From Thermobifida halotolerans (lineage in GTDB: Bacteria; Actinomycetota; Actinomycetes; Streptosporangiales; Streptosporangiaceae): a stretch of 64,000 nt of DNA. Positions 1 through 64,000 of the stretch are shown here, piece by piece (positions within the stretch are counted from its first letter, which is position 1; each line of letters starts with the position of its first letter). A program made the position numbers and the translations under genes. The notes below the pieces were generated by a model. It was not told where the DNA came from, ran no database searches, and saw nothing but the letters and a program-made list of their open reading frames with translations. The stretch is taken from contig NZ_CP063196.1 of assembly GCF_003574835.2 (NCBI RefSeq), positions 620,001-684,000 on the forward strand. Direction: 5' to 3'.

Positions 1-326
1 TTCGCGGAGAACCCGGGGGTGGGTGAGGTATTCCACCCCGGCGTCCGGGGCGGGCCACCACCGGCTGGCCGCGCCTGGTCGAGGCGCCCCCCGGGCGGAC
101 AAGCCGCAAGAACACCAGAAACCCCGGACCGGTCCTCCGGGGGAGCGGGACCGTCTCCGAAGGTGCGGGTGGGTGGGCCGTATCCGGGCTCGGCGCCCGG
201 GGCGCCTCGACCGGCCACCGGCAGCCGGTGGTGGCCCGCTTCTGAGGAGTCCTGCGGAATGCCTCGGCCTCGCCGGGGCGCAGTGGAACCGCATCCGCCG
301 CGAACCCGGCTGTCAGACCTCGGTGA
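1..326. repeat. Dispersed palindromic repeat, copy A (left end cut by window)
   Basis: This is one of two copies of an intergenic element; the other is at 3202-3528. Long blocks match, for example around 105-150 against 3309-3356 and 201-245 against 3411-3453. The copy is itself a long imperfect inverted repeat centred near base 145. Bases 50-67 are exactly complementary to 222-239 (18 bp), 77-88 to 201-212 (12 bp), and 25-36 pairs with 254-265 with one mismatch. By comparison with copy B about 36 bases of the left end lie outside the window. No transposase is present. It looks like a non-autonomous MITE-like or structural element, and its function is unknown. Confidence 0.8.
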
Positions 327-747
327 GGGGGCGAGCCCACCTGTGATCCCCCTCCGGGGTCGAGGTTGCAGGGCCCCCTGGGGTGGAGGCCACCCGAAAC
401 CTCCTGCGGGGCCCGGGGAAGGCCGTGGTGCGCGATGCCTCCCCGCGCCCTGGAGGCAGCCCTGCGCCCTCAGCCCTGATGCCGCAGAACGCCCCACCAA
501 CCCGCCGGTGGAGGCGCGGGCGCCCCGAGCGCTTCGCCCACCTGTCCACCCCACCGTGCCCTTGCCCCACCCAGGCCCCCTCCTACGACCGGACCGCCTC
601 CAGGGCAGGAAGACGCGGACCCCCGTCCACAGCGTGTCGGACGGCGGCCACGGATTCCGCGAATGGCAATACGCTGGACCCGGGCGGGCGTCGCAGGCAC
701 GCCGCGGCGGGGAAGGCCGCGGTCGACATCGCACATGGGGGTCGTAC
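327..747. other. Intergenic region upstream of fmt, no gene recognised
   Basis: This GC-rich stretch lies between the palindromic repeat and fmt. The open frames across it on both strands are low-complexity and resemble no protein I recognise. The block at 345-405 shares words with 14799-14860, including a closely matching run of about 25 bases beginning at 380 and 14809. The fmt promoter must lie here, but no convincing -35/-10 pair was found. Confidence 0.5.
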
Positions 748-1680
748 ATGAGACTGGTCTTCGCGGGCACACCCGAGGTGGCGGTGCCGTCTCTGGAGGC
801 GCTGCTCGCCTCCGAGCACGAGGTGGCCGCGGTGGTCACCCGCCCCGACGGCGCCGCGGGCCGGGGCCGCCGCGTCTCGGTCAGCCCGGTGGCGCGCCGG
901 GCCGCCGAGGCCGGAATCGAGGTCCTCAAACCCGCCAGGGCCAGCGATCCCGAGTTCCTCGACCGGCTGCGCGCCATCGCCCCCGACTGCTGCCCCGTCG
1001 TGGCCTACGGCGCGCTGCTGCGTCAGGAAGCACTCGACATCCCCCGCCACGGCTGGATCAACCTGCACTTCTCCCTGCTGCCCGCATGGCGCGGCGCCGC
1101 CCCCGTGCAGCACGCCGTCCTGCACGGCGACGACATCACCGGAGCCACCACCTTCCGCATCGAGCAGGCCCTGGACTCCGGCCCGGTCTACGGCACGGTC
1201 ACCGAACCCATCAACCCCCGCGACACCAGCGGAGACCTGCTGGAGCGCCTGTCGCGCTCGGGGGCCGAACTCCTCGTGCGCACCCTGGACGGCATCGCCG
1301 AGGGCGAGCTCGTGCCCCGGCCGCAGAGCACCGAGGGCGTCACCTACGCGTCCAAACTCACCTCCGACGACGCGCGGGTCGACTTCACCGCCCCCGCCAT
1401 GCACGTCGACCGGCTCGTCCGCGCCTGCACCCCCGCCCCCGGCGCGTGGACCCTCTTCCGCGGCGCCCGCCTCAAGCTCGGCCCGGTCCAGCCCGTCGCC
1501 GACGCCCCCGCCCTGCCCCCCGGCCGCCTGGCGGTCGGCCGGAAGGAGGTCCTGGTCGGCACCGCCACCCACCCGGTGCGGCTCGGCGACGTCCAACCGC
1601 AGGGCAAGAAGGCCATGCCCGCCGCGGACTGGGCGCGCGGCGTGCGACCCGGCGACGACGAGAGCCTCGGAGACCGGTGA
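748..1680 (+). CDS. fmt: Methionyl-tRNA formyltransferase
   Basis: It transfers a formyl group from 10-formyltetrahydrofolate to Met-tRNAfMet for translation initiation in the cytoplasm. At 310 aa it has normal family length. It opens with the [19 protein letters not shown] motif. The folate-binding and catalytic stretch reads [20 protein letters not shown], with catalytic N and H, followed by [16 protein letters not shown]. The C-terminal tRNA-binding OB-like domain is present. The ATG at 748 was chosen because the protein family begins there; the frame stays open upstream without homology. rsmB follows after an 86-base gap, a common fmt-rsmB pairing. Both genes are bracketed by the palindromic repeat. 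Confidence 0.97.
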
Positions 1681-1766
1681 TCACCGGCGCGGATCGATAC
1701 CCTCGTTGACGAGGGCCGCACCACGGCGGCCGGCGCAGACACGACCAGGCATGAGGCGACTCCACC

Positions 1767-3197
1767 GTGACCGAGAGATCCCGCTCCCCGTACCGCCCGA
1801 CACGCCGCGGACGCGGAGGACCCGCGCCGCAGGCCCGCCCGAAGGACCCGGCGCGCAGGGCCGCCTATGACGTGCTGCACGCGGTGCAGAGCCGCGACGC
1901 CTACGCCAACCTGCTGCTCCCGGTCACCCTCAGGGAACGCGACATCACCGGACGCGACGCCGGGCTGGCCACCGAGCTGACCTACGGGACCCTGCGCCGC
2001 CAGGGCTCCTACGACGCCGTCCTCGACGCCTGCGTGGACCGCTCCCTGCGGTCCGTGGACGCCGAGGTGCTGCCGCTGCTGCGCATGGGCGCCCACCAAC
2101 TGCTGTCCATGGACGTTCCCCAGCACGCGGCGGTCAGCACCACCGTCGACCTGGCGCGCCGGGTCGTCGGCCACCACCGTTCCCGGTTCGTCAACGCCGT
2201 ACTGCGCAGGGTCAGCGCCCGCGACCTGGACGAATGGCTGTCCGTTCTCGCACCCGAGCGCGACGCCGACCCCGTGGGGCGCCTCGCGGTCGTGCACAGC
2301 CACCCCCGCTGGATGGTCCAGGCGCTCGCCGACGCCCTGGGGGAGGATCCCGCGGGCGGACTGGCCGATACCGAACGGCTGCTCGCCGCGCACAACGAAC
2401 GGCCCCGGGTGACCCTGCTCGCCAAGCCCGGACGCGCGACGGTCGAGGACCTGACCGCCGAGGGCGCGACCCCCGCGCGCTACTCGCCCCACGCGGCGAC
2501 TCTGCCGGAGGGCGACCCCGGTGCGCTGCGGACGGTCCGCCAGGGGCGCGCGGCGGTGCAGGACGAGGCCAGCCAGCTCGTCGCCCTGGCGCTGACCCGC
2601 GTCCCGGTCGAGGGGGCCGACCGGCTGTGGCTGGACGCCTGCGCCGGGCCCGGAGGCAAAGCCGCCCTGCTGGCCGGACTCGTCGGACAGCGGGGCGGAC
2701 GCCTGCTGGCCGGCGAGGTGCAGCCGGCGCGCGCCGGACTGGTCGCCCGGGCGGTGCACCGTTCGGTCGGCGACTCCGCGCGCGTGGTCGTGGCCGACTC
2801 CACCCGGCCGCCGTGGCGCGACAGAGGTTTCGACCGGGTCCTGGTGGACGCGCCGTGCACCGGACTGGGGGCGCTGCGCCGCCGCCCCGAGGCGCGGTGG
2901 CGGCGCACCCCCGACAGTCTCACCGACCTCGTCCCGCTGCAGCGCGCCCTGCTGGGACGGGCACTGGACGCGACGCGTCCGGGCGGGGTGGTCGGATATG
3001 TCACCTGCTCGCCGCACCTGGAGGAGACCCGGAGGGTCGTCACCTCGGTCCTGGCCGACCGCGGCGACGCAGAACTCCTCGACGCCGCACCCCACCTCCC
3101 CGAGGTTCCCGACGCCGCCGTCGACCGCTTCGCGCAGTTCTGGCCGCACCGGCACGGAACCGACGCGATGTTTCTGGCCCTGATCCGCAAACACTGA
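1767..3197 (+). CDS. rsmB: 16S rRNA (cytosine-967-C5)-methyltransferase
   Basis: It methylates C967 of 16S rRNA using S-adenosylmethionine. The 476-aa protein has an N-terminal NusB-like RNA-binding domain (about residues 25-165, including DVPQHAAVSTTVDLAR). The C-terminal Rossmann methyltransferase domain carries the SAM motif DACAGPGGKAALLAGL, the catalytic VDAPCTGLGALRRRPE (PC Cys) and YVTCSPHLEETRRVV (second Cys). Translation starts at GTG 1767. It is probably cotranscribed with fmt. Immediately downstream is the second palindromic repeat, which separates it from rpe. Confidence 0.96.
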   Translation: MTERSRSPYRPTRRGRGGPAPQARPKDPARRAAYDVLHAVQSRDAYANLLLPVTLRERDITGRDAGLATELTYGTLRRQGSYDAVLDACVDRSLRSVDAEVLPLLRMGAHQLLSMDVPQHAAVSTTVDLARRVVGHHRSRFVNAVLRRVSARDLDEWLSVLAPERDADPVGRLAVVHSHPRWMVQALADALGEDPAGGLADTERLLAAHNERPRVTLLAKPGRATVEDLTAEGATPARYSPHAATLPEGDPGALRTVRQGRAAVQDEASQLVALALTRVPVEGADRLWLDACAGPGGKAALLAGLVGQRGGRLLAGEVQPARAGLVARAVHRSVGDSARVVVADSTRPPWRDRGFDRVLVDAPCTGLGALRRRPEARWRRTPDSLTDLVPLQRALLGRALDATRPGGVVGYVTCSPHLEETRRVVTSVLADRGDAELLDAAPHLPEVPDAAVDRFAQFWPHRHGTDAMFLALIRKH

Positions 3198-3201
3198 CTG
3201 A

Positions 3202-3528
3202 GGTGTGAGTGTTCGGTTCTGCGGTGGGCGCGGGGGTCTTCGCGGAGAACCCGGGAAGGGGTGAGGTATTCCACCCCGGCCGTCTGGGGCGGGCCCCGCA
3301 GACGGACCAGCCGCAAGAACACCAGAAACCCCGGACCGGTCCTCCGGGGGAGCGGGACCGTCTCTGAGGGTGCGGGTGGGTGGGCCGTGTCCGGACTCGG
3401 CGCCAGGGGGCGCCTCGACCGGCCACCGGCAGCCGGTGGTGGCCCGTTTCTGGGGGGTTCTGTGGAATGCCTCGGCCTCGCCGGGGCGCGGCGGAATCGT
3501 ATCCGCCGCGAACCCGACACTCAAACCC
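3202..3528. repeat. Dispersed palindromic repeat, copy B
   Basis: This is the full-length second copy of the element at 1-326. The ends form an imperfect terminal inverted repeat: GAGTGT at 3207-3212 pairs with ACACTC at 3517-3522, with further pairing inward through GGTTC-GCGG. The subterminal 12-mer at 3263-3274 pairs with 3462-3473 with one mismatch. Relative to copy A, about 32 bases of the left arm are deleted near 3295, removing the partner of the strong inner arm at 3418-3440. It fills nearly the whole rsmB-rpe gap. Confidence 0.8.
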
Positions 3529-3563
3529 CGATGAGCCGGTCCGCCCCGCGGGTCCGGCCGCAA

Positions 3564-3569
3564 TACACT
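3564..3569 (+). promoter_or_regulatory. Possible -10 box for rpe (leaderless)
   Basis: TACACT lies 8 bases upstream of the GTG start at 3578. If used, transcription would begin at or next to the start codon, giving a leaderless mRNA, which is common in actinomycetes. No clear -35 hexamer is visible. It lies outside the repeat element. Confidence 0.35.
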
Positions 3570-3577
3570 CTCCTTCC

Positions 3578-4243
3578 GTGGCAATCCAGATCTCACCCAG
3601 CATCCTCTCCGCCGACTTCGCGCACCTGGCAGCCGAGGCCGAGGCGGTCGCAGACTCAGCCGACTGGCTGCACGTCGACGTCATGGACAACCACTTCGTG
3701 CCCAACCTGACCCTGGGCCTGCCGATCGTGGAGTCCCTGCTCAAGGCGGCGACGCTGCCGCTGGACTGCCACCTGATGATCGAGGACCCCGACCGGTGGG
3801 CGCCGGCGTACGCGGAAGCGGGAGCGGGCAGCGTCACCATCCACGCCGAGGCGGCCAAGGCCCCGGTGCGCACACTGCGGGCGATCCGCTCGGCCGGGGC
3901 GCGGGCGGGGCTGGCCCTCAACCCCGCGACACCGGTGGACCCGTACGCGGATCTGCTGGGCGAGGTCGACATGCTGCTGGTGATGTCGGTCGAGCCGGGA
4001 TTCGGCGGCCAGAAGTTCCTCGACCTGGTGCTGCCCAAGATCCGCCGTGCCCGGGAGCTCATCCGCAACTCCGACGCGGCGGTGTGGCTCCAGGTGGACG
4101 GCGGGGTGAGTGCCGAGACGATCGAACGGTGCGCCGAGGCCGGAGCCGACGTCTTCGTGGCGGGCTCGGCCGTCTACGGCGAGAAGGACCCGGCGGCGGC
4201 GGTGGACGCGCTGCGGACGCTGGCGGAGCGGGCCTCCCGCTGA
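3578..4243 (+). CDS. rpe: Ribulose-phosphate 3-epimerase
   Basis: It interconverts ribulose 5-phosphate and xylulose 5-phosphate in the pentose phosphate pathway. The 221-aa TIM barrel starts with the diagnostic [15 protein letters not shown]. It contains the metal and catalytic motifs [17 protein letters not shown] and [10 protein letters not shown], the flexible-loop motif [12 protein letters not shown], and the phosphate-binding [10 protein letters not shown] and FVAGSAVYG. The GTG at 3578 gives the family N-terminus; the longer frame upstream is repeat-derived. The product, ribulose 5-phosphate, is also a riboflavin precursor used by RibBA encoded just downstream. Confidence 0.97.
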
Positions 4244-4343
4244 CCCGGGACCGGGCCCCGCGGACCGGAGGTCCGATGACCGGCCCCGGGGGTGGGCAGG
4301 GAATACCCCTTCATGGCACACTTGTTGGCGCAAGAAGTACGAA

Positions 4344-4467
4344 CGCGTGCTCCGGGGTCGGTGAAAGTCCGAACCGGCGGTGACAGTCCGCGACCCAGCC
4401 GAAGCCATCGGCTGGTTGAACCGGTGGAATTCCGGTACCGACGGTGAAAGTCCGGATGGGAGGCAGT
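4344..4467 (+). ncRNA. FMN riboswitch (RFN element)
   Basis: The sequence carries the conserved RFN blocks in order. These are the CTCCGGGGTCGGTGAAAGTC block from 4349, GAACCGGCGGTGACAGTCCG, the CGACCC turn, a variable hairpin (AGCC..GGCT), GGTTGAACCGGTGGAATTCC, and the closing GTGAAAGTCCGGATGGGAGG. It should bind FMN and shut down the downstream operon. The 110 bases that follow contain a perfect small hairpin (GCCTG/CAGGC) just before the purine-rich ribe binding site of ribE. This suggests control of translation, although a transcriptional effect is not excluded. Confidence 0.95.
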
Positions 4468-4576
4468 GCGTGTCGGACCGGTGCGGTCGCTCTCGACGAG
4501 CGTGCCGTCGTGGTCCAACGGCGATCGAGGCCGTTTTCACCCCCGGAGCCTGACCAGGCAGGGGGAAGGCTCTCGC

Positions 4577-5194
4577 ATGTTCACCGGAATCGTCGAGGAG
4601 CTCGGCACGGTCGTCGACATCGCTCCGGTGGGACCGGACGCGGCCGCCGCGGTCCGACTCACCGTCCACGGACCGAAGGTCACCTCCGACGCGTCCACCG
4701 GAGACTCCATCGCGGTCAACGGGGTGTGCCTGACCGTCACCGAACTGGGTGACGGGAGATTCGGCGCCGACGTCATGAAGGAGACCCTGGACCGGTCCGC
4801 TCTGGGCTCCCTCGTCTCCGGCTCCCGGGTCAACCTGGAACGCGCGGCCAGGGTCTCGTCCCGGTTGGGCGGCCACATCGTGCAGGGCCACGTGGACGGC
4901 ACCGGGGTCGTCACCGAGCGCGTCCCCGGCGCCGACTGGGAGACCGTCACCTTCTCCATCCCGCCGCACCTGGGCCGCTACGTCGTGGAGAAGGGCTCCG
5001 TCACCGTCGACGGGGTCAGCCTCACCGTCGCGGGACGCGGCGACGCCTCCCTCACCGTCAGCCTGATTCCCACCACCCTGCGGGAGACCACCCTGGGCCT
5101 CGCTGAGGTGGGCACGCGGGTCAACCTCGAAGTCGACATCGTGGCCAAGTACGTCGAGAGCCTCCTGGGCGACCGCGTGGGCGGTGCCCGGTGA
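4577..5194 (+). CDS. ribE: Riboflavin synthase alpha subunit
   Basis: It dismutates two 6,7-dimethyl-8-ribityllumazines to riboflavin and a pyrimidinedione. The 205-aa protein shows the two internally repeated lumazine-binding domains. The first begins MFTGIVEELGTV and carries SIAVNGVCLTVTEL. The second begins about residue 98, GHIVQGHVDGTG, with GSVTVDGVSLTVAG. The ATG at 4577 follows GGGGGAAGG. It is the first gene under the FMN riboswitch and overlaps ribM by 4 bases. Confidence 0.97.
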   Translation: MFTGIVEELGTVVDIAPVGPDAAAAVRLTVHGPKVTSDASTGDSIAVNGVCLTVTELGDGRFGADVMKETLDRSALGSLVSGSRVNLERAARVSSRLGGHIVQGHVDGTGVVTERVPGADWETVTFSIPPHLGRYVVEKGSVTVDGVSLTVAGRGDASLTVSLIPTTLRETTLGLAEVGTRVNLEVDIVAKYVESLLGDRVGGAR

Positions 5195-5853
5195 GCGGCT
5201 CGGGGGCGGCGTGGCTGGAGTGGGCCCACGCCGGATTCACCCTGTTCGGTGAGCACGTGCGCTGGGCCGACCTGCTGGGCAACGTCGCGGCGCTGGCCAC
5301 CGTGGCCCTGGCGATCCGCCGCACCATCTGGACCTGGCCGGTGCAGCTCACCGGCACCGTCCTGCTGTTCGCGGTCTCGGTGGACGCCCAGATCGTCGGC
5401 AACGCGCTCAAGCAGGTGATCATCGCGGCGCTGGCCGGCTACGGCTGGTACCGCTGGGCGCGCGGCATGCGCGGGGACGCGGACCTGCCGGTGCGTCCCG
5501 CCACCGGGGCCGAACGGCTCCGGCTGGTCGGCGCGCTGGTCGCGGGAACCGCCGCGGTCGGGTGGTTCTTCGCCTTCACCGGATGGTCCTGGGCTCCGTG
5601 GCTGGACGCCTTCATCTTCGTCGGCAGCGCGGTGGCGATGTACGCCCAAAGCCGCGGTCTCGTCGACTTCTGGGTGGTGTGGATCGTCGTGGACATGGTG
5701 GGAATTCCCATCACCCTGATGTCCGGCCTGTGGGTCAGCGGCATCGTCTACGGGATCTTCTTCGCGCTCGCGGTCGTCGGTTTCCGTGACTGGATGCGCC
5801 ACTACCGCAGCCGTCAGGAGCGTGGCGCGCACGCGGCGCCGGTCTCCGCGTGA
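5191..5853 (+). CDS. ribM: RibM/PnuX-type riboflavin transporter (PnuC family)
   Basis: This 220-aa integral membrane protein has about seven hydrophobic segments and PnuC-family features: a [12 protein letters not shown] segment, [22 protein letters not shown] and [14 protein letters not shown]. PnuC relatives usually import nicotinamide riboside. The position between ribE and ribBA under an FMN riboswitch matches the actinobacterial RibM/PnuX subgroup, known to take up riboflavin and roseoflavin. It starts with GTG overlapping the ribE stop (GTGA), so translation is coupled. Substrate is inferred from context. Confidence 0.88.
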
Positions 5854-5899
5854 CCGGCCTTCCCACCGCACCGTTTCGACCCGCACAGAAGGAGCTCCC

Positions 5900-7141
5900 G
5901 TGAACCGCAGCCCCGCAGCCACCGACCCGATCCCGCTGGACGACGTCGACGAGGCACTCAAGGAGATCGCCGCCGGACGCCCGGTCGTCGTCGTGGACGA
6001 CGCCGACCGCGAGAACGAGGGCGACCTCGTCCTCGCGGCCGACGCGGCCACCCCCGAACTGCTGGCCTTCATGATCCGCCACACCTCCGGCGTGATCTGC
6101 GTGCCGATGCTGGGCGAGGACCTGGACCGGCTCAACCTGCCGCTGATGACGCCGACCAACGAGGACAGTCTGCGCACCGCCTACACCGTGACCGTGGACG
6201 CCCGTACCGGCGTGCACACCGGCATCTCCGCGGCCGACCGCACCCGCACCATCAGGCTGCTCGCCGACGCCGCGAGCGCTCCCGGCGACTTCACCCGCCC
6301 CGGCCACGTCTTCCCGCTGCGCTACCGTCCCGGCGGGGTGCTGGCGCGGCGCGGCCACACCGAGGCCTCCGTGGATCTGGCCCGGCTGGCGGGGCGGCGT
6401 CCGGCCGGGGTGATCGCCGAGATCGTCAACGACGACGGCACCATGGCCCGCCTTCCCCGGCTGCGCGAGTTCGCCGACGAGCACGGGCTGCGTCTGGTCT
6501 CCGTCGAGCAGTTGGTGGAGTACCGCCGCCGCACCGAGACGCTCGTCGAGCGCGTCGTGGAGACCCGCATCCCCAACCGCCACGGTGAGTGGCGGGCGGT
6601 CGGCTACCGCTCCGGGGTGGACGGCACCGAGCACGTCGCCCTGGTGCACGGCGACATCGGCGACGGCCAGGAGGTGCTCGTCCGGCTGCACTCCGAGTGC
6701 CTCACCGGCGACGCCTTCGGGTCGCACCGCTGCGACTGCGGCGACCAGTTGGACGCGGCCATGGCGCGGATCGCCGAGGCGGGCACCGGTGTCGTCGTCT
6801 ACCAGCGCGGTCACGAGGGACGCGGCATCGGTCTGCTGCACAAGCTGCGGGCCTACCAGCTCCAGGACGAGGGCGCGGACACCGTGGAGGCCAACCTCCG
6901 GCTCGGGCTGCCCGCCGACGCCCGCGAGTTCGGCACCGGCGCGCAGATCCTCGCCGACCTGGGCGTGCGGTCGGTGCGGCTGCTCAGCAACAACCCGAGC
7001 AAGATCGAGGGGCTGGGCAACCACGGGGTCGTGGTCGTCGAGCGCGTCCAGATGCCCACCCGCATCACCCCCGACAACCTGCGCTACCTGCGCACCAAGC
7101 GCGACCGCATGGGGCACGACCTGCCCGGACTGGCCTCCTGA
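5900..7141 (+). CDS. ribBA: Bifunctional DHBP synthase / GTP cyclohydrolase II
   Basis: It supplies both branches of riboflavin synthesis. The N-terminal RibB domain (about residues 12-205) makes 3,4-dihydroxy-2-butanone 4-phosphate from ribulose 5-phosphate and shows the acidic [10 protein letters not shown] loop, HTSGVICVP and RPGHVFPL. The C-terminal RibA domain opens the GTP ring, with zinc ligands at C267, C278 and C280 ([20 protein letters not shown]) and the downstream [12 protein letters not shown] and [12 protein letters not shown]. The protein is 413 aa from GTG 5900, chosen for the AAGGAG binding site at 5889-5894. The frame remains open upstream but without homology. Confidence 0.96.
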
Positions 7142-7207
7142 AGGTCGACCCGCCGCCGGGGCCGTCAACCGCGACGGGCCCGGCCGGTGCCAGCAGCAAC
7201 ACCATGA

Positions 7208-7711
<504 letters not shown>

Positions 7712-7769
7712 GCACGGGCGGTGTGGGAAGAGGACGGGCGTGCCGACACGGGATGCTGGAGACGAGGAC

Positions 7770-8240
7770 ATGGTGGACGGTTCGCAGCGGCAGGCCCCGC
7801 GGGCGCTGCCGGTGACCCTCAGACCGCGCAACATCCGCGTGGTCGCCTACGGGCTTGCCGCTCTCATCATCGCCACCATGGTCGTGCTCGCGGTCATCAT
7901 GCCCCCGGACTGGGGGGTGCAGGACCGCGTCTTCCTCGTGCTGCTGGGCGTGGCGATCGGCGGGGGACTGCACCTGCTGGCCCGCCCCCGCCTGGAGTTG
8001 ACCCGGGACCGGGTCACGGTGGTCAACCCCGTCCGCACCCACGTGCTGGTCTGGCCCGAGATCATCGACGCGCGCATGCCCGCGGGAGAACCCTGGCCCA
8101 GTGTCGACCTGGCGAACGGCTCCACACTGGCGGTGATGGCCATCCAGAGCAACGATGGGGACCTGGCCCGGAACAACCTCGCGGAGTTCCGGCGCCACCT
8201 GCACGAACGCGGAGAGGCCGCCGAACCGGACCGGGACTGA
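7770..8240 (+). CDS. PH-domain membrane protein next to ribH
   Basis: The 156-aa protein has two transmembrane helices (about residues 25-47 and 52-70) followed by a short beta-rich domain starting LELTRDRVTVVNPVRTHVLVWPEI. That pattern is typical of the bacterial PH-like domain (bPH2/bPH6) proteins encoded after ribH in many actinomycetes. The molecular role is unknown. It is probably the last gene of the rib transcript (58-base gap). The ATG at 7770 is used; GTG at 7773 is a possible alternative. Confidence 0.75.
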   Translation: MVDGSQRQAPRALPVTLRPRNIRVVAYGLAALIIATMVVLAVIMPPDWGVQDRVFLVLLGVAIGGGLHLLARPRLELTRDRVTVVNPVRTHVLVWPEIIDARMPAGEPWPSVDLANGSTLAVMAIQSNDGDLARNNLAEFRRHLHERGEAAEPDRD

Positions 8241-8377
8241 GCCCGGAGAGACGACGCGCGCGGGGCGACTCGCCGAGCACCCTCCGGAGAGGTAAAAACT
8301 TTTCGTTCCCAGGGGTGAAACGGTCAAAACATAGTCAAACGGTAGAACCGCACCTTCAGTACGCACGTCTTACAGAT

Positions 8378-8494
8378 ATGGGCGTCAAGAACTGGGGAAG
8401 GAAGTACCGCCATCAGGGCCAGATCGACCGGCTGGTGATCGTGCTGCTCTGGCTCACGGTCATCGTCCTGGCGCTGGCCTCGCTGCTCACCTGA
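8378..8494 (+). CDS. 38-aa single-span membrane peptide
   Basis: This short frame encodes a basic N-terminus (KNWGRKYRHQGQ) followed by one strongly hydrophobic helix of about 20 residues ending LALASLLT. Third-position GC is high, as in the neighbouring real genes. No strong ribosome binding site is present. Upstream, the motif AAACGGT occurs twice, at 8318-8324 and 8337-8343. The family is not recognised. It may be a genuine small membrane protein with its own promoter. Confidence 0.5.
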   Translation: MGVKNWGRKYRHQGQIDRLVIVLLWLTVIVLALASLLT

Positions 8495-8562
8495 CCGCGG
8501 TGCCGGTTCCGGCGATCACGTGCGTCCCCACGGGGGCCTCGGACGCGCGTGGTCGCACACGG

Positions 8563-9480
8563 TCACGCCGGGGTGGAGGTGATACCGAAGGACGACTCGG
8601 TGCGCTCCCCGGGAGCCAGCACGATCAGGTCGGTGCCGGTGGCGAAGGCGTTGGGGGGACAGGTCATCGGCTCCACCGCGAGGTGGCGGCGTCGCTCGGG
8701 GCCCGGGTAGTCGGCGGAGAAGACCTGCAGCCACCGGTAGCTTTCGTCGGCCCACAGCGCCACAGCGGCCTCCCCGGCGCGCAGCACCGTCCAGGAGCGG
8801 CCGTCGGCGTCGCCGCGCAGGCCGGTGAAGGCGGTGTCCAGGACGGTCGGTCCCACCCGGCGGGGCGAGCGGAAGTCGTACTCGGTGCCCTCCACGGAGC
8901 GGACCGGACCGGCGGGGAGCATCCGGTCGTCGGCGGGCAGCCACCCGGTGGCCGGAAGCAGCAGCGTGGTCTCGTCCAGGGGAAGCCCCAGGCTGAGGTA
9001 GTTGTGGCTGCCGTGGCCGTAGGGCGCGGGGCGGTCGCCCGCGTTGCGCGCCGCGATCCGGGTGATCAGGCCCAGTTCGGGGTCGAGCGTGTAGCGTACC
9101 GAGAACTCCAGGCGGAACGGGTATCCGGGGGCGCCCTCGAACAGGAGGGTGAACAGCACCGAGTCGGCCGCGGTCTGGCTCGGACGCCACGGCAGCGAGC
9201 TGGTCAGGCCGTGGATCGCGTTGTCCAGTTCGGGCTCGGTGATCTCCAGTCGGTACTCCGTCCCGGCGAAGGAGTACCGGCCGCGGTCGATCCGGTTCGG
9301 CCACGGGATGAGGACCTGCCCCTGCGCGAGCTGCGGAGGGCCCTCGGGGTAGCCCCAGACGAGGTCCCGTTCGCCCCAGCTCAGGGTGCGCAGCGCCGCA
9401 CCCAGCGAGTCGACCGTGGCTCGGTACTTTCCGGCTTCCAGGGTGATGGTCGGATGCGAACCGCCGGTCATTTCTGCCAC
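8563..9480 (-). CDS. Aldose 1-epimerase family protein
   Basis: The 305-aa protein has the beta-sandwich galactose-mutarotase fold. Visible motifs are LIPWPNRIDRGRYSFAG, DNAIHGL (active-site His), YGHGSHNYLSLG in place of the usual HPYF His region, and the catalytic Glu region HLAVEPMTCPPNAFATG. The set fits YihR/LacX-type aldose epimerases acting on hexoses; the exact sugar cannot be told. It starts at GTG 9480, with ATG at 9471 as alternative. It appears monocistronic, with its own promoter upstream. Confidence 0.9.
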   Translation of the reverse strand: MAEMTGGSHPTITLEAGKYRATVDSLGAALRTLSWGERDLVWGYPEGPPQLAQGQVLIPWPNRIDRGRYSFAGTEYRLEITEPELDNAIHGLTSSLPWRPSQTAADSVLFTLLFEGAPGYPFRLEFSVRYTLDPELGLITRIAARNAGDRPAPYGHGSHNYLSLGLPLDETTLLLPATGWLPADDRMLPAGPVRSVEGTEYDFRSPRRVGPTVLDTAFTGLRGDADGRSWTVLRAGEAAVALWADESYRWLQVFSADYPGPERRRHLAVEPMTCPPNAFATGTDLIVLAPGERTESSFGITSTPA

Positions 9481-9495
9481 CGTTCTAGGTTTGAG

Positions 9496-9543
9496 GGGTT
9501 AACGGGCCGTTTGCGAATATAACCCTTTTCCGCTTCCCGGAAA
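9496..9543 (-). promoter_or_regulatory. Promoter and possible operator of the aldose epimerase gene
   Basis: On the minus strand TTTCCG (9538-9543) and TATATT (9516-9521) are separated by 16 bases, placing the start site roughly 30 bases before the GTG. The -10 is bracketed by an inverted repeat, GGGTTA (9496-9501) and TAACCC (9520-9525), which could bind a regulator. This is an AT-rich island in GC-rich surroundings. Confidence 0.55.
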
Positions 9544-9656
9544 CCGGCACGACAGGGCTCCAATGGTGACTCTGTGCTTGTGGCCTGGTGCGTTGCGTTT
9601 CTAAGAGTTTGGTTAATTCTGTGTTGCCGCGCTTGGGCGGTGGTGCCCGGACCGGG

Positions 9657-12176
9657 TCATCCGGTCAGCGTCACGTAGGGCAGCACAATACCCATGACCA
9701 GGAAGAACAATCCGTTGGCGAGCACTCTCACCCCGACCAGCGCACTGCCCGCGACCGCCAGGCGGTAGGCGACCAGCCGGGTGCGGGCCCTGCGGCGCGA
9801 GTCGGCGGCCACCCGGACCGCGACGAGCAGGAGCAGGCCCAGCAGCACCGGGAACCACCACACCAGGCCGATTCCGGCCGGAAGCAGCTCCAGCAGTGCG
9901 GAGCACAGGTGCGCGACCAGGCCGACCAGGGCGTTGTCCCTGACCGCCTGGGCTCCGCCGAACAGGGCCGCCACCCATTCCTGTGAGGTGACGAACATTC
10001 CGTCCCGGAACTCCCACAGCCACAGTCCGACGCCGTCCAGGACGCCCGCGACAGCGGCGGGGCGGGCGAACCGGCGGCAGCGGCCCGCCGACATGGCGCG
10101 CTGCACCTGGTCCATGCCGCGCTGCACCCGACGCGCCTCCCTGCGCCGTCGGCGTTCGGCCCGCTCCGCGGCACGCGGGTCGGCGCCGTCCGGCGGGCTC
10201 CCCGGGAAACGGCGCCTCTCCCACTGCCTGGACGCCCGGGTCCGGGCGGCGGACCATCCCGCCTCGACCGAGGCGGTGAACCGCTCCCAGCGCCGTCGCC
10301 GCCGCGCGCGGGCCGCGGCCCGGTCGCGGGCGCGCTGGGCGGCCCCCGCCTGGACCGCCCCCGGCAGCAGCAGCACCGTCGCGACCAGGGCCGCCCGGGT
10401 GCCGCGCGCGTTGCGGTCACCGCGCAGCGCCGTGGCGCGCTGCTCGTTCCACCACCGGGCACGGGGGGCGTCGCTGCGCTGTCCGGGAAGCCACGACTGC
10501 GACCGCAGCAGCCACCGGTAGCGTCCCGTCGCCTCGGCGTCCAGGACGAGTTCGGCGGCGTGCGCCCAGGCCGAGTCCCAGTCGTGCTCGGCGGGCGGGG
10601 TGAAGCCCGGAGCGCCGGACAGCCGCTCCACGGTGGCACGGACCTGGCGCATGATGAGCGGCACCTCGTGCTGGACCAGTTCCAGCAGTTGGCAGCGCCG
10701 GGTCTCCTGACTGCGGCACTGGGGGTGGTCGCACCAGTGCCGGGCCGCCGACTCCAGGGCACCGAACTCGATCGCCTCGCGCAGCACGGCCTGCTGGGTG
10801 CTCTCGCCCCGGGCCAGTTCCAGCACACCCTCGGCGCCCACCGGGTGGCCGCGGTAGCGCGGGGGCAGGCCGGGCACGTACTGGGCGGCCAGCGCGCTGA
10901 TCGCGGCGTGGGCCCGCTCGGGGCGGTCGCGCACCTGCTCCAGGGGGGCGCGGTCGAAGGTGAGGTCGTGGACCTCGCGGTCCAGCCAGGTGCGCAGCTC
11001 CTGGTGGCGGTTGTGGAGCCAGACCGCCCCCTTGTCGAAGCGGTCCATCAGGTCGAAGGCGAGACTGGGCGGGTCCTCGTGGGAGATCCCCTCGAAGGTG
11101 ATCGGCCGGTGGTGGCGCGGCCTGGCCACGGTGGGCCGCTCGCCGCGCAGCCACCGGCGGACCTGGGCGCCGCCCCAGCGGGCCTTGGGATCGGGGGTGA
11201 GCAGGCCGCGGACCAGCAGCCGCCAGTGCTCGTCGGCGACGGCGGAGACGTCCACCTCGGTGTTGCGGGCGGTCAGCCAGTTGCCGCTGTGCGGGGGGCG
11301 CCTGCCGGTGACGAGTTCGTGCGCGATGACGCCCAGCGACCACCACGCGGCCGGGGCCTCGCGGCGGCCCTCGACGATCTCGGGCGCCGCGTAGGCCTCG
11401 GTGACGGCCTGCCCGCCGTAGACCTGGCTCATGGTCGCGCGCACCGCCCCGCCGAAGTCGGTCAGCGCGAACACCGGCGGGTCCGGTTCGCGGATCAGCA
11501 GGTTCTCGGGTTTGACGTCGGTGTGGTTGTAGTGCAGCGACTCCTGCCAGTGGCACAGGCAGTCGGTGACGGCCCCGACGATCGCGCGGGCGCGCTCGTC
11601 GGGAAGGGGGGCCTGGTCGATGAGGGTGCGCAGGGAGCCCAGCGCGAAGTACTCCTGGGCCTCCCAGGCGATCTCCTCGCCCCAGGGGGTCCGCGCGTGT
11701 CCGTAGCCGTGGATGGCGGGGACGTGCGGACTGGCCGAGCCGAGGGCGCGCAGCCGGTCCAGCAGGTCCCGGTTGAGGTCGTGGCCCGCCCGGTACAGCT
11801 TGAGCGCGATCCGGCGTCCGCCCTCGCCCTCGCCCGCGGGCACGGCCCGGTAGACCACGGCCTCGCCGCCCGCGCCGACGTAGTCCTGGACGGTGTAGCG
11901 CTCGCGCAGTTCGGCGGGGATCCGGTACTCGACCTCGCTGGCCGGGCCCTCCAGGATCCGCCAGGCCATCCGGCCCAGTACCCCCTGGCGGCGTGCACGC
12001 GCCGCCAGGACCGCGGTGCGCCCGGGGTCCGCGTCGAGCCGTCTGGTCGCGCCGGGACGCAGCAGCGCGGTGAGTCGGCGGGTCACCCCCGGTTCGGGGG
12101 AGAGCCGGGTGGTCGGCTCGACCGCGTCGATCCTGCGGGTGGGTGCGTCGGGGTCGGGGGGTTCGGAAACTGCCAT
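9657..12176 (-). CDS. Large membrane-anchored serine/threonine protein kinase
   Basis: This is an 839-aa protein. A Hanks-type kinase domain spans about residues 110-370. It has a Gly loop VGAGGEAVVYRA, the lysine strand RIALKLYRA, catalytic loop HTDVKPENLL (from residue 218, HTD instead of HRD), DFG in LTDFGGAV, and TEAYAAPEIVEG. The middle has a Cys/His stretch (WCDHPQCRSQETRRC) and is rich in Arg-Ala helices. The C-terminus holds about three membrane spans (LVWWFPVLLGLLLLVAV and NGLFFLVMGIVLPYV). No PASTA repeats are seen. The start at ATG 12176 is preferred; an open extension to 12254 looks non-coding. Target unknown. Confidence 0.85.
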   Translation of the reverse strand: MAVSEPPDPDAPTRRIDAVEPTTRLSPEPGVTRRLTALLRPGATRRLDADPGRTAVLAARARRQGVLGRMAWRILEGPASEVEYRIPAELRERYTVQDYVGAGGEAVVYRAVPAGEGEGGRRIALKLYRAGHDLNRDLLDRLRALGSASPHVPAIHGYGHARTPWGEEIAWEAQEYFALGSLRTLIDQAPLPDERARAIVGAVTDCLCHWQESLHYNHTDVKPENLLIREPDPPVFALTDFGGAVRATMSQVYGGQAVTEAYAAPEIVEGRREAPAAWWSLGVIAHELVTGRRPPHSGNWLTARNTEVDVSAVADEHWRLLVRGLLTPDPKARWGGAQVRRWLRGERPTVARPRHHRPITFEGISHEDPPSLAFDLMDRFDKGAVWLHNRHQELRTWLDREVHDLTFDRAPLEQVRDRPERAHAAISALAAQYVPGLPPRYRGHPVGAEGVLELARGESTQQAVLREAIEFGALESAARHWCDHPQCRSQETRRCQLLELVQHEVPLIMRQVRATVERLSGAPGFTPPAEHDWDSAWAHAAELVLDAEATGRYRWLLRSQSWLPGQRSDAPRARWWNEQRATALRGDRNARGTRAALVATVLLLPGAVQAGAAQRARDRAAARARRRRRWERFTASVEAGWSAARTRASRQWERRRFPGSPPDGADPRAAERAERRRRREARRVQRGMDQVQRAMSAGRCRRFARPAAVAGVLDGVGLWLWEFRDGMFVTSQEWVAALFGGAQAVRDNALVGLVAHLCSALLELLPAGIGLVWWFPVLLGLLLLVAVRVAADSRRRARTRLVAYRLAVAGSALVGVRVLANGLFFLVMGIVLPYVTLTG

Positions 12177-12341
12177 CGGGAAAGCGACGCTCCAAAGCGG
12201 TTGGACCGGTGGGTTGTCGGCCCCTCTCAGGGTAGGCGACCCGGATCGCGGCACCGGTGTCCGCGGTTCCGGCTCACCCTGTTGGACGCGGCGGAGCGCG
12301 CCGCGGATGCGTTCGGGACGGGATTTGTCGGGGCGGCGCGG

Positions 12342-12662
12342 TCAGCGGTGCGCGCCGTCCTCCCCGCGCGGGGCCACGCCGAGGCGGGCGCAGGCCTCCC
12401 GGTACAGCCGCACGACCTCGGCGCGGATCTGCGCGCGCTCGGTGAGCGGCCGCGACCAGGGAATACGCACGTCGACCTCGCGGGCGTCGACGGTGGCGGA
12501 GTACTCGCCGGCCGTGCCGTCCAGTCCGGTCATCCGGGCGGCGGTCGCCTCCGGCAGGCCGCCGAAGGCCCGGACGATCAGCAGGGTGTCCTCGGGGTGG
12601 TCGTCGTTCATGTGCGCGGTGACCGCGGCGACGACCTCGGGAGGAAACGGGGTGGCGGACAA
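12342..12662 (-). CDS. DUF2470 domain protein
   Basis: This 106-aa protein matches the DUF2470 fold found alone or at the C-terminus of HugZ/heme-utilisation and flavin-like split-barrel proteins. The HMNDDHPED motif (about residues 17-25) is diagnostic. It is followed by a DARGVDVRIPW-like strand and an R-x-E-V-V-R-LYREA helix. It starts with TTG at 12662 after an AAAGGA site. A role in heme or siderophore metabolism is suggested by family only. Confidence 0.75.
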   Translation of the reverse strand: MSATPFPPEVVAAVTAHMNDDHPEDTLLIVRAFGGLPEATAARMTGLDGTAGEYSATVDAREVDVRIPWSRPLTERAQIRAEVVRLYREACARLGVAPRGEDGAHR

Positions 12663-12692
12663 GCTCGGGTCCTTTCGGGCCGAAAAGCGGGC

Positions 12693-12722
12693 GGGGCCGC
12701 CGACGCGCTGGTCGGCGGCCCC
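12693..12722 (-). terminator. Terminator of the yceI gene
   Basis: A perfect 12-bp stem (12693-12704 with 12711-12722) has a 6-base loop. On the minus strand it is followed by a C-rich run and TTTT. It sits 54 bases after the yceI stop and ahead of the DUF2470 start. Confidence 0.75.
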
Positions 12723-12775
12723 ATCACGATATCGGGAGCCCTCGGGGGCGTCCGCGCCGCGGAAGGCGGGGCGGC

Positions 12776-13321
12776 TCAGCTCTGCTGGAGGGTGAACTCG
12801 GCGTCGATCTCGATCCTGACCCTGTCGCCGACGACCACGCCGCCGCCCTCCATCGGCATGTGGATGTCCACGCCGAACTCCTTGCGGCTGATCTCGGTCT
12901 CGGCGTGGAAGCCCGCGCGGGTCAGGCCGTAGGGGTCGACCGTGGAGCCGTTGAACTCCAGGGCCAGTTCCACCGGCCGGGTGTTGCCCTTGATGGTCAG
13001 GTCGCCCACCAGGACGAAGTCCTCGTCCTTCTGGCGCAGCCCGGTGGAGACGAAGGTGAACTCCGGGTGGTTGGCGACGTCGAAGAAGTCCGCGGAGCGG
13101 ATGTGCTCGTCGCGCTGGGCCTGGTTGGTGTTGATGGAGCCGGCGTCGATGGTGGCGGTCACCGAGGACTGGAACGGGTCCTCGGGGACGGTCAGCGTGG
13201 CGTCGAACTTCTCGAAGCGGCCCCGCACCTTGCTGACCATCATGTGGCGTACGGAGAAGCCGACCTCGGAGTGCGCGGCGTCGATGGACCAGGTGCCCGC
13301 GGGAAGCTGCTGCTGGGACAT
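12776..13321 (-). CDS. YceI-family lipid-binding protein
   Basis: The 181-aa beta-barrel protein has the YceI pattern GTWSIDAAHSEVGFSVRHMM, KVRGRFEKFDATL, ASINTNQAQRDEHIRSADFFD (here GSINT) and PEFTFVST. It ends with a strand set including ISRKEFGVDIHMPMEGGGV. Family members bind isoprenoid or fatty lipids. No signal peptide is seen, as in many cytosolic actinobacterial homologues. Start ATG 13321; the longer upstream frame overlaps the promoter. It is divergent from a MarR gene with a palindrome between, suggesting MarR control. Confidence 0.9.
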   Translation of the reverse strand: MSQQQLPAGTWSIDAAHSEVGFSVRHMMVSKVRGRFEKFDATLTVPEDPFQSSVTATIDAGSINTNQAQRDEHIRSADFFDVANHPEFTFVSTGLRQKDEDFVLVGDLTIKGNTRPVELALEFNGSTVDPYGLTRAGFHAETEISRKEFGVDIHMPMEGGGVVVGDRVRIEIDAEFTLQQS

Positions 13322-13367
13322 GGTTTTCCCCCTGGGAGTGCTCGGAGTGGGCGGACGGCGTCCGTTA

Positions 13368-13382
13368 TTGTTGAAGCAACAA
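13368..13382. promoter_or_regulatory. Palindromic operator between yceI and marR
   Basis: TTGTTG-AAG-CAACAA is a perfect 6-bp inverted repeat with a 3-base spacer, in the 128-base gap between the divergent genes. It is 47 bases from the yceI start and 68 from marR. Size and symmetry suit a MarR dimer. Binding by the neighbouring regulator is inferred. Confidence 0.6.
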
Positions 13383-13449
13383 CAACGTCGCCAAAACATT
13401 CTTCCCAGGAAGATAACTTAGCGTCCGGGAGGAAGGCGCCGCAAGTACG

Positions 13450-13926
13450 ATGGCCGCCATGAACGCGGTCAACTGGCTGAGCGAGGAGGAGCAGCGCGTC
13501 TGGCGCCGCTTCCTCGCCGTCAACTCCCTGCTCCAGGAGCGCCTCGACCGGGACCTGCAGCGCAGGGACGGCCTCACGCTCGTGGAGTACGCGATCCTGG
13601 TCCACCTGTCGGAGGCGGAGGGGCAGCGGATGCGCATGCGCTCGCTCGCCGACACGGTGATCGTCTCCAAGAGCCGCCTGTCGCACCAGGTGGCCCGCCT
13701 GGAGCGGGACGGGTACGTGCGACGGGAGAGCTGCGTGGAGGACCGGCGCGGCTTCTGGGCGGTGCTCACCGAGGAGGGCGCCAAGGTGCTGCGCGCCGCG
13801 GCGCCCGGACACGTCGCCCAGGTGCGCGAGCATCTGTTCGACCGGCTCACCGAGGAACAGGTCGCCCGGTTCGGGGAGATCATGGCGGTCCTGGAGAGTG
13901 GACTGCGCGACACCCCCGCGGACTGA
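13450..13926 (+). CDS. MarR-family transcriptional regulator
   Basis: The 158-aa protein has the MarR winged-helix layout: the TLVEYAILVHLSEAEG helix, MRSLADTVIVSKSRLSHQVARLERDGYV recognition region, the wing DRRGFWAVLTEEGAKVL, and a C-terminal dimerisation helix pair. It probably represses itself and the divergent yceI through the palindrome at 13368-13382. The ligand is unknown. Start ATG 13450, with ATG 13459 as an alternative. Confidence 0.92.
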   Translation: MAAMNAVNWLSEEEQRVWRRFLAVNSLLQERLDRDLQRRDGLTLVEYAILVHLSEAEGQRMRMRSLADTVIVSKSRLSHQVARLERDGYVRRESCVEDRRGFWAVLTEEGAKVLRAAAPGHVAQVREHLFDRLTEEQVARFGEIMAVLESGLRDTPAD

Positions 13927-13997
13927 ACGCGACGCTACGGGGCTTTCGCGGGGGACTACAGCAAGCGGACCCGCGCGGACGCAGTAGAGTCACGCAT

Positions 13998-14702
13998 GTG
14001 GCTGGACCTACCATCATCGGCGCGCAGAACTTCCGGGACGACGACGGAAGCGTCGACCCCAGGGTGCGGGAGAAACTCGACGCCTACGCCCGGGGCAGAG
14101 TCGGCGACCGCCAGGTGCTGGAGGCGCTGCGCAGGGCGAGGCTCCTGGTCCCGGTGGTCGCCCGGCCGGTCAAGACCGCCCAGGACGCCGACGGGCGCAC
14201 CTTCGATCAGCGCAGCGAGGTCGCGATGCCCGTGCTGATCGGCAAGGACGGTCGGCGCGGAGTCCTCGCCTTCACCTCGGTGGACACCGTCAAACGCTGG
14301 CGGGAGGACGCGCGGCCCATCCCGGTCAGCACCCAGGAGGCCTGTCGCGCCGCGTTCGAGGACAACGCCGACGCCGTCGTCGTGGACGTCGCCGGACCCG
14401 TCACCTACGCGATCCAGGGACGGTTCCTCACCGCCCTCGCCGAGTACGGCAGGGTGCCCGAACCCAAGGACGACCCGCAGGTCCTCGCGCTGATCTACCG
14501 CATCACCCACACCGAGTTCGGCATCGAACGCGTCCGCATCCACGACTCCGAACGCGCCGACATCGGCATCCGCCTGGAGTTGGAGCGGCGCGACGACGAG
14601 GCCATCCGCAACGTGGCCGACCGGTTGGCCAGCGAACTGGCCGTCATCCTGCCCGGCGGCGTCGAACTGAGCGCCGTGGTCCGCGCCCGCCGCGGCAGGT
14701 GA
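13998..14702 (+). CDS. SseB-family protein
   Basis: The 234-aa protein contains the SseB N-terminal-like domain: LLVPVVARPVK, AMPVLIGKDGRRGVLAFTS and VVVDVAGPVTYAIQ, followed by a second alpha/beta half with VRIHDSERADIGIRLEL. In actinobacteria such proteins are encoded near prs or infC-type housekeeping genes, and their function is not established. GTG 13998 is the start; the nearby ATG at 13996 is in another frame. Confidence 0.8.
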   Translation: MAGPTIIGAQNFRDDDGSVDPRVREKLDAYARGRVGDRQVLEALRRARLLVPVVARPVKTAQDADGRTFDQRSEVAMPVLIGKDGRRGVLAFTSVDTVKRWREDARPIPVSTQEACRAAFEDNADAVVVDVAGPVTYAIQGRFLTALAEYGRVPEPKDDPQVLALIYRITHTEFGIERVRIHDSERADIGIRLELERRDDEAIRNVADRLASELAVILPGGVELSAVVRARRGR

Positions 14703-14798
14703 GGCGGGACCCGCCGTCCGGTCTCCCCCGCTCCCGCGGCCTGCCCGGAGCCCGCGGCGCGACCGCGTCCCGACACCGGGAGGCCGAGGAGCGGGCCG

Positions 14799-14860
14799 CA
14801 CCCCCTCCGGGGCGGAGGCCACCCGGACACCTCCCCTCGGTACCGAGGCCGCAGGGCCCC
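14799..14860. repeat. GC-rich block related to 345-405
   Basis: About 26 bases starting at 14809 nearly match those starting at 380, and both are flanked by CCCCCTCCGGGG and GCAGGGCCCC words, though in a different order. It lies in the 253-base gap between the SseB gene and the prepilin peptidase, in which no gene is seen. This could be a degenerate repeat or shared hairpin words in GC-rich DNA. Confidence 0.3.
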
Positions 14861-14955
14861 TCGGTCCGGGACGGCCCGAGACCCCCTCCTCGACGCCCCG
14901 GCGCCGTCCACAGCCGACCGGGGCCGTCGCCGCGCCCTCCGGAGGAGACGGCAGA

Positions 14956-15774
14956 ATGCCGGGCATGTCCTCCGCTCTGCTGCTCGGCCTGGCGCTGGCG
15001 CCCCTCGGCGGCCTCCTCGCCCACCACGCCGGACGCGTCGTCGTGCTGTTCACGGCCCACGACCCCGGCGACGGCGACGACACCGGTCCCGACGACGCCC
15101 CGGGCCCGCCCCCGCCGTCCCTGCCCGGCTCGGGGCGTGCGGTGCCGTGGGCGCGCTGGTCGCCGCTGCCGTGGCGGCTCGTGCTCACCGGACGCGGCCC
15201 CGGAGCGGAACGGGTGGCCGCCCCGTGGCCCGTCGTCGTCGGCGCGGCCGCGGCCTTCGCCGCGGTCGGGTTCTGCGGTGCGCAGCGCTCCGCCGCCGAG
15301 ATCGCGGCCCTGGCCTTCCTCGCGCTGTGGGGAACCCTGCTGACCGCCGTCGACCTGCGTGTCCAGCGCCTGCCCGACGCGCTGGTCCGCCCCGCCTACC
15401 CGGTGGCGCTGGCCCTGCTGGCCGCCGCCGCCCTCACCACCCCCTCCGGCACGTCCTCGGCCGTCGGCGCGCTCGTCGGCATGGCCGGAATGTGGGCGGT
15501 CTACTGGCTGCTGTGGTTCGTCTACCCGCCGGGCATGGGCTGGGGCGACGTCAAGCTCTCCGGTCTGGTCGGCCTCCACCTGGGCTGGTTCGGGCTCGAC
15601 ACGGCGGTCGCCGGAGCAGCCGCCGCCTTCCTGCTCTTCACCTGCGTGGGACTGGTCCTCATCGCGCTGGGACGCGCCGGACGCAGAACCCAGATCCCCT
15701 TCGGACCGTTCATGATCGGCGGCGCGCTCCTGGTGATCCTCCTGGGCGATTCGCTCCCACTGCTCACGGAGTGA
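14956..15774 (+). CDS. A24-family prepilin peptidase
   Basis: This 272-aa polytopic membrane aspartyl protease cleaves type IV pilin-like signal peptides. The two catalytic Asp motifs are visible: [12 protein letters not shown] and [11 protein letters not shown] (GxGD). The N-terminal Cys-rich methylase region of PilD is absent; instead there is one helix and a Pro/Asp-rich loop (residues 30-75), as in reduced actinobacterial homologues. GGAGGAG at 14941-14947 supports ATG 14956. No pilin genes are in the window, so its substrates (tad or competence pilins) lie elsewhere. Confidence 0.88.
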
Positions 15775-15818
15775 GACCGATGTCGCCCTCTGCGGCGGGG
15801 CATGAAAAGATCGGAGTC

Positions 15819-17000
15819 ATGTTGCGCTGGCTGACCGCTGGGGAGTCCCACGGACCGGCACTCGTCGCGATCGTGGAGGGCCTACCGGCCGGCGTGTCCG
15901 TCACCTCGGACGACATCGCCGCCGCGCTGCTCCGCCGCCGCGCCGGGTACGGCCGGGGCGCCCGTATGAAATTCGAGAAGGACGAGGTCTCCCTCATCGG
16001 AGGCATCCGACACGGCCGAACCCTGGGCGGCCCCGTGGCCATCGAGGTGGGCAACACCGAGTGGCCCAAGTGGGAGAAGGTCATGTCTCCCGACCCGGTG
16101 CCCGCCGAGGAGTTGGAGGGGGTCGCGCGCAACGCGCCGCTGACCCGACCCCGCCCCGGACACGCCGACTTCGTCGGCATGCAGAAGTACGGCTACGACG
16201 AGGCCCGCCCGATCCTGGAGCGCGCCAGCGCCCGCGAGACCGCCGCCCGCGTCGCCGCCGGCGAGGTCGCCCGCCGCTTCCTCCGCCAGGCGCTCGGCGT
16301 CGAGATCCTCAGCCACGTGGTCGCGATGGGCAGCGTCAGCGTGCCCGACGACGCATCCGCCCCCGGCCCCGGCGACCTCGCCCGCGTGGACGCCGACCCG
16401 GTCCGCTGCTTCGACCCCGGGACCAGCGCCCGCATGGTCGCCGAGGTCGACGACACCCGCAAGACCGGCGACACCCTCGGTGGCGTCGTCGAGGTCCTCG
16501 CCTACGGGCTGCCGCCCGGCCTGGGCAGCCACGTCCACTGGGACCGCCGCCTCGACGCGCGCGTGGCCGGGGCGCTCATGGGCATCCAGGCCATCAAGGG
16601 CGTGGAGTTCGGTGACGGCTTCCGCACCGCGGCGCGCCGCGGTTCCGCCGCCCACGACGAGATCGAACCCGGCCCCGACGGCGTGCGCCGCCGCACCAAC
16701 CGCGCGGGCGGCGTCGAGGGCGGCATGAGCACCGGCGACCCGCTGCGCGTGCGTGCCGCCATGAAGCCCATCGCCACCGTGCCCCGCGCCCTGGACACCG
16801 TCGACGTGGTCACCGGCGAGCCCGCGCAGGCCCACCACCAGCGCAGCGACGTCACCGCGGTCCCCGCCGCGGGCGTGGTCGCCGAGGCCATGGTCGCGCT
16901 GGTGCTGGCCGAGGCGGCGATCGAGAAGTTCGGCGGGGACTCGGTCGCCGAGACCGCCCGCAACCTGCGCGGCTACCTGGACTCGCTGACCGTCCGGTGA
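15819..17000 (+). CDS. aroC: Chorismate synthase
   Basis: It converts EPSP to chorismate, the last shikimate step, with reduced FMN as cofactor. The 393-aa protein shows the signature regions [70 protein letters not shown] (split here into motifs) and [13 protein letters not shown]. It ends with an [11 protein letters not shown] helix. ATG 15819. It starts the aroC-aroK-[ATPase-TOPRIM]-aroB-efp-nusB run. Confidence 0.97.
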
Positions 17001-17038
17001 CCGCGGCCGCATCCCGGGACGCAAGAAGGAGTTCTCCG

Positions 17039-17557
17039 ATGAGCAGACCCGCCGCGGTGCTGATCGGCTCACCCGGTTCGGGCAAGTCGACCGTGGGGCG
17101 CGCGCTGGCCGACCGGCTCGGTGTCGACCTGCTCGACACCGACGCCGAGATCGAACGGCGCGCGGGCAAACCCATCGGCGACATCTTCGTCGAGGACGGC
17201 GAGGACGCGTTCCGGGCGATGGAACGCGAGGTCGTGGCCGAGGCGCTGGCCGGGGCGACCGGGGTGGTGGCGCTGGGCGGCGGCTCGGTGCTGGACGAGC
17301 GCACCCGCGCCGACCTGGCCGGGCACCACGTCGTCTACCTGGAGGTGGAGTTCGCCGACGCGGCCAGGCGGGTGGGCCTCGACACCGCGCGCCCGCTGCT
17401 GCTGGGCAACCCGCGTGCCCGCCTGAGGGCCCTGCTCCAGGAACGGCTGCCCATCTACCGGGAGCTGGCCACGACCACCGTGTCCACCAGCGAGTACTCG
17501 CCCGAGGAGGCCGCCGACCGGATCGTCGAGGCCCTGGAGGGCACCGCCGATGCCTGA
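17039..17557 (+). CDS. aroK: Shikimate kinase
   Basis: It phosphorylates shikimate with ATP. The 172-aa P-loop protein has GSPGSGKST at residues 10-18, the substrate Asp region [11 protein letters not shown], catalytic ALGGGSVL and the lid [15 protein letters not shown] followed by [19 protein letters not shown] precedes ATG 17039. Its last 8 bases overlap the start of the ATPase gene, so the cassette is translationally linked to it. Confidence 0.96.
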
Positions 17558-18776
17558 CCGCAAACCTCCGCAGATCACCCGGATCAGGGTGCGCAACTAC
17601 CGGGCGCTGCGGGACGTCGACATCAAGGATCTGCGCCCCTTCACCGTGCTGGTCGGCCCCAACGGCAGCGGCAAGTCGACACTGTTCGACGTCTTCGCGT
17701 TCCTCAGCGAGTGCTTCACCGACGGGGTCCGTAGGGCCTGCGACCGGCGCGGCGGGCTACCCGAACTGTTCTCCCGGGGTTCTTCTGGTCCGTTGGAGAT
17801 TGAGATCACCTACCAGAGCGACGTCCGTATCGGGGGAAGACCACGGCGGCGTACACTCTCCTACCTGTTGTCCCTGGACCAGAAGAGGGGAAGGGCCGTG
17901 GTCGACCGGGAGGTGCTCCGCTGGAGCATCTCGCCCGGCCCCGGACGCCCCAACCACATCATCGACTTCCGTCAAGGGCGGGGAAAGGTCGCCGACGAGG
18001 AATCGGGAGTCACAGCCGAACAGGAACTGGCCGCCTCCGACGTGCTTGCGGTGAGCGCTCTGGGACAGTTGCGCAACCATCCGAGGGTGGTCGCGCTAAA
18101 GGAGTTCGTCTCCGGCTGGTACCTGTCCTATCTGAGCGTCGACGACGAGCGCAAGCCCCCCCAGGCGGGGCCACAGGAGCATCTCAGCCGCTCCGGGGAC
18201 AACCTCAGCAACGTCCTGCAGTATCTGAAGGAGGAGCACCCTGAGCGGCTGAACACGGTGATCGACCAACTGCGTCGGGCGATTCCCGCTCTAGGAGAGG
18301 TGACCTACCAGACGTCGCCGGATGGCCGACTCATTCTCATGATGCGGGATGAACCGTTCGACCAGCCGGTCCTGGCTCACTTCGTCTCGGACGGCACCCT
18401 CAAGATGCTCTCCTATCTAGTCATCTTCTCCGACCCGGACATCGCGCCGTTCATCGGGGTGGAGGAGCCCGAGAACTTCCTCTACCCGCACTTGCTGCCA
18501 GGGTTGGCGAGTCTGTGCCGGGAGGCCGCATCGAGGTCGCAGATTCTCGTGACTACCCATTCTCCGGAGTTCGTGGACGAGTGCCAGCCCACCGAGGTGC
18601 TGGCTCTCTACAGAGGGGAGGACGGCTACACCCGGGTGGTCCGCCCCCACCTCATCGAGGCGGTGAACGCGATGATGGACAGCGGAGCGAGGCTCGGGTG
18701 GCTATGGGAGGCCGGGTACTTCGAAGAGCTTCCCAAACCGAGAACCGTCGTGAGGGATTCCGGAGACGAGGAGTGA
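17550..18776 (+). CDS. AAA/ABC-type ATPase of a putative defence pair (OLD/AAA15-21-like)
   Basis: The 408-aa protein has a RecF/SMC-like ATPase layout. The N-terminal strand [17 protein letters not shown] leads to Walker [10 protein letters not shown] (36-44). Next comes a variable middle, the ABC-type signature SDGTLKML (280-287), Walker [13 protein letters not shown] (E305/E306), and switch-His TTHSPEF (335-341). No nuclease domain is fused. This is the COG4637-like ATPase type commonly partnered with DUF4276. It overlaps aroK by 8 bases and the next gene by 4. Codons are visibly less GC-rich at third positions (CTA, TCT, TTG, AAT) than in aroK or aroB, suggesting acquisition. Confidence 0.88.
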
Positions 18777-19423
18777 CGGGGAAGAAAGCCGGTAGTGGAA
18801 AGCCGGGAAACCGTTCCCGTGTCCAGTTGGAGGTCCTCGTCGAGGAGCCGTCGGCACACTGCCTGCTGAACAAGGCCCTGGGAGGATGGATCGGAGCCGA
18901 TCACGTGCAGGTCGGGATCCGCAAGTTCCGAGGCAAGCCCGACCTGCTGGATCGGCTTCCGGTGCTCATGGCCGGATATGCCCGGCAGCGTCGGGAGGGG
19001 AAGGACGTCCGAGTCGTCGTCCTGGTGGACAAAGACGAAGACGACTGCCGGAAACTGAAGACGGAAATGGATGCGATCGCCCGGAGGGCGGGCATGGTGC
19101 CCGACGGCGTTTCCCGCTGTGTCGTCAACCGGATCGCCGTGCGGGAACTGGAGAATTGGTACTTCGGCGACTGGGAGGCGGTGTGCGCGGCCTTCCCCAA
19201 GGTGCGGTCGAAGGTTCCGGCCCCGTACTCCTCCACGCCCGACGCCACGGCGAAGAAGACTTCGGAGGTCTTCGAACGCGTTCTCCGGCAGAACGGGATC
19301 AGGAACTCCAGCAAACCGGACTGGGCCGAACGGATGGCTCCGAAGATGGTCCCCTCGCGTAACCGTTCCGTCAGCTTCCGGGTGTTCATCGAAGGCGTAC
19401 GTCGACTGGTGGAGCAATCATGA
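18773..19423 (+). CDS. DUF4276 (TOPRIM-like) effector partner of the ATPase
   Basis: This 216-aa protein begins with a Lys/Gly-rich tail, then [18 protein letters not shown] (E24/E25) and [10 protein letters not shown] (D86, D88 and neighbours). The next motif is [12 protein letters not shown] (E125, E127). The E...DxD...E order is that of TOPRIM-like nucleases in OLD, PARIS AriB and RloB/AbiLii partners. Assignment to DUF4276 is from these motifs. GTG 18773 overlaps the ATPase stop, and its own stop overlaps the aroB start (ATGA). Nuclease activity and an immune role are inference. A conserved unknown with a housekeeping role is the alternative. Confidence 0.8.
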
Positions 19424-20526
19424 CGGTCACCCGCATCGGAGTCGGAGGCACCTCCGCGCCCTACGACGTGGTCGTGGGCAACGGCATCCTGGCGGAACTG
19501 CCCGGACTGGTCGGGCAGAAGGCCCGGCGGGTCGCGGTCGTCCACCCCGAGCCGCTCGGTTCCATCGCCCATCCGGTGTGCGAGGCGCTGCGCTCGGCCG
19601 GGTACGAGGTCCACCCGCTGGCCGTCCCCGACGGCGAGGCGGCCAAGGACGTGTCGGTGGCCGCGCGGCTGTGGGCGGACCTCGGCGGGGCCGCCTTCAC
19701 CCGCACCGACGTGGTCGTGGGCGTCGGCGGAGGCGCCACCACCGACCTGGCCGGGTTCGTCGCGGCGACCTGGCTGCGCGGGGTGCGTGTGGTCCTGGTG
19801 CCCACCACCCTGCTGGGCATGGTCGACGCCGCGGTCGGCGGCAAGACCGGCATCAACACCGCCGAGGGCAAGAACCTCGTCGGCGCGTTCCATCCGCCCG
19901 CCGGGGTGCTGTGCGACCTCGACACGCTGCCCTCCCTGCCGCGCGCGGACTACGTCGGCGGGCTCGCCGAGATCGTCAAGGCCGGGTTCATCGCCGACCC
20001 GGTCATCCTGGACCTGATCGAGGCCGACCCCGAGGCCGCCACCGGACCCGACGGCAAGCACACCCGCGAACTCGTGGAGCGCGCCATCGCGGTCAAGGCC
20101 GACGTGGTCTCCTCCGACCTGCGGGAGAGCGGCCGCCGCGAGATCCTCAACTACGGGCACACCCTCGGCCACGCCATCGAACGCGCCGAGAACTACACCT
20201 TCCGCCACGGCTACGCGGTCGCCGTCGGCATGGTCTTCGCCGCCGAACTGGCCCGCCTGGACGGCCGCATCGACGAGGCCGCCGTGCGGCGGCACCGCGA
20301 CATCCTGACCTCGGTCGGGCTGCCGGTGCGCTACGACGCCGCGGCCTGGCCCGCCCTGCGCGACACGATGCGGGTGGACAAGAAGGCCCGCGGCGCGACC
20401 CTGCGTTTCGTCGTCCTCGACGACATCGCCGCACCCGCCATCCTGGCCGGTCCCTCCGACACGCTGCTGGCCGAGGCCTACCGGGCGGTGAGTGGCGCCG
20501 CGCCGGACGTGCCCGACACCCACTAG
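19420..20526 (+). CDS. aroB: 3-dehydroquinate synthase
   Basis: It cyclises DAHP to 3-dehydroquinate, the second shikimate step, using NAD and a metal. The 368-aa protein shows PDGEAAKDV, the NAD-binding [38 protein letters not shown] and the GAFHPPAGV stretch. Metal ligands lie in GLAEIVKAG and [12 protein letters not shown]. The ATG overlaps the TOPRIM-like gene stop by 4 bases, so aroB translation now depends on the inserted cassette being read. Confidence 0.97.
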
Positions 20527-20688
20527 ACTCACACACAGGAGCGGTTCCGGCCGCTCGTCACGATCGCCCGGTTTCGGCCGGCGGAGACGAGCCGGACCAC
20601 CGAGCCCCTGTCACGCGCCGCACGCCCGCGGGGAGCGCGGCACACGAATCACCGGACTGTGCCCTACTGGCTGAGAGAGACGACCGAA

Positions 20689-21252
20689 GTGGCGACGACG
20701 AACGACCTCAAGAACGGCATGACCCTCAGGCTCGACGGTGGTGAGCTGTGGAACGTCGTTGAATTCCAGCACGTCAAGCCGGGCAAGGGCGGCGCTTTTG
20801 TGCGCACCAAGCTGAAGAACGTCACCTCCGGCAAGGTCGTGGACAAGACCTTCAACGCCGGCGTCAAGGTCGAGATCGCCAACGTCGACCGTCGCGAGAT
20901 GCAGTACCTCTACAACGACGGCGACTCCTACATCTTCATGGACACCCAGACCTACGACCAGATCTACGTCCCCCGCGAGGTCGTCGGCGACAACGCCAAC
21001 TACCTGCTGGAGAGCGCCATCGTGACCGTCGCGATCAACGAGGGCACCCCGCTCTACATCGACCTGCCCGCCGCGGTCGAGCTGACCGTCTCCCAGACCG
21101 ACCCCGGCCTGCAGGGCGACCGCTCCACCGGCGGCACCAAGCCCGCCACGCTGGAGACCGGCGCCGTCATCCAGGTGCCGCTGTTCGTGGCCACCGGCGA
21201 CAGGGTCAAGGTCGACACCCGTTCTGGCGAATACCTGGGCCGCGCCAACTGA
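20689..21252 (+). CDS. efp: Elongation factor P
   Basis: It relieves ribosome stalling at polyproline runs. At 187 aa the protein has the standard three beta-barrel domains. Loop I of domain I is KPGKGGAF with Lys33 at the tip. The C-terminal OB domain carries the EF-P signature near [20 protein letters not shown] 20689 gives the usual N-terminus ([10 protein letters not shown]). It overlaps nusB by one base. Confidence 0.97.
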
Positions 21253-21665
21253 TGCGCGGGTCACGGCACAAGGCCCGGCTGCGCGCGGTCGAGGTCCTCT
21301 ACGAGGCCGAGGTCCGCGGTGTCCCCGTCTCCGAGGTGGTCCGACGCCGTCGCGCGCAGAGCGAACCGCCGATCAACGAGTTCACCGAGCGGCTCGCCGG
21401 CGAGGTGGAGGAGCACCGCGGGCGGATCGACGAACTGCTGGGGGCCTACGCCATCGGCTGGACACTGGAGCGCATGCCGGTGGTCGACCGCAACATCCTG
21501 CGGGTCGGGGCCTACGAACTGCTGTGGGCCGAGGACATCCCCGACGGGGTGGCGATCGCGGAAGCGGTGGCGATGGCCAAGGAGCTGTCCACCGAAGAGT
21601 CGCCGGTCTTCGTCAACGGCCTGCTCTCCCGGCTGATGGAGAACAAGGCCTCGCTGTCGCTGTAG
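21252..21665 (+). CDS. nusB: Transcription antitermination factor NusB
   Basis: It binds boxA RNA with S10 (NusE) in rRNA antitermination. The 137-aa all-helical protein shows RHKARLRAVEVLYEAE at the N-terminus and MPVVDRNILRVGAYELLW. It continues with IPDGVAIAEAVAMAKELS and FVNGLLSRL. TGATG overlap with efp gives coupled translation. The efp-nusB pair closing an aro operon is usual in actinobacteria. Confidence 0.96.
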   Translation: MRGSRHKARLRAVEVLYEAEVRGVPVSEVVRRRRAQSEPPINEFTERLAGEVEEHRGRIDELLGAYAIGWTLERMPVVDRNILRVGAYELLWAEDIPDGVAIAEAVAMAKELSTEESPVFVNGLLSRLMENKASLSL

Positions 21666-21704
21666 CGTCGCCCCGACGCGCGGGGCGGGGAAAGGACTCG
21701 AATC

Positions 21705-22463
21705 GTGGACTCCTCCACCGTCGGCTCCCGGCGTGCCGCCAGTGCCGCGCGCACCGCAGTGGTCTGGGAGGCACTGACCGCCGAACTGGCGCGTGCGGCC
21801 GAGGAGTTCGACGGCCCTCTGGAGATCGTCGACGCGGGCGGCGGCACCGGTGGCGCCGCTGTTCCTCTCGCCGGTCTCGGCCACCACGTGACGGTTGTCG
21901 ACCCCAACCCCGACTCCCTGGCGGCGCTGGAGCGCCGCGCGGCCGAGGCCGGGGTGCGGGTGCGCGCGGTCCAGGGCGACACCCGGGACCTGCGCGACCT
22001 GCTGCCCGAGTCCCACGCCCACCTGGTTCTCGTCCACAACGTCCTGGAGTACGTGGACGACCCGCTGGTCGCGCTGCGTGACGTCGTCTCCGCCACCCGC
22101 CCCGGGGGAGTGGTCAGCGTCATGGCGGCCAACGCCGTGGCGGCGGTGCTGCACCGGTCACTGGCCGGGCACCTCGCCGACGCGTTGGCGCTGCTGGAGT
22201 CGCCCGAGGGCCGGTGGGGGCCGAACGATCCGATGCCGCGCCGCTTCACCGTCGCACGGCTCACCGCCCTGGCCCGGGAGGCGGGACTCGCCCGGACCGA
22301 GCTGCGCGGGGTGCGGGTGCTGGGCGACCTGCTGCCCGGCCGGGTGTTCGAGGACCCGCAGACCCCCGACGTCCTGGTGGCCCTGGAGAAGGCGGCGTCG
22401 GCGCACACGGAACTGTCGGGCGTCGCCACCCAACTGCACCTGCTGGCGCGGCGCCCCTCCTGA
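21705..22463 (+). CDS. Class I SAM-dependent methyltransferase
   Basis: The 252-aa Rossmann methyltransferase has motif I VDAGGGTGGAAVPLA, the acidic ribose-binding VVDPNPDSLAAL, and QGDTRDL. Motif IV/V region is LVHNVLEYVDDPLVALRDV. It resembles CmoM/SmtA-type enzymes, but the substrate cannot be assigned. GTG 21705 lies 39 bases after nusB, so it is probably in the same transcript. Confidence 0.85.
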   Translation: MDSSTVGSRRAASAARTAVVWEALTAELARAAEEFDGPLEIVDAGGGTGGAAVPLAGLGHHVTVVDPNPDSLAALERRAAEAGVRVRAVQGDTRDLRDLLPESHAHLVLVHNVLEYVDDPLVALRDVVSATRPGGVVSVMAANAVAAVLHRSLAGHLADALALLESPEGRWGPNDPMPRRFTVARLTALAREAGLARTELRGVRVLGDLLPGRVFEDPQTPDVLVALEKAASAHTELSGVATQLHLLARRPS

Positions 22464-22548
22464 CCCCGCCCCGCGCGGCGCTGTCGGCGGCTCCTGGTAG
22501 AACAGCACCCGGAGGGCGCGGTGCGCCAGGGGGATCGGGGGTGGACCG

Positions 22549-23823
22549 GTGAGTCGGCGGCAACTCGAACGCGGCGAGCCCATGCGCGGTGTGATGACCG
22601 AGCACGGCATCGCCCCCCTGACCGGGCAGCCCGTCGACGACGCCGACTGCACCGTGCTGCACATCGACATGGACGCCTTCTTCACCAGCGTCGAGGAGCT
22701 GCGCCGCCCCGAGGTGCGGGGGCGTCCGGTGATCGTGGGCGGCACCGGGGCGCGCGGTGTGGTCGCCGCGGCCAACTATCCGGCCCGGCGCCACGGCGTG
22801 CACTCGGCGATGCCCATGGCGCGGGCGTTGCGGCTGTGCCCCGGCGCGGTCGTCTTCCCGCCCGACGGCGAGACCTACCGGCGGGTCTCCGCCCGGGTCA
22901 TGGACATCCTGCGGTCGATCACGCCCCAGGTGGAGCGGCTCTCGGTCGACGAGGCGTTCCTGGACGTGGCGGGGGCGCACCGTCGGCTGGGCGGCGGTCC
23001 GGAACACATCGCCCGGCTCGTCCGCGCGAGAGTCCGCGCCGAGGAGGGGCTCACCTGCTCGGTCGGGGTGGCGGCCACCAAGTTCGTCGCCAAACTCGCC
23101 TCCACCCGCTGCAAACCCGACGGCCTGCTGCTGGTCCCCACCGCGCACGTCACCGCGTTCCTGCACCCGCTGCCGGTCGGCGCGCTGTGGGGGGTGGGCG
23201 ACCGCACCGAGCAGGCCCTCAGACGCATGGGACTGCGCACCGTCGGCGACGTCGCGCACACCCCGCCCGACACGCTCCGCCACGAACTGGGCCAGGCGCT
23301 GGGCGGCCAGCTCGCCGAACTGGCGTGGGGACGTGATCCGCGTCCCGTCACCGCCGAGACCACCGACAAGAGCGTCAGCACGGAGGAGACCTTCGACACC
23401 GACATCCGCGATCCCGAGGCGATCCGCCGGGAGCTGCTGCGGCTGGCCGAGAAGGTCGCGCGCCGGCTGCGCGCGGGCGGACACGCCGGACGTACGGTGG
23501 GGGTCAAGCTGCGCCGCTCCGACTTCGGCACCGTCACCCGGTCCCGCACCCTGTCCGAGCCCACCGACGTGGCCCGGGAGATCTTCGCGGTGGCCAGGGA
23601 GCTCTACGCGGCGTCCGGACTACCGGGAACCCCGCTGCGTCTGGTGGGTATCAGAATGGAGGGACTGGTCCCCGCGGACCAGGTCCACCACCAGTTGGCG
23701 CTGGACGAGCACGAACAGGAGTGGCGGACGGTCGAGAGACTCCAGGACGAGGTGGTCCGGCGCTTCGGCAGCGGAGCACTCGGACCGGCGTCGTTGGCCT
23801 TCCGTGACGAAGATGACGTATGA
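22549..23823 (+). CDS. dinB: DNA polymerase IV (Y family)
   Basis: This is an error-prone translesion polymerase. The 424-aa protein has the palm motifs HIDMDAFFTSVEELRRPE and RLSVDEAFLDVAG carrying the catalytic acids. It also shows ANYPARRHGV, GVAATKFVAKLAS, the helix-hairpin-helix thumb LWGVGDRTEQALRRMG, and a little-finger domain from about residue 265. It lacks an obvious C-terminal beta-clamp QLxLF motif; the nearest is HHQLALDEHEQ. GTG 22549. A 32-aa N-terminal extension precedes the conserved core. Confidence 0.95.
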   Translation: MSRRQLERGEPMRGVMTEHGIAPLTGQPVDDADCTVLHIDMDAFFTSVEELRRPEVRGRPVIVGGTGARGVVAAANYPARRHGVHSAMPMARALRLCPGAVVFPPDGETYRRVSARVMDILRSITPQVERLSVDEAFLDVAGAHRRLGGGPEHIARLVRARVRAEEGLTCSVGVAATKFVAKLASTRCKPDGLLLVPTAHVTAFLHPLPVGALWGVGDRTEQALRRMGLRTVGDVAHTPPDTLRHELGQALGGQLAELAWGRDPRPVTAETTDKSVSTEETFDTDIRDPEAIRRELLRLAEKVARRLRAGGHAGRTVGVKLRRSDFGTVTRSRTLSEPTDVAREIFAVARELYAASGLPGTPLRLVGIRMEGLVPADQVHHQLALDEHEQEWRTVERLQDEVVRRFGSGALGPASLAFRDEDDV

Positions 23824-23994
23824 TTCGGCATCTTTCCCGTTCCGTGTGCGTTGCACGGGATGAGGACGGCCGAGACAGACCGTGCCAGGGACACGATTCC
23901 CCGGAACGAGGGGAGAGAGGGGCGGGCCGGTGAGAGCCAGCCAGGTCGAGGGTAGTGTGGTCGACGGGAGGGACCCGTGCGCCCATCTTTTCTT

Positions 23995-24022
23995 TTCACA
24001 GGGCGCTAAGTCCCCGTATTCT
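23995..24022 (+). promoter_or_regulatory. Promoter of the DUF3040 gene
   Basis: TTCACA (23995-24000) and TATTCT (24017-24022) are 16 bases apart, close to the vegetative sigma consensus. They lie in an AT-richer patch of the 272-base gap after dinB, about 70 bases upstream of the GTG start. Confidence 0.6.
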
Positions 24023-24095
24023 GGGCATATCACTGGCCATCAGATTGTTGTTCAGCACCCGTTGCCCCACCCGGGGACTGCTTTTGGGAGGCGCC

Positions 24096-24476
24096 GTGCC
24101 GCTCTCTGAACACGAGCAGCGCATGCTCGAACAGATCGAGCGGGCGCTGTATGCGGAGGACCCGAAGTTCGCCAACACCGTCCGGCAGACGAACCCGCAG
24201 GTCCACTACAAGCGCCGGCTCGTCAAGGCGTCGATCGGTTTCGTGGTCGGCATCGGCCTTCTCCTGGGAGGCATGGTCTTCCAGACGGTGCTGGTCAGCG
24301 TCGTCGGTTTCATCATCATGCTGGTGTGTGCGCTGTGGGGGTTGTCCGGGTGGCGGCGCGCCGCCGGTGGCGGCTCCGTCAAGGCCGACAAGGGGTCGAA
24401 GCAGCGTAGGCAGCGCCCCGGAGTGATGGACCGGTTCGAGGAGCGCTGGCGTCGCCGTCAGGAAGGCGATCAGTAG
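24096..24476 (+). CDS. DUF3040 membrane protein
   Basis: The 126-aa protein begins with the diagnostic DUF3040 motif PLSEHEQRMLEQIERALYAEDPKFA. Two adjacent transmembrane helices follow (about residues 45-85), then a basic tail (KQRRQRPG...RRRQEGDQ). It is common in actinobacteria near the dcw cluster; function unknown. GGGAGG supports GTG 24096. Confidence 0.85.
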   Translation: MPLSEHEQRMLEQIERALYAEDPKFANTVRQTNPQVHYKRRLVKASIGFVVGIGLLLGGMVFQTVLVSVVGFIIMLVCALWGLSGWRRAAGGGSVKADKGSKQRRQRPGVMDRFEERWRRRQEGDQ

Positions 24477-24531
24477 CCGCGATTCGATCCGACGTCGGGT
24501 GGACTTGCTGATTCCCTCGTCACGCGTGCGG

Positions 24532-24571
24532 GCCACGGTAGCGACCGTGGCCCGCACGCGTTCTCGGGGTC
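24532..24571. terminator. Bidirectional hairpin between convergent genes
   Basis: A perfect 18-bp stem (24532-24549 with 24554-24571) with an AGCG tetraloop lies between DUF3040 (+) and the transglutaminase gene (-). It has no long T tract, but stability alone fits a bidirectional actinomycete terminator. Confidence 0.85.
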
Positions 24572-24581
24572 CGCGCGGCTG

Positions 24582-26903
24582 TCAGGGCCGCCTGACGCGG
24601 CGCGGCTCCGCCGTCCGCGCGGCCCACCACAGTGACCGGGGCAGCAGCAGCGCCAGCACACGGGACAGCGGCGGGGACGCCGCGGTCAGGGCCCGCCGCA
24701 CGGTGCGGCTGTCACCGGCCAGGTGGGGGACGGTGAACGGTCCGGGGGCGTAGTGGACGGCCTCCACGGCCGCCACGACGCGGTGCAGTGCCGCACGCGC
24801 GTCCGCGTCCAGTCGGCCGTCCTCGACCAGGGCGCGTTCCACGGCGCGCGGACTGTGCGCCGGGTTCCACGGCCGCCCCAGGTCCAGCAGGTCGTCACGG
24901 AGCTCCAGCCACGCGGAGCGGGCCAGGGAGGCCGCGTCGCGGGCCCGCCGCCACCGCAGTCCGCGCACCAGGTGCCGCAGCAGCGCGGGCACGGCCGACA
25001 GGACGGTGAGCGCCGAGACCGCCGCGACCGCTCCCGGGACGCCGTCCCCGGCGGGGCCGTCGGCAGTGGGGCGCTCCTCGGGAGCCGGGTTCTGCTCGGC
25101 GGCGGCCCCCTCGTCGGGAGGCGCCGACTCCGGAGCGGCGGACTCCACGGACTCCTCGGCGCCGTCCGCGTCCGCGGCGGTCGGCTCCGCGGGACCGGGC
25201 GTGGCGTAGTCGGGGACCGCGGCGGTCGGCTGCCCCTCCCCGGGGGTCGGCTCGAAACGCAGCCAGCCGTACCCCTCGAAGTACAGCTCCGGCCAGGCGT
25301 GGGCGTCGCTCTCCCGCACCACCCAGCGGTCGGAGCCGACGTGCTCGCCGGGGGTGTAGCCCACCGCGACCCGTGCGGGGATGCCGAGGTGCCGGGCCGT
25401 GGCCGCCATGGCCGAGGCGAAGTGCTGGCAGTAACCGGTCCGGCTCTGCAGCAGGAAGTGGGCGAGCGGGTCGGTGCCCCCGGGCACCCGCGGCGGGTTC
25501 AGGTCGTAGTCGAAGCCGCCGCCGGTGAACCAGTCCTGGAGGGCGACCGCCCGGTCGAAGGAGGTGTCGGCGTCGGCGACGACCTGCTCGACCAGCCGTG
25601 TCACCTCCTCGGAGAGGGAGGGCGGGGCCAGGTAGCGCCGGTCGATCCCGGGGGCCGAGGGGGCGGCCGCACGCAGGTCCTCCTCCCGGGGCTCGGGGAA
25701 GCCGCTGGTCACCCGGTAGGTGAGCCCGGCCGCCTCCCCGTGGGGGGAGAACACCATGAGCGTGTCGGGGTCCACGTACCACTCCCCGGCCACCCGCACC
25801 GTGCTGCTGGGATAGGGCAGCGGGAGGAAGTCCATCCCCCGCGCGTCGGCGGACACGGTGACGTCCGTGGTCACCGTGCCCGGGGCGGCCTCGCCGGCGA
25901 AGCCCGGCACCCGGGGGAGCGGGCCCTCGACCCGGTCGCCCGCGTCCGCCCGCACCGGCGACATCGTCCAGTTCTCGCCGTCGAAGGCGTCGAGCACGTG
26001 CGTCCGCAGGTACTCGGGGCTGCGGTCGGCGGTGCGGTACTCCAGAACCCGGCGGTCGCCCCCCGAGGTCAGAGTGCCGCGCAGACTGGTCAGCGGGTCC
26101 ACCGTGGTCACGGTCTGCCCGTCCCCGCGCAACTGTCCGACCAGGGAGAACACCGAGTCGCTGGTCATCGTGGGGACGAGCGCGGGCACCAGCAGGGCCA
26201 GCACCACGGACGTTCCGGCGATCCCGACCGCGCCGAGTCCCCGCAGCGCCGACGCGGCGGCCGTCCACCGGCGCCCGCCGCGGCGGTCCCGCGGCGGGAC
26301 CCGCACCCCCCAGGACGCCGTCCGGGCCGCGGAGTCCACGGCGAGCAGCAGCAGGAATCCCGCGGCGGCCACGGCGAATGCGCCCCCTCCCACCCCCCGG
26401 GGGTGCACCGTCAGCGGAACGGCGACCAGGGACAGCAGGGCGGCTCCGGCCAGCCCCGGCACGCGCAGCGTGACCGCCATCAGGTGCGCGGAGACCAGGA
26501 GCACACCCAGCAGCAGCGTCACCAGCAGGACGATTCCGTCGGTGGCGGGGACCGGTATGACGTTGGTCCGGATGTCGGACACGCCCGCGAAGAGCAGGTC
26601 GACCAGTCGCGCCACCGCCGCCGGAGTGGGAACGGTCCGCAGCAGCGCGGCGTCGGGTGCGTAGCGGCCGGTCACCGCCATCACCAGCGCGACCAGTTGC
26701 AGGACGGACGTCACCGTCGCGGGGACACGCGTCCACTGCGCCGCCGCGCCCACGGCGGCGATGGCGGCGACCGCCGTGACCGGTCCCGTCCACCATTCGG
26801 CGTCACCGAACACCGGGCCGAGCAGGGGCAGCGCGCACAGCGCGTGGACCGCGGTGGCCAGCGAGAGCAGGGTGCGGGCGAGCGCGTCCGTCGAGGATCT
26901 CAC
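24582..26903 (-). CDS. TgpA-like transmembrane transglutaminase
   Basis: The 773-aa protein has an N-terminal domain of about six membrane helices (DUF3488, residues 1-210) and an extracytoplasmic transglutaminase-like domain. Catalytic motifs are SRTGYCQHFASAMAATAR (Cys), VRESDAHAWPELYFEGYG (His) and WLRFEPTPGEG (Asp position). After a Pro/Glu-rich linker there is one more helix and a DUF4129-like C-terminal tail. The GTG at 26903 overlaps the DUF58 stop, which fixes the start; the longer upstream frame is rejected. Role in envelope processing is inferred from family and operon. Confidence 0.9.
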   Translation of the reverse strand: MRSSTDALARTLLSLATAVHALCALPLLGPVFGDAEWWTGPVTAVAAIAAVGAAAQWTRVPATVTSVLQLVALVMAVTGRYAPDAALLRTVPTPAAVARLVDLLFAGVSDIRTNVIPVPATDGIVLLVTLLLGVLLVSAHLMAVTLRVPGLAGAALLSLVAVPLTVHPRGVGGGAFAVAAAGFLLLLAVDSAARTASWGVRVPPRDRRGGRRWTAAASALRGLGAVGIAGTSVVLALLVPALVPTMTSDSVFSLVGQLRGDGQTVTTVDPLTSLRGTLTSGGDRRVLEYRTADRSPEYLRTHVLDAFDGENWTMSPVRADAGDRVEGPLPRVPGFAGEAAPGTVTTDVTVSADARGMDFLPLPYPSSTVRVAGEWYVDPDTLMVFSPHGEAAGLTYRVTSGFPEPREEDLRAAAPSAPGIDRRYLAPPSLSEEVTRLVEQVVADADTSFDRAVALQDWFTGGGFDYDLNPPRVPGGTDPLAHFLLQSRTGYCQHFASAMAATARHLGIPARVAVGYTPGEHVGSDRWVVRESDAHAWPELYFEGYGWLRFEPTPGEGQPTAAVPDYATPGPAEPTAADADGAEESVESAAPESAPPDEGAAAEQNPAPEERPTADGPAGDGVPGAVAAVSALTVLSAVPALLRHLVRGLRWRRARDAASLARSAWLELRDDLLDLGRPWNPAHSPRAVERALVEDGRLDADARAALHRVVAAVEAVHYAPGPFTVPHLAGDSRTVRRALTAASPPLSRVLALLLPRSLWWAARTAEPRRVRRP

Positions 26904-28108
26904 CGTGCCGCCCCCGATCCGCCCCACAGTTCGGGTAGCTGACCGGTGTGCTCGGGGCACAGCACCCGCCATCCGGCCTCGGTCAGCTCCCGCGCCGCCC
27001 GGACACGCGCCTCCTCCGGCCACGCGGCCCGCGGGACCAGGACCGCGACCCGCCCGTCCGACCGGCCGGGGCGGCACGCGGCCAGGGCGGCCACCTCGTC
27101 GGCGGCGAGCGCCCCCACCACCGCCACGGCCATCCCCCGGCCGCTCACCGAGGCCCCCGCCAGTCGGGTGATGCCCGCTCGGAGAGAGGGCGCCTCGGAG
27201 GAGGCGGCCAGGGCCAGCGCGTCCAGGACCGCGTCGCGGCGGCGGGTCCCGTCCAGTACGACGCCGTCCCCCAGCAGACGCAGCCGATGCCCCCGGTCGG
27301 CCAGGTGGACGGCGATCGACGCGGCCACCGTGACCGCGCCCTCCAGGGACGACGCTGTCCGAGCGCCGGTGTGCGCCGTCGAACGCAGGTCCACCAGGAC
27401 GACGCTGGCGTCCAGCCGCCGCTGCTCCTCGCCGCGCACCATGAGGCGGCCGCGCCGAGCGGTGGAGCGCCAGTGCACCCGGCGCAGGTCGTCGCCGCTC
27501 CGGTAGGGGCGCGGTGTCGTGTCGTCGTCGGTTCCGGCCGGAGCGCGGACGGGACGCGGACCGCCCGTCGCCGCGCCGGTCCGCGCGGCGGCGGGCAGTT
27601 CCATGACCGGGGGGAGCACCAGCAGCGACGCCTCGGTTCCGATCGGGCGTTCCAGCCGCGCGCAGCCCAGCGGGTCGACGAAGCCCACCACGAGCGGGCC
27701 GATCGGGTAGCGGCCGCGCGCGTGCGAGCGCAGCCGGTAGGAGAACGTCCGCCGCTCACCGGGCCGCAGCACGCCGAGGTTGAACCGGGGCGGGACGCCG
27801 AGCGCGAACGGCAGCCGGTCCTCGGCCAGGAGCGGTCCGACCGGCAGCGACCACGACGGGTTGGTCAGGGTGAGCGCCACCCGGCAGTCGGTCCCCGCGG
27901 GGACGCGCCGCGCGGACAGTTCGCGCGTGTGGTCCACCTTCCGGGGCGTCAACAGCAGCAGCAGGACGCCGACCGGCGGGACCGCGGCCACGAGGACCGC
28001 GATCCGCAGCAGGTCGCGTTCCCCGAGCGCCAGCGCGCCGACGGTGATCACCGCTCCCACACCCAAAAAGATCCGTCCGCGCGGGGTGAGGGACCGCAGC
28101 ACGTTCAT
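26900..28108 (-). CDS. DUF58 (vWA-like) membrane protein
   Basis: The 402-aa protein has two N-terminal membrane helices (residues 12-53), a beta-rich region, and the DUF58 core RPYRSGDDLRRVHWRSTARRGRLMVRGEEQ. A vWA-like alpha/beta domain follows, starting VVLVDLRSTAHT. It is the usual middle member of moxR-DUF58-tgpA operons, and MoxR ATPases are thought to act on such vWA partners as chaperones. It overlaps tgpA by 4 bases. Confidence 0.9.
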   Translation of the reverse strand: MNVLRSLTPRGRIFLGVGAVITVGALALGERDLLRIAVLVAAVPPVGVLLLLLTPRKVDHTRELSARRVPAGTDCRVALTLTNPSWSLPVGPLLAEDRLPFALGVPPRFNLGVLRPGERRTFSYRLRSHARGRYPIGPLVVGFVDPLGCARLERPIGTEASLLVLPPVMELPAAARTGAATGGPRPVRAPAGTDDDTTPRPYRSGDDLRRVHWRSTARRGRLMVRGEEQRRLDASVVLVDLRSTAHTGARTASSLEGAVTVAASIAVHLADRGHRLRLLGDGVVLDGTRRRDAVLDALALAASSEAPSLRAGITRLAGASVSGRGMAVAVVGALAADEVAALAACRPGRSDGRVAVLVPRAAWPEEARVRAARELTEAGWRVLCPEHTGQLPELWGGSGAAR

Positions 28109-28132
28109 CTTCGCGCCTTCTCGCTTCGGTCG

Positions 28133-29128
28133 CTAGCCGCGCGCGGGAATGGGGACCCGGGCCACCAGTTCGCCGACCACGTCCGCGGGGGACCGGTGGC
28201 GCTGCTGGGCTTCGACGCTGGGCAGCAGGCGGTGCGCCAGCACCGGGACGGCCAGCGCCTGGACGTCGTCGGGCAGGACGTGGTCGCGGCCGTCGAGGGC
28301 GGCGTAGGCGCGTGCCGCGCGCACCAGGTGCAGGGTGGCCCGCGGGGAGGCGCCCAGCGCCAGGGAGGGGGAGACCCGCGTGGCCGAGACCAGGTCCAGG
28401 GAGTAGCGCTTGACCACGGGGGAGACGTAGATCCCGCGGACCCGCTCGGTCATCGTGGCGACCTCGTGGACGGTGGTCACCGGGGTGAGCCGGTCCAGCG
28501 GGGAGTGCGCCGAGTGCGCGTCGATCATGCCGAGCTCGGTGCGGGGGTCGGGATAGCCCACGGAGACGCGCGCCATGAACCGGTCCCGTTGGGCCTCGGG
28601 TAGCGGATAGGTCCCCTCCGCCTCCATGTCGACGGGGTTCTGGGTGGCGATCACCATGAAGGGCCGGTTCAGGCGCCGGGTGACGCCGTCGACGCTGACC
28701 TGCCCCTCCTCCATGCACTCCAGCAGCGCGGACTGCGTCTTGGGGGAGGCCCGGTTGATCTCGTCGCCCAGCACGATGTTGGCGAACACCGGCCCGGGGC
28801 GGAACTCGAACTCGCGGCGCTGCTGGTGGTAGACGCTGACGCCGGTGATGTCGCTGGGGAGCAGGTCGGGGGTGAACTGGACTCGGCTCACCACGCAGTC
28901 GACGGCCCGCCCCAGAGCCTTGGCCAGCATGGTCTTGCCCACGCCGGGAACGTCCTCGATCAGCAGGTGCCCCTCGGCGAGCAGGACCGTCAGCGCGATT
29001 CGGACGACTTCGGGCTTGCCGGCGATCACGGTCTCGATCGCCGACCGTATCCGGTGGGCCGGGGCCAGTGGGCCGCCGACGCCCGAGGGTTGGTCGGCGG
29101 CGCCGTTCACCCGAGTGTCGAGCGACAC
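28133..29128 (-). CDS. MoxR-family AAA ATPase
   Basis: The 331-aa AAA+ protein has Walker [30 protein letters not shown] and Walker [21 protein letters not shown]. It also has sensor 1 [25 protein letters not shown] (given as motifs) and sensor 2 SPRATLHL. It is the first gene of the three-gene operon with DUF58 and TgpA. GTG 29128 follows GAGGGGG. It is divergent from mraZ. Confidence 0.93.
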
Positions 29129-29164
29129 GTGTCCCCCTCAACATGCCGTGGCTGGTTCATCACG

Positions 29165-29193
29165 AGGCTAGGCCCAAAGCGGGGCTTTGCAAA
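29165..29193 (-). promoter_or_regulatory. Promoter of the moxR operon
   Basis: On the minus strand TTTGCA (29188-29193) and TAGCCT (29165-29170) are 17 bases apart. The start site would be about 30 bases upstream of the GTG, leaving room for the GAGGGGG binding site. Confidence 0.6.
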
Positions 29194-29479
29194 CCGACGC
29201 CGAGCGGTCGCGGAGCGGAAGTTCCCAGGTCATCCCGGCCGAGCAGGGCGCCGAGGCGGTCTGGGTCACAGGGAAGCGGCGGTCGGTACCGGGGGGCCGG
29301 GGTCGCGGGAGGCGTTCCGGGGGGCTGCCACGGGGGCACCGGAGCGCCCCCGGCGGTTCCGGGCGCCAGGAGGGCGGACACGGAGCGTGATGCCGCGGCA
29401 CCGCGCGCGGTGGCCCGCTCCACCCCCGCTGAACTGCGATTTCGCCGATGCGGCAGGGGCTGTGCGGCGGCTTTGTCTG

Positions 29480-29521
29480 TTGACGGTGGAGGAGAGTGGA
29501 GTACAGTGGAGCCGAGTGGAG
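29480..29521 (+). promoter_or_regulatory. mraZ promoter overlaid by four MraZ boxes
   Basis: GTGGAG occurs four times with exact 10-base phasing, at 29486, 29496, 29506 and 29516. This is the arrangement of direct repeats bound by the MraZ ring. A promoter, TTGACG (29480-29485) with TACAGT (29502-29507) and a 16-base spacer, lies within the array. Occupation would block RNA polymerase, which fits MraZ autorepression of the dcw cluster. Confidence 0.85.
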
Positions 29522-29569
29522 GAGAGCGCCGCCTGTTTCGCGGGTGACCTGGGAGGTGGGAGTCGGACG

Positions 29570-30001
29570 ATGTTCCTCGGCACCCACGCGCCACGTCTCG
29601 ACGAGAAGGGGCGCATGTTCCTTCCGGCGAAATACCGCGACGAACTGGCGGGAGGACTGGTGATCACGAAAGGCCAGGAGCGCTGCCTCTACGTCTTTCC
29701 GCTGCGCGAGTTCGAGCGCATCACCCAGGTCCTCCGCTCGGCGCCGGTCACCGCCAAGGCGGTGCGCGACTACAGCCGCGTCTTCTTCGCCAGCGCCTCC
29801 GACGAGCTTCCCGACCGGCAGGGCCGGGTGACCATACCGGCGAGCCTGCGCGCCTACGCGGGGCTCGACCGGGACTGCGTGGTCATCGGGGCGAACACGC
29901 GCCTGGAGATCTGGGACGCCCAGACCTGGGCCGACTACGAGGCCGAGCAGGAGCAGGTATTCGCGGAACTGGCGGAGGAGGTGTTGCCGGGGGTGCTGTG
30001 A
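29570..30001 (+). CDS. mraZ: Transcriptional regulator MraZ
   Basis: The 143-aa protein has two AbrB-like swapped-hairpin domains: [26 protein letters not shown] and, in the second half, the [24 protein letters not shown] motif. MraZ forms an octameric-type ring that binds repeated boxes upstream of its own gene. The ATG at 29570 follows GGGAGGTGGG. It heads the dcw cluster. Confidence 0.96.
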
Positions 30002-30261
30002 TCCCGCGGAACCGCCGCGTCGCACCGGGAACCGGTGCTGCGAGCCGCATCGGGGTCACGACCGTCGATCCCTGTCGGATTCAGGCCTTCAGACGCGGCC
30101 GGTCAGGTCTCAGCTGGCGCATCTTCCCCGGTGCCAGATGATTCGAGCGGGCCGAACGGCGGCCGCGCCCGTCGGGCGCGTCTGGAGGCCCGGCCGTCCC
30201 CGGGCCGGGCGCGACGGCCACGGGGGAACGGGGACGCGACAACAGGGGGGCGGACGCGCCA

Positions 30262-31245
30262 GTGGGAAACGACGACGAGCAGAGACACCGGGACACTCCC
30301 GAACCGGCGCACGTGCCGGTCATGCTGGAGCGGGTCCTCGACCTGCTCGCACCGGCTCTGCGCGAACCCGGCTCGGTCGTCGTGGACGGCACACTCGGCC
30401 TCGGCGGCCACTCCGAGGCGCTGCTCGCCGCCCATCCCGGGACCCGCCTGGTGGGCGTGGACCGCGACACCACCGCGCTGGAACGCAGCCGCCACCGGCT
30501 GGCCCGCTTCGGCGACCGCGTCAGTCTGGCGCACGCCGTCTACTCCGACATTCCCCGCGTCCTGGACGACCTCGGCATCGACCGGGTCCACGGCATCCTC
30601 CTCGACCTGGGCGTGTCCTCCCCCCAACTGGACGAGGCCGACCGCGGCTTCGCCTACTCCTACGACGCGCCCCTGGACATGCGCATGGACCGCACCCAGG
30701 AACGCACCGCGGCCCACGTCGTCAACACCTACTCCGCCGGAGAGCTCACCCGCGTCCTCAGGGTCTACGGCGAGGAGCGCTTCGCCGCCCGGGTGGCCCA
30801 GGCCATCGTGCGGCGGCGCGCCAAGGAGCCCGTGCGGACCACCGGAGTCCTGGCCGACCTGGTGCGCGACGCCATCCCCGCGGCGGCCCGCCGCACCGGG
30901 GGCAACCCGGCCAAGCGGACCTTCCAGGCGCTGCGCATCGAGGTCAACTCCGAGCTCGCCATCCTGGAGCGCGCCCTGCCCGCGGCGATCTCCCGCCTCG
31001 CGGTGGGAGGGCGCATCGCGGTGCTGTCCTACCACTCCCTGGAGGACCGCATCACCAAACGCGTCCTGGCCGCGCTGAGCACCGACACCACCCCGCCCGG
31101 ACTGCCGGTGCCCCTGCCGGACCGGCAGCCGGAACTGCGCCTGCTCACCCGAGGCGCCGAGGTCCCCCCGGAGCGGGAGACCGAACGCAACCCCCGCGCG
31201 GCGTCGGCCCGGCTGCGGGCCGCCGAAAGGACACGGGAGCCGTGA
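30262..31245 (+). CDS. rsmH: 16S rRNA (cytosine-1402-N4)-methyltransferase
   Basis: It methylates C1402 in the ribosomal P site. The 327-aa protein shows [29 protein letters not shown] (SAM motif), [20 protein letters not shown] and [10 protein letters not shown]-terminal motifs are [16 protein letters not shown] and [16 protein letters not shown] 30262 is 260 bases after mraZ; the gap shows no gene. Confidence 0.96.
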
Positions 31246-31321
31246 CCGTCGGCCCCGAACGACAGCATCCACGCGCTCCCGGTCCGGACCGGGAGCCGTC
31301 GACCTCGTCCGGGAGAACACC

Positions 31322-31753
31322 GTGAAGACCCACACCGAAGAACACGCCCCGAGCACACGGAGCCGGTCCCGCACGACGCCGTCCCGACCGCGTGTCGGAC
31401 GCGGCACGGCGGCGGCCGGCGGCACGCGCGGCGCACGGCCGCACAGCCCCGCCCCGCGCATGCCGTTCGTGCTGCTCGTCCTGGGACTGCTCGGCGGGGC
31501 GCTGGTCACCCTGCTGATGCTGCACGCCGTCCTCGCCGAGGACACCTTCGAGATCGCGACCCTGCAGCGGGAGAACCGCGAACTCGGCCAGCAGGAGCAG
31601 GCGCTGCGGGAGAAGGTCATGGAGGCCGAGTCGCCCGAGGCGATCGCCGAGGCCGCCGAGGAACTGGGTATGCGGCCGGGGGAGGAGCCCCGGTTCCTCG
31701 ACCTGGAGACCGGGGAGGTCACCGGGGCGGAGCCGACCCGGAAGGGTGAATGA
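31322..31753 (+). CDS. ftsL: FtsL-like septum formation protein
   Basis: The 143-aa bitopic protein has a 45-residue basic cytoplasmic tail and one membrane helix (FVLLVLGLLGGALVTLLML). A short extracytoplasmic coiled coil with Leu/Glu heptads (IATLQRENRELGQQEQALREK) follows. Sequence conservation is weak, as is usual for FtsL/DivIC. Position between rsmH and ftsI supports the call. It starts at GTG 31322. Confidence 0.85.
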   Translation: MKTHTEEHAPSTRSRSRTTPSRPRVGRGTAAAGGTRGARPHSPAPRMPFVLLVLGLLGGALVTLLMLHAVLAEDTFEIATLQRENRELGQQEQALREKVMEAESPEAIAEAAEELGMRPGEEPRFLDLETGEVTGAEPTRKGE

Positions 31754-31813
31754 CCGGCAGACACCGATCCGCGCCGCCGGTGGGAGGCGCCGAACAGGGG
31801 GGAACGTCCACCG

Positions 31814-33736
31814 TTGAGCACACCGCGTGACCGCAGTCCCAAGGACCCGCGTCGGCCGTCGTCATCGGCGCGCAGCCGACGCCGGCCCGGACCGCGCTCC
31901 GCGGAGGCCGCACGGCGGCGCACCGCCCCGAGACCCGCCGCCGGCGCGGCGCCCGCGCGGCGCCCGCGCGGCGGGGGCGCCGCGCCACTGCGCCGCCCGT
32001 TCCGCCGCAGGGCGCCCCAGCCGCGCATCAGGATCATGGGGGCCATCCTCGGGGTCGTCCTGCTCCTCTTCGCGGTGCGGCTGGTGCAGATCCAGGGCAT
32101 CGACGCCGACGACTACGCCGAGGCCGCGGCGAACCTGCGGCTGGCCACCATCGAGATCCCCACCGTCCGCGGTGACATCACCGACGCGTCGGGGCGGCCC
32201 TTCGCCATGTCGGTGGAGGTCCGCACCGTCTTCGTCGACCCGGCGGAGGTGCGTGCCGACCAGAGGGACGAGGTCGTCAGGGAGCTGTCCCAGCGGTTCG
32301 ACCTGAGCGCCGAGGAGGTCGCCGCCCGGCTCGACGCCCGGGTCGACGGCCAGCCGAGCCGCTACGAGGTCGTCCAGCGCGGCGTCTCCGTCGAGGAGTG
32401 GGAGGAGCTCGACGCCCTCGGTCTGCACGGCGTCTCCGCCGAACGCGCCTACAAGCGGGTCTACCCCGAGCAGACGGGCGCGGCCAACCTGGTCGGCTTC
32501 GTCGGGACCGAGGGGTACGGACTGGAGGGCCTGGAGGCCGTGCTGGACTCGACCCTCGCCGGAGAGGCCGGGCAGCAGCAGGTCGAGGTGGGCAGCGACG
32601 GCACCCAGATCCCGATGGCGGGCGGACTGGTCAAGGAACCGGTTCCCGGCCGGACGGTCCGGCTCACCCTGGACATGGACCTGCAGTGGTACGCCCAGCA
32701 GGCCCTCGCCGAACGCGCTGAGGAACTGGGCGCCGAGGCCGGGAACGTGGTCGTGATGACCCGCGACGGCCAGATCAAGGCGATGGCGAACTACCCCACC
32801 TACGATCCGAACGACTTCGCCTCCGCGACCGCCGAGCAGCGCCGCAACGGCGCGGTCGCCGACGCGTTCGAGCCGGGCAGCACCAACAAGGCCATCACCG
32901 TCGCCGCGGCCCTGGAGGAGGGGGTGACCACCCCCGACACCGTCTACACGGTCCCCGACTCCATCCGCCGCCACGACCTGGAGTTCCGCGACTCCCACCC
33001 GCACCCGACCCAGCGCCTCACCGTCAACGGGATCATGGCCACCTCCAGCAACGTCGGGGCCATCCAGATCGCCGAGGAGTTGGGCGCGGAGAAGATGTAC
33101 GAGTACCTGCGCCGGTTCGGCTTCGGCCAGCCCACGGGCCTGGACCTGCCGGGCGAGAACGCGGGGATCCTCACCGATCCGCAGCACTGGTCGGGCACCG
33201 ACCTTCCGTCCATCTCCTTCGGGCACAGCGTCTCGGTCAACGCCGTGCAACTGGCCGGCGTCTACGCCATCGTCGCCAACGACGGGATCAGGGTGGAGCC
33301 CACCCTCGTGGCCGGAACGGTGGACCCCGACGGCGAGTTCACCGCCGCGCCCGAGCCCGAGAGCGAACGGGTGATCAGCGCGGACACCGCCGCCGACCTC
33401 AGGCTGATGCTCGAGGGCACCACCGGGGAGATGGGCACCGCCCGGCAGGCCCGCATCGACGGCTACCGGATCGGCGGCAAGACCGGCACCGCCAACCGCA
33501 TCAACCCGGAGACGGGCACCTACCAGGGCGGCGGCTACGTCAGCTCCTTCGTCGGCATCGCCCCGGTCGACGATCCCGAACTGGTCGTCCTCGTGGTGCT
33601 GCACAATCCGCAGGAAGAGTACTACGGCGGCGAGGCGGCCACCCCCGTCTTCACCGACGTGATGTCCTTCGCGCTCAAGACGATGCAGGTGCCGCCGACC
33701 GGCACCGAGGCGCCGAAACTGCGCATGGAGGAGTGA
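31814..33736 (+). CDS. ftsI: Septal peptidoglycan transpeptidase (class B PBP)
   Basis: The 640-aa protein has a 75-residue Arg/Pro-rich tail, one membrane anchor (IMGAILGVVLLLFAVRLV) and a PBP dimer domain. The transpeptidase domain has the active-site EPGSTNK (SxxK), SSNVG and KTGTAN motifs. It crosslinks septal peptidoglycan with FtsW. It starts with TTG 31814 behind a long purine run, an unusual but plausible initiation. No PASTA domains are present. Confidence 0.95.
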   Translation: MSTPRDRSPKDPRRPSSSARSRRRPGPRSAEAARRRTAPRPAAGAAPARRPRGGGAAPLRRPFRRRAPQPRIRIMGAILGVVLLLFAVRLVQIQGIDADDYAEAAANLRLATIEIPTVRGDITDASGRPFAMSVEVRTVFVDPAEVRADQRDEVVRELSQRFDLSAEEVAARLDARVDGQPSRYEVVQRGVSVEEWEELDALGLHGVSAERAYKRVYPEQTGAANLVGFVGTEGYGLEGLEAVLDSTLAGEAGQQQVEVGSDGTQIPMAGGLVKEPVPGRTVRLTLDMDLQWYAQQALAERAEELGAEAGNVVVMTRDGQIKAMANYPTYDPNDFASATAEQRRNGAVADAFEPGSTNKAITVAAALEEGVTTPDTVYTVPDSIRRHDLEFRDSHPHPTQRLTVNGIMATSSNVGAIQIAEELGAEKMYEYLRRFGFGQPTGLDLPGENAGILTDPQHWSGTDLPSISFGHSVSVNAVQLAGVYAIVANDGIRVEPTLVAGTVDPDGEFTAAPEPESERVISADTAADLRLMLEGTTGEMGTARQARIDGYRIGGKTGTANRINPETGTYQGGGYVSSFVGIAPVDDPELVVLVVLHNPQEEYYGGEAATPVFTDVMSFALKTMQVPPTGTEAPKLRMEE

Positions 33737-33925
33737 ACCCCCGCGGCGGCGGAGCGAAACCGGACACACCGGTCGGATGCTCTTGCCACCCGGCGCCGCG
33801 GTGGCCGATGCTTTCGGACATCCGTCAGCGTCCAGAGCCACCGCCCGCCCGGAGCCGACCGCACCACCGCTCCGCAGCGGCCCGAGTGGACGGGCGCGAA
33901 TCGGCTTGACCGTCTCCGCGTGGAA

Positions 33926-33954
33926 TTGACCTCCACCGTCGGCGAACCGATAAC
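33926..33954 (+). promoter_or_regulatory. Possible internal promoter for murE
   Basis: TTGACC (33926-33931) and GATAAC (33949-33954) are 17 bases apart. The predicted start site falls at the GTG of murE (33963), giving a leaderless transcript, and no Shine-Dalgarno is evident there. It lies in the 226-base ftsI-murE gap. Confidence 0.5.
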
Positions 33955-33962
33955 CTCACGAG

Positions 33963-35582
33963 GTGTCACCCGTAATGCGACCCGAACACGTCCAGCCACG
34001 TCCGTTGTCCGAGCTCGTCCCGCTGTTGGGGCCGGACGCCTTCGTCACGTGCGTCGACCCCGCCGAACCTCCGCTGGGAACCGTGCCGGTCCCCGGGGGC
34101 CCCGATCCCGAACAGGCCCGCGACCTCGACGCCGTCGTCGTCACCGGCATCACGCACGACTCCCGCGCGGTGCGCCCCGGAGACCTGTACGCGGCGCTGC
34201 CGGGACGGCGCGTCCACGGCGCCAAGTTCGCCGAGCAGGCCGCCAAGGCGGGAGCCGCGGCCGTGCTCACCGACCCGGCCGGGTACGACCGCGCCGCGGC
34301 CACCCGACTGCCGGTCATCACCGTCCCCGACCCGCGCGCCGTGCTCGGCGACGCCGCCGCCTGGATCTACGGGAACCCCTCCGGCGAACTGCTGCTGGTC
34401 GGCACCACCGGGACCAGCGGCAAGACCACGGTCAGCTACCTGGTGGAGTCGGGACTGCGCGCGGCGGGAATGCGCACCGGACTGGTGGGCACCGTGGAGA
34501 TGCGGGTGGACGACGAACGGGTCGACTCCTCCCTCACCACCCCCGAGGCCACCGACCTGCACGGGCTGTTCGCCCTCATGCGGGAGCGCGAGGTCGACGG
34601 CGTCGCCATGGAGGTCTCCAGCCACGCCCTGGCCCTGGGCCGGGTCGACGGCGTGCGCTACGACGTCGCGGTGTTCACCAACCTCTCCCAGGACCACCTG
34701 GACTTCCACGCGGACCTGCGCGACTACTTCGACACCAAGGCACGGCTGTTCACCCCCGAGTTCGCCAGGGTCGCCGTGGTCAACCGGGACGACAGGTTCG
34801 GGCGGGCGCTCGTCGAGACGGTCACCGAGCGGGGCGCGATCCCGGTCACCACGTTCTCCGCCGAGAGCGACACGGAGGCGGACTGGTACGCCTCCGACGT
34901 CGTGCTCGAACCGGAGGGCAGCCGGTTCCGGGTGGTCGGCCCCGGCGGGATGGAGATGGAGGCCTCGGTGCGGCTGCCCGGACCCTTCAACGTCTCCAAC
35001 GCCATGGCCGCGATCGTCGCCCTCATCGAGGCGGGCGTCCCGATGCCCACCGCCCTGGACGGGGTGGCGGCGGCCCGGGGCGTGCCCGGCCGGATGGAGC
35101 GGATCGACGAGGGGCAGAACTTCACCGCCATCGTCGACTACTCGCACAAGCCCGGCGCGATCGAGGCGGTCCTCACCTCGCTGCGGTCGGTCACCGACGG
35201 CAGACTCACCATCGTCGTGGGCTGCGGCGGCGACCGCGACCGGGGAAAACGTCCCCTCATGGGCGAGGCCGCCGCCCGCCTCGCCGACGCGGTCATCCTC
35301 ACCGACGACAACCCCCGCAGCGAGGACCCGGTCACGATCATCACCAGCATGCTCGAAGGCGTGGCCAAGGTCCCCGTCGAGCAGCGCGCCCGCATCACGG
35401 TCGAACCCGACCGGCACACCGCGATCGAGATGGCGGTGGAGCGCGCCAAACCCGGTGACGTCGTCGTCGTGGCCGGTAAAGGCCACGAGCGCGGCCAGTA
35501 CGTGGGCGACCGGGTGCTGCCCTTCGACGACCGCGCGGTGCTGCGGGACGCGCTGCGCTGGCGGGTCGGCGGGGAGGGCTGA
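33963..35582 (+). CDS. murE: UDP-MurNAc-tripeptide synthetase (meso-DAP type)
   Basis: It adds the third residue to UDP-MurNAc-L-Ala-D-Glu. The 539-aa Mur ligase has GITHDSRAVRPGDLYAAL, the ATP loop GTTGTSGKTTVSYL and EVSSHALALGRV. The C-terminal domain contains the DNPR motif (TDDNPRSED), which in this family signals meso-diaminopimelate. GKGHERGQYV follows. GTG 33963 is used. Confidence 0.96.
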   Translation: MSPVMRPEHVQPRPLSELVPLLGPDAFVTCVDPAEPPLGTVPVPGGPDPEQARDLDAVVVTGITHDSRAVRPGDLYAALPGRRVHGAKFAEQAAKAGAAAVLTDPAGYDRAAATRLPVITVPDPRAVLGDAAAWIYGNPSGELLLVGTTGTSGKTTVSYLVESGLRAAGMRTGLVGTVEMRVDDERVDSSLTTPEATDLHGLFALMREREVDGVAMEVSSHALALGRVDGVRYDVAVFTNLSQDHLDFHADLRDYFDTKARLFTPEFARVAVVNRDDRFGRALVETVTERGAIPVTTFSAESDTEADWYASDVVLEPEGSRFRVVGPGGMEMEASVRLPGPFNVSNAMAAIVALIEAGVPMPTALDGVAAARGVPGRMERIDEGQNFTAIVDYSHKPGAIEAVLTSLRSVTDGRLTIVVGCGGDRDRGKRPLMGEAAARLADAVILTDDNPRSEDPVTIITSMLEGVAKVPVEQRARITVEPDRHTAIEMAVERAKPGDVVVVAGKGHERGQYVGDRVLPFDDRAVLRDALRWRVGGEG

Positions 35583-35873
35583 CCCGCCGCGGTCCGCGCG
35601 GTCGGTCCGTGGCCGCGCGGAACACCGAGGTCACGCAAGGTCGCGGCGGGCGCGGAGGCGGCCGGGACGGGTCTCACTCGTGCCACATTCCAGTTCGGGC
35701 GCAACCCGGTCCGTCGATCTTGTTCTAAGGTTAGGTGCGGCAATCGCAGCCCGGCACCGTGGCGTCCGCACGCCGCTTCGCGGCTTTTGTACAGCATCCC
35801 CGTTCTCGCACGCTGTTCACTGTCATTACGGCGCTTCGAGCGTGGTGGACCGGGCCCGACATGAGGAGTGGAT

Positions 35874-37283
35874 TTGATCGCGCTGACGCTCGATCGGATC
35901 GCCGAGATCACCCGATCCCGAATACGCGGATCGGCGCAGCCCACGGACATCGTCAACGGTCCGGTGGTCATCGACTCACGCCAGGCGGTCCCCGGTTCGC
36001 TGTTCGTCGCCCTCGGCGGCGAACGGGTCGACGGCCACGACTTCGCCGACGCCGCGGTCAGTGCCGGGGCGACGGCCGTGCTGGGCTCCCGGCCGGTGGA
36101 CGCGCCCCAGCTGCTGGTCGACGGCGGCGACGACGAGGTCGTGGCGGCCCTGGCGCGGCTGGCCCGCGCGGTCGTGGACGAACTGCCCGACGCCGACGTC
36201 ATCGGGGTCACCGGCTCGTCCGGGAAGACCACCACCAAGGACCTGCTGGCCCAGGTGCTGTCCCGGATCGGCCCCACGATCGCCCCGCCCGGATCGTTCA
36301 ACAACGAACTCGGCCATCCGCTGACCGTCCTGCGCGCGGACGAGACCACCCGCTTCATCGCGCTGGAGGTCGCCGCCCGCGGTCTGGGACACATCGCGCA
36401 CCTGTGCCGGGTGGCGCCGCCGCGCATCGGCGTCGTGCTCAACGTCGGCAGCGCCCACATGGGCGAGTTCGGCGACCGCGCGACCATCGCCCGGGCCAAG
36501 GGCGAACTCGTCGAGGCGCTGCCCGACGCCGACCGGGGCGGCGTGGCGGTCCTCAACGCCGACGACGACGCGGTGATCGGCATGGCCGCGCGCACCTCGG
36601 CCCGGGTGGTCAGCTACGGCCTGGCCGACACCGCCGACGTGCGGGCCGAGCAGGTCGACCTGGACGACACGGGACGTGCCCGCTTCACCCTCGCCATCGG
36701 CGGCGCCACGGCCCGGGTGCAACTGCGGCTGATCGGTATCCACCAGGTGCACAACGCCCTGGCCGTCGCCGCGGTGCTGCACGAACTGGGAACGGGCGTC
36801 GCCGACATCGCCACGGCCCTGGGCGAGGCGGGCTCCGTGAGCCGCTGGCGCATGGAGGTCACCGAACGGGCGGACGGGGTGACCGTCGTCAACGACGCCT
36901 ACAACGCCAACCCCGAATCCATGGGCGCGGCACTGCGTACGCTGGCCACGCTGGCCTCCGAGCGCCGCGCCTTCGCGGTGCTGGGCCACATGGCCGAGCT
37001 CGGCCCGTCCCACCGGGCCGAGCACGAGCGCATCGGACGACTCGTGACCGAGAGCGGGGTGGACGTCCTCGTTGTCGTCGGCGAGCAGGCGGCGGGCATC
37101 GCGGACGGAGCCGCGGCCGTCGCCGACTGGCCGGGCGAGACCCTGAGGGTCGCCGATGTCGCGGAAGCGGTCGCGGTGCTCAGGGAGCGCCTGAGACCCA
37201 AGGACATCGTCATGTTGAAGGGATCACGAGTGGCCGGGCTGGAGAAGGTAGCCGAGCAGCTGACCGTGGAGGCCGCCGAATGA
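35874..37283 (+). CDS. murF: UDP-MurNAc-tripeptide D-alanyl-D-alanine ligase
   Basis: It adds D-Ala-D-Ala to complete the pentapeptide. The 469-aa protein shows IALTLDRIAEIT, VIDSRQAVPGSLFVAL and the ATP loop GVTGSSGKTTTKDLLAQVL. It also has FNNELGHPLTVL and VVNDAYNANPESM. TTG 35874 is chosen because GAGGAG at 35863-35868 is spaced 5 bases from it; GTG 35868 lies inside that site. It overlaps mraY by 4 bases. The 291-base gap upstream has a possible start region but no gene. Confidence 0.94.
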   Translation: MIALTLDRIAEITRSRIRGSAQPTDIVNGPVVIDSRQAVPGSLFVALGGERVDGHDFADAAVSAGATAVLGSRPVDAPQLLVDGGDDEVVAALARLARAVVDELPDADVIGVTGSSGKTTTKDLLAQVLSRIGPTIAPPGSFNNELGHPLTVLRADETTRFIALEVAARGLGHIAHLCRVAPPRIGVVLNVGSAHMGEFGDRATIARAKGELVEALPDADRGGVAVLNADDDAVIGMAARTSARVVSYGLADTADVRAEQVDLDDTGRARFTLAIGGATARVQLRLIGIHQVHNALAVAAVLHELGTGVADIATALGEAGSVSRWRMEVTERADGVTVVNDAYNANPESMGAALRTLATLASERRAFAVLGHMAELGPSHRAEHERIGRLVTESGVDVLVVVGEQAAGIADGAAAVADWPGETLRVADVAEAVAVLRERLRPKDIVMLKGSRVAGLEKVAEQLTVEAAE

Positions 37284-38335
37284 CCGGCATCATCGCCGCC
37301 GCGGGGCTGTCCCTGCTGGTGTCCTTCATCCTCATGCCACCGCTGATCAAGATTCTGTACCGGTTCAAGTTCGGACAGGAGATCCGCGACGACGGCCCCC
37401 AGGGCCACAAGACCAAGCAGGGCACGCCCACCATGGGCGGTATCGTCATCATCCTGGGCGCGGTCATCGGCTACTTCGGCGCGCACGGGGTGACGATGAC
37501 CCCCCCGACCGTCTCGGGCGTGCTGGTGCTCTTCCTGTTCGTCGGGCTGGGCTGCGTCGGCTTCCTCGACGACTTCATCAAGATCTACAAGCGCCGCAGC
37601 CTGGGCCTGCGCAGCGGAGCCAAGATGCTCGGCCAGGTCATCGTGGGTGTCGGGTTCGCCGTCGGCGTCACCATGTTCCCCAACTCCTACACCTACACGC
37701 CCGGCTCCACCCACCTGTCGCTGCTGCGCGACTTCGGCCCGCCCATGGCGGTGTGGCTGTTCGTGATCTGGGCGCTGCTGCTGATCGTGGCCACATCCAA
37801 CGCGGTCAACCTCACCGACGGCCTCGACGGCCTGGCCACCGGGGCGACGATCCTCTCCCTGGTCGCCTACGTCATCATCGGCAACTGGCAGCTACGGCAG
37901 AGCTGCGTCAACGCCCTCGAACCCAACTGCTACACCGTGCGCGACCCCCTGGACCTGGCGGTCGTGGCCGCGGCGGCGCTGGGCGGCTGCATCGCCTTCC
38001 TCTGGTTCAACGCACCCCCCGCCAAGATCTTCATGGGCGACACCGGCTCCCTGGCGCTGGGCGGCCTGCTGGTCGGTCTGGCCATCACCACCCGCACCCA
38101 GTTGCTGCTGCTGGTCATCGGCGGACTGTTCGTCCTCATCACCGCGTCGGTGATCATCCAGGTCGGCTCGTTCCGACTCACCGGCAAGCGGGTGTTCCGC
38201 ATGGCTCCGCTGCAGCACCACTTCGAACTCAAGGGGTGGGCCGAGACCACCATCGTGATCCGCTTCTGGATCATCCAGGGCCTGTTCGTGGCCGCCGCGA
38301 TCGCCCTGTTCTACCTGGAATGGATGCCTCGATAA
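37280..38335 (+). CDS. mraY: Phospho-MurNAc-pentapeptide translocase
   Basis: It transfers phospho-MurNAc-pentapeptide to undecaprenyl phosphate to form lipid I. The 351-aa protein has ten hydrophobic spans. Active-site motifs are GTPTMGGIVI, GFLDDFIKIY, SNAVNLTDGLDGLA, FMGDTGSLALGG and the His motif PLQHHFELKGW. ATG 37280 overlaps the murF stop. Confidence 0.97.
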   Translation: MTGIIAAAGLSLLVSFILMPPLIKILYRFKFGQEIRDDGPQGHKTKQGTPTMGGIVIILGAVIGYFGAHGVTMTPPTVSGVLVLFLFVGLGCVGFLDDFIKIYKRRSLGLRSGAKMLGQVIVGVGFAVGVTMFPNSYTYTPGSTHLSLLRDFGPPMAVWLFVIWALLLIVATSNAVNLTDGLDGLATGATILSLVAYVIIGNWQLRQSCVNALEPNCYTVRDPLDLAVVAAAALGGCIAFLWFNAPPAKIFMGDTGSLALGGLLVGLAITTRTQLLLLVIGGLFVLITASVIIQVGSFRLTGKRVFRMAPLQHHFELKGWAETTIVIRFWIIQGLFVAAAIALFYLEWMPR

Positions 38336-38338
38336 GCG

Positions 38339-39748
38339 ATGAGCGACACCGCGATGGAGCTGGGGGGACGCCGGGTCTGCGTGACCGGACTGGGGGTCTC
38401 CGGACCCCCGGTCGCCCGGGCGCTGCTGGAGCGGGGCGCCCGCGTCACGGTCGTGGAGGGCCGCGACGACGAGGCGAACCGGCAGCGCGCCCGAAAGCTG
38501 CGGGAACTCGGCGCCGCCGTGGAACTCGGTGAGGTCGGCCTCCCCGAGGGCACCGAACTCGTGGTCACCTCTCCCGGCTGGCGGCCCGACGCGCCCGTGC
38601 TGGTCGCGGCGGCCGACGCCGGGATCGAGGTGATCGGCGACGTCGAACTCGCCTGGCGGCTGCGGCCCGCCGACCAGGTCTGGCTGGCCGTCACCGGCAC
38701 CAACGGCAAGACCACCACGGTGCGCATGCTGGAGGCGATGCTGCGCGCGGACGGACGCCGCGCCCTGGCCGTGGGCAACGTGGGCACCCCCGTCATCGAC
38801 GCGGCGCTCGCCGACGGCCCCGACCGCCACGACGTGCTCGCGGTGGAGTTGTCCAGCTTCCAACTGCACTGGTCGGCCACGCTGCGCCCGCACGCCGCCG
38901 CGATCGTCAACATCGCCCCCGACCACCTGGACTGGCACGGCGGAATGGAGCCCTACGCCGCGGCCAAGGCGAAGATCTACGGGGCGGGCACCGTCCGGGT
39001 GGTCAACACCGCCGACCCGCTCATCCGCGGACTCGCCGAGACCCACGGCGACCCCGCCGCCCCGCTGGTCGGCTTCGGACTGGGCGTGCCGCGCGCAGGC
39101 GAGCTCGGCGTGGTCGAGGACCTGCTGGTGGACCGGGCGTTCGTCCCCGACCCGCGCACCGGGGCCGTGGAACTGGCCTCGCTGGCCGACGTCACCCCCG
39201 CCGCGCCGCACAACGTCGCCAACGCCCTGGCCGCCGCGGCGCTGGCCCGCTCCGTCGGGGTGGCCCCCGACGCGGTGCGCACGGGACTGCGCGACTTCCG
39301 CCCCGAGCCGCACCGCATCGCCCACGTCGCCACCGTCGACGGCGTCGACTACGTCAACGACTCCAAGGCCACCAACGCGCACGCCGCCGCCGCGTCCCTG
39401 GCCGCCTACCCCTCGGTGGTGTGGGTGGCCGGGGGGCTGCTCAAGGGCGCGGACGTCTCCGACCTGGTGGCGGCCGCGTCCGACCGGCTGCGCGGGGCCG
39501 TGCTGCTGGGCGAGGACCGGCAGCGGCTGCGCGAGGCGCTGGAGAAGCACGCGCCGCACGTGCCGGTCGTCGACGTGGCGCGCACCGACGGCGGCGCGAT
39601 GGCCGAGATCGTCGCCGCGGCGGCCCGGCTCGCCCGGAGGGGCGACACCGTGCTGCTGGCCCCCGCCGCGGCCTCCATGGACATGTTCACCAACTACGCC
39701 GAGCGCGGCGACGCGTTCGCCCGCGAGGTCCGCGCACTGCTCGACTGA
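38339..39748 (+). CDS. murD: UDP-MurNAc-L-alanine:D-glutamate ligase
   Basis: The 469-aa Mur ligase has a Rossmann-like N-terminus (GRRVCVTGLGVSGPPVARALL), ATP loop AVTGTNGKTTTVRMLEAM, VELSSFQLHW and NIAPDHLDWH. The C-terminal motif is DGVDYVNDSKATNAHAA. It lies 3 bases after mraY. A large stem-loop follows before ftsW. Confidence 0.96.
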   Translation: MSDTAMELGGRRVCVTGLGVSGPPVARALLERGARVTVVEGRDDEANRQRARKLRELGAAVELGEVGLPEGTELVVTSPGWRPDAPVLVAAADAGIEVIGDVELAWRLRPADQVWLAVTGTNGKTTTVRMLEAMLRADGRRALAVGNVGTPVIDAALADGPDRHDVLAVELSSFQLHWSATLRPHAAAIVNIAPDHLDWHGGMEPYAAAKAKIYGAGTVRVVNTADPLIRGLAETHGDPAAPLVGFGLGVPRAGELGVVEDLLVDRAFVPDPRTGAVELASLADVTPAAPHNVANALAAAALARSVGVAPDAVRTGLRDFRPEPHRIAHVATVDGVDYVNDSKATNAHAAAASLAAYPSVVWVAGGLLKGADVSDLVAAASDRLRGAVLLGEDRQRLREALEKHAPHVPVVDVARTDGGAMAEIVAAAARLARRGDTVLLAPAAASMDMFTNYAERGDAFAREVRALLD

Positions 39749-39778
39749 CCGGTCCGCGACCGAACCGCAACCGCATCG

Positions 39779-39825
39779 CCGCCGGGGACGTGTGAACCTT
39801 CCGCCGATCCACGCGTCCCCGGCGG
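39779..39825. terminator. Stem-loop between murD and ftsW
   Basis: Bases 39781-39790 (GCCGGGGACG) pair perfectly with 39814-39823, extended by two more G-C pairs, around a 23-base loop. No T tract follows; instead there is a run of seven A residues. It could be an attenuator, a partial terminator or an RNA-processing hairpin inside the cluster. Confidence 0.5.
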
Positions 39826-39957
39826 TGCCGTGCCGGAAAAAAACCCTCCAACACGCCGGTTATGTGCGCGGCGGTGACGGTCCCAGCCGCCAGACTGGTG
39901 CAGCACCGGTGTGCCCGCACCGGAGGTGACCCAGGAGGCGTGGGCGGGAGGAAGTAC

Positions 39958-41334
39958 ATGGCGGCCACGACATCGGTTTCCCCGGCCGCCCGGGGCGGGG
40001 CCGTCCGCGCGCGGCGGCGCCCGAAGCGCCGGTCGTGGGGCGGTGCCGGGACCGGCCGCGTCCGCGAGTTCGCCAGACTGCTGGACCGCCCCCTCACCTC
40101 CTACTACCTGCTGTTCGGCAGCAGTGTCCTGCTCATCGTGCTCGGCCTGGTCATGGTGCTGTCGTCGTCGATGGTCGACTCCTACACCGAGACCGGGTCG
40201 GCGTTCTCCCTCTTCCTCAAGCAGGCGGTCGCCGCGCTCATCGGGATTCCGCTGATGCTGCTCGCCTCCCACCTGCCGGTGCGGACGCTGCGGCTGCTGG
40301 GCGGCCCCCTGCTGCTGGTCTCCGTCCTCCTGCTGGTCCTGACCGTCTTCCAGGGCGTCGAGTACTACGGCGCCACCCGGTGGCTGGAGATCGGAGGCGT
40401 CACCGTGCAGGCCTCCGAACCCGCCAAGCTCGCCTTCGCCCTGTGGGGGGCGAACGTGCTCGCCCGCAGGGAGGAGTTGCGGGAGCTCACCGAGTGGCGG
40501 CACCTGATGATGCCGCTGCTGCCGGGGTGCGGGATCCTCGTGCTGCTCGTGCTGATGGGCAGCGACCTGGGCACCTCGTTCGTCCTGATGGCGATCTTCG
40601 TGGCGCTGCTGTGGATCATCGGGGCGCCCGGCCGCCTGTTCCTCGGCGTGGTCGGACTGGTCGGGCTGCTCGTCGCCATCATGATCGCCGTGGAGCCCTA
40701 CCGGCTGAAGCGCCTGACCGCCTTCCTCAACCCCGAGTCCGACCCGCTCAACAGCGGCTACCAGTTGCTGCACGGCCTCTACGCGCTGGGCACCGGCGGG
40801 CTGTTCGGGGTCGGCATCGGCGCCAGCCGGGAGAAGTGGGGACACCTGCCGCACCCGGAGAGCGACTTCATCTTCGCCATCATCGGCGAGGAGTTCGGAC
40901 TGCTCGGCACGCTCCTGGTCGTCGGACTCTTCGGAGTCCTCGGCTACTCGGGGCTGCGCGTGGCGGCCCGGGCCGCCGACCCGTTCGTGCGCCTGGCGGC
41001 GGTGGCGGTCACCACGTGGATCTGCGTCCAGGCGATGGTCAACATCGGCACCGTCATCGGTGTGCTGCCCATTACGGGAATCCCGCTGCCCTTCGTCTCG
41101 GCGGGGGGTTCGGCGCTCATTCCCACGATGCTGGGCATGGGAATCCTGCTCGCGCTCGCCAGGAACGAGCCCGACGCGCGTGCGGCGCTGGCGGCTCGGG
41201 GTCCTACATATGCGCAAAGGGCTCTAAGCTGGCTTGGCCTGGGTAACGGCGCGGGCCTCGGGTCCGCAGGCGCCAACCGGGCTTCCAAGACACGCCCGAC
41301 GCAGGTTCAAGCGAGGAGGAATCGGCGACGATGA
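39958..41334 (+). CDS. ftsW: Septal peptidoglycan glycosyltransferase FtsW
   Basis: This SEDS-family protein polymerises septal glycan strands with FtsI. The 458-aa protein has a 50-residue basic cytoplasmic N-terminus, ten predicted spans and a basic C-terminus. Motifs are LVMVLSSSM, YGATRWLEIGG, QPSEPAKLA-like QASEPAKLA, FGVGIGASREKWGHLPHPESDFIFA (as separate stretches) and GIPLPFVSAGGSA. GGGAGGAAG supports ATG 39958; the open frame begins earlier at 39862 without support. It overlaps murG by 4 bases. Confidence 0.95.
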   Translation: MAATTSVSPAARGGAVRARRRPKRRSWGGAGTGRVREFARLLDRPLTSYYLLFGSSVLLIVLGLVMVLSSSMVDSYTETGSAFSLFLKQAVAALIGIPLMLLASHLPVRTLRLLGGPLLLVSVLLLVLTVFQGVEYYGATRWLEIGGVTVQASEPAKLAFALWGANVLARREELRELTEWRHLMMPLLPGCGILVLLVLMGSDLGTSFVLMAIFVALLWIIGAPGRLFLGVVGLVGLLVAIMIAVEPYRLKRLTAFLNPESDPLNSGYQLLHGLYALGTGGLFGVGIGASREKWGHLPHPESDFIFAIIGEEFGLLGTLLVVGLFGVLGYSGLRVAARAADPFVRLAAVAVTTWICVQAMVNIGTVIGVLPITGIPLPFVSAGGSALIPTMLGMGILLALARNEPDARAALAARGPTYAQRALSWLGLGNGAGLGSAGANRASKTRPTQVQARRNRRR

Positions 41335-42491
41335 GGGTAGTCCTCGCCGGCGGCGGCACGGCCGGACACGTAGAACCCGCACTGGCCCTGGCCGATGCGC
41401 TGCGGCGCATCAACCCCGACACCCAGGTGCTGTGCCTGGGAACCGAGCGGGGACTGGAGCAGCGGCTCGTCCCCATGCGGGGATACGAACTGGGAGTGAT
41501 CCCCGCGGTGCCGCTGCCGCGCAAGCTCACCCCCCAACTGCTGTCGGTTCCCGGCAGACTGGCCAACGCCATCAGCACCACCACCAAGCACCTGGAGCGG
41601 ATCCAGGCCGACGTCCTCGTCGGCTTCGGCGGTTACGTGGCCACCCCCGGATACCTGGCCGCGCGCAGCCGCCGCGTCCCGATCGTGGTGCACGAGGCCA
41701 ATCCGCTCCCGGGGCTGGCCAACCGGCTCGGCGCACGGCTGACCCCGCACGTGTTCACCGGGCACCCGCACACCGAGCTCCGCAACGGCCGCTACATCGG
41801 CATCCCCCTGCGCACCCGGATCTCCACCCTGGACCGGCTGGCCGTGGGAGACAGGGCCCGCACCAGGTTCGGACTGCGCCCCGACCTGCCGACCCTGCTG
41901 ATCTTCGGCGGCTCCCAGGGGGCGCAGGCCATCAACCAGACCGCCTTCGACTGCGCCGAGGACTTCCACCAGGCCGGCGTCCAGGTGCTGCACGTGGTCG
42001 GCCCCAAGAACGCCGACGGTCCCGAGGACCGCACCCGCGGCGGAGTGCCCTACGTGGTGGTGCCCTACGTGGACGAGATGGAGATGGCCTACGCCGCCGC
42101 GGACGTGGCCATGTGCCGCTCCGGTGCGCTGACCTGCGCGGAGCTGACCGCGGTCGGGCTGCCCGGCGCGTTCGTCCCGCTGGCCATCGGCAACGGGGAG
42201 CAGCGGCTCAACGCCGAGCCGATCGTGGAGGCCGGGGGCGGCCTCATGGTGGCCAACTCCGAACTGGGCCGGCAGTGGGTCCGCGAACAGCTCATCCCGC
42301 TGCTCACCGACACCGACCGGATCGTGGCGATGTCGGAGGCCGCGTCGCGGCTGGGGCGGCGGGACGCCGACATGGCGCTGGCCCGGGAGGTCATCGCCGT
42401 CGCCACCGGCGACCGGTCCGGAGTGGACATGCCCATCGACGACTCCGAGGACGAGGCCGACTACGGCGAGGTCGGGAAGGACGCCCGATGA
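41331..42491 (+). CDS. murG: Lipid II-forming GlcNAc transferase
   Basis: It adds GlcNAc to lipid I on the inner membrane face. The 386-aa GT28 protein has the Gly-rich loop VVLAGGGTAGHVEPALALADAL, GFGGYVATPGYLAA, and HEANPLPGLANRL. The second-domain donor site includes FGGSQGAQAIN and the SGALTCAELTAVGLPGAFVP region. It overlaps both ftsW and murC by 4 bases. Confidence 0.96.
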   Translation: MRVVLAGGGTAGHVEPALALADALRRINPDTQVLCLGTERGLEQRLVPMRGYELGVIPAVPLPRKLTPQLLSVPGRLANAISTTTKHLERIQADVLVGFGGYVATPGYLAARSRRVPIVVHEANPLPGLANRLGARLTPHVFTGHPHTELRNGRYIGIPLRTRISTLDRLAVGDRARTRFGLRPDLPTLLIFGGSQGAQAINQTAFDCAEDFHQAGVQVLHVVGPKNADGPEDRTRGGVPYVVVPYVDEMEMAYAAADVAMCRSGALTCAELTAVGLPGAFVPLAIGNGEQRLNAEPIVEAGGGLMVANSELGRQWVREQLIPLLTDTDRIVAMSEAASRLGRRDADMALAREVIAVATGDRSGVDMPIDDSEDEADYGEVGKDAR

Positions 42492-43903
42492 GTCTGGTCG
42501 AACCGACCGAGCCGGTCGAGGTCGACAAGCTGGGACGGGTCCACCTCGTCGGGATCGGCGGAGCGGGCATGTCCGGGATCGCGCGGGTGCTGCTGCAGCG
42601 CGGGGTCGAGGTCTCCGGCAGCGACGCCCGCGACAGCGCCCTCCTGCGCGAACTGGCGGAGCTGGGGGCGACCGTGCGCGTCGGCCACGCGGCCGAGAAC
42701 GTCGGCACCGCCGACACCCTCGTGGTCTCCTCCGCCATCCGCGACACCAACCCCGAACTGGTCGAGGCGCGGGCCCGGGGCCTGCGCGTGCTGCCGCGCG
42801 CCGCCGCACTCGGCGCGCTGCTGCTGGACCGGCGCGGTGTGGCGGTCGCGGGCACGCACGGCAAGACCACCACCACGTCGATGATCACCGTGGTGCTGCA
42901 GCACCTGGGCGCCGCGCCCGGCTACGTCATCGGCGGACAGTTGGTGACCACCGGCCTGGGCGCCGACGCGGGCGCGGACGACGTCATCGTGGTGGAGGCC
43001 GACGAGAGCGACGGCTCCTTCCTGATGCTGTCGCCCAGAATCGCCGTCGTCACCAACGTCGAGGCCGACCACCTGGACAACTACGGCGGGCTGGAGGAGA
43101 TCCACGCCAACTTCGCCGCGTTCGTCGACCGGGTGGCCGAGACCCTGGTGGTCGGGGTGGACGACCCGGGGGCGCGCCGCGTCGCCGACGTCGCCCGCGA
43201 GCGCGGCCGCCGGGTCCTCACCTACGGTACGGCGGCGGGGGCCGACTACCGGGTCGAGGACATCGAGGCGTCCGGGTTCGCCACGGACTTCACGCTGCAC
43301 CCGCCCTCGGGGGATCCGGTGCGCTGCACCGTCGCCGCGCCCGGCCGGCACAACGTGCTCAACGCCGCGGCGGCCGTCGCGGTGGCCGACGAACTCGGCC
43401 ACGACCCCGAGGTCGCCGCCGAGGGGCTCGCCGAGTTCGCGGGAACCGCCCGCCGGTTCGAGCTCAAGGGCGAGGCGAACGGGGTGCGCGTCTACGACAG
43501 CTACGCGCACCACCCCACCGAGATCGCCGCGGACCTCGACGCCGCGCGCGCCGCGCTGGACTCGCGGGCCGAGGGCGGCGCGGCCGGGCGGATCGTGGTG
43601 GTGTTCCAACCCCACCTGTACAGCCGCACGCGCATCTTCGCCGCCGAGTTCGCCGAGGCGCTCACCAAGGCCGACGAGGTGGTCGTCCTGGACGTCTACG
43701 CCGCCCGCGAGGACCCCGAACCGGGGGTCACCTCCGCACTGATCACCGACCAGGTCGGCCACGACCGGGTCCGCCACCACCCCGACCGCGCCGCCGCCGT
43801 CGACCACGTGGTGTCCGTGGCGCGGCCGGGCGACATCGTGCTGACGATGGGCGCCGGGGACGTCACCGAACTCGGCCCGACGATCGTCGCCGCGCTGGGA
43901 TGA
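42488..43903 (+). CDS. murC: UDP-MurNAc:L-alanine ligase
   Basis: It adds L-Ala to UDP-MurNAc, the first peptide step. The 471-aa ligase has the HLVGIGGAGMSGIARVLL nucleotide loop, VSGSDARDS and the ATP motif VAGTHGKTTTTSMITVV. It also has VVEADESDGSFL, YDSYAHHPTEIAADL, and QPHLYSRTRIFAAEFAEAL. It overlaps murG by 4 bases. Confidence 0.96.
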   Translation: MSLVEPTEPVEVDKLGRVHLVGIGGAGMSGIARVLLQRGVEVSGSDARDSALLRELAELGATVRVGHAAENVGTADTLVVSSAIRDTNPELVEARARGLRVLPRAAALGALLLDRRGVAVAGTHGKTTTTSMITVVLQHLGAAPGYVIGGQLVTTGLGADAGADDVIVVEADESDGSFLMLSPRIAVVTNVEADHLDNYGGLEEIHANFAAFVDRVAETLVVGVDDPGARRVADVARERGRRVLTYGTAAGADYRVEDIEASGFATDFTLHPPSGDPVRCTVAAPGRHNVLNAAAAVAVADELGHDPEVAAEGLAEFAGTARRFELKGEANGVRVYDSYAHHPTEIAADLDAARAALDSRAEGGAAGRIVVVFQPHLYSRTRIFAAEFAEALTKADEVVVLDVYAAREDPEPGVTSALITDQVGHDRVRHHPDRAAAVDHVVSVARPGDIVLTMGAGDVTELGPTIVAALG

Positions 43904-43967
43904 GACCGCGGGCCGCGGGAGTTCCCGTGGCGCGCGGCCGCCGACCATCGAGATCCGGAGGAGGAGG

Positions 43968-44696
43968 GTGACGGCCGAGGAGCAGCGGGAGGCGGAGCCC
44001 TCCGCCGATCCCCGCCAGTCGGACCCGTGGAAGGTCGCCTTCGTCACCCTGCTCCTGGTGGCCCTGGTCACGGTCGTCGTCTGGGTGCTGCTGGAGTCGC
44101 GGCTGCTCGTCGTCCGCCAGGTCGAGGTCACCGGCCTGGACCGGCTCACCGAGGAGGAGGTGGTGGCCGCGGCGGACGTGGCCACCGGAACCCCGCTGGC
44201 CAGGGTGGACACCGGAGCCGTCGTGGAGCGCGTGGCGGAGCTGCGGCTGGTCGAGTCGGTCGCGGTCCGGCGCGGGTGGCCCGCCACACTGCGCGTCGAG
44301 GTGACCGAACGCACCCCGGTGCTGGCTCTCTCGGTCGAAGGCGGCTACCACCTGGTGGACCGCGAGGGGGTGCGGGTCGAGGAGGCCGACACCCGGCCCG
44401 AGGGCTATCCCCTGGTCCGGGTCACCGGCGAGGTGCGGGGAAACCCCGCGGTGGCCGAGAGCGCCCGGGTGGTCGGGGCGCTGCCCGAGTCCCTGGTCGA
44501 CGCGGTCGACACCGTCGTGGCGACCGACCGGGCCCGGATCACGTTGGAACTCGTCGGCGGGGCCACCGTGATGTGGGGTGACAGCGAGCGGGGAGCCGAC
44601 AAGGCCCGGGCGCTGGAGGTGCTCTTGGAGCAGCACCCGCCCGATCCGGGACGCCACTACGACGTGAGCGCCGCGGGGGTCGCGGTCGTCCGGTGA
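43968..44696 (+). CDS. ftsQ: Cell division protein FtsQ (POTRA domain)
   Basis: The 242-aa bitopic protein has a 22-residue cytoplasmic tail, one membrane helix (VAFVTLLLVALVTVVVWVLL) and a POTRA domain. The POTRA domain begins RQVEVTGLDRLTEEEVVAAA and the beta region RRGWPATLRVEVTERTPVLAL follows. It recruits FtsL/DivIC at the septum. GTG 43968 follows GGAGGAGGG. Confidence 0.94.
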   Translation: MTAEEQREAEPSADPRQSDPWKVAFVTLLLVALVTVVVWVLLESRLLVVRQVEVTGLDRLTEEEVVAAADVATGTPLARVDTGAVVERVAELRLVESVAVRRGWPATLRVEVTERTPVLALSVEGGYHLVDREGVRVEEADTRPEGYPLVRVTGEVRGNPAVAESARVVGALPESLVDAVDTVVATDRARITLELVGGATVMWGDSERGADKARALEVLLEQHPPDPGRHYDVSAAGVAVVR

Positions 44697-45076
44697 GACG
44701 ACCGTCACGGTGCCGGAGGCGAAGCGCCGTACGGCGGCGCGCCCAGCACCTGCCCGCGCGACACGCCGATAGGCTGAAGCCGGTGGTTAGTTGCCCGTTA
44801 CCAGGGTGGCGGCTTACTGTCAGGAAGCACAGTCTTTAGTTGACATAAGTACGAAGTACTTCCGCATCCTCCGTGATGCGGACGGGGCCGCGGACGTGCC
44901 CGCACGGTCCGTGACCCCATGTTCCGAGCGTTCCCCGAGGAAGTGCTCGGGACTGGCAAGCAGGCAGAACCGGACAGCTTTCGCGTCGATCCGGACCCGG
45001 GAGGGACGCCCCCCACGGTCGCTCTTCCCGGGGGATCGGCGGAGTTGGCAAGAAGCGAGCGGAAAGGCCCCTCGTC
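44697..45076. other. ftsQ-ftsZ intergenic control region
   Basis: The 380-base gap holds no credible gene. It contains an AT-rich island at about 44790-44862 with the consensus -35 and palindromes described at 44840-44881. A GC-rich leader of about 190 bases follows, down to the GTG of ftsZ. Confidence 0.6.
44840..44881 (+). promoter_or_regulatory. Consensus -35, palindromic box and hairpin upstream of ftsZ
   Basis: TTGACA (44840-44845) is directly followed by the perfect palindrome AAGTAC-GAA-GTACTT (44847-44861). Next comes a perfect 7-bp hairpin, CCGCATC (44862-44868) with GATGCGG (44875-44881). A -10 is not clear; CATCCT at 44865-44870 would give a 19-base spacer. The palindrome sits where a repressor would compete with polymerase. 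This points to dedicated regulation of ftsZ, with an unknown regulator. Confidence 0.55.
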
Positions 45077-46483
45077 GTGGCAGCACCGCAGAACTACCTC
45101 GCGGTCATCAAAGTCGTCGGGATCGGCGGCGGCGGTGTCAACGCCGTCAATCGCATGATCGAAGAGGGTCTCAAGGGCGTCGAATTCATCGCCATCAACA
45201 CCGACGCTCAGGCGCTGCTCATGAGCGACGCCGACGTCAAGCTCGACGTCGGCCGCGAACTCACCCGTGGTCTGGGCGCGGGCGCCAACCCCGATGTGGG
45301 ACGCAAGGCGGCCGAGGACCACCGCGAGGAGATCGAAGAGGTCCTCAAGGGCGCCGACATGGTCTTCGTGACCGCGGGGGAGGGCGGTGGCACGGGAACC
45401 GGGGGAGCCCCGGTGGTCGCCAACATCGCCCGGTCCCTGGGGGCGCTCACCATCGGTGTGGTCACCCGCCCCTTCGGTTTCGAGGGCAAGCGGCGCGCCA
45501 CCCAGGCCGAGTCGGGGATCGCGATGCTGCGTGAGGAGGTCGACACGCTCATCGTCATCCCCAACGACCGACTCCTGTCCATCTCCGACCGGCAGGTCAG
45601 CGTCCTGGACGCGTTCAAGGCCGCCGACCAGGTGCTGCTGTCGGGTGTGCAGGGCATCACCGACCTGATCACCACGCCGGGCCTGATCAACCTGGACTTC
45701 GCCGACGTCAAGTCGGTCATGTCGGGGGCGGGGTCGGCGCTCATGGGCATCGGTTCGGCGCGCGGCGACGACCGCGCCGTGGCGGCGGCCGAGATGGCGA
45801 TCTCCTCGCCGCTGCTGGAGGCCAGTATCGACGGCGCCCACGGTGTGCTGCTGTCCATCCAGGGCGGTTCCGACCTGGGCCTGTTCGAGATCAACGAGGC
45901 CGCCCAACTCGTGGCGAACTCCGCGGCGCCCGAGGCCAACATCATCTTCGGCGCGGTCATCGACGACGCGCTCGGCGACGAGGTGCGGGTCACGGTCATC
46001 GCGGCCGGATTCGACGAACCCCAGGTGGAGGCGGCGCCCCCGTCCCGTGCGGCGAGTACGCCGCGGCCTCCGACGGAGCGGCGCCCCGAGCCGCCCGCCC
46101 CCTCCGCCCCGGCCGCGCCGCCCGCGGCGCCGTCGCGCCCGGCCGACCCTCCGCGCGCCTCCCGGCCGTCCCTGCCCGAGTCCGTCTCCCGCCCGGCGCC
46201 CGAGCCGGTCCGGGACCCCGGGCCCGCGCCCGAGCCGCCCAAGGCGGAGCCGCCGCGGGCGAGCGAGCCCGCAGCGGACGCCGCACCCGAGGAGCCCAAG
46301 GAGTCCCGCGACGACGACCGGCCGTACCGGCCGGGGGGCATCCACGCGGTGGGCGACAGCGGCTACGGCCGTCCGCGGACCTCCGACAGCCCCTTCTCCC
46401 GTACCAGCGAGATCCCGACGCCGCGGCGGCGCGTGGTCTTCGACGAGGGCGACGACCTCGACGTCCCGGACTTCCTCAAGTAG
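45077..46483 (+). CDS. ftsZ: Cell division GTPase FtsZ
   Basis: This tubulin-like GTPase forms the Z ring. The 468-aa protein shows [17 protein letters not shown], the tubulin signature [16 protein letters not shown] and NDRLLSI. The synergy-loop region is around [11 protein letters not shown]. The conserved core ends near residue 315. An unusually long Pro/Glu/Ala/Arg linker (about 316-447) leads to the C-terminal peptide [18 protein letters not shown], the binding site for SepF and other partners. GTG 45077. Confidence 0.98.
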
Positions 46484-46492
46484 CGCACGCCG

Positions 46493-46515
46493 ACCGGTCC
46501 GCGCGGCGGACCGGT
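46493..46515 (+). terminator. Hairpin after ftsZ
   Basis: ACCGGTCCGC (46493-46502) and GCGGACCGGT (46506-46515) form a perfect 10-bp stem with a 3-base loop, starting 9 bases after the ftsZ stop. Only TTCCC follows, so it may be a partial terminator or an mRNA-stabilising hairpin. Confidence 0.65.
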
Positions 46516-46565
46516 TCCCACCGCCGTTCGCTCCCCCACGAATCGGATAGGAGGTGCTCGCCGGT

Positions 46566-47285
46566 ATGAGCACCGTGATCGAGCTGGCCCCGGGTGTGCG
46601 AGCCGGATTCACCGGACGCGACGGCGGAGTCAGCCGGGAACCCTACGCCACCCTGAACCTGGGCGGTCACGTCGGGGACGACCCCGAGGCGGTCGCCGAG
46701 AACCGGAGGCGGGCCGCGCGGGGCTTCGGACTCGATCCGCGTGACGTGGTGTGGATGAACCAGGTGCACGGCGCCGACGCGGTGACCGTGACCGGTTCCG
46801 GTCCCGCCGGGGACGTCGACGCCGTCGTCACCACGGTGCCGGGGCTGGCGCTCGCGGTCCTGGTGGCCGACTGCCTGCCGGTGCTGGTCGCCGACGCCGA
46901 GGCGGGGGTCGTCGGCGCGGCGCACTCGGGGCGGCCGGGAATGGCCGCGGGTGTGGTCGCGTCGCTGGTGGCGGAGATGGAGCGGCACGGCGCGCGTCCC
47001 GAGCGGTGCGCCGCGCTGCTCGGGCCGGTGGTCTGCGGGCGGTGCTACGAGGTTCCCGAGGAGTTGCAGGAGGAGGTGGCCCGCAGTGTGCCCGAGGCCC
47101 GGTGCACCACTGACGCGGGCACTCCGGGAGTGGACATCCGGGCGGGGGTCACGGCACAGTTGAAGCGACTCGGAGTGACCAACGTCACCCATGATGCTCG
47201 GTGTACCCGAGAGAGCACCGACCTGTTCTCCTACCGCAGGGATGCGACCACGGGTCGGTTCGCCGGATACATCTGGAAGGCCTGA
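46566..47285 (+). CDS. pgeF: Laccase-domain peptidoglycan editing factor (YfiH family)
   Basis: The 239-aa protein has the multicopper-like fold with NQVHGADAV, VLVADCLPVLVAD and GAAHSGRPGMAAG (zinc His/Cys ligands). It also has the LLGPVVCGRCYEVPEELQEEV region and FSYRRDATTGRFAG. PgeF removes mis-incorporated L-Ser from UDP-MurNAc peptides; other family members are purine-nucleoside enzymes. ATG 46566 is preferred, about 11 bases from AGGAGGT. It sits in the usual place after ftsZ. Confidence 0.88.
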   Translation: MSTVIELAPGVRAGFTGRDGGVSREPYATLNLGGHVGDDPEAVAENRRRAARGFGLDPRDVVWMNQVHGADAVTVTGSGPAGDVDAVVTTVPGLALAVLVADCLPVLVADAEAGVVGAAHSGRPGMAAGVVASLVAEMERHGARPERCAALLGPVVCGRCYEVPEELQEEVARSVPEARCTTDAGTPGVDIRAGVTAQLKRLGVTNVTHDARCTRESTDLFSYRRDATTGRFAGYIWKA

Positions 47286-47286
47286 C

Positions 47287-48009
47287 ATGAGCGAGGACGC
47301 GCGCCGCGCGGAGATCGCCGCGAATCTGGACCGGGTGCGGGAGCGGGTGGCCGCCGCCTGCGCGGCGGCCGGGCGCGCGGCCGAGGAGGTCCGCGTCATC
47401 GCGGTCACGAAGCAGTACCCGGCCTCCGACGTGCGCGTCCTGGCCGGTCTGGGAGTGCGCGACGTGGGCGAGAACCGCGACCAGGAAGCCGCCCCGAAGG
47501 CCGCCGAATGCCGTGATCTCGATCTCACCTGGCACTTCGTCGGACAGTTGCAGACGAACAAGGTGCGCTCGGTGGTGCGCTACGCCCACGTGGTCCACTC
47601 GGTGGACCGGCCGCGGCTGGTCACGGAGCTGGGACGGCGGGTCCGCGCCGAGGGGCGCGCGCTGACCTGTCTGGTCCAGGTCAACCTGGACCCCGAGTCG
47701 GCGCGGGGGGTGATCGGCCCCCGCGGCGGCGCCGACTGCGCGGACGTGCCCGCGCTGGCCGAGGCGATCGAGGCCGAGGAGGGACTGTCCCTGGGCGGGG
47801 TGATGGCCGTCGCGCCGCGCGACGGCGATCCGCTGAAAGCGTTCGACCGTCTTAATGCGGTCGCCGACGACATCAGGGGTCGCTACCCTCATGCCACGGT
47901 GATTTCCGCGGGGATGAGCGGTGACCTGGAAGCCGCGGTCGAGCGGGGCGCGACACACCTGAGAATAGGTACGGCGTTGCTTGGCGATCGGGGGTTGATC
48001 GTGGGGTAA
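47287..48009 (+). CDS. PLP homeostasis protein (YggS family)
   Basis: The 240-aa alanine-racemase-like TIM barrel carries pyridoxal phosphate on Lys42 (VIAVTKQYP). Other motifs are [41 protein letters not shown] and [25 protein letters not shown] (in two stretches). Family members maintain PLP pools and keto-acid balance. It begins 1 base after the pgeF stop. The place between ftsZ and sepF is conserved in Gram-positive bacteria. Confidence 0.94.
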
Positions 48010-48127
48010 TGTCCCCAGATGGACCCTGGGGCACACGTTGTTCCCTCCGCTCAGGGGGTGGACGGGGACCGAATCCATCGACAAGTCATCTGCGGTGAAT
48101 CACCACAGGGACGACGGAGGACAAGAG

Positions 48128-48652
48128 ATGGCCGGCGCGATGCGCAAGATGGCGGTCTACCTCGGCCTCGTGGAGGACGACCGTTACGATCACCGTTATG
48201 CGGACGAGTACGATGACTTCGAGGATTTCGACGAGGCCCTCGACGAGCGGCCCGTTCGAGACCGCGCTCCCCGTGACGACGCCCGAGGCGACTCCGTGAC
48301 GGATTCGGTCGATCACCCCGCGTCGCGCAACGAACGGCGCCCCACCGTCCCCGCCGTGCCCGCCACCGCTGATCTCGCCCGGATCACGACACTCCATCCC
48401 CGGACCTACAACGAAGCGCGTACTATCGGAGAGCATTTCCGTGAAGGCATTCCGGTGATCATGAACCTCACCGAGATGGTCGACAGTGACGCCAAGCGTC
48501 TGGTCGACTTCGCGGCGGGGTTGATCTTCGGCCTGCACGGCAGCATCGAACGCGTGACCAACAAGGTGTTCCTGTTGTCTCCGGCTAATGTTGAGGTGAC
48601 CGCTGAAGACAAAGCACGTATCGCTGAGCGAGGATTCTTCAATCAGAGTTAG
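48128..48652 (+). CDS. sepF: Cell division protein SepF
   Basis: SepF tethers FtsZ to the membrane in organisms lacking FtsA and ZipA. The 174-aa protein has the N-terminal amphipathic membrane-targeting helix ([12 protein letters not shown]) and an acidic linker ([20 protein letters not shown]). The C-terminal dimer domain contains [38 protein letters not shown] and [24 protein letters not shown] precedes ATG 48128. Confidence 0.96.
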
Positions 48653-48691
48653 AGCAGCACACGCATCCAGTAAGGCAGCCGGAGTACGGGA

Positions 48692-48997
48692 GTGAACATC
48701 GTCCAAGTCGTGCTCGGCAACGTTCTGATCTTCGTCCTATACCTCTTCCTGTTTCTGCTGATCGGGCGGCTGGTGTTCGACTTGGTTCAGATGTATGCCA
48801 GGTCATGGCGGCCTGCCGGATTGGTCCTGGTTCTGGCCGAGACGACGTATACGATCACGGACCCGCCGCTCAAGTTCCTGCGTCGCTTCATCAAACCCAT
48901 CCGGTTGGGGAGTGTCGCGCTCGACTTGAGCTTCATGATCCTGTTCCTTGTGGTGACGATCCTCCTCCAGGTCGTGACGTCTGTCCTGACCGTGTAG
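48692..48997 (+). CDS. YggT-family membrane protein
   Basis: The 101-aa protein has two membrane segments flanking the YggT motif ITDPPLKFLRRFIKPIRLG. It is usually encoded between sepF and divIVA, and in other bacteria YggT/YlmG proteins affect division or osmotic behaviour. GTG 48692. Confidence 0.9.
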   Translation: MNIVQVVLGNVLIFVLYLFLFLLIGRLVFDLVQMYARSWRPAGLVLVLAETTYTITDPPLKFLRRFIKPIRLGSVALDLSFMILFLVVTILLQVVTSVLTV

Positions 48998-49046
48998 CGA
49001 GACCCGAGACAGCAGAAAGGTAGGCTCCGGTTCCGATACATGAGTC

Positions 49047-49074
49047 TTGGTCATGATCTGGAGTGCCATAAGGT
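49047..49074 (+). promoter_or_regulatory. Promoter of divIVA
   Basis: TTGGTC (49047-49052) and TAAGGT (49069-49074) are 16 bases apart, upstream of divIVA by about 50 bases. The surrounding DNA is noticeably AT-richer than the coding regions, and it probably gives divIVA independent strong expression. Confidence 0.6.
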
Positions 49075-49128
49075 CACGATCAGGTAGCGTCCCTACGGAC
49101 GGAGTCCAAGCGCGCCAAGGAGACGAAC

Positions 49129-50004
49129 ATGCCGCTGACACCTGCGGATGTACGCAATAAACAGTTCAGTACGACCCGGCTGCGGCCGGGATACGACGAA
49201 GAAGAGGTCGACGCCTTCCTCGACGAGGTCGAAGCCGAACTCGATCGTCTGATCCAGGAGAACGAGGAACTGCGCGGCAAGCTGGCGGAGTGCCTGCGCG
49301 GCAAGGTGCCCCCTGCGGGAATGAACGACTTCCAGCCCCAGGAACCCCCTGCCCCTCAGGAAGCCCCCAAGCCCGAGATGCCGATGCGGCAGCAGCCCGA
49401 ACCGATGCGGCAGCAGCAGCCCGAGCCGGCCCAGGCCGCGGCCCCGCCCATGGGGCTGCCCGGCGGCGACGACAACATGGACACCGCCGCCCGCGTTCTC
49501 GCCCTCGCCCAGCAGACCGCCGACCAGGCGATCTCCGACGCCCGCCGTGAGGCCGACGAGACGCTGGGACGGGCCCGCCACGAGGCCGAGGACATTCTCG
49601 GCAAGGCCCGCCGCCAGGCCGAGCAGATCGTCAACGAGGCGCGCGCCCGGTCGGAGAACCTGGACCGCGACGCCCAGGAGCGCCACCGCCAGGTCATGGG
49701 GTCGCTCGTGCAGCAGCGCGACGAGCTGGAGCACAAGGTCGCGGCGCTCAAGGACTTCGAGCGCGAGTACCGCAGCCGCCTCAAGGACTACTTCGAGCGG
49801 CAGTTGAGGGAGCTCAACGAGGGAGCGCCCGACTACAGCAACAACCCGAACACCACGGGCGGTTTCCAGACCATGTCGCCTCCCACCGGCGGCAGTCCGT
49901 CGCTGCAGCACGCCGGACCCGGCTCGGGCTCCACGAACCCGTTCGCCTCACCCGAACCGGCGCCGCACGGCTACCACCCGGGTGACCCGCACGACCGCCA
50001 CTGA
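49129..50004 (+). CDS. divIVA: Polar growth/cell division protein DivIVA (Wag31)
   Basis: It is a curvature-sensing coiled-coil scaffold that directs apical wall synthesis in actinomycetes. The 291-aa protein starts MPLTPADVRNKQFSTTRLRPGYDEEEVDAFLDEVE (two motifs joined here by the membrane-binding Arg-rich turn). A Pro/Gln-rich linker (residues 60-110) follows, with a repeated PMRQQPEP unit. A long coiled coil (about 125-230) comes next, and then a Gly/Pro-rich tail ending DPHDRH. ATG 49129 follows AAGGAG. Confidence 0.95.
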   Translation: MPLTPADVRNKQFSTTRLRPGYDEEEVDAFLDEVEAELDRLIQENEELRGKLAECLRGKVPPAGMNDFQPQEPPAPQEAPKPEMPMRQQPEPMRQQQPEPAQAAAPPMGLPGGDDNMDTAARVLALAQQTADQAISDARREADETLGRARHEAEDILGKARRQAEQIVNEARARSENLDRDAQERHRQVMGSLVQQRDELEHKVAALKDFEREYRSRLKDYFERQLRELNEGAPDYSNNPNTTGGFQTMSPPTGGSPSLQHAGPGSGSTNPFASPEPAPHGYHPGDPHDRH

Positions 50005-50065
50005 ACCGGCGGTCGGCGGTACCAAGTCCCACTCGATCCATGAACCCTGAGAAGGCATTCACCCG

Positions 50066-51262
50066 GTGATCATCGTCTGCCTGGTGCTGGTCGTGGCGGC
50101 GTTTGTCGTGATCGGCATGGCACTGGCGCTCGCAGAACTGACTCTGGTCAACGTCGCGCTCGGACTCGGCGGCCTGTCCGCCGTACTGCTCGCGGTGGAG
50201 TTCGTCCGCAACAGGAGGACCCTGTTCGGGAAGGGCCGCACGGAGTCGCTGCCCGGTCACCGGAGTGCCGACGTCCACGGGACCATGGCGGGACAGGCTC
50301 GGACGGACGGTTTGGGGAAGGCGTCCGTCCACCCTCCTGCCATGGCGGTGGCCACCGGTCCGGTGGCCCCGGCCGCCGGCGTCGGCGGCCCGTCCGCGGC
50401 TGTCCATGGCTTCGAGGACACGACCGCGGCAGCCGATGCCCACGCACCCGCGCCGGTTTCCGGACCGGTGCGGGCGGCTTTTTCCCCGCCTCCCGACGTC
50501 GCCCCCGCGCCGTCCGGTGCGGACGGTTCCGACACCGAACCGGCCGTGCCGGAGCCGAGCGGGGCGACCACGGTCGAGCGTCCCGAGGACACGACCACCC
50601 GGACGGAGTGGGACGACGAGGACGACGTCGGCCCCGGACCGGTGGCCGACGGGGAGGCGGCTGCCCGGACCGGAGGCGACGCCCGCGACGACGGGCCCGG
50701 GTCCTCTCCGGTCGGTGACGCCGACGAGGAGGACGCCGTCGACGCCGAAGCCGACGCCGAAGCCGAAGCCGACCGGGTGGCCGGCGACGAGGACGCCGGA
50801 TTCGGACCGGTGACCGGCCGGGAGGCCGAGGAGCCGGAGCGGGCCGACGACGAGGCCCCCGTCCCGGCCGACGACGCGACGGCGACCGGCCCCGACACGG
50901 ACTCCGACACCACCGGCTCCGACGACTCCGCCGCAGCGGACGCGGACGAGGACGGACCGGTCGGCACCGCCGACGCCGACGACACGGCCGAGGTCGCCTT
51001 CCGCGAGCCCGCCGAATGGGCCCCGCCCTTCTCACTGCCCTCCCGTGAGGAGAGCGAGAGCAGGAGCGTCTCCGCCGCGGCCATCGCCGCGCTCGCCGCC
51101 CGCTGGACCCCCACCGGCGACGAACTGGCCGCCGAATCCTCCGACACCTCCGACGACGACAGTCCCGCCGGAGTGGACAGCACCCCCTCCCCGGACACCG
51201 GGACCGGTTCCGCGGACGCGCCCCACGGCGGCACGGCCGCCTCCAAGGACCCCGAGGACTGA
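50066..51262 (+). CDS. Membrane-anchored, highly acidic disordered protein
   Basis: The 398-aa protein has two N-terminal membrane helices (about 1-23 and 28-46), a short basic stretch (RNRRTLFGKGR), then a 330-residue disordered tail. The tail is rich in Asp, Glu, Ala and Pro, including an AEADAEAEADRV run. A short conserved-looking segment near 320-355 (PPFSLPSREESE, AAIAALAARWTPTGDEL) stands out. I do not recognise a family. Immediate linkage to divIVA suggests a pole- or division-linked envelope role, which is inference. The GTG start at 50066 has a GAGAAGG site upstream. Confidence 0.75.
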   Translation: MIIVCLVLVVAAFVVIGMALALAELTLVNVALGLGGLSAVLLAVEFVRNRRTLFGKGRTESLPGHRSADVHGTMAGQARTDGLGKASVHPPAMAVATGPVAPAAGVGGPSAAVHGFEDTTAAADAHAPAPVSGPVRAAFSPPPDVAPAPSGADGSDTEPAVPEPSGATTVERPEDTTTRTEWDDEDDVGPGPVADGEAAARTGGDARDDGPGSSPVGDADEEDAVDAEADAEAEADRVAGDEDAGFGPVTGREAEEPERADDEAPVPADDATATGPDTDSDTTGSDDSAAADADEDGPVGTADADDTAEVAFREPAEWAPPFSLPSREESESRSVSAAAIAALAARWTPTGDELAAESSDTSDDDSPAGVDSTPSPDTGTGSADAPHGGTAASKDPED

Positions 51263-51308
51263 CCTCCTCCCGCGCGCCGCCCCGCCGACCGGCCCGGCAG
51301 AACGGAAA

Positions 51309-51340
51309 CGGGGCCGCGAACCGGTCGGTCCACGGCCCCG
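51309..51340 (-). terminator. Terminator of ileS
   Basis: CGGGGCCG (51309-51316) and CGGCCCCG (51333-51340) form an 8-bp stem. Read on the minus strand it is followed by TTTCCGTT, close to an intrinsic terminator, 15 bases after the ileS stop. It can also serve the convergent acidic-protein gene. Confidence 0.75.
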
Positions 51341-51354
51341 AAACCTCCGGCGGG

Positions 51355-54300
51355 TCAGGCCCTGCGCAGCCGCAGGGTGATGCCGAACTCCTCCGAGACC
51401 ACCTCGTGAGCGTCCGGCTCACCGGGGCCCTCGGTGAAGGAGACCGCCAGCACCTCGCCGCTGATCGTCTCCGCGTGCTCGGTCATCGCCTGCGCGGTCG
51501 TCTCGTCGGTGGCCGACCACCACAGGTCGATGCGGTCGGAGATGTCCAGACCGCTGGACTTGCGGGCGTCCTGCACCAGACGGACCACCTCGCGGGCCAG
51601 CCCGGCGCGGCGCAGCTCCGGCGTCAACTCCAGGTCCAGCGCCACCGTCTCACCGGACTCCGAGGCCACCGCCCAGCCCTCGCGCGGCTGCTCGGTGACC
51701 AGCACCTCCTCGGCGGACAGCGCCACCGGCTCACCATCGACGTCCACGGTGGCCGACCCCTCGCCGCGCAGCCCCTCCACCAGCGCCTTGGCGTCGGCGG
51801 CCTGGATCGCCTTGGCGACCTGCGGGGTGCCCTTGCCGAACCGCCTGCCCAGCGCCCGGAAGTTCGGCTTGACCGAGTAGTCCACCAGGTCACCGCCGAC
51901 CACCGACAGCGGGTCGAGCTGCACCACGTTCAGCTCCTCGGCGATCTGCGCCCGCAACTGCTCGGGCAGGGCCTCGAAGCCCCGGGCGCCCACGAGCGCC
52001 CGCGCCAGCGGCTGGCGGACCCGCCGACCGGAGTCCACCCGGGCGGCCCGTCCCAGCTCCACCAGGCGGCGCACCAGCGCCATCCGCGCCGACAGTTCGG
52101 GGTCGATCAGCGTTCCGTCGGCCACCGGCCAGGACGCCAGGTGCACCGACTCCGGCGCGTCCGGACGGCGCAGCGCCTGCCACACGTGGTCGGTCAGGAA
52201 CGGGACGATCGGAGCCATCAGCAGGGTGACGGTCTCCAGGCACTCGAACAGCGTCGCGAACGCCGACGCGCCCTCGGGCGTGTTCGCGCCCGCCCAGAAG
52301 CGGCGGCGCGACCGGCGCACGTACCAGTTGGACAGGTCGTCGACGAACGTGGTCAGCGCGCGCCCCGCGGCCGCCGGGTCGAACCGCTCCAGCGCGTCGT
52401 CGACCGTCCTGATCAGCGAGTGCAGTTCCGACAGCAGCCAGCGGTCCAGCAGCGGCCGCTCCGCCGGGGCGGGCGCGTCGGCGAGCCGCTCGTGGCTCCA
52501 CCCCTCGCCCGCGCCCGCGTACAGGGTGAAGAAGGACGCCGTGTTGTAGTAGGTCAGCAGGACCTTGCGGACGATCTCCTCCAGCACGGCATGCCCCACC
52601 CGGCGCGGCATCCACGGCGACCCGCTGGCCGCCATGAACCAGCGCAGCGCGTCGGCGCCGTGCCGGTCCATCACCGGCATCGGCTCCAGGATGTTGCCCA
52701 GGTGCTTGCTCATCTTGCGGCCGTCCTCGGCGAGGATGTGGCCCAGACAGACCACGTTCTCGTAGGAGGAGCGGCCGAACACCAGCGTGCTGACCGCCAT
52801 CAGCGAGTAGAACCAGCCGCGGGTCTGGTCGATGGCCTCGCAGATGTACTGGGCGGGAAAGTTCGCCTCGAACTTCTCCAGGTTGCGGTGCGGGGCGCCC
52901 CACTGCGCGAACGGCATCGCTCCGGAGTCGAACCACACGTCGATGACCTCGGGCACACGGCGGGCCACCCGCTGCTCCAGCGGCAGCGACGGGTCGGCGT
53001 CGGGGTCGGGGATGACGATGTCGTCGACGTAGGGCCGGTGCGGGTCGAGGCCGGACAGGTCCTGCCCGCTCAGCTCGCCCAGTTCCTCCAGGGAGCCCAC
53101 GCAGATCCGCCGGCCGTCGGGGAACTCCCAGATCGGCAGCGGCGTGCCCCAGTAGCGGCTGCGCGACAGCGCCCAGTCGACGTTGTTGCGCAGCCACTCG
53201 CCGTAGCGGCCGTCCCTGACGTTGGCCGGAACCCAGTTGGTGGCGGCGTTCTCCGCGAGCAGCCGGTCCTTGATCTCGGTGGTGCGGATGTACCAGGAGG
53301 GCACCGCGTAGTACAGCAGCGCGGTGTGGCAGCGCCAGCAGTGCGGGTAGCTGTGCTCGTACGACAGGTGCGCGAACAGCAGGCCGCGCTCCTTCAGGTC
53401 GGCGACCAGCGTCTTGTCGGCGGTCTTGAAGAACACTCCGCCCACCAGGTCGAGGTGCTCCTCGAAGGTCCCGTCGGGACGCACCGGGTTGATCACCGGC
53501 AGCCCGTAGGCGCGGCACACCTGCATGTCGTCGGCGCCGAAGGCGGGGGCCTGGTGGACCAGGCCGGTGCCGTCCTCGACCGTGACGTAGTCGGCGAGCA
53601 CCACGAAGTGCGCGGCCGTGTCGAACTCCACCAGTTCGAAGGGGCGCCGGTAGGTCCAGCGCTCCATGTCGGCGCCCCTGAACCGCTGCCCGGTGAGCTC
53701 CCAGCCCTCCCCGAGCGCCGCGCCGACCAGCGGCTCGGCCACGACCAGCCGCTCGGAGCCGTCGGTGGCCACCACGTAGTCCACCTCCGGGTGCACCGCC
53801 ACGGCGGTGTTGGACACCAGGGTCCAGGGGGTGGTGGTCCACACCAGCAGCGCCGCGTCACCGGCCAGCGGGCCGGAGGTCAGCGGGAAGCGCACGTACA
53901 CCGACGGGTCGGTGACGGTCTCGTAGCCCTGCGCGAGTTCGTGGTCGGACAGCGTGGTGCCGCAGCGCGGGCAGTACGGGCTGATCCGGTAGTCCTGCAC
54001 CAGCAGGCCCCTGTCCCAGATCTGCTTGAGCGCCCACCACACCGACTCCACGTACTCGCGGTCCATGGTGCGGTAGGCCTCGTCCATGTTGACCCAGTAG
54101 CCCATGCGGCGCGTCATCTCGGTGAACGCGTCCACGTTGCGCAGCACCGCCTCGCGGCAGCGGGCGTTGAACTCGGCGACGCCGAACGCCTCGATGTCCT
54201 TCTTGCCGGAGATCCCCAGTTCCTTCTCCACGGCGACCTCCACCGGCAGGCCGTGGCAGTCCCACCCGGCCTTGCGGTCGACGTGGAAGCCCTTCATCGT

Positions 54301-54537
54301 CTTGAAGCGCGGGAAGACGTCCTTGAACACGCGCGCCTCGACGTGGTGCACGCCGGGGGTGCCGTTCGCGGTGGGGGGACCCTCGAAGAACACCCAGTTC
54401 GGGCCGCCCTGTGTCTGCTCCAGTGACCGTTCGAAGACCTTCTGCTCCGTCCAGCGTCGCAGCACCTCGCGCTCCATCGAGGGCAGGTCGATCTGGGCGG
54501 GCAGCGCGGGGAACGGTCGGGTCGACTCCTTCGACAC
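51355..54537 (-). CDS. ileS: Isoleucyl-tRNA synthetase (eukaryote-like type)
   Basis: The 1060-aa class I synthetase has its HIGH-type motif in GPPTANGTPGVHHVEA and KMSKH at residues 608-612. The editing CP1 domain is present, including WTTTPWTLVSNTAVAV. A WYIRTTEI stretch and a long C-terminal tRNA-binding region follow. These features fit the IleRS2 (eukaryote-like) clade, which is known to be naturally less sensitive to mupirocin. GTG 54537 is preceded by GGAAAGG and directly by a T-box; the open frame upstream is leader RNA. Confidence 0.96.
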   Translation of the reverse strand: MSKESTRPFPALPAQIDLPSMEREVLRRWTEQKVFERSLEQTQGGPNWVFFEGPPTANGTPGVHHVEARVFKDVFPRFKTMKGFHVDRKAGWDCHGLPVEVAVEKELGISGKKDIEAFGVAEFNARCREAVLRNVDAFTEMTRRMGYWVNMDEAYRTMDREYVESVWWALKQIWDRGLLVQDYRISPYCPRCGTTLSDHELAQGYETVTDPSVYVRFPLTSGPLAGDAALLVWTTTPWTLVSNTAVAVHPEVDYVVATDGSERLVVAEPLVGAALGEGWELTGQRFRGADMERWTYRRPFELVEFDTAAHFVVLADYVTVEDGTGLVHQAPAFGADDMQVCRAYGLPVINPVRPDGTFEEHLDLVGGVFFKTADKTLVADLKERGLLFAHLSYEHSYPHCWRCHTALLYYAVPSWYIRTTEIKDRLLAENAATNWVPANVRDGRYGEWLRNNVDWALSRSRYWGTPLPIWEFPDGRRICVGSLEELGELSGQDLSGLDPHRPYVDDIVIPDPDADPSLPLEQRVARRVPEVIDVWFDSGAMPFAQWGAPHRNLEKFEANFPAQYICEAIDQTRGWFYSLMAVSTLVFGRSSYENVVCLGHILAEDGRKMSKHLGNILEPMPVMDRHGADALRWFMAASGSPWMPRRVGHAVLEEIVRKVLLTYYNTASFFTLYAGAGEGWSHERLADAPAPAERPLLDRWLLSELHSLIRTVDDALERFDPAAAGRALTTFVDDLSNWYVRRSRRRFWAGANTPEGASAFATLFECLETVTLLMAPIVPFLTDHVWQALRRPDAPESVHLASWPVADGTLIDPELSARMALVRRLVELGRAARVDSGRRVRQPLARALVGARGFEALPEQLRAQIAEELNVVQLDPLSVVGGDLVDYSVKPNFRALGRRFGKGTPQVAKAIQAADAKALVEGLRGEGSATVDVDGEPVALSAEEVLVTEQPREGWAVASESGETVALDLELTPELRRAGLAREVVRLVQDARKSSGLDISDRIDLWWSATDETTAQAMTEHAETISGEVLAVSFTEGPGEPDAHEVVSEEFGITLRLRRA

Positions 54538-54559
54538 GTGGCGTACCTTTCCATCAGGG

Positions 54560-54812
54560 GTGTCGGTCACCTGACGGAGGGACGAGGCAGGAGGCCCCGC
54601 GGTACCACCCTCCTTGGCCGCGCCGCCGTTGTCGGCCGCGCGTCCCACTTCGTTCCTGACGCTGCCGGTTCTACTGGGCGTCCGCTGCGGGACGCCGTTC
54701 TTCCGGCGGCTCCGGGGTGATCTTCCCGCGCGGGCATACCCCCGGGCTCGCACCGTCCCCGGGTCGCTTCGGGCTGTGTCCGCCGGTACTCGTCCCCATC
54801 AACGCCTTGCTG
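54560..54812 (-). ncRNA. Ile-specific T-box riboswitch upstream of ileS
   Basis: On the minus strand the canonical T-box AGGGTGGTACCGCGG is at 54597-54611. At 54787-54800 stands GATGGGGACGAGTA, containing the AGTA bulge motif that opens Stem I. An ATC isoleucine specifier codon is placed at 54719-54721. A -10-like TATCCT lies at 54818-54823. The leader ends about 20 bases before the ileS GTG with no T-run terminator, so it is probably a translational T-box, as known for actinobacterial ileS. Uncharged tRNA-Ile would free the ribosome site. Confidence 0.9.
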
Positions 54813-54915
54813 GCTCGAGGATAGCCCACCGCGGAACACGGATCGCGGTGTTTTCCGGTCGTGACCTGACGGGGGCATACTCGCTCCGGAACCCGCGAGA
54901 CCGAGGAGGGCTCAG

Positions 54916-55182
54916 GTGACGCGAGCGACCCCCGAGGGCGCCGTCCTGGTGACGCTGGCCGAACGCGAGGACGCCGAGGAGTTGGCCGGACAACTCCTGG
55001 AGGAGGGGTACGCGCCCTGCACGGTGCACCGCGACATGTTCGCGGGCGAGGACGACGCCGAGGACGTCGACTGGGTGATCGAGGTGCGCACCGGACCGGG
55101 CGGCGCCCCCGCCGCCATGGACGAGGACGGCCTGTCCGCGCTCGCCGAGGACTACGGCGGCTTCACACACGTCGAGCGGTAG
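54916..55182 (+). CDS. 88-aa conserved-looking acidic protein
   Basis: This small protein reads VLVTLAEREDAEELAGQLLEEGYAPCTVHRD, an alpha/beta segment reminiscent of DUF2007/SPOR-like small domains. It continues with an acidic loop (EDDAEDVDW) and a VIEVRTGPGG strand. GAGGAGGG supports GTG 54916. It is divergent from ileS and upstream of lspA; function unknown. Coding character is good (G/C third positions). Confidence 0.7.
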   Translation: MTRATPEGAVLVTLAEREDAEELAGQLLEEGYAPCTVHRDMFAGEDDAEDVDWVIEVRTGPGGAPAAMDEDGLSALAEDYGGFTHVER

Positions 55183-55319
55183 CCGCGCTCGCCGACGCGG
55201 GAGGGCGGTGTGCGGGGGTGAATACAATGATTCTGGCCCGCACGCCGCGCGGACCGGGGAACGGACGGCCGCGAGATCCGGAGGCGTCGGCGGGCCGCGA
55301 CCCACGTTGAGGAGTTCCG

Positions 55320-55976
55320 CTGAGTGACGTCGACCCCGACCGGGGCACCGAGAAGACCGATGACGTTTCCCCGCCGGTCCGGCCGCGCCGGATCGGTCTG
55401 CTGCTGGCCGTGGCCGCCGTCCCCCTGGTCGCCGACTTCGTCACCAAGGAGATCGCGCTGGCGCGCTTCTCGCCGTACGACCCGGTGGAGCTGCTGGGTG
55501 GACTGCTCAGGTTGACGCTGGTGTTCAACCCCGGAGCGGCGTTCTCCATCGGCACCGGCATGACGTGGGTGTTCAGCCTGATCGTGGTGGCCGTCATCGG
55601 CTACATCCTGTGGACGGCGCCCCGGCTGCGCAGCGCGGGGTGGGCGGTGGCGCTCGGCCTGATCCTCAGCGGCGCCACCGGCAACTTCATCGACCGCATC
55701 TGGCGTCCCAACACCAGGGAGCTGTCGTCGTCACTGGTGGGCCCGGAGGCGCCGGGGACCCTGCTCGACCGGCTGCTGAGCCCGCCGTCCCCGATGTACG
55801 GCCACGTCGTGGACTGGATCCAGATCCCCTACTGGCCGGTGTTCAACATCGCCGACTCCGCGATCGTGTGCGGCGGCGTGCTCGCCGTCCTCCTGGCCTT
55901 CCGCGGGATCAACATCGACGGCACCCGCGAGGCGGACAAGACCCCGAGCACCCCGACGCGAGGAGACGAAGCGTGA
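55320..55976 (+). CDS. lspA: Lipoprotein signal peptidase, apparent CTG start
   Basis: This aspartyl protease removes the signal peptide of prolipoproteins. The 218-aa protein has four membrane spans. Motifs are [21 protein letters not shown] (D125) and [10 protein letters not shown] (D179). About 25 extra residues lie between the two aspartates before GHVVDWIQI. The only standard start in frame, GTG 55410, would cut through the first helix ([19 protein letters not shown]). CTG 55320 has GAGGAG at 55309-55314 spaced 5 bases, and a stop lies just upstream at 55308-55310. It overlaps rluD by 4 bases. Confidence 0.88.
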
Positions 55977-56899
55977 GTGACCACCGAAGCATGCCGGTGC
56001 CCGACGGGCTGGAGGGCGACCGGCTCGACGCGGCGATCGCCCGCATGTTCGGCCTGTCGCGCACCCGCGCCGCCGACCTGATCGCCGAGGGCAACGTCCT
56101 GGTCGACGGAGCCGAGGCGGCCAAGTCCGACCGGGTGAGCGCCGGGGCGTGGCTGGACGTCACGCTGCCTCCGCCGCCCAGCGCGCCCGCGCCGCGCCCC
56201 GAACCGGTGCCGGGCATGACCATCGTCTACGAGGACGCCGACATCGTCGTGGTGGACAAGCCGGTCGGCGTGGTCGCCCACCCCACGCAGGGTTGGACCG
56301 GGCCGACGGTGCTGGACGGGCTGCTGGCGGCGGGGGTGACGGTCGCCACGAGCGGCGCGGCCGAGCGGCAGGGCATCGTGCACCGCCTGGACGCCAACAC
56401 CACCGGCCTGATGGTGGTGGCCAAGAGCGAGACCGCCTACAGCGTCCTCAAGCGCGCCTTCAAGGAGCGCACGGTCGACAAGACCTACCACGCGCTGGTG
56501 CAGGGACACCCCGATCCGCTGCGCGGCACGATCGACGCGCCCATCGACCGCCACCCCTCGGGTGACGGCCGGTTCGCGGTGGTCTCGGGCGGGCGGCCGT
56601 CGGTCACCCACTACGACACGGTGGAGGCGTTCCGCGCGGCCAGCCTGCTCCAGATCCGGTTGGAGACCGGCCGCACCCACCAGATCCGCGTGCACATGGC
56701 GGCCACCCGGCACCCGTGCGTGGGCGACCTGCTGTACGGGGCCGACCCCACCCTGGCCGAGCGGCTGGGGGTGCGCCGCCAGTGGCTGCACGCGGTCCGC
56801 CTGGGTTTCGAGCACCCCACCGAGCACCGCCCGGTGGAGTTCACCAGCCCGTACCCGGAGGACCTGGACAAGGCGCTGCACCTGCTGCGCGAGGAGTAG
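55973..56899 (+). CDS. rluD: 23S rRNA pseudouridine synthase (RluD family)
   Basis: The 308-aa protein has an N-terminal S4 RNA-binding domain ([22 protein letters not shown]) and the RluA-family catalytic motif [15 protein letters not shown] containing the catalytic Asp. [20 protein letters not shown] follows as the second family signature, in two stretches. The C-terminal end [20 protein letters not shown] recurs as a fragment at 59661-59726. GTG 55973 overlaps the lspA stop. Confidence 0.95.
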
Positions 56900-56903
56900 T
56901 CCC

Positions 56904-56942
56904 GTCGCGGCCCCACCCTCCGGGAGAGAGCGTGGCCGCGAC
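56904..56942 (+). terminator. Hairpin terminator after rluD
   Basis: GTCGCGGCC (56904-56912) pairs perfectly with GGCCGCGAC (56934-56942), beginning 5 bases after the rluD stop and ending just before the TetR operator. No T tract is present. Confidence 0.65.
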
Positions 56943-56949
56943 AGAATAT

Positions 56950-56963
56950 GTAGATTGGTCTAC
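56950..56963. promoter_or_regulatory. TetR operator, copy 1
   Basis: GTAGA-TTGG-TCTAC is a perfect 5-bp inverted repeat embedded in GAATATGTAGATTGGTCTAC. It lies 10 bases before the tetR ATG. The same 20-base word, with one change, recurs at 57603-57622. Confidence 0.8.
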
Positions 56964-56972
56964 TATCTCGGT

Positions 56973-57548
56973 ATGGGAACCAGGGGAGCGGCGACACGCG
57001 AGCGCCTCGTCGACGGCGCGCGGGAACTGATCGAGACACACGGCTACTCGGGTACGGGGCTCAACCAGATCCTCGCGGTCAGCGGGGCGCCCCGCGGGTC
57101 CCTGTACTTCCACTTCCCCGGCGGCAAGGACGAGCTCGTCGCCGCCGCCCTGGAGCGGGCGGGGGAGGAGGTGGCCGCGCTGCTGCGAACGCTCTCGGAG
57201 GAGAGCGCCGACCTGGCCGAGTACGTCCGGCGCCTGGTCGGTGTCTTCGCGGCCAGGACGGAGGAGTCGGGCTTCGCCAAGGGCTGCCCGCTGGCCACCA
57301 CCGCCCTCGACGTCGCGGCCGTCAACGACCGCGTGCACGCCGTCTGCCGAAGGGTCTACGCGTCCTGGCAGGCGGTCCTCGCCGACCGCCTGGCGGCCGA
57401 GGGATGGAGCCCTCGTGAGGCCGAGGCCGACGCGTGGTCGGCGCTCTCCCTGATCGAGGGGGCGCTGCTGCTGGCGCGCGCGACCCGCAGTACCGAACCG
57501 CTCGACCGGGCGCGCGAGGCGGCCGTGCGGTTGCTGGTCAGGAACTGA
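56973..57548 (+). CDS. TetR-family repressor
   Basis: The 191-aa regulator has the TetR helix-turn-helix: ATRERLVDGARELIETHGYSGTGLNQIL then SGAPRGSLYFHFPGGKDELVAAAL. The ligand-binding half includes GCPLATTALDVAAVNDRV, typical of the LmrA/YxaF-type subgroup. It probably represses itself and the downstream fusion gene through twin operators. ATG 56973. Confidence 0.93.
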   Translation: MGTRGAATRERLVDGARELIETHGYSGTGLNQILAVSGAPRGSLYFHFPGGKDELVAAALERAGEEVAALLRTLSEESADLAEYVRRLVGVFAARTEESGFAKGCPLATTALDVAAVNDRVHAVCRRVYASWQAVLADRLAAEGWSPREAEADAWSALSLIEGALLLARATRSTEPLDRAREAAVRLLVRN

Positions 57549-57595
57549 CCCGGGGCCGGGACGGCGTCGCCGCTCCCCGGTCCCGGGGTTTTTGC
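57549..57595 (+). terminator. Intrinsic terminator after tetR
   Basis: A GC-rich hairpin (arms near 57549-57562 and 57574-57588) is followed by TTTTT at 57589-57593. It separates tetR from the fusion gene, which therefore needs its own promoter, consistent with the second operator. Confidence 0.75.
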
Positions 57596-57608
57596 GACCC
57601 AAGAATAT

Positions 57609-57622
57609 GTAGATCGGTCTAC
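57609..57622. promoter_or_regulatory. TetR operator, copy 2
   Basis: GTAGA-TCGG-TCTAC repeats the operator found before tetR, including the AGAATAT flank. It ends 12 bases before the ATG of the fusion gene, overlapping the expected promoter and next to the AGGAGG binding site. Confidence 0.8.
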
Positions 57623-57634
57623 ACAGGAGGAAGT

Positions 57635-59437
57635 ATGTCCGCACGGCCTGACACTCTCGTGGTCGGCGCGACCGGGTTCATCGGCCGCTGGCTGCTCGCC
57701 GAACTGCTGCGTCGCGGCCGGACCGTCGCGGCCGGGATGCGCGGCGGTCCGGCCCGCGAGCGGGAACTGCGCGACTGGCTGCGCGCCCACGACGCCCCCG
57801 TGGACCGCCTCAGCGCCGTCCACGTCGACATCACCCGACCCGGCCTCGACCTCGACGACACCGCCGCACACCACCTGGAGTCGATCCGCGACGTCCACAA
57901 CTGCGCGTCGCTGTTCCGCTTCGGCCTCACACGGCGGGAGGCGCGTGCCGCCAACGTCGACGGCGCCCGCCACACCGTCACCTGGGCGGCGGGGCTGGCC
58001 GGACTGCGTCGCGTGGTCCACCTCACCGGCTACCGGGCTGCCGCGCAGCCGACGGACCCGGCCGGGATCGCACAGCTCTACCGCGACCACGGCGCCTACG
58101 AGGCGTCCAAGACCGAGGCCGACGCGGCGGTCCGCGCCCTCGCCGAACGCGAGGGCCTGCCGTTGAGCGTCGTCAACCCCAGCACGGTCATCGGCGACTC
58201 CATCACCGGGGAGGCCGGGCAGTACATCGGTCTGGCCGAGACCGTCCGGAACCTGTGGGCGGGGCGGCTGCCGCTGCTGCCCGGCGACGCCGCGACCTTC
58301 GTGCCGGTGGTGACCGTCGACCACCTCGCCCGCTTCCTCACTGAGGTGCCCGAACGCGACACCGGGGGCGTGCGCGCCCACTGGGTGCTCGACGAGACCA
58401 CCCCCAACCTGCCCGAACTCGTCGACCACCTCGCCACCCACCTGGGAGTGCGCGCGCCGCGCCGCTTCATGCCCGTCGGTGTGCTGCGCCGCCTGCCCCG
58501 CGCGGTGACCCGCGCCGAACCCGAGACGCTGCCCTTCCTCACCGCCGACCGCTACGACACCGCGTCGGCCCACGCCCTGGCCCGCGCGGCGGGCCTGACC
58601 CACCCGCCGGTGCGCGACGCCCTGGCGCGGTGGGCCGACCGGCTCGTCGCCGACGGCTTCGGCGCGCTGCCGCCGGGCCGTCCCGGCGGGCTGCACCCGG
58701 TCGCCGGAAGCCGCACCTACCTGGCGGGGGAGCGGAGTGCGCCCGACCACGTCCTGCTGCACGGCCTGCCGCTGGACGGGGAGTCCTGGCACGCGGTGGC
58801 CGACCGGCTCGACGGCTCCGCACTGGTCCCCGACCTTCCCGGGCTGGGCCGCTCGGCGCCCGCGCGTGTGCCCGTCGACGTGTGGCTGGCCGAACTGCTC
58901 GCCCCGGTGGTGGGCAGACCCGTCCTGGTGGGGCACTCAGCGGGATGCGCCCCGGCGCTGCGCCACGCCCACGCCCACCCCGACCGGGTCGGCGCGCTCG
59001 TGCTGGTGGCCCCGGCCTTCCTCCAACCGGACGCCTCCCCCGCCCTGCGGCTGAAGCCCCTGGTCCGCGCGGTGCTGTCGCGGATGACGGCCGAGCGGCT
59101 CGCCGCGTTCACGGGGCTGGGGGAGGACACCGCCGACGACCGGGCGGTGGTGAGCGCGGCGCTGAACCTGCGCCGCCCCGGCGCGGCGGCGCGCGCCGCC
59201 GAGTGGCTGGCCGCCGCCCGGCGTCCGGCCGAACGCGCCGCGCTGCGCGCCCTGCTGGCCACCTGCCCGGTCCCGGTGACCCTGGTGGTGGGGGAGCACG
59301 ACCCGGTGGGCACCTCCGGTCTGGACGTCCGCGTGGTCACGGTCCCCGGAGCCGGGCACTACCCCCAACTCGTCGCCCCCGACATGGTCGCCGAGCGGAT
59401 CGCGCGGGCCGCCGCGGCGGCGGGTGCGGCGGTGTGA
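57635..59437 (+). CDS. SDR (NAD-dependent epimerase/reductase) fused to alpha/beta hydrolase
   Basis: The 600-aa protein joins two enzymes. Residues 1-345 form an extended short-chain dehydrogenase: Rossmann GATGFIG (11-17), NVDGARH, YEASK active site (Tyr155), NPSTVIGDS. Residues about 365-598 form an alpha/beta hydrolase: DHVLLHGLPLDGESWHAV, PDLPGLGRSAP, nucleophile GHSAG (433-437), the acid region VVGEHDPVG and the His region GAGHYPQL. The set suggests a reductase plus esterase/thioesterase acting on one acyl or polyketide-like substrate, unknown here. ATG 57635 follows AGGAGG. Confidence 0.88.
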   Translation: MSARPDTLVVGATGFIGRWLLAELLRRGRTVAAGMRGGPARERELRDWLRAHDAPVDRLSAVHVDITRPGLDLDDTAAHHLESIRDVHNCASLFRFGLTRREARAANVDGARHTVTWAAGLAGLRRVVHLTGYRAAAQPTDPAGIAQLYRDHGAYEASKTEADAAVRALAEREGLPLSVVNPSTVIGDSITGEAGQYIGLAETVRNLWAGRLPLLPGDAATFVPVVTVDHLARFLTEVPERDTGGVRAHWVLDETTPNLPELVDHLATHLGVRAPRRFMPVGVLRRLPRAVTRAEPETLPFLTADRYDTASAHALARAAGLTHPPVRDALARWADRLVADGFGALPPGRPGGLHPVAGSRTYLAGERSAPDHVLLHGLPLDGESWHAVADRLDGSALVPDLPGLGRSAPARVPVDVWLAELLAPVVGRPVLVGHSAGCAPALRHAHAHPDRVGALVLVAPAFLQPDASPALRLKPLVRAVLSRMTAERLAAFTGLGEDTADDRAVVSAALNLRRPGAAARAAEWLAAARRPAERAALRALLATCPVPVTLVVGEHDPVGTSGLDVRVVTVPGAGHYPQLVAPDMVAERIARAAAAAGAAV

Positions 59438-59598
59438 CCGGGTACGGACCCGGCGGCGGAGACGCCGGGCCGGTGCTTCCGGCCGGTGGTGGCCGCGACG
59501 CGGCGCGATCGCGGGCGGCGGTGCGCGCCGAACTCCTGGCAGAACGGCTGATCGACGGCCTGCGGACGGGGGCGCTGCGGCCGCCGGGCACGGAGTGA
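59434..59598 (+). CDS. 54-aa ORF coupled to the fusion gene
   Basis: GTG 59434 overlaps the fusion-gene stop (GTGA). The product is Gly-rich at first, then has a short helix (RAAVRAELLAERLIDGLRTGAL). No family is recognised. The overlap favours coupled translation, but it could be fortuitous or a truncated remnant. Confidence 0.35.
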   Translation: MTGYGPGGGDAGPVLPAGGGRDAARSRAAVRAELLAERLIDGLRTGALRPPGTE

Positions 59599-59660
59599 GC
59601 GGTGCGAGAGCGGGCCGCCGCCGTCCCGGGCCGCCCGCCGTGTGCGGAGGCGCGTCAGCG

Positions 59661-59726
59661 CGCGCCGCCAGCGGCTGCACGTGGTGCGACTGGGCTTCGA
59701 GCACCTCACCGAGCACCGCCCGGTGC
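59661..59726 (+). pseudogene. Fragment duplicating the rluD 3' end
   Basis: These 66 bases match rluD 56772-56837 at about nine positions in ten and in the same reading frame (RRQRLHVVRLGFEHLTEHRPV). Similarity stops abruptly on both sides. The remainder of the 326-base gap (59599-59924) shows no supported gene; the part after 59730 is AT-richer than its surroundings. Confidence 0.75.
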
Positions 59727-59924
59727 GGAATGCTGATATCCGACCACGGAATCAGCAGCGGTTCGCAGGGACCGCTCTTGACGACGCTGGTTGTCAGCCC
59801 CCTCTTCACCGGCTGTACGGCGGGGACACAACAACCTCTTTCATCGAAAACCAGAAACCCAGCGAAACGGATGCTCAGGCGGGAGGGAAAACACACCCGT
59901 CGGAAAAGGCCGCTGGGCGGTGAG

Positions 59925-61583
59925 CTAGCTCTCCCCGGCGGCCTCGATCCGTTGTCGCCGCCGCACCGCCTCCGCCACCCGCCCCTGCTCCTCCAGCAGT
60001 TCGGCGAGGTTGTTCATGGCGTCGGTGTGGCCTGCGTTGGCGGCGCGGCGGTACCAGGATTCGGCCGCGTGGAATTTTTCGCGTTGTTCGAGTAGGAGAC
60101 CGAAGCTGTTCATAGCGTCAATGTCGCCTGCTTCGGCCGCGCTCCGTTTGAGTAAGACGAGGTCGTACATGGCATAGGGATGGCCCGCGTCGATGGCGCG
60201 GCGCCACCAGGTCTCGGCTTCGTCGGTCTGTCCCGTTCGGCGAGCAGGATGCCGAGGATGACCATGGCGGTGGTGTTACCCGTGTCGGCTGCTTGTCGAA
60301 AGGTAGTTTCGGCGATGGCGGAACGGTTGTGGTCGTAGGCAGCCCAGCCGATGGCGAAGTGGGTGTCGGGGCTGGTGGTGTGGTTCAGGGCAAGATTCCA
60401 CAGGCCGTCGGGCAGGGGGGTGGTGGTCTGGTCGACGAGGTAGTCGAACGGCCGCCACGCCTCTTGCCGGTCGTCGGTGGTGACGGGCAGCAGCAGGCCG
60501 CAGGTGTCCTCGTGCTCGCGGACAGCCCAGACCAGAGCCCGGTCGAAGGGTTCGGGACGCAGCACCGCGGGCAGCGCGTAGAGCCGGTGGGCGGCCTCCA
60601 GCAGGTTGCGGTCGGCGTGTTCGACGCCGATGCGGGCCAGGTCCACGGCCGCGGCCACCACCCGAAACGCCCGGGGATGTCCACCCTCGCCGGTGGGCAG
60701 GTCCTGTTGGGTCTGCCACAGGGCGTGCAACTGGGGGCCGAGGACAGGTACTCGCCCACTCCGTGTCCGTGGTCGGCGCGTTGGCGGCGCACCGCGTCCG
60801 CCACGGCGGCATCGCCGCTGTCGTGGGCGCGCTCCAGTTCCGCGTGGCTCCACTGCCGCACCACTTCCACCGCATCGGCCTCACGCAGCAGGCGCCGCTC
60901 CTCCTCACCCACACGCAACTCGTGCCCGTCTGCGGTTCGGGTCGCCGGGCCGGGCAAGGTGAGGCGGGTGTGGATGCCCTGGCGCATGGTGGCCACCCAC
61001 TTCGTGGAACTGCTCCAGTAGGGCCGGGGTGAGGCGGGTGCCTTCGTTGAGGTGCTTGTCGAGGTCGTCCAGCCACACCACCGCCCGCTTTCCACTCTGG
61101 GTGTGGGCGCGCACCGCGTCCGCAAGACGAGTCAGGTCGGTGCCCAGGTCGGGCACGAAGACGTCCCGAATACGGCGGCAGGCCCTGCCTGGAACGATGC
61201 ACGCCCACCCGCAGTGGATCCACCGTGGTGACCGGCGCCGACCACCAGGTCGGGCCGCGCTGCTGCTGGTTTGGGGGAGAGGAATGGAAGGTGACCGAGC
61301 CGATGGTGCAGGCCTGGACCGCCTGCCCCGAATTGTCACCCTGCAAGGTGTTGGCGGTCGACTCCCCAGCCGACGGCTCGGCGGCTCGCGCACCGGGGCG
61401 CAGTGCCCAGACCCATATGCCTCCTGCAGCGAGCAGGAACGCGCCCACACCTCCCACCCAGGAGGCCGCCTCCCAGCCCTCGCGGGACAACACGCCGCCG
61501 CCCCGCCACAACGCCACCCCCACCACCGCCCCGGCCAGCAGGGTGAGCGCGAGCGCGACAGGAATCTTCATCGACCGGCCCAT
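59925..61583 (-). pseudogene. Decayed TPR/Sel1-repeat NTPase with missing P-loop
   Basis: The N-terminus encodes a two-helix membrane segment (MKIPVALALTLLAGAVVGVAL, VGGVGAFLLAAGG). It then has NSGQAVQACTIGSVTFHS, typical of actinomycete TPR NTPases. Coding continuity jumps frame near 61170, 60995, 60755 and 60245. Downstream pieces include Walker B-like KRAVVWLDDLDKHL, IGWAAYDHNRSAIAETTFRQAAD, and Sel1-like AESWYRRAANAGHTDAMNNLAELLEEQG. The stretch that should hold Walker A, between LPPY and VFVPDLG, is absent. Several frameshifts plus this deletion argue for a true pseudogene. Confidence 0.8.
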
Positions 61584-61604
61584 AACAGCCCATCTTTTCA
61601 CCAA

Positions 61605-62138
61605 ATCCCCGCCCCCTACGAGGATTCAGCATTTCCACCCCGGCCTGTCAGCGGGCCTACGCGGTGCAGGTGCCCGCCCTGGGCCCCGGCTGGAACAGGC
61701 CGTGGGGCGGGACCAGCGGGCGGACGGAGCCGTGGCGGCGCTGCCTGCTCTCTCCGCCGCGGGTACCGCCGCATACCGGGACGCGTACGCCGACCGCGGC
61801 ATGGGCCGTGGCGGTGCTTTGCCTGGTCGGGCAGCGGGTCCGGTCGGTGCGTGCCACGCCTTCGAGCGCGGTGTGGCCGCTCGCGCACAGTCCGAGGAGT
61901 TCCTCGGAGAACGGACCGTGCAGCCGGTGAGTAACCTCACTCGTAGTGACGCAGGGTCACCTTCGATGTGTTGGGTGTGCCCCTGCGCAATGTCGTCGAT
62001 GTCGAGGAGTGTCATGAACTGTCCCCACACGGGGTGTCCACGCGAGGCGGGCCGCTCTGCGGTTGCGGGGTCCGGGTGAACCCTCTTTGGCGGCCCGGCG
62101 CTTCCCGCCGGCCGTCGTCTCAGGGAACGGCCAAAGCG
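61605..62138. other. Unexplained region, possibly gene remnants
   Basis: No intact gene can be supported. The plus-strand frame around 61690-61930 looks coding in composition (AALPALSAAGTAAYRDAYADRG, then HAFERGVAARAQSEEFLGE) but has no start and no recognised relative. The minus strand near 61940-61965 reads VTLRHYE, as in MerR regulators, followed directly by a stop. The region probably holds decayed genes. Confidence 0.4.
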
Positions 62139-62996
62139 GTGCCCCCGTCCGCCCCCGGGCCCCTCACCGGGTCGACGGCCGTGCCCGACACGTCCTCCCC
62201 GAAGGTCGGCTGGCTGGTGACAGGAGGAGTGGCCGGGCTGGTGCTGCTGCTCGTGGCGGTCTTCCTCGCGATCGGCTACGGTCCGCGCGAGACCCGCTAC
62301 ACCGACCTGCTCACCCTGGCGGAGGCGTTCGACCGGCAGGGCCAGAGATTCCAGGGAGCCTACGTCTACGACCACGAAGGCGACACCGTGGTTCTGATCG
62401 AACTGGAACCCGGTGATCCTTCCGACGCGCTGGAGGAGCGGTTCGGCGAGGCCCTGCGGCTCGTCTGGGAGCATATGCCCGGCCGTTTCGACCTCGCCGT
62501 GGCCACCACGCGCCCCGGCGACCCGGGCGAGCCCCGCAACCGGTACATGGACCGCGCGGCTCTGCGTGCGGAGTTCGGCCCCCGCCCCTCCGGACTCGAC
62601 AGAGTGCCGGTGGCGCACGACAGGAGTTGGCCGACGCGGGAGCGGCCGGGGGAGTGCCTGCGCGTGCAGGACAGCCTCCACATCTGCAACCGTCCCTCCG
62701 TGGTCTTCGACTCGCCGCAGATCCTCACGCTGGTGCGGCGGAGCTGCCCGAGCATCCGGGACCTGGAGTCCCTGCCCGAGACGGCGGCGGTGGCGTGGGA
62801 GGAGGACTGGGCGGAGGAAGGGGTCATGAGGACCCAAGGCGCCTTCGTGCTCGGCGACCCGAGGGAGCCCGGGCCCGCGGTGGTGTGGGTCCACCACTCC
62901 CACGAGGACCCGGACGCCTACCTGGAAGTGGAGTGCCCCGGCGAGGGGAGAAGGGTCGTCCACAGCCGTGACGAGTACGAGCGGGCGGAGGGCTGA
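62139..62996 (+). CDS. Single-span membrane protein of unknown function
   Basis: The protein (285 aa from GTG 62139; GTG 62181 is also possible) has a short N-terminus and one membrane helix (WLVTGGVAGLVLLLVAVFLAI). The globular extracytoplasmic part has several Cys (ECLRVQDSLHICNRPS, RRSCPS) and many Trp and acidic residues. No family is recognised. Third-position GC is high throughout. The frame is open from 61968, but the upstream part looks non-coding. Confidence 0.65.
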   Translation: MPPSAPGPLTGSTAVPDTSSPKVGWLVTGGVAGLVLLLVAVFLAIGYGPRETRYTDLLTLAEAFDRQGQRFQGAYVYDHEGDTVVLIELEPGDPSDALEERFGEALRLVWEHMPGRFDLAVATTRPGDPGEPRNRYMDRAALRAEFGPRPSGLDRVPVAHDRSWPTRERPGECLRVQDSLHICNRPSVVFDSPQILTLVRRSCPSIRDLESLPETAAVAWEEDWAEEGVMRTQGAFVLGDPREPGPAVVWVHHSHEDPDAYLEVECPGEGRRVVHSRDEYERAEG

Positions 62997-63004
62997 GCGT
63001 CACT

Positions 63005-63050
63005 CCGGGCCGCCGCGGACGGGCGGCGCTCCCTGTCCGCGGCGGCCCGG
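63005..63050. terminator. Bidirectional terminator hairpin
   Basis: A perfect 16-bp stem (63005-63020 with 63035-63050) with a 14-base loop lies between the convergent genes ending at 62996 and 63070. Confidence 0.85.
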
Positions 63051-63069
63051 AACGGTTGTCGGGGCGGCC

Positions 63070-64000
63070 TCAGGTCAGCAGCCGCAGCGCCTCCAGGGCT
63101 CTGCCGCGCACCAGCACGTCGTGGAAGTTCTGGTTGCGGTAGGTGCGCAGGCAGCTGTAGCAGGAGGTCTCCTCGCCGCAGTCGCAGCTCTCCACCCGCT
63201 TGACGGCGGCCAGCAGCACGGCGTCGAACGCCTCGGCGATGCGGGTGGCGCCGCCCGCGCCGCCGGGCACCGTGTCGAACAGCACCAGGCTCGTGGTTCC
63301 TCCGGAGCGGTGGAACAGGGCGCCGTCGATGTCGTCGCGGCTGATCTCCAGCGCGGCTGATGCTCCTTCCAGCAGCGCGTACAGCAGTGAGTAGCGGGTC
63401 GCGGTCGAGGCGCTGTCGACGTGGAACCTGCCGCCGAAGGCGATGTCGACGATGTCGGTCTCGTACTTGTGGCCCAGCGCCAACCGGCTGAGCGGCCCGG
63501 TGCAGGAGCGGTCCCTGAGCGGGTGGGTGTGTTCGGCGGGTCTGCGCTGGGCCACGCTGCCGCCCCACCCGCACCATTCGCAGATCCAGAACCTGCGTCC
63601 CGACGGTCCGTCGGAGAGCGCGACCAGTTCGCCGCGGCTTCCGGCCAGGCAGGACACCTCGCCGCCGCCCGGCAGCGGCCACCGGTGTTCGGCGGGGTCG
63701 GCGGCCAGGCGCAGCACGTGGGTGGAGCCGTGCCAGGAGCGTTGCGGCGGGGTGGTTCCGGCCGGTTCCACCTTGGTCGCGGCCACGAACCCGAACTCCG
63801 GGACGCAGTACACGGCGGGGGAGCCGGAGTCGGCCGCGCCGCACGCCGCGCACGCGGGGGCCAGCCGCTCGGTGTCCTCCTCGTAGTAGCCGCAGGAGGA
63901 GCACACCCGGTAGTGGAAGCGCCGCAGTTCCCGGCCGGGCAGCCGGTACACCCCGGCCGAGGTCCACTTCCTGCCGCCCGCGATGATCGCGCTGCCGGGC
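63070..64000 (-). CDS. C-terminal part of a DUF1998 (DrmB/helicase-associated) protein
   Basis: The frame is open from the right edge of the window, so only the last ~310 residues are seen. It has a zinc-finger-like CSSCGYYEE...CAACG, a second Cys pair (CEWCGWGG), and FGGRFHVD. The DUF1998 core follows: LVLFDTVPGGAGGATRI, ESCDCGEETSCYSCLRTYRNQNFHDVLVRG (in two stretches). DUF1998 occurs at the C-terminus of DEAD/DEAH helicases and in DrmB of the DISARM defence system. Which of these it is cannot be decided without the upstream sequence. The internal GTG at 63951 is not the true start. Confidence 0.85.
   Translation of the reverse strand, partial: PGSAIIAGGRKWTSAGVYRLPGRELRRFHYRVCSSCGYYEEDTERLAPACAACGAADSGSPAVYCVPEFGFVAATKVEPAGTTPPQRSWHGSTHVLRLAADPAEHRWPLPGGGEVSCLAGSRGELVALSDGPSGRRFWICEWCGWGGSVAQRRPAEHTHPLRDRSCTGPLSRLALGHKYETDIVDIAFGGRFHVDSASTATRYSLLYALLEGASAALEISRDDIDGALFHRSGGTTSLVLFDTVPGGAGGATRIAEAFDAVLLAAVKRVESCDCGEETSCYSCLRTYRNQNFHDVLVRGRALEALRLLT

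Follow-up and report, generated by a model that had tools for sequence, protein, structure and literature searches.

Introduction

In the defence system PARIS, an ATPase senses phage Ocr and its partner AriB cuts tRNA, as described in PMC12409363 and PMC12839542, the former presenting AriB as a Toprim nuclease. Dyads of an OLD ATPase and a Toprim protein are also reported from BREX-related loci in PMC12839542. A further set of systems carries the name HEC, for Hma-embedded candidate; according to PMC12988326 (2026), several of these, including HEC-06, proved antiviral in a 2024 preprint. Most searches for defence genes are directed at defence islands, and such scans would miss a module that sits in an essential biosynthetic operon. 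To our knowledge, no mechanism is known for HEC-01. In the literature that we searched, the term HEC-01 appeared in a defence context in work on Desulfovibrio piger; neither DUF4276 nor PF14103 was mentioned, and no report of HEC-01 immunity or of a DUF4276 activity was found. A search on aroK/aroB plus anti-phage yielded nothing relevant by title and abstract.

Results and discussion

The window analyzed here is a stretch of 64,000 nucleotides from Thermobifida halotolerans. Between its aroK and aroB genes lies a pair of genes which, judged by sequence, is HEC-01, a candidate defence system already contained in PADLOC; the location in an aro operon is unusual. The features of the locus are as follows.

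17039..17557, + strand: aroK, shikimate kinase (Pfam SKI, E 7.4e-45)
17536..17541, + strand: putative ribosome-binding site of the ATPase gene, GGAGGG, inside the aroK tail (by eye)
17550..18776, + strand: OLD-type ABC ATPase of 408 aa, the HEC-01 ATPase (Pfam AAA_21; PADLOC PDLC04182; predicted model similar to OLD and PtuA structures)
18773..19423, + strand: DUF4276 protein of 216 aa with a GTG start, the Toprim-like HEC-01 partner (PF14103; PADLOC PDLC04202)
19390..19419, + strand: 3′ end of the DUF4276 gene, the counterpart of the apparent relic in three congeners (24, 23 and 21 of 30 bases identical; in-frame peptides)
19411..19414, + strand: putative aroB ribosome-binding site, GGAG, inside the DUF4276 gene (by eye), retained in the three relics and in the other two intact aro copies
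19420..20526, + strand: aroB, 3-dehydroquinate synthase (Pfam DHQ_synthase, E 2.4e-41; DHQS_C, E 6e-43)

A chorismate synthase (aroC) frame lies within 15147-17000, and aroB is followed by efp and then nusB. The overlaps claimed in the original prediction proved exact, with 8 bases shared by aroK and the ATPase gene, 4 by the ATPase and DUF4276 genes, and 4 by the DUF4276 gene and aroB. The HEC-01 module lacks intergenic space, and its transcription and translation probably go along with those of the aro operon. A whole-genome search with the ATPase found a single copy at E <= 0.001. The GC content at third codon positions (GC3) was 0.826 for the ATPase and 0.797 for the DUF4276 gene, compared with 0.936 for aroK and 0.954 for aroB, so that the codon choice of the pair is indeed less GC-biased than that of its neighbours. 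Yet the values are not extreme within the window: 14 of 42 open reading frames had a lower GC3 than the ATPase gene and 10 of 42 a lower one than the DUF4276 gene, in a set of crudely called frames that includes some doubtful antisense ones. On the match to host codon usage, which had been named as speaking against an acquired origin, the outcome by GC3 was thus intermediate.

The ATPase matched Pfam AAA_21 (E 6.1e-32) and the PADLOC HEC-01 model PDLC04182 (E 1.8e-143). Its predicted motifs were found at the expected places, namely Walker A at 36-44, SDGTLKML at 280-287, EEPE at 305-308 and TTHSP at 335-339, and in an alignment of 13 sequences the residues G36, N38-T44, S280-T283, K285, L287, E305-E308 and T336-S338 were invariant. 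The predicted structure (mean pLDDT 79.1) gave 365 PDB matches at E <= 0.001, with PtuA and OLD structures closest (OLD 6p74 at E 1.1e-13). The second protein scored 53.8 bits against Pfam DUF4276 (PF14103, E 3.8e-14), above the gathering cut-off of 30.2 and in keeping with the family assignment supposed from the letters alone, and it matched the HEC-01 model PDLC04202 at E 6.3e-65. Since both genes match HEC-01 models, the pair represents a new case of a catalogued candidate without a known mechanism. The models for both genes also bear out the earlier view of a defence-type ATPase joined to a nuclease-like protein. The accompanying statement that DUF4276 has no characterized immune mechanism stands in the literature searched, but the pair as such had already been catalogued as a candidate.

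We then considered whether the DUF4276 protein could be a Toprim protein. The Toprim layout is a β-α-β-α-β-α-β order with a Glu after the first strand and a DxD motif after the third. The predicted model of the DUF4276 protein (mean pLDDT 86.9) showed the strand and helix order β-α-β-α-β-α-β in an analysis of 13 sequences, with E24/E25 following the first strand and D86xD88 ending the third. Among these sequences, E24, D86 and E127 were invariant and E25, D88 and E125 nearly so. The arrangement of strands and acids therefore equals that of the Toprim superfamily. Foldseek searches with the model gave no PDB match at E <= 0.001 (best, lumazine synthase at 9.3e-3) and no viral model at that threshold (best, RloB-like at prob 0.99, E 7.7e-3), and there was no Toprim among the PDB sequence matches. 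For a profile comparison, 22 of 29 OLD-like Toprim matches were taken and five at contig edges removed, leaving 17. Against these, the profile of 13 DUF4276 sequences reached Prob 49.8, rising to 82.5 upon addition of four other DUF4276 proteins, which alone scored 3.0. The corresponding values were 14.1, 60.0 and 3.2 against a ten-sequence OLD subset, and 0.4, 5.5 and 0.3 against the remaining seven. Three control families reached Prob 0.6 at most, and when the ten-sequence OLD set was column-shuffled 40 times, neither of the two larger DUF4276 profiles exceeded 1.3. The residues matched fell in the VEE, GK and DxD stretches. The test is blunt, because the ten OLD sequences themselves scored only 0.8 against RloB. 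Strand order and conserved acids agree with the Toprim-like layout originally proposed, the profile match to OLD Toprim domains is moderate, and we regard the DUF4276 protein as a likely, not a proven, Toprim.

Comparison with described systems placed the pair closest to HEC-01, with which it shares adjacent genes strongly matching the ATPase and partner models. It differs in lying inside an aro operon, among aroC, aroK, aroB, efp and nusB, instead of within Hma; Hma embedding is the origin of the HEC name and is not required by the PADLOC models. PARIS (AriA, AriB) likewise has its Toprim-like partner as a separate protein beside an OLD-type ATPase, but the partner in the window is DUF4276 and not DUF4435, which we take to be the family of AriB; against one DUF4435 sequence the DUF4276 profiles reached Prob 0.1-0.2. 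RloAB and AbiL are approached by the RloB-like protein that was the best viral fold match, by the occurrence of relatives in hsd loci, and by the profile of the four other DUF4276 proteins, which scored Prob 65.2 against three RloB sequences. The 13-sequence profile, however, scored 0.3 (17.4 with the four added), and the window protein had no Pfam RloB (PF13707) match, only DUF4276. The ATPase fold is shared with OLD nucleases and Gabija, whereas the Toprim-like part in the window is encoded by a separate gene and not fused to the ATPase; in contrast to Gabija, no helicase gene adjoins the pair. Finally, the ATPase resembles MAD3 of MADS (E 7.5e-38), but its 130.8 bits fall far below the cut-off of 420, and its neighbours are aro genes.

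To place the pair in its wider context, the species-genome collection was scanned with the ATPase, which yielded 12 loci, ten full-length (L021-L030) and two partial (L031, L032). DUF4276 adjoined the ATPase in 10/10 full-length relatives, although these had been retrieved by the ATPase alone; it was not seen next to the two partial ones. Neighbours were surveyed at ten relative loci, where a crude rule gave 102 non-pair frames, 85 of which were scanned against PADLOC (E <= 1e-10; best 25 of 100 matched families). Among the matches listed, at least two of the ten loci were type I restriction loci, and no type I restriction genes were seen at the other eight. One of the two, on a contig from the viral collection (L104:3855-11698), had the order hsdM, hsdS, pair, hsdR; the other (L027) had hsdR downstream of the pair and an hsdS-like gene upstream. 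The association of the pair with defence loci is hence real but partial. At a further locus (L025:9393-13439), the HEC-01-like pair again has a housekeeping neighbour, a purL-like frame that starts 11 bases past it on the same strand. A phage origin of DUF4276 was considered and found unsupported, with no match among 50,697 phage records and matches in 2 of 72,556 plasmid records. Viral contigs gave no match with a single DUF4276 protein and two loci with an alignment.

On balance, we consider it probable that the pair is a two-gene, nuclease-based defence module of the HEC-01 type riding on the aro operon. This reading builds on gene identity, co-occurrence, seamless nesting, sporadic presence and relics, and it proposes sensing, nuclease activity, immunity and co-transcription. 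The OLD-type ATPase would detect a sign of infection and either restrain the DUF4276 protein or set it free; the DUF4276 protein, as a Toprim-like, metal-dependent nuclease, would then cut nucleic acid and stop the phage or the cell. Such a division into sensor ATPase and nuclease effector is modelled on PARIS, as outlined in PMC12409363 and PMC12839542, and on the OLD ATPase/Toprim dyads of PMC12839542. The logic of the HEC-01 pair may accordingly resemble that of PARIS or RloAB. Where computable, dN/dS was 0.05 to 0.28 with dS saturated, which suggests purifying selection.

The distribution of the pair was in agreement with an accessory character. Of 345 genomes of the order, four had DUF4276 at E <= 1e-12: the window's genome, Nocardiopsaceae bacterium YIM 96095 (G009), Nocardiopsis listeri (G113) and Streptomonospora nanhaiensis (G234). 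The ATPase (E <= 1e-30) occurred in seven of 200 family genomes, three of them with at least 69% identity (window, G009 and G113), and in one of the four genomes of the genus. At class level, 394 genomes added a single match at E <= 1e-80, which has 53% identity and adjoins a DUF4276 gene. Presence in all relatives, a pattern at odds with acquired defence, was thus not what we found, as 341 of the 345 order genomes are without the pair. These absences also weigh against a cellular role in shikimate metabolism or nucleic-acid upkeep in place of defence, as do the relatives elsewhere (L024-L030), which do not adjoin aro genes. Such a role is suggested by the operon position common to three genomes of two genera and by archaeal OLD relatives that can be essential for the cell cycle, as mentioned in PMC12796447; we hold it to be highly improbable.

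The aroK/aroB junction was occupied in three of the four order-level carriers (window, G113 and G234, from two genera), while the pair of G009 is located elsewhere and its aro junction is clean. We surveyed this junction in 72 genomes, the best-ranked of 336 with an aroB match out of 341 family genomes. Three carried the pair, three had spacers, one had another insert, and in 65 the genes abutted or nearly did so (-1 to 54 bases). The other insert (G062, L098) measures 1272 bases and by eye comprises a phosphoglycerate-mutase-like frame plus a small frame; as the single case among 72, it lends no support to a junction open to many kinds of insert. The three spacers, of 105, 112 and 209 bases, belong to all three other genomes of the window's genus.

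Just before aroB, these spacers resembled the DUF4276 3′ terminus. Translated in frame with DUF4276 and up to the same stop, their codons read EVVRQPVEQT, EGVRQRLEQT and QGVQQRVEQP, to be compared with the last 11 residues of the window protein, with EGVHNLLKEQT of N. listeri and with QGVRDLVNHR of the copy of G009 outside aro. The other 68 junctions matched the window at 12 of the 30 bases at most at that register; with a shift by one codon, for which values were available for 12 rows, the other two carriers reached 17 and 19 of 30. Among 200,000 random 30-mers from the three loci, none scored 19 or 20, and the 44 that scored 21, 23 or 24 are taken to be the relics themselves. At the peptide level, the three stretches scored 26, 23 and 13 against the window. 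L038 came next with 6, and no remaining junction exceeded -4; in this scoring, the other two carriers were read one codon out of register. Local alignment placed the first two stretches at the DUF4276 3′ end (39 and 26 bases). Taken by itself, the third (L011) is weak, since it aligned best with another part of the pair at a score within the shuffle range; it is counted because of its similarity to the other two. Beyond 30-50 bases the resemblance to the pair was gone. Candidates for more remnants in the rest of the spacers scored within shuffles, and a possible older relic in G056 (L038) was too weak to claim.

On the aroKB tree, the three congeners group together as neighbours of the window (SH-aLRT 92), and a single deletion followed by decay therefore suffices. 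As the C-terminal pattern is shared with the copy outside aro, the stretch is most simply DUF4276 gene, which probably places the pair in the ancestor of the genus; it was probably deleted later around the aroB signal. The recent splice into this genome that the original prediction had envisaged is unlikely in view of the apparent relics that congeners without the genes keep; these suggest long residence of the pair and not a late acquisition. An alternative is that the 30 bases are the old aroB leader of the genus, onto which the DUF4276 gene was fused at its arrival. The four genomes of the genus indeed share the position of this stretch, and the loss of similarity past 30-50 bases would fit; but it retains the DUF4276 frame and stop, shows the G-V/I pattern common to DUF4276 copies outside aro (such as that of G009), and has no counterpart as a leader in the sister genus (L037), which makes this explanation very unlikely. 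In one congener spacer (L009), an 11-base inverted repeat directly after aroK, perhaps terminator-like, was noted by eye.

Returning to the relic interpretation, we found GGAG before aroB in 3/3 intact aro copies and 3/3 relics and in 0/8 copies elsewhere (last 45 bases). A simple reason why just this 3′ end was kept would be selection for aroB translation. The ribosome-binding site of aroB probably lies in the DUF4276 3′ end, so any deletion has to leave this end in place, which is the pattern in the congeners. The same dependence could sustain an addictive or selfish element, a toxin with its regulator that persists without useful immunity because aroB depends on the 3′ end, the sole remainder after loss; the Pfam text on AAA_21 (putative AbiEii toxin, type IV TA system) points in this direction. 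However, the pair was lost in three of the four genomes of the genus, so the host is not tightly bound by it, and two relatives are found in restriction loci. We judge this scenario quite unlikely and retain the defence module as the preferred explanation. The relics then constitute a record of gain and loss, and they hint that the translation signal of a host gene can be a legacy of a defence gene since lost. With three states at one junction (pair, relic and clean), HEC-01 immunity and DUF4276 activity become directly testable.

The shared site could go back to a single old insertion between aroK and aroB in a common ancestor, with vertical descent and many losses instead of repeated transfer. 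The branching order of the pair tree, (window, (G009, (G113, G234))), is that of the hosts, with moderate support (83/79), the carriers have parts of a new aroK tail in common, and amino-acid divergence scaled to aroB fits (ATPase, 0.165 expected and 0.161 seen). On the other hand, scaling to aroK misfits (0.060 expected), the aroKB tree calls for 18 losses (with one gain) versus 3 changes, and two near relatives of G113, with 92-94% identity in aroK and aroB DNA, have clean, direct overlaps. Moreover, the copy of G009 outside aro branches within the aro copies, although the test rejected neither a clade of the latter three (p 0.094) nor a grouping of the window with G009 (p 0.307). We consider common descent possible but somewhat doubtful. 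G113 and G234 occupy separate places within the Nocardiopsis clade, the other surveyed members of which are clean. GC3 of the pair was lowest in G113 (0.637 and 0.677, versus 0.904 for aroK and 0.930 for aroB) and reached its maximum in the window, as would be expected if G113 gained the pair more recently and the window lineage has had it for longer. Transfer of the pair together with aro flanks between carriers was unsupported, G113 following its own sisters up to the junction. The pair cannot be dated by dS, which was saturated or failed for the pair and was depressed by codon bias in the aro genes.

A more far-reaching and, in our estimate, unlikely proposal is that the aroK/aroB junction serves as a recurrent harbour for the module in Nocardiopsaceae. 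There the module would insert with the operon left intact, it would give aroB a translation signal and so not be cleanly lost, reading with an essential pathway would keep defence on, a phage-caused fall in operon expression might act as trigger, and the relics would mark past immunity. Far from aro, one congener (G001, C1:2471640-2471795, L123) contains a DUF4276 fragment over the cut-off in an open frame of 73 aa. It adjoins the truncated N-terminus of an ATPase of another subtype, 28% identical to the window ATPase, and represents a second, decayed system.
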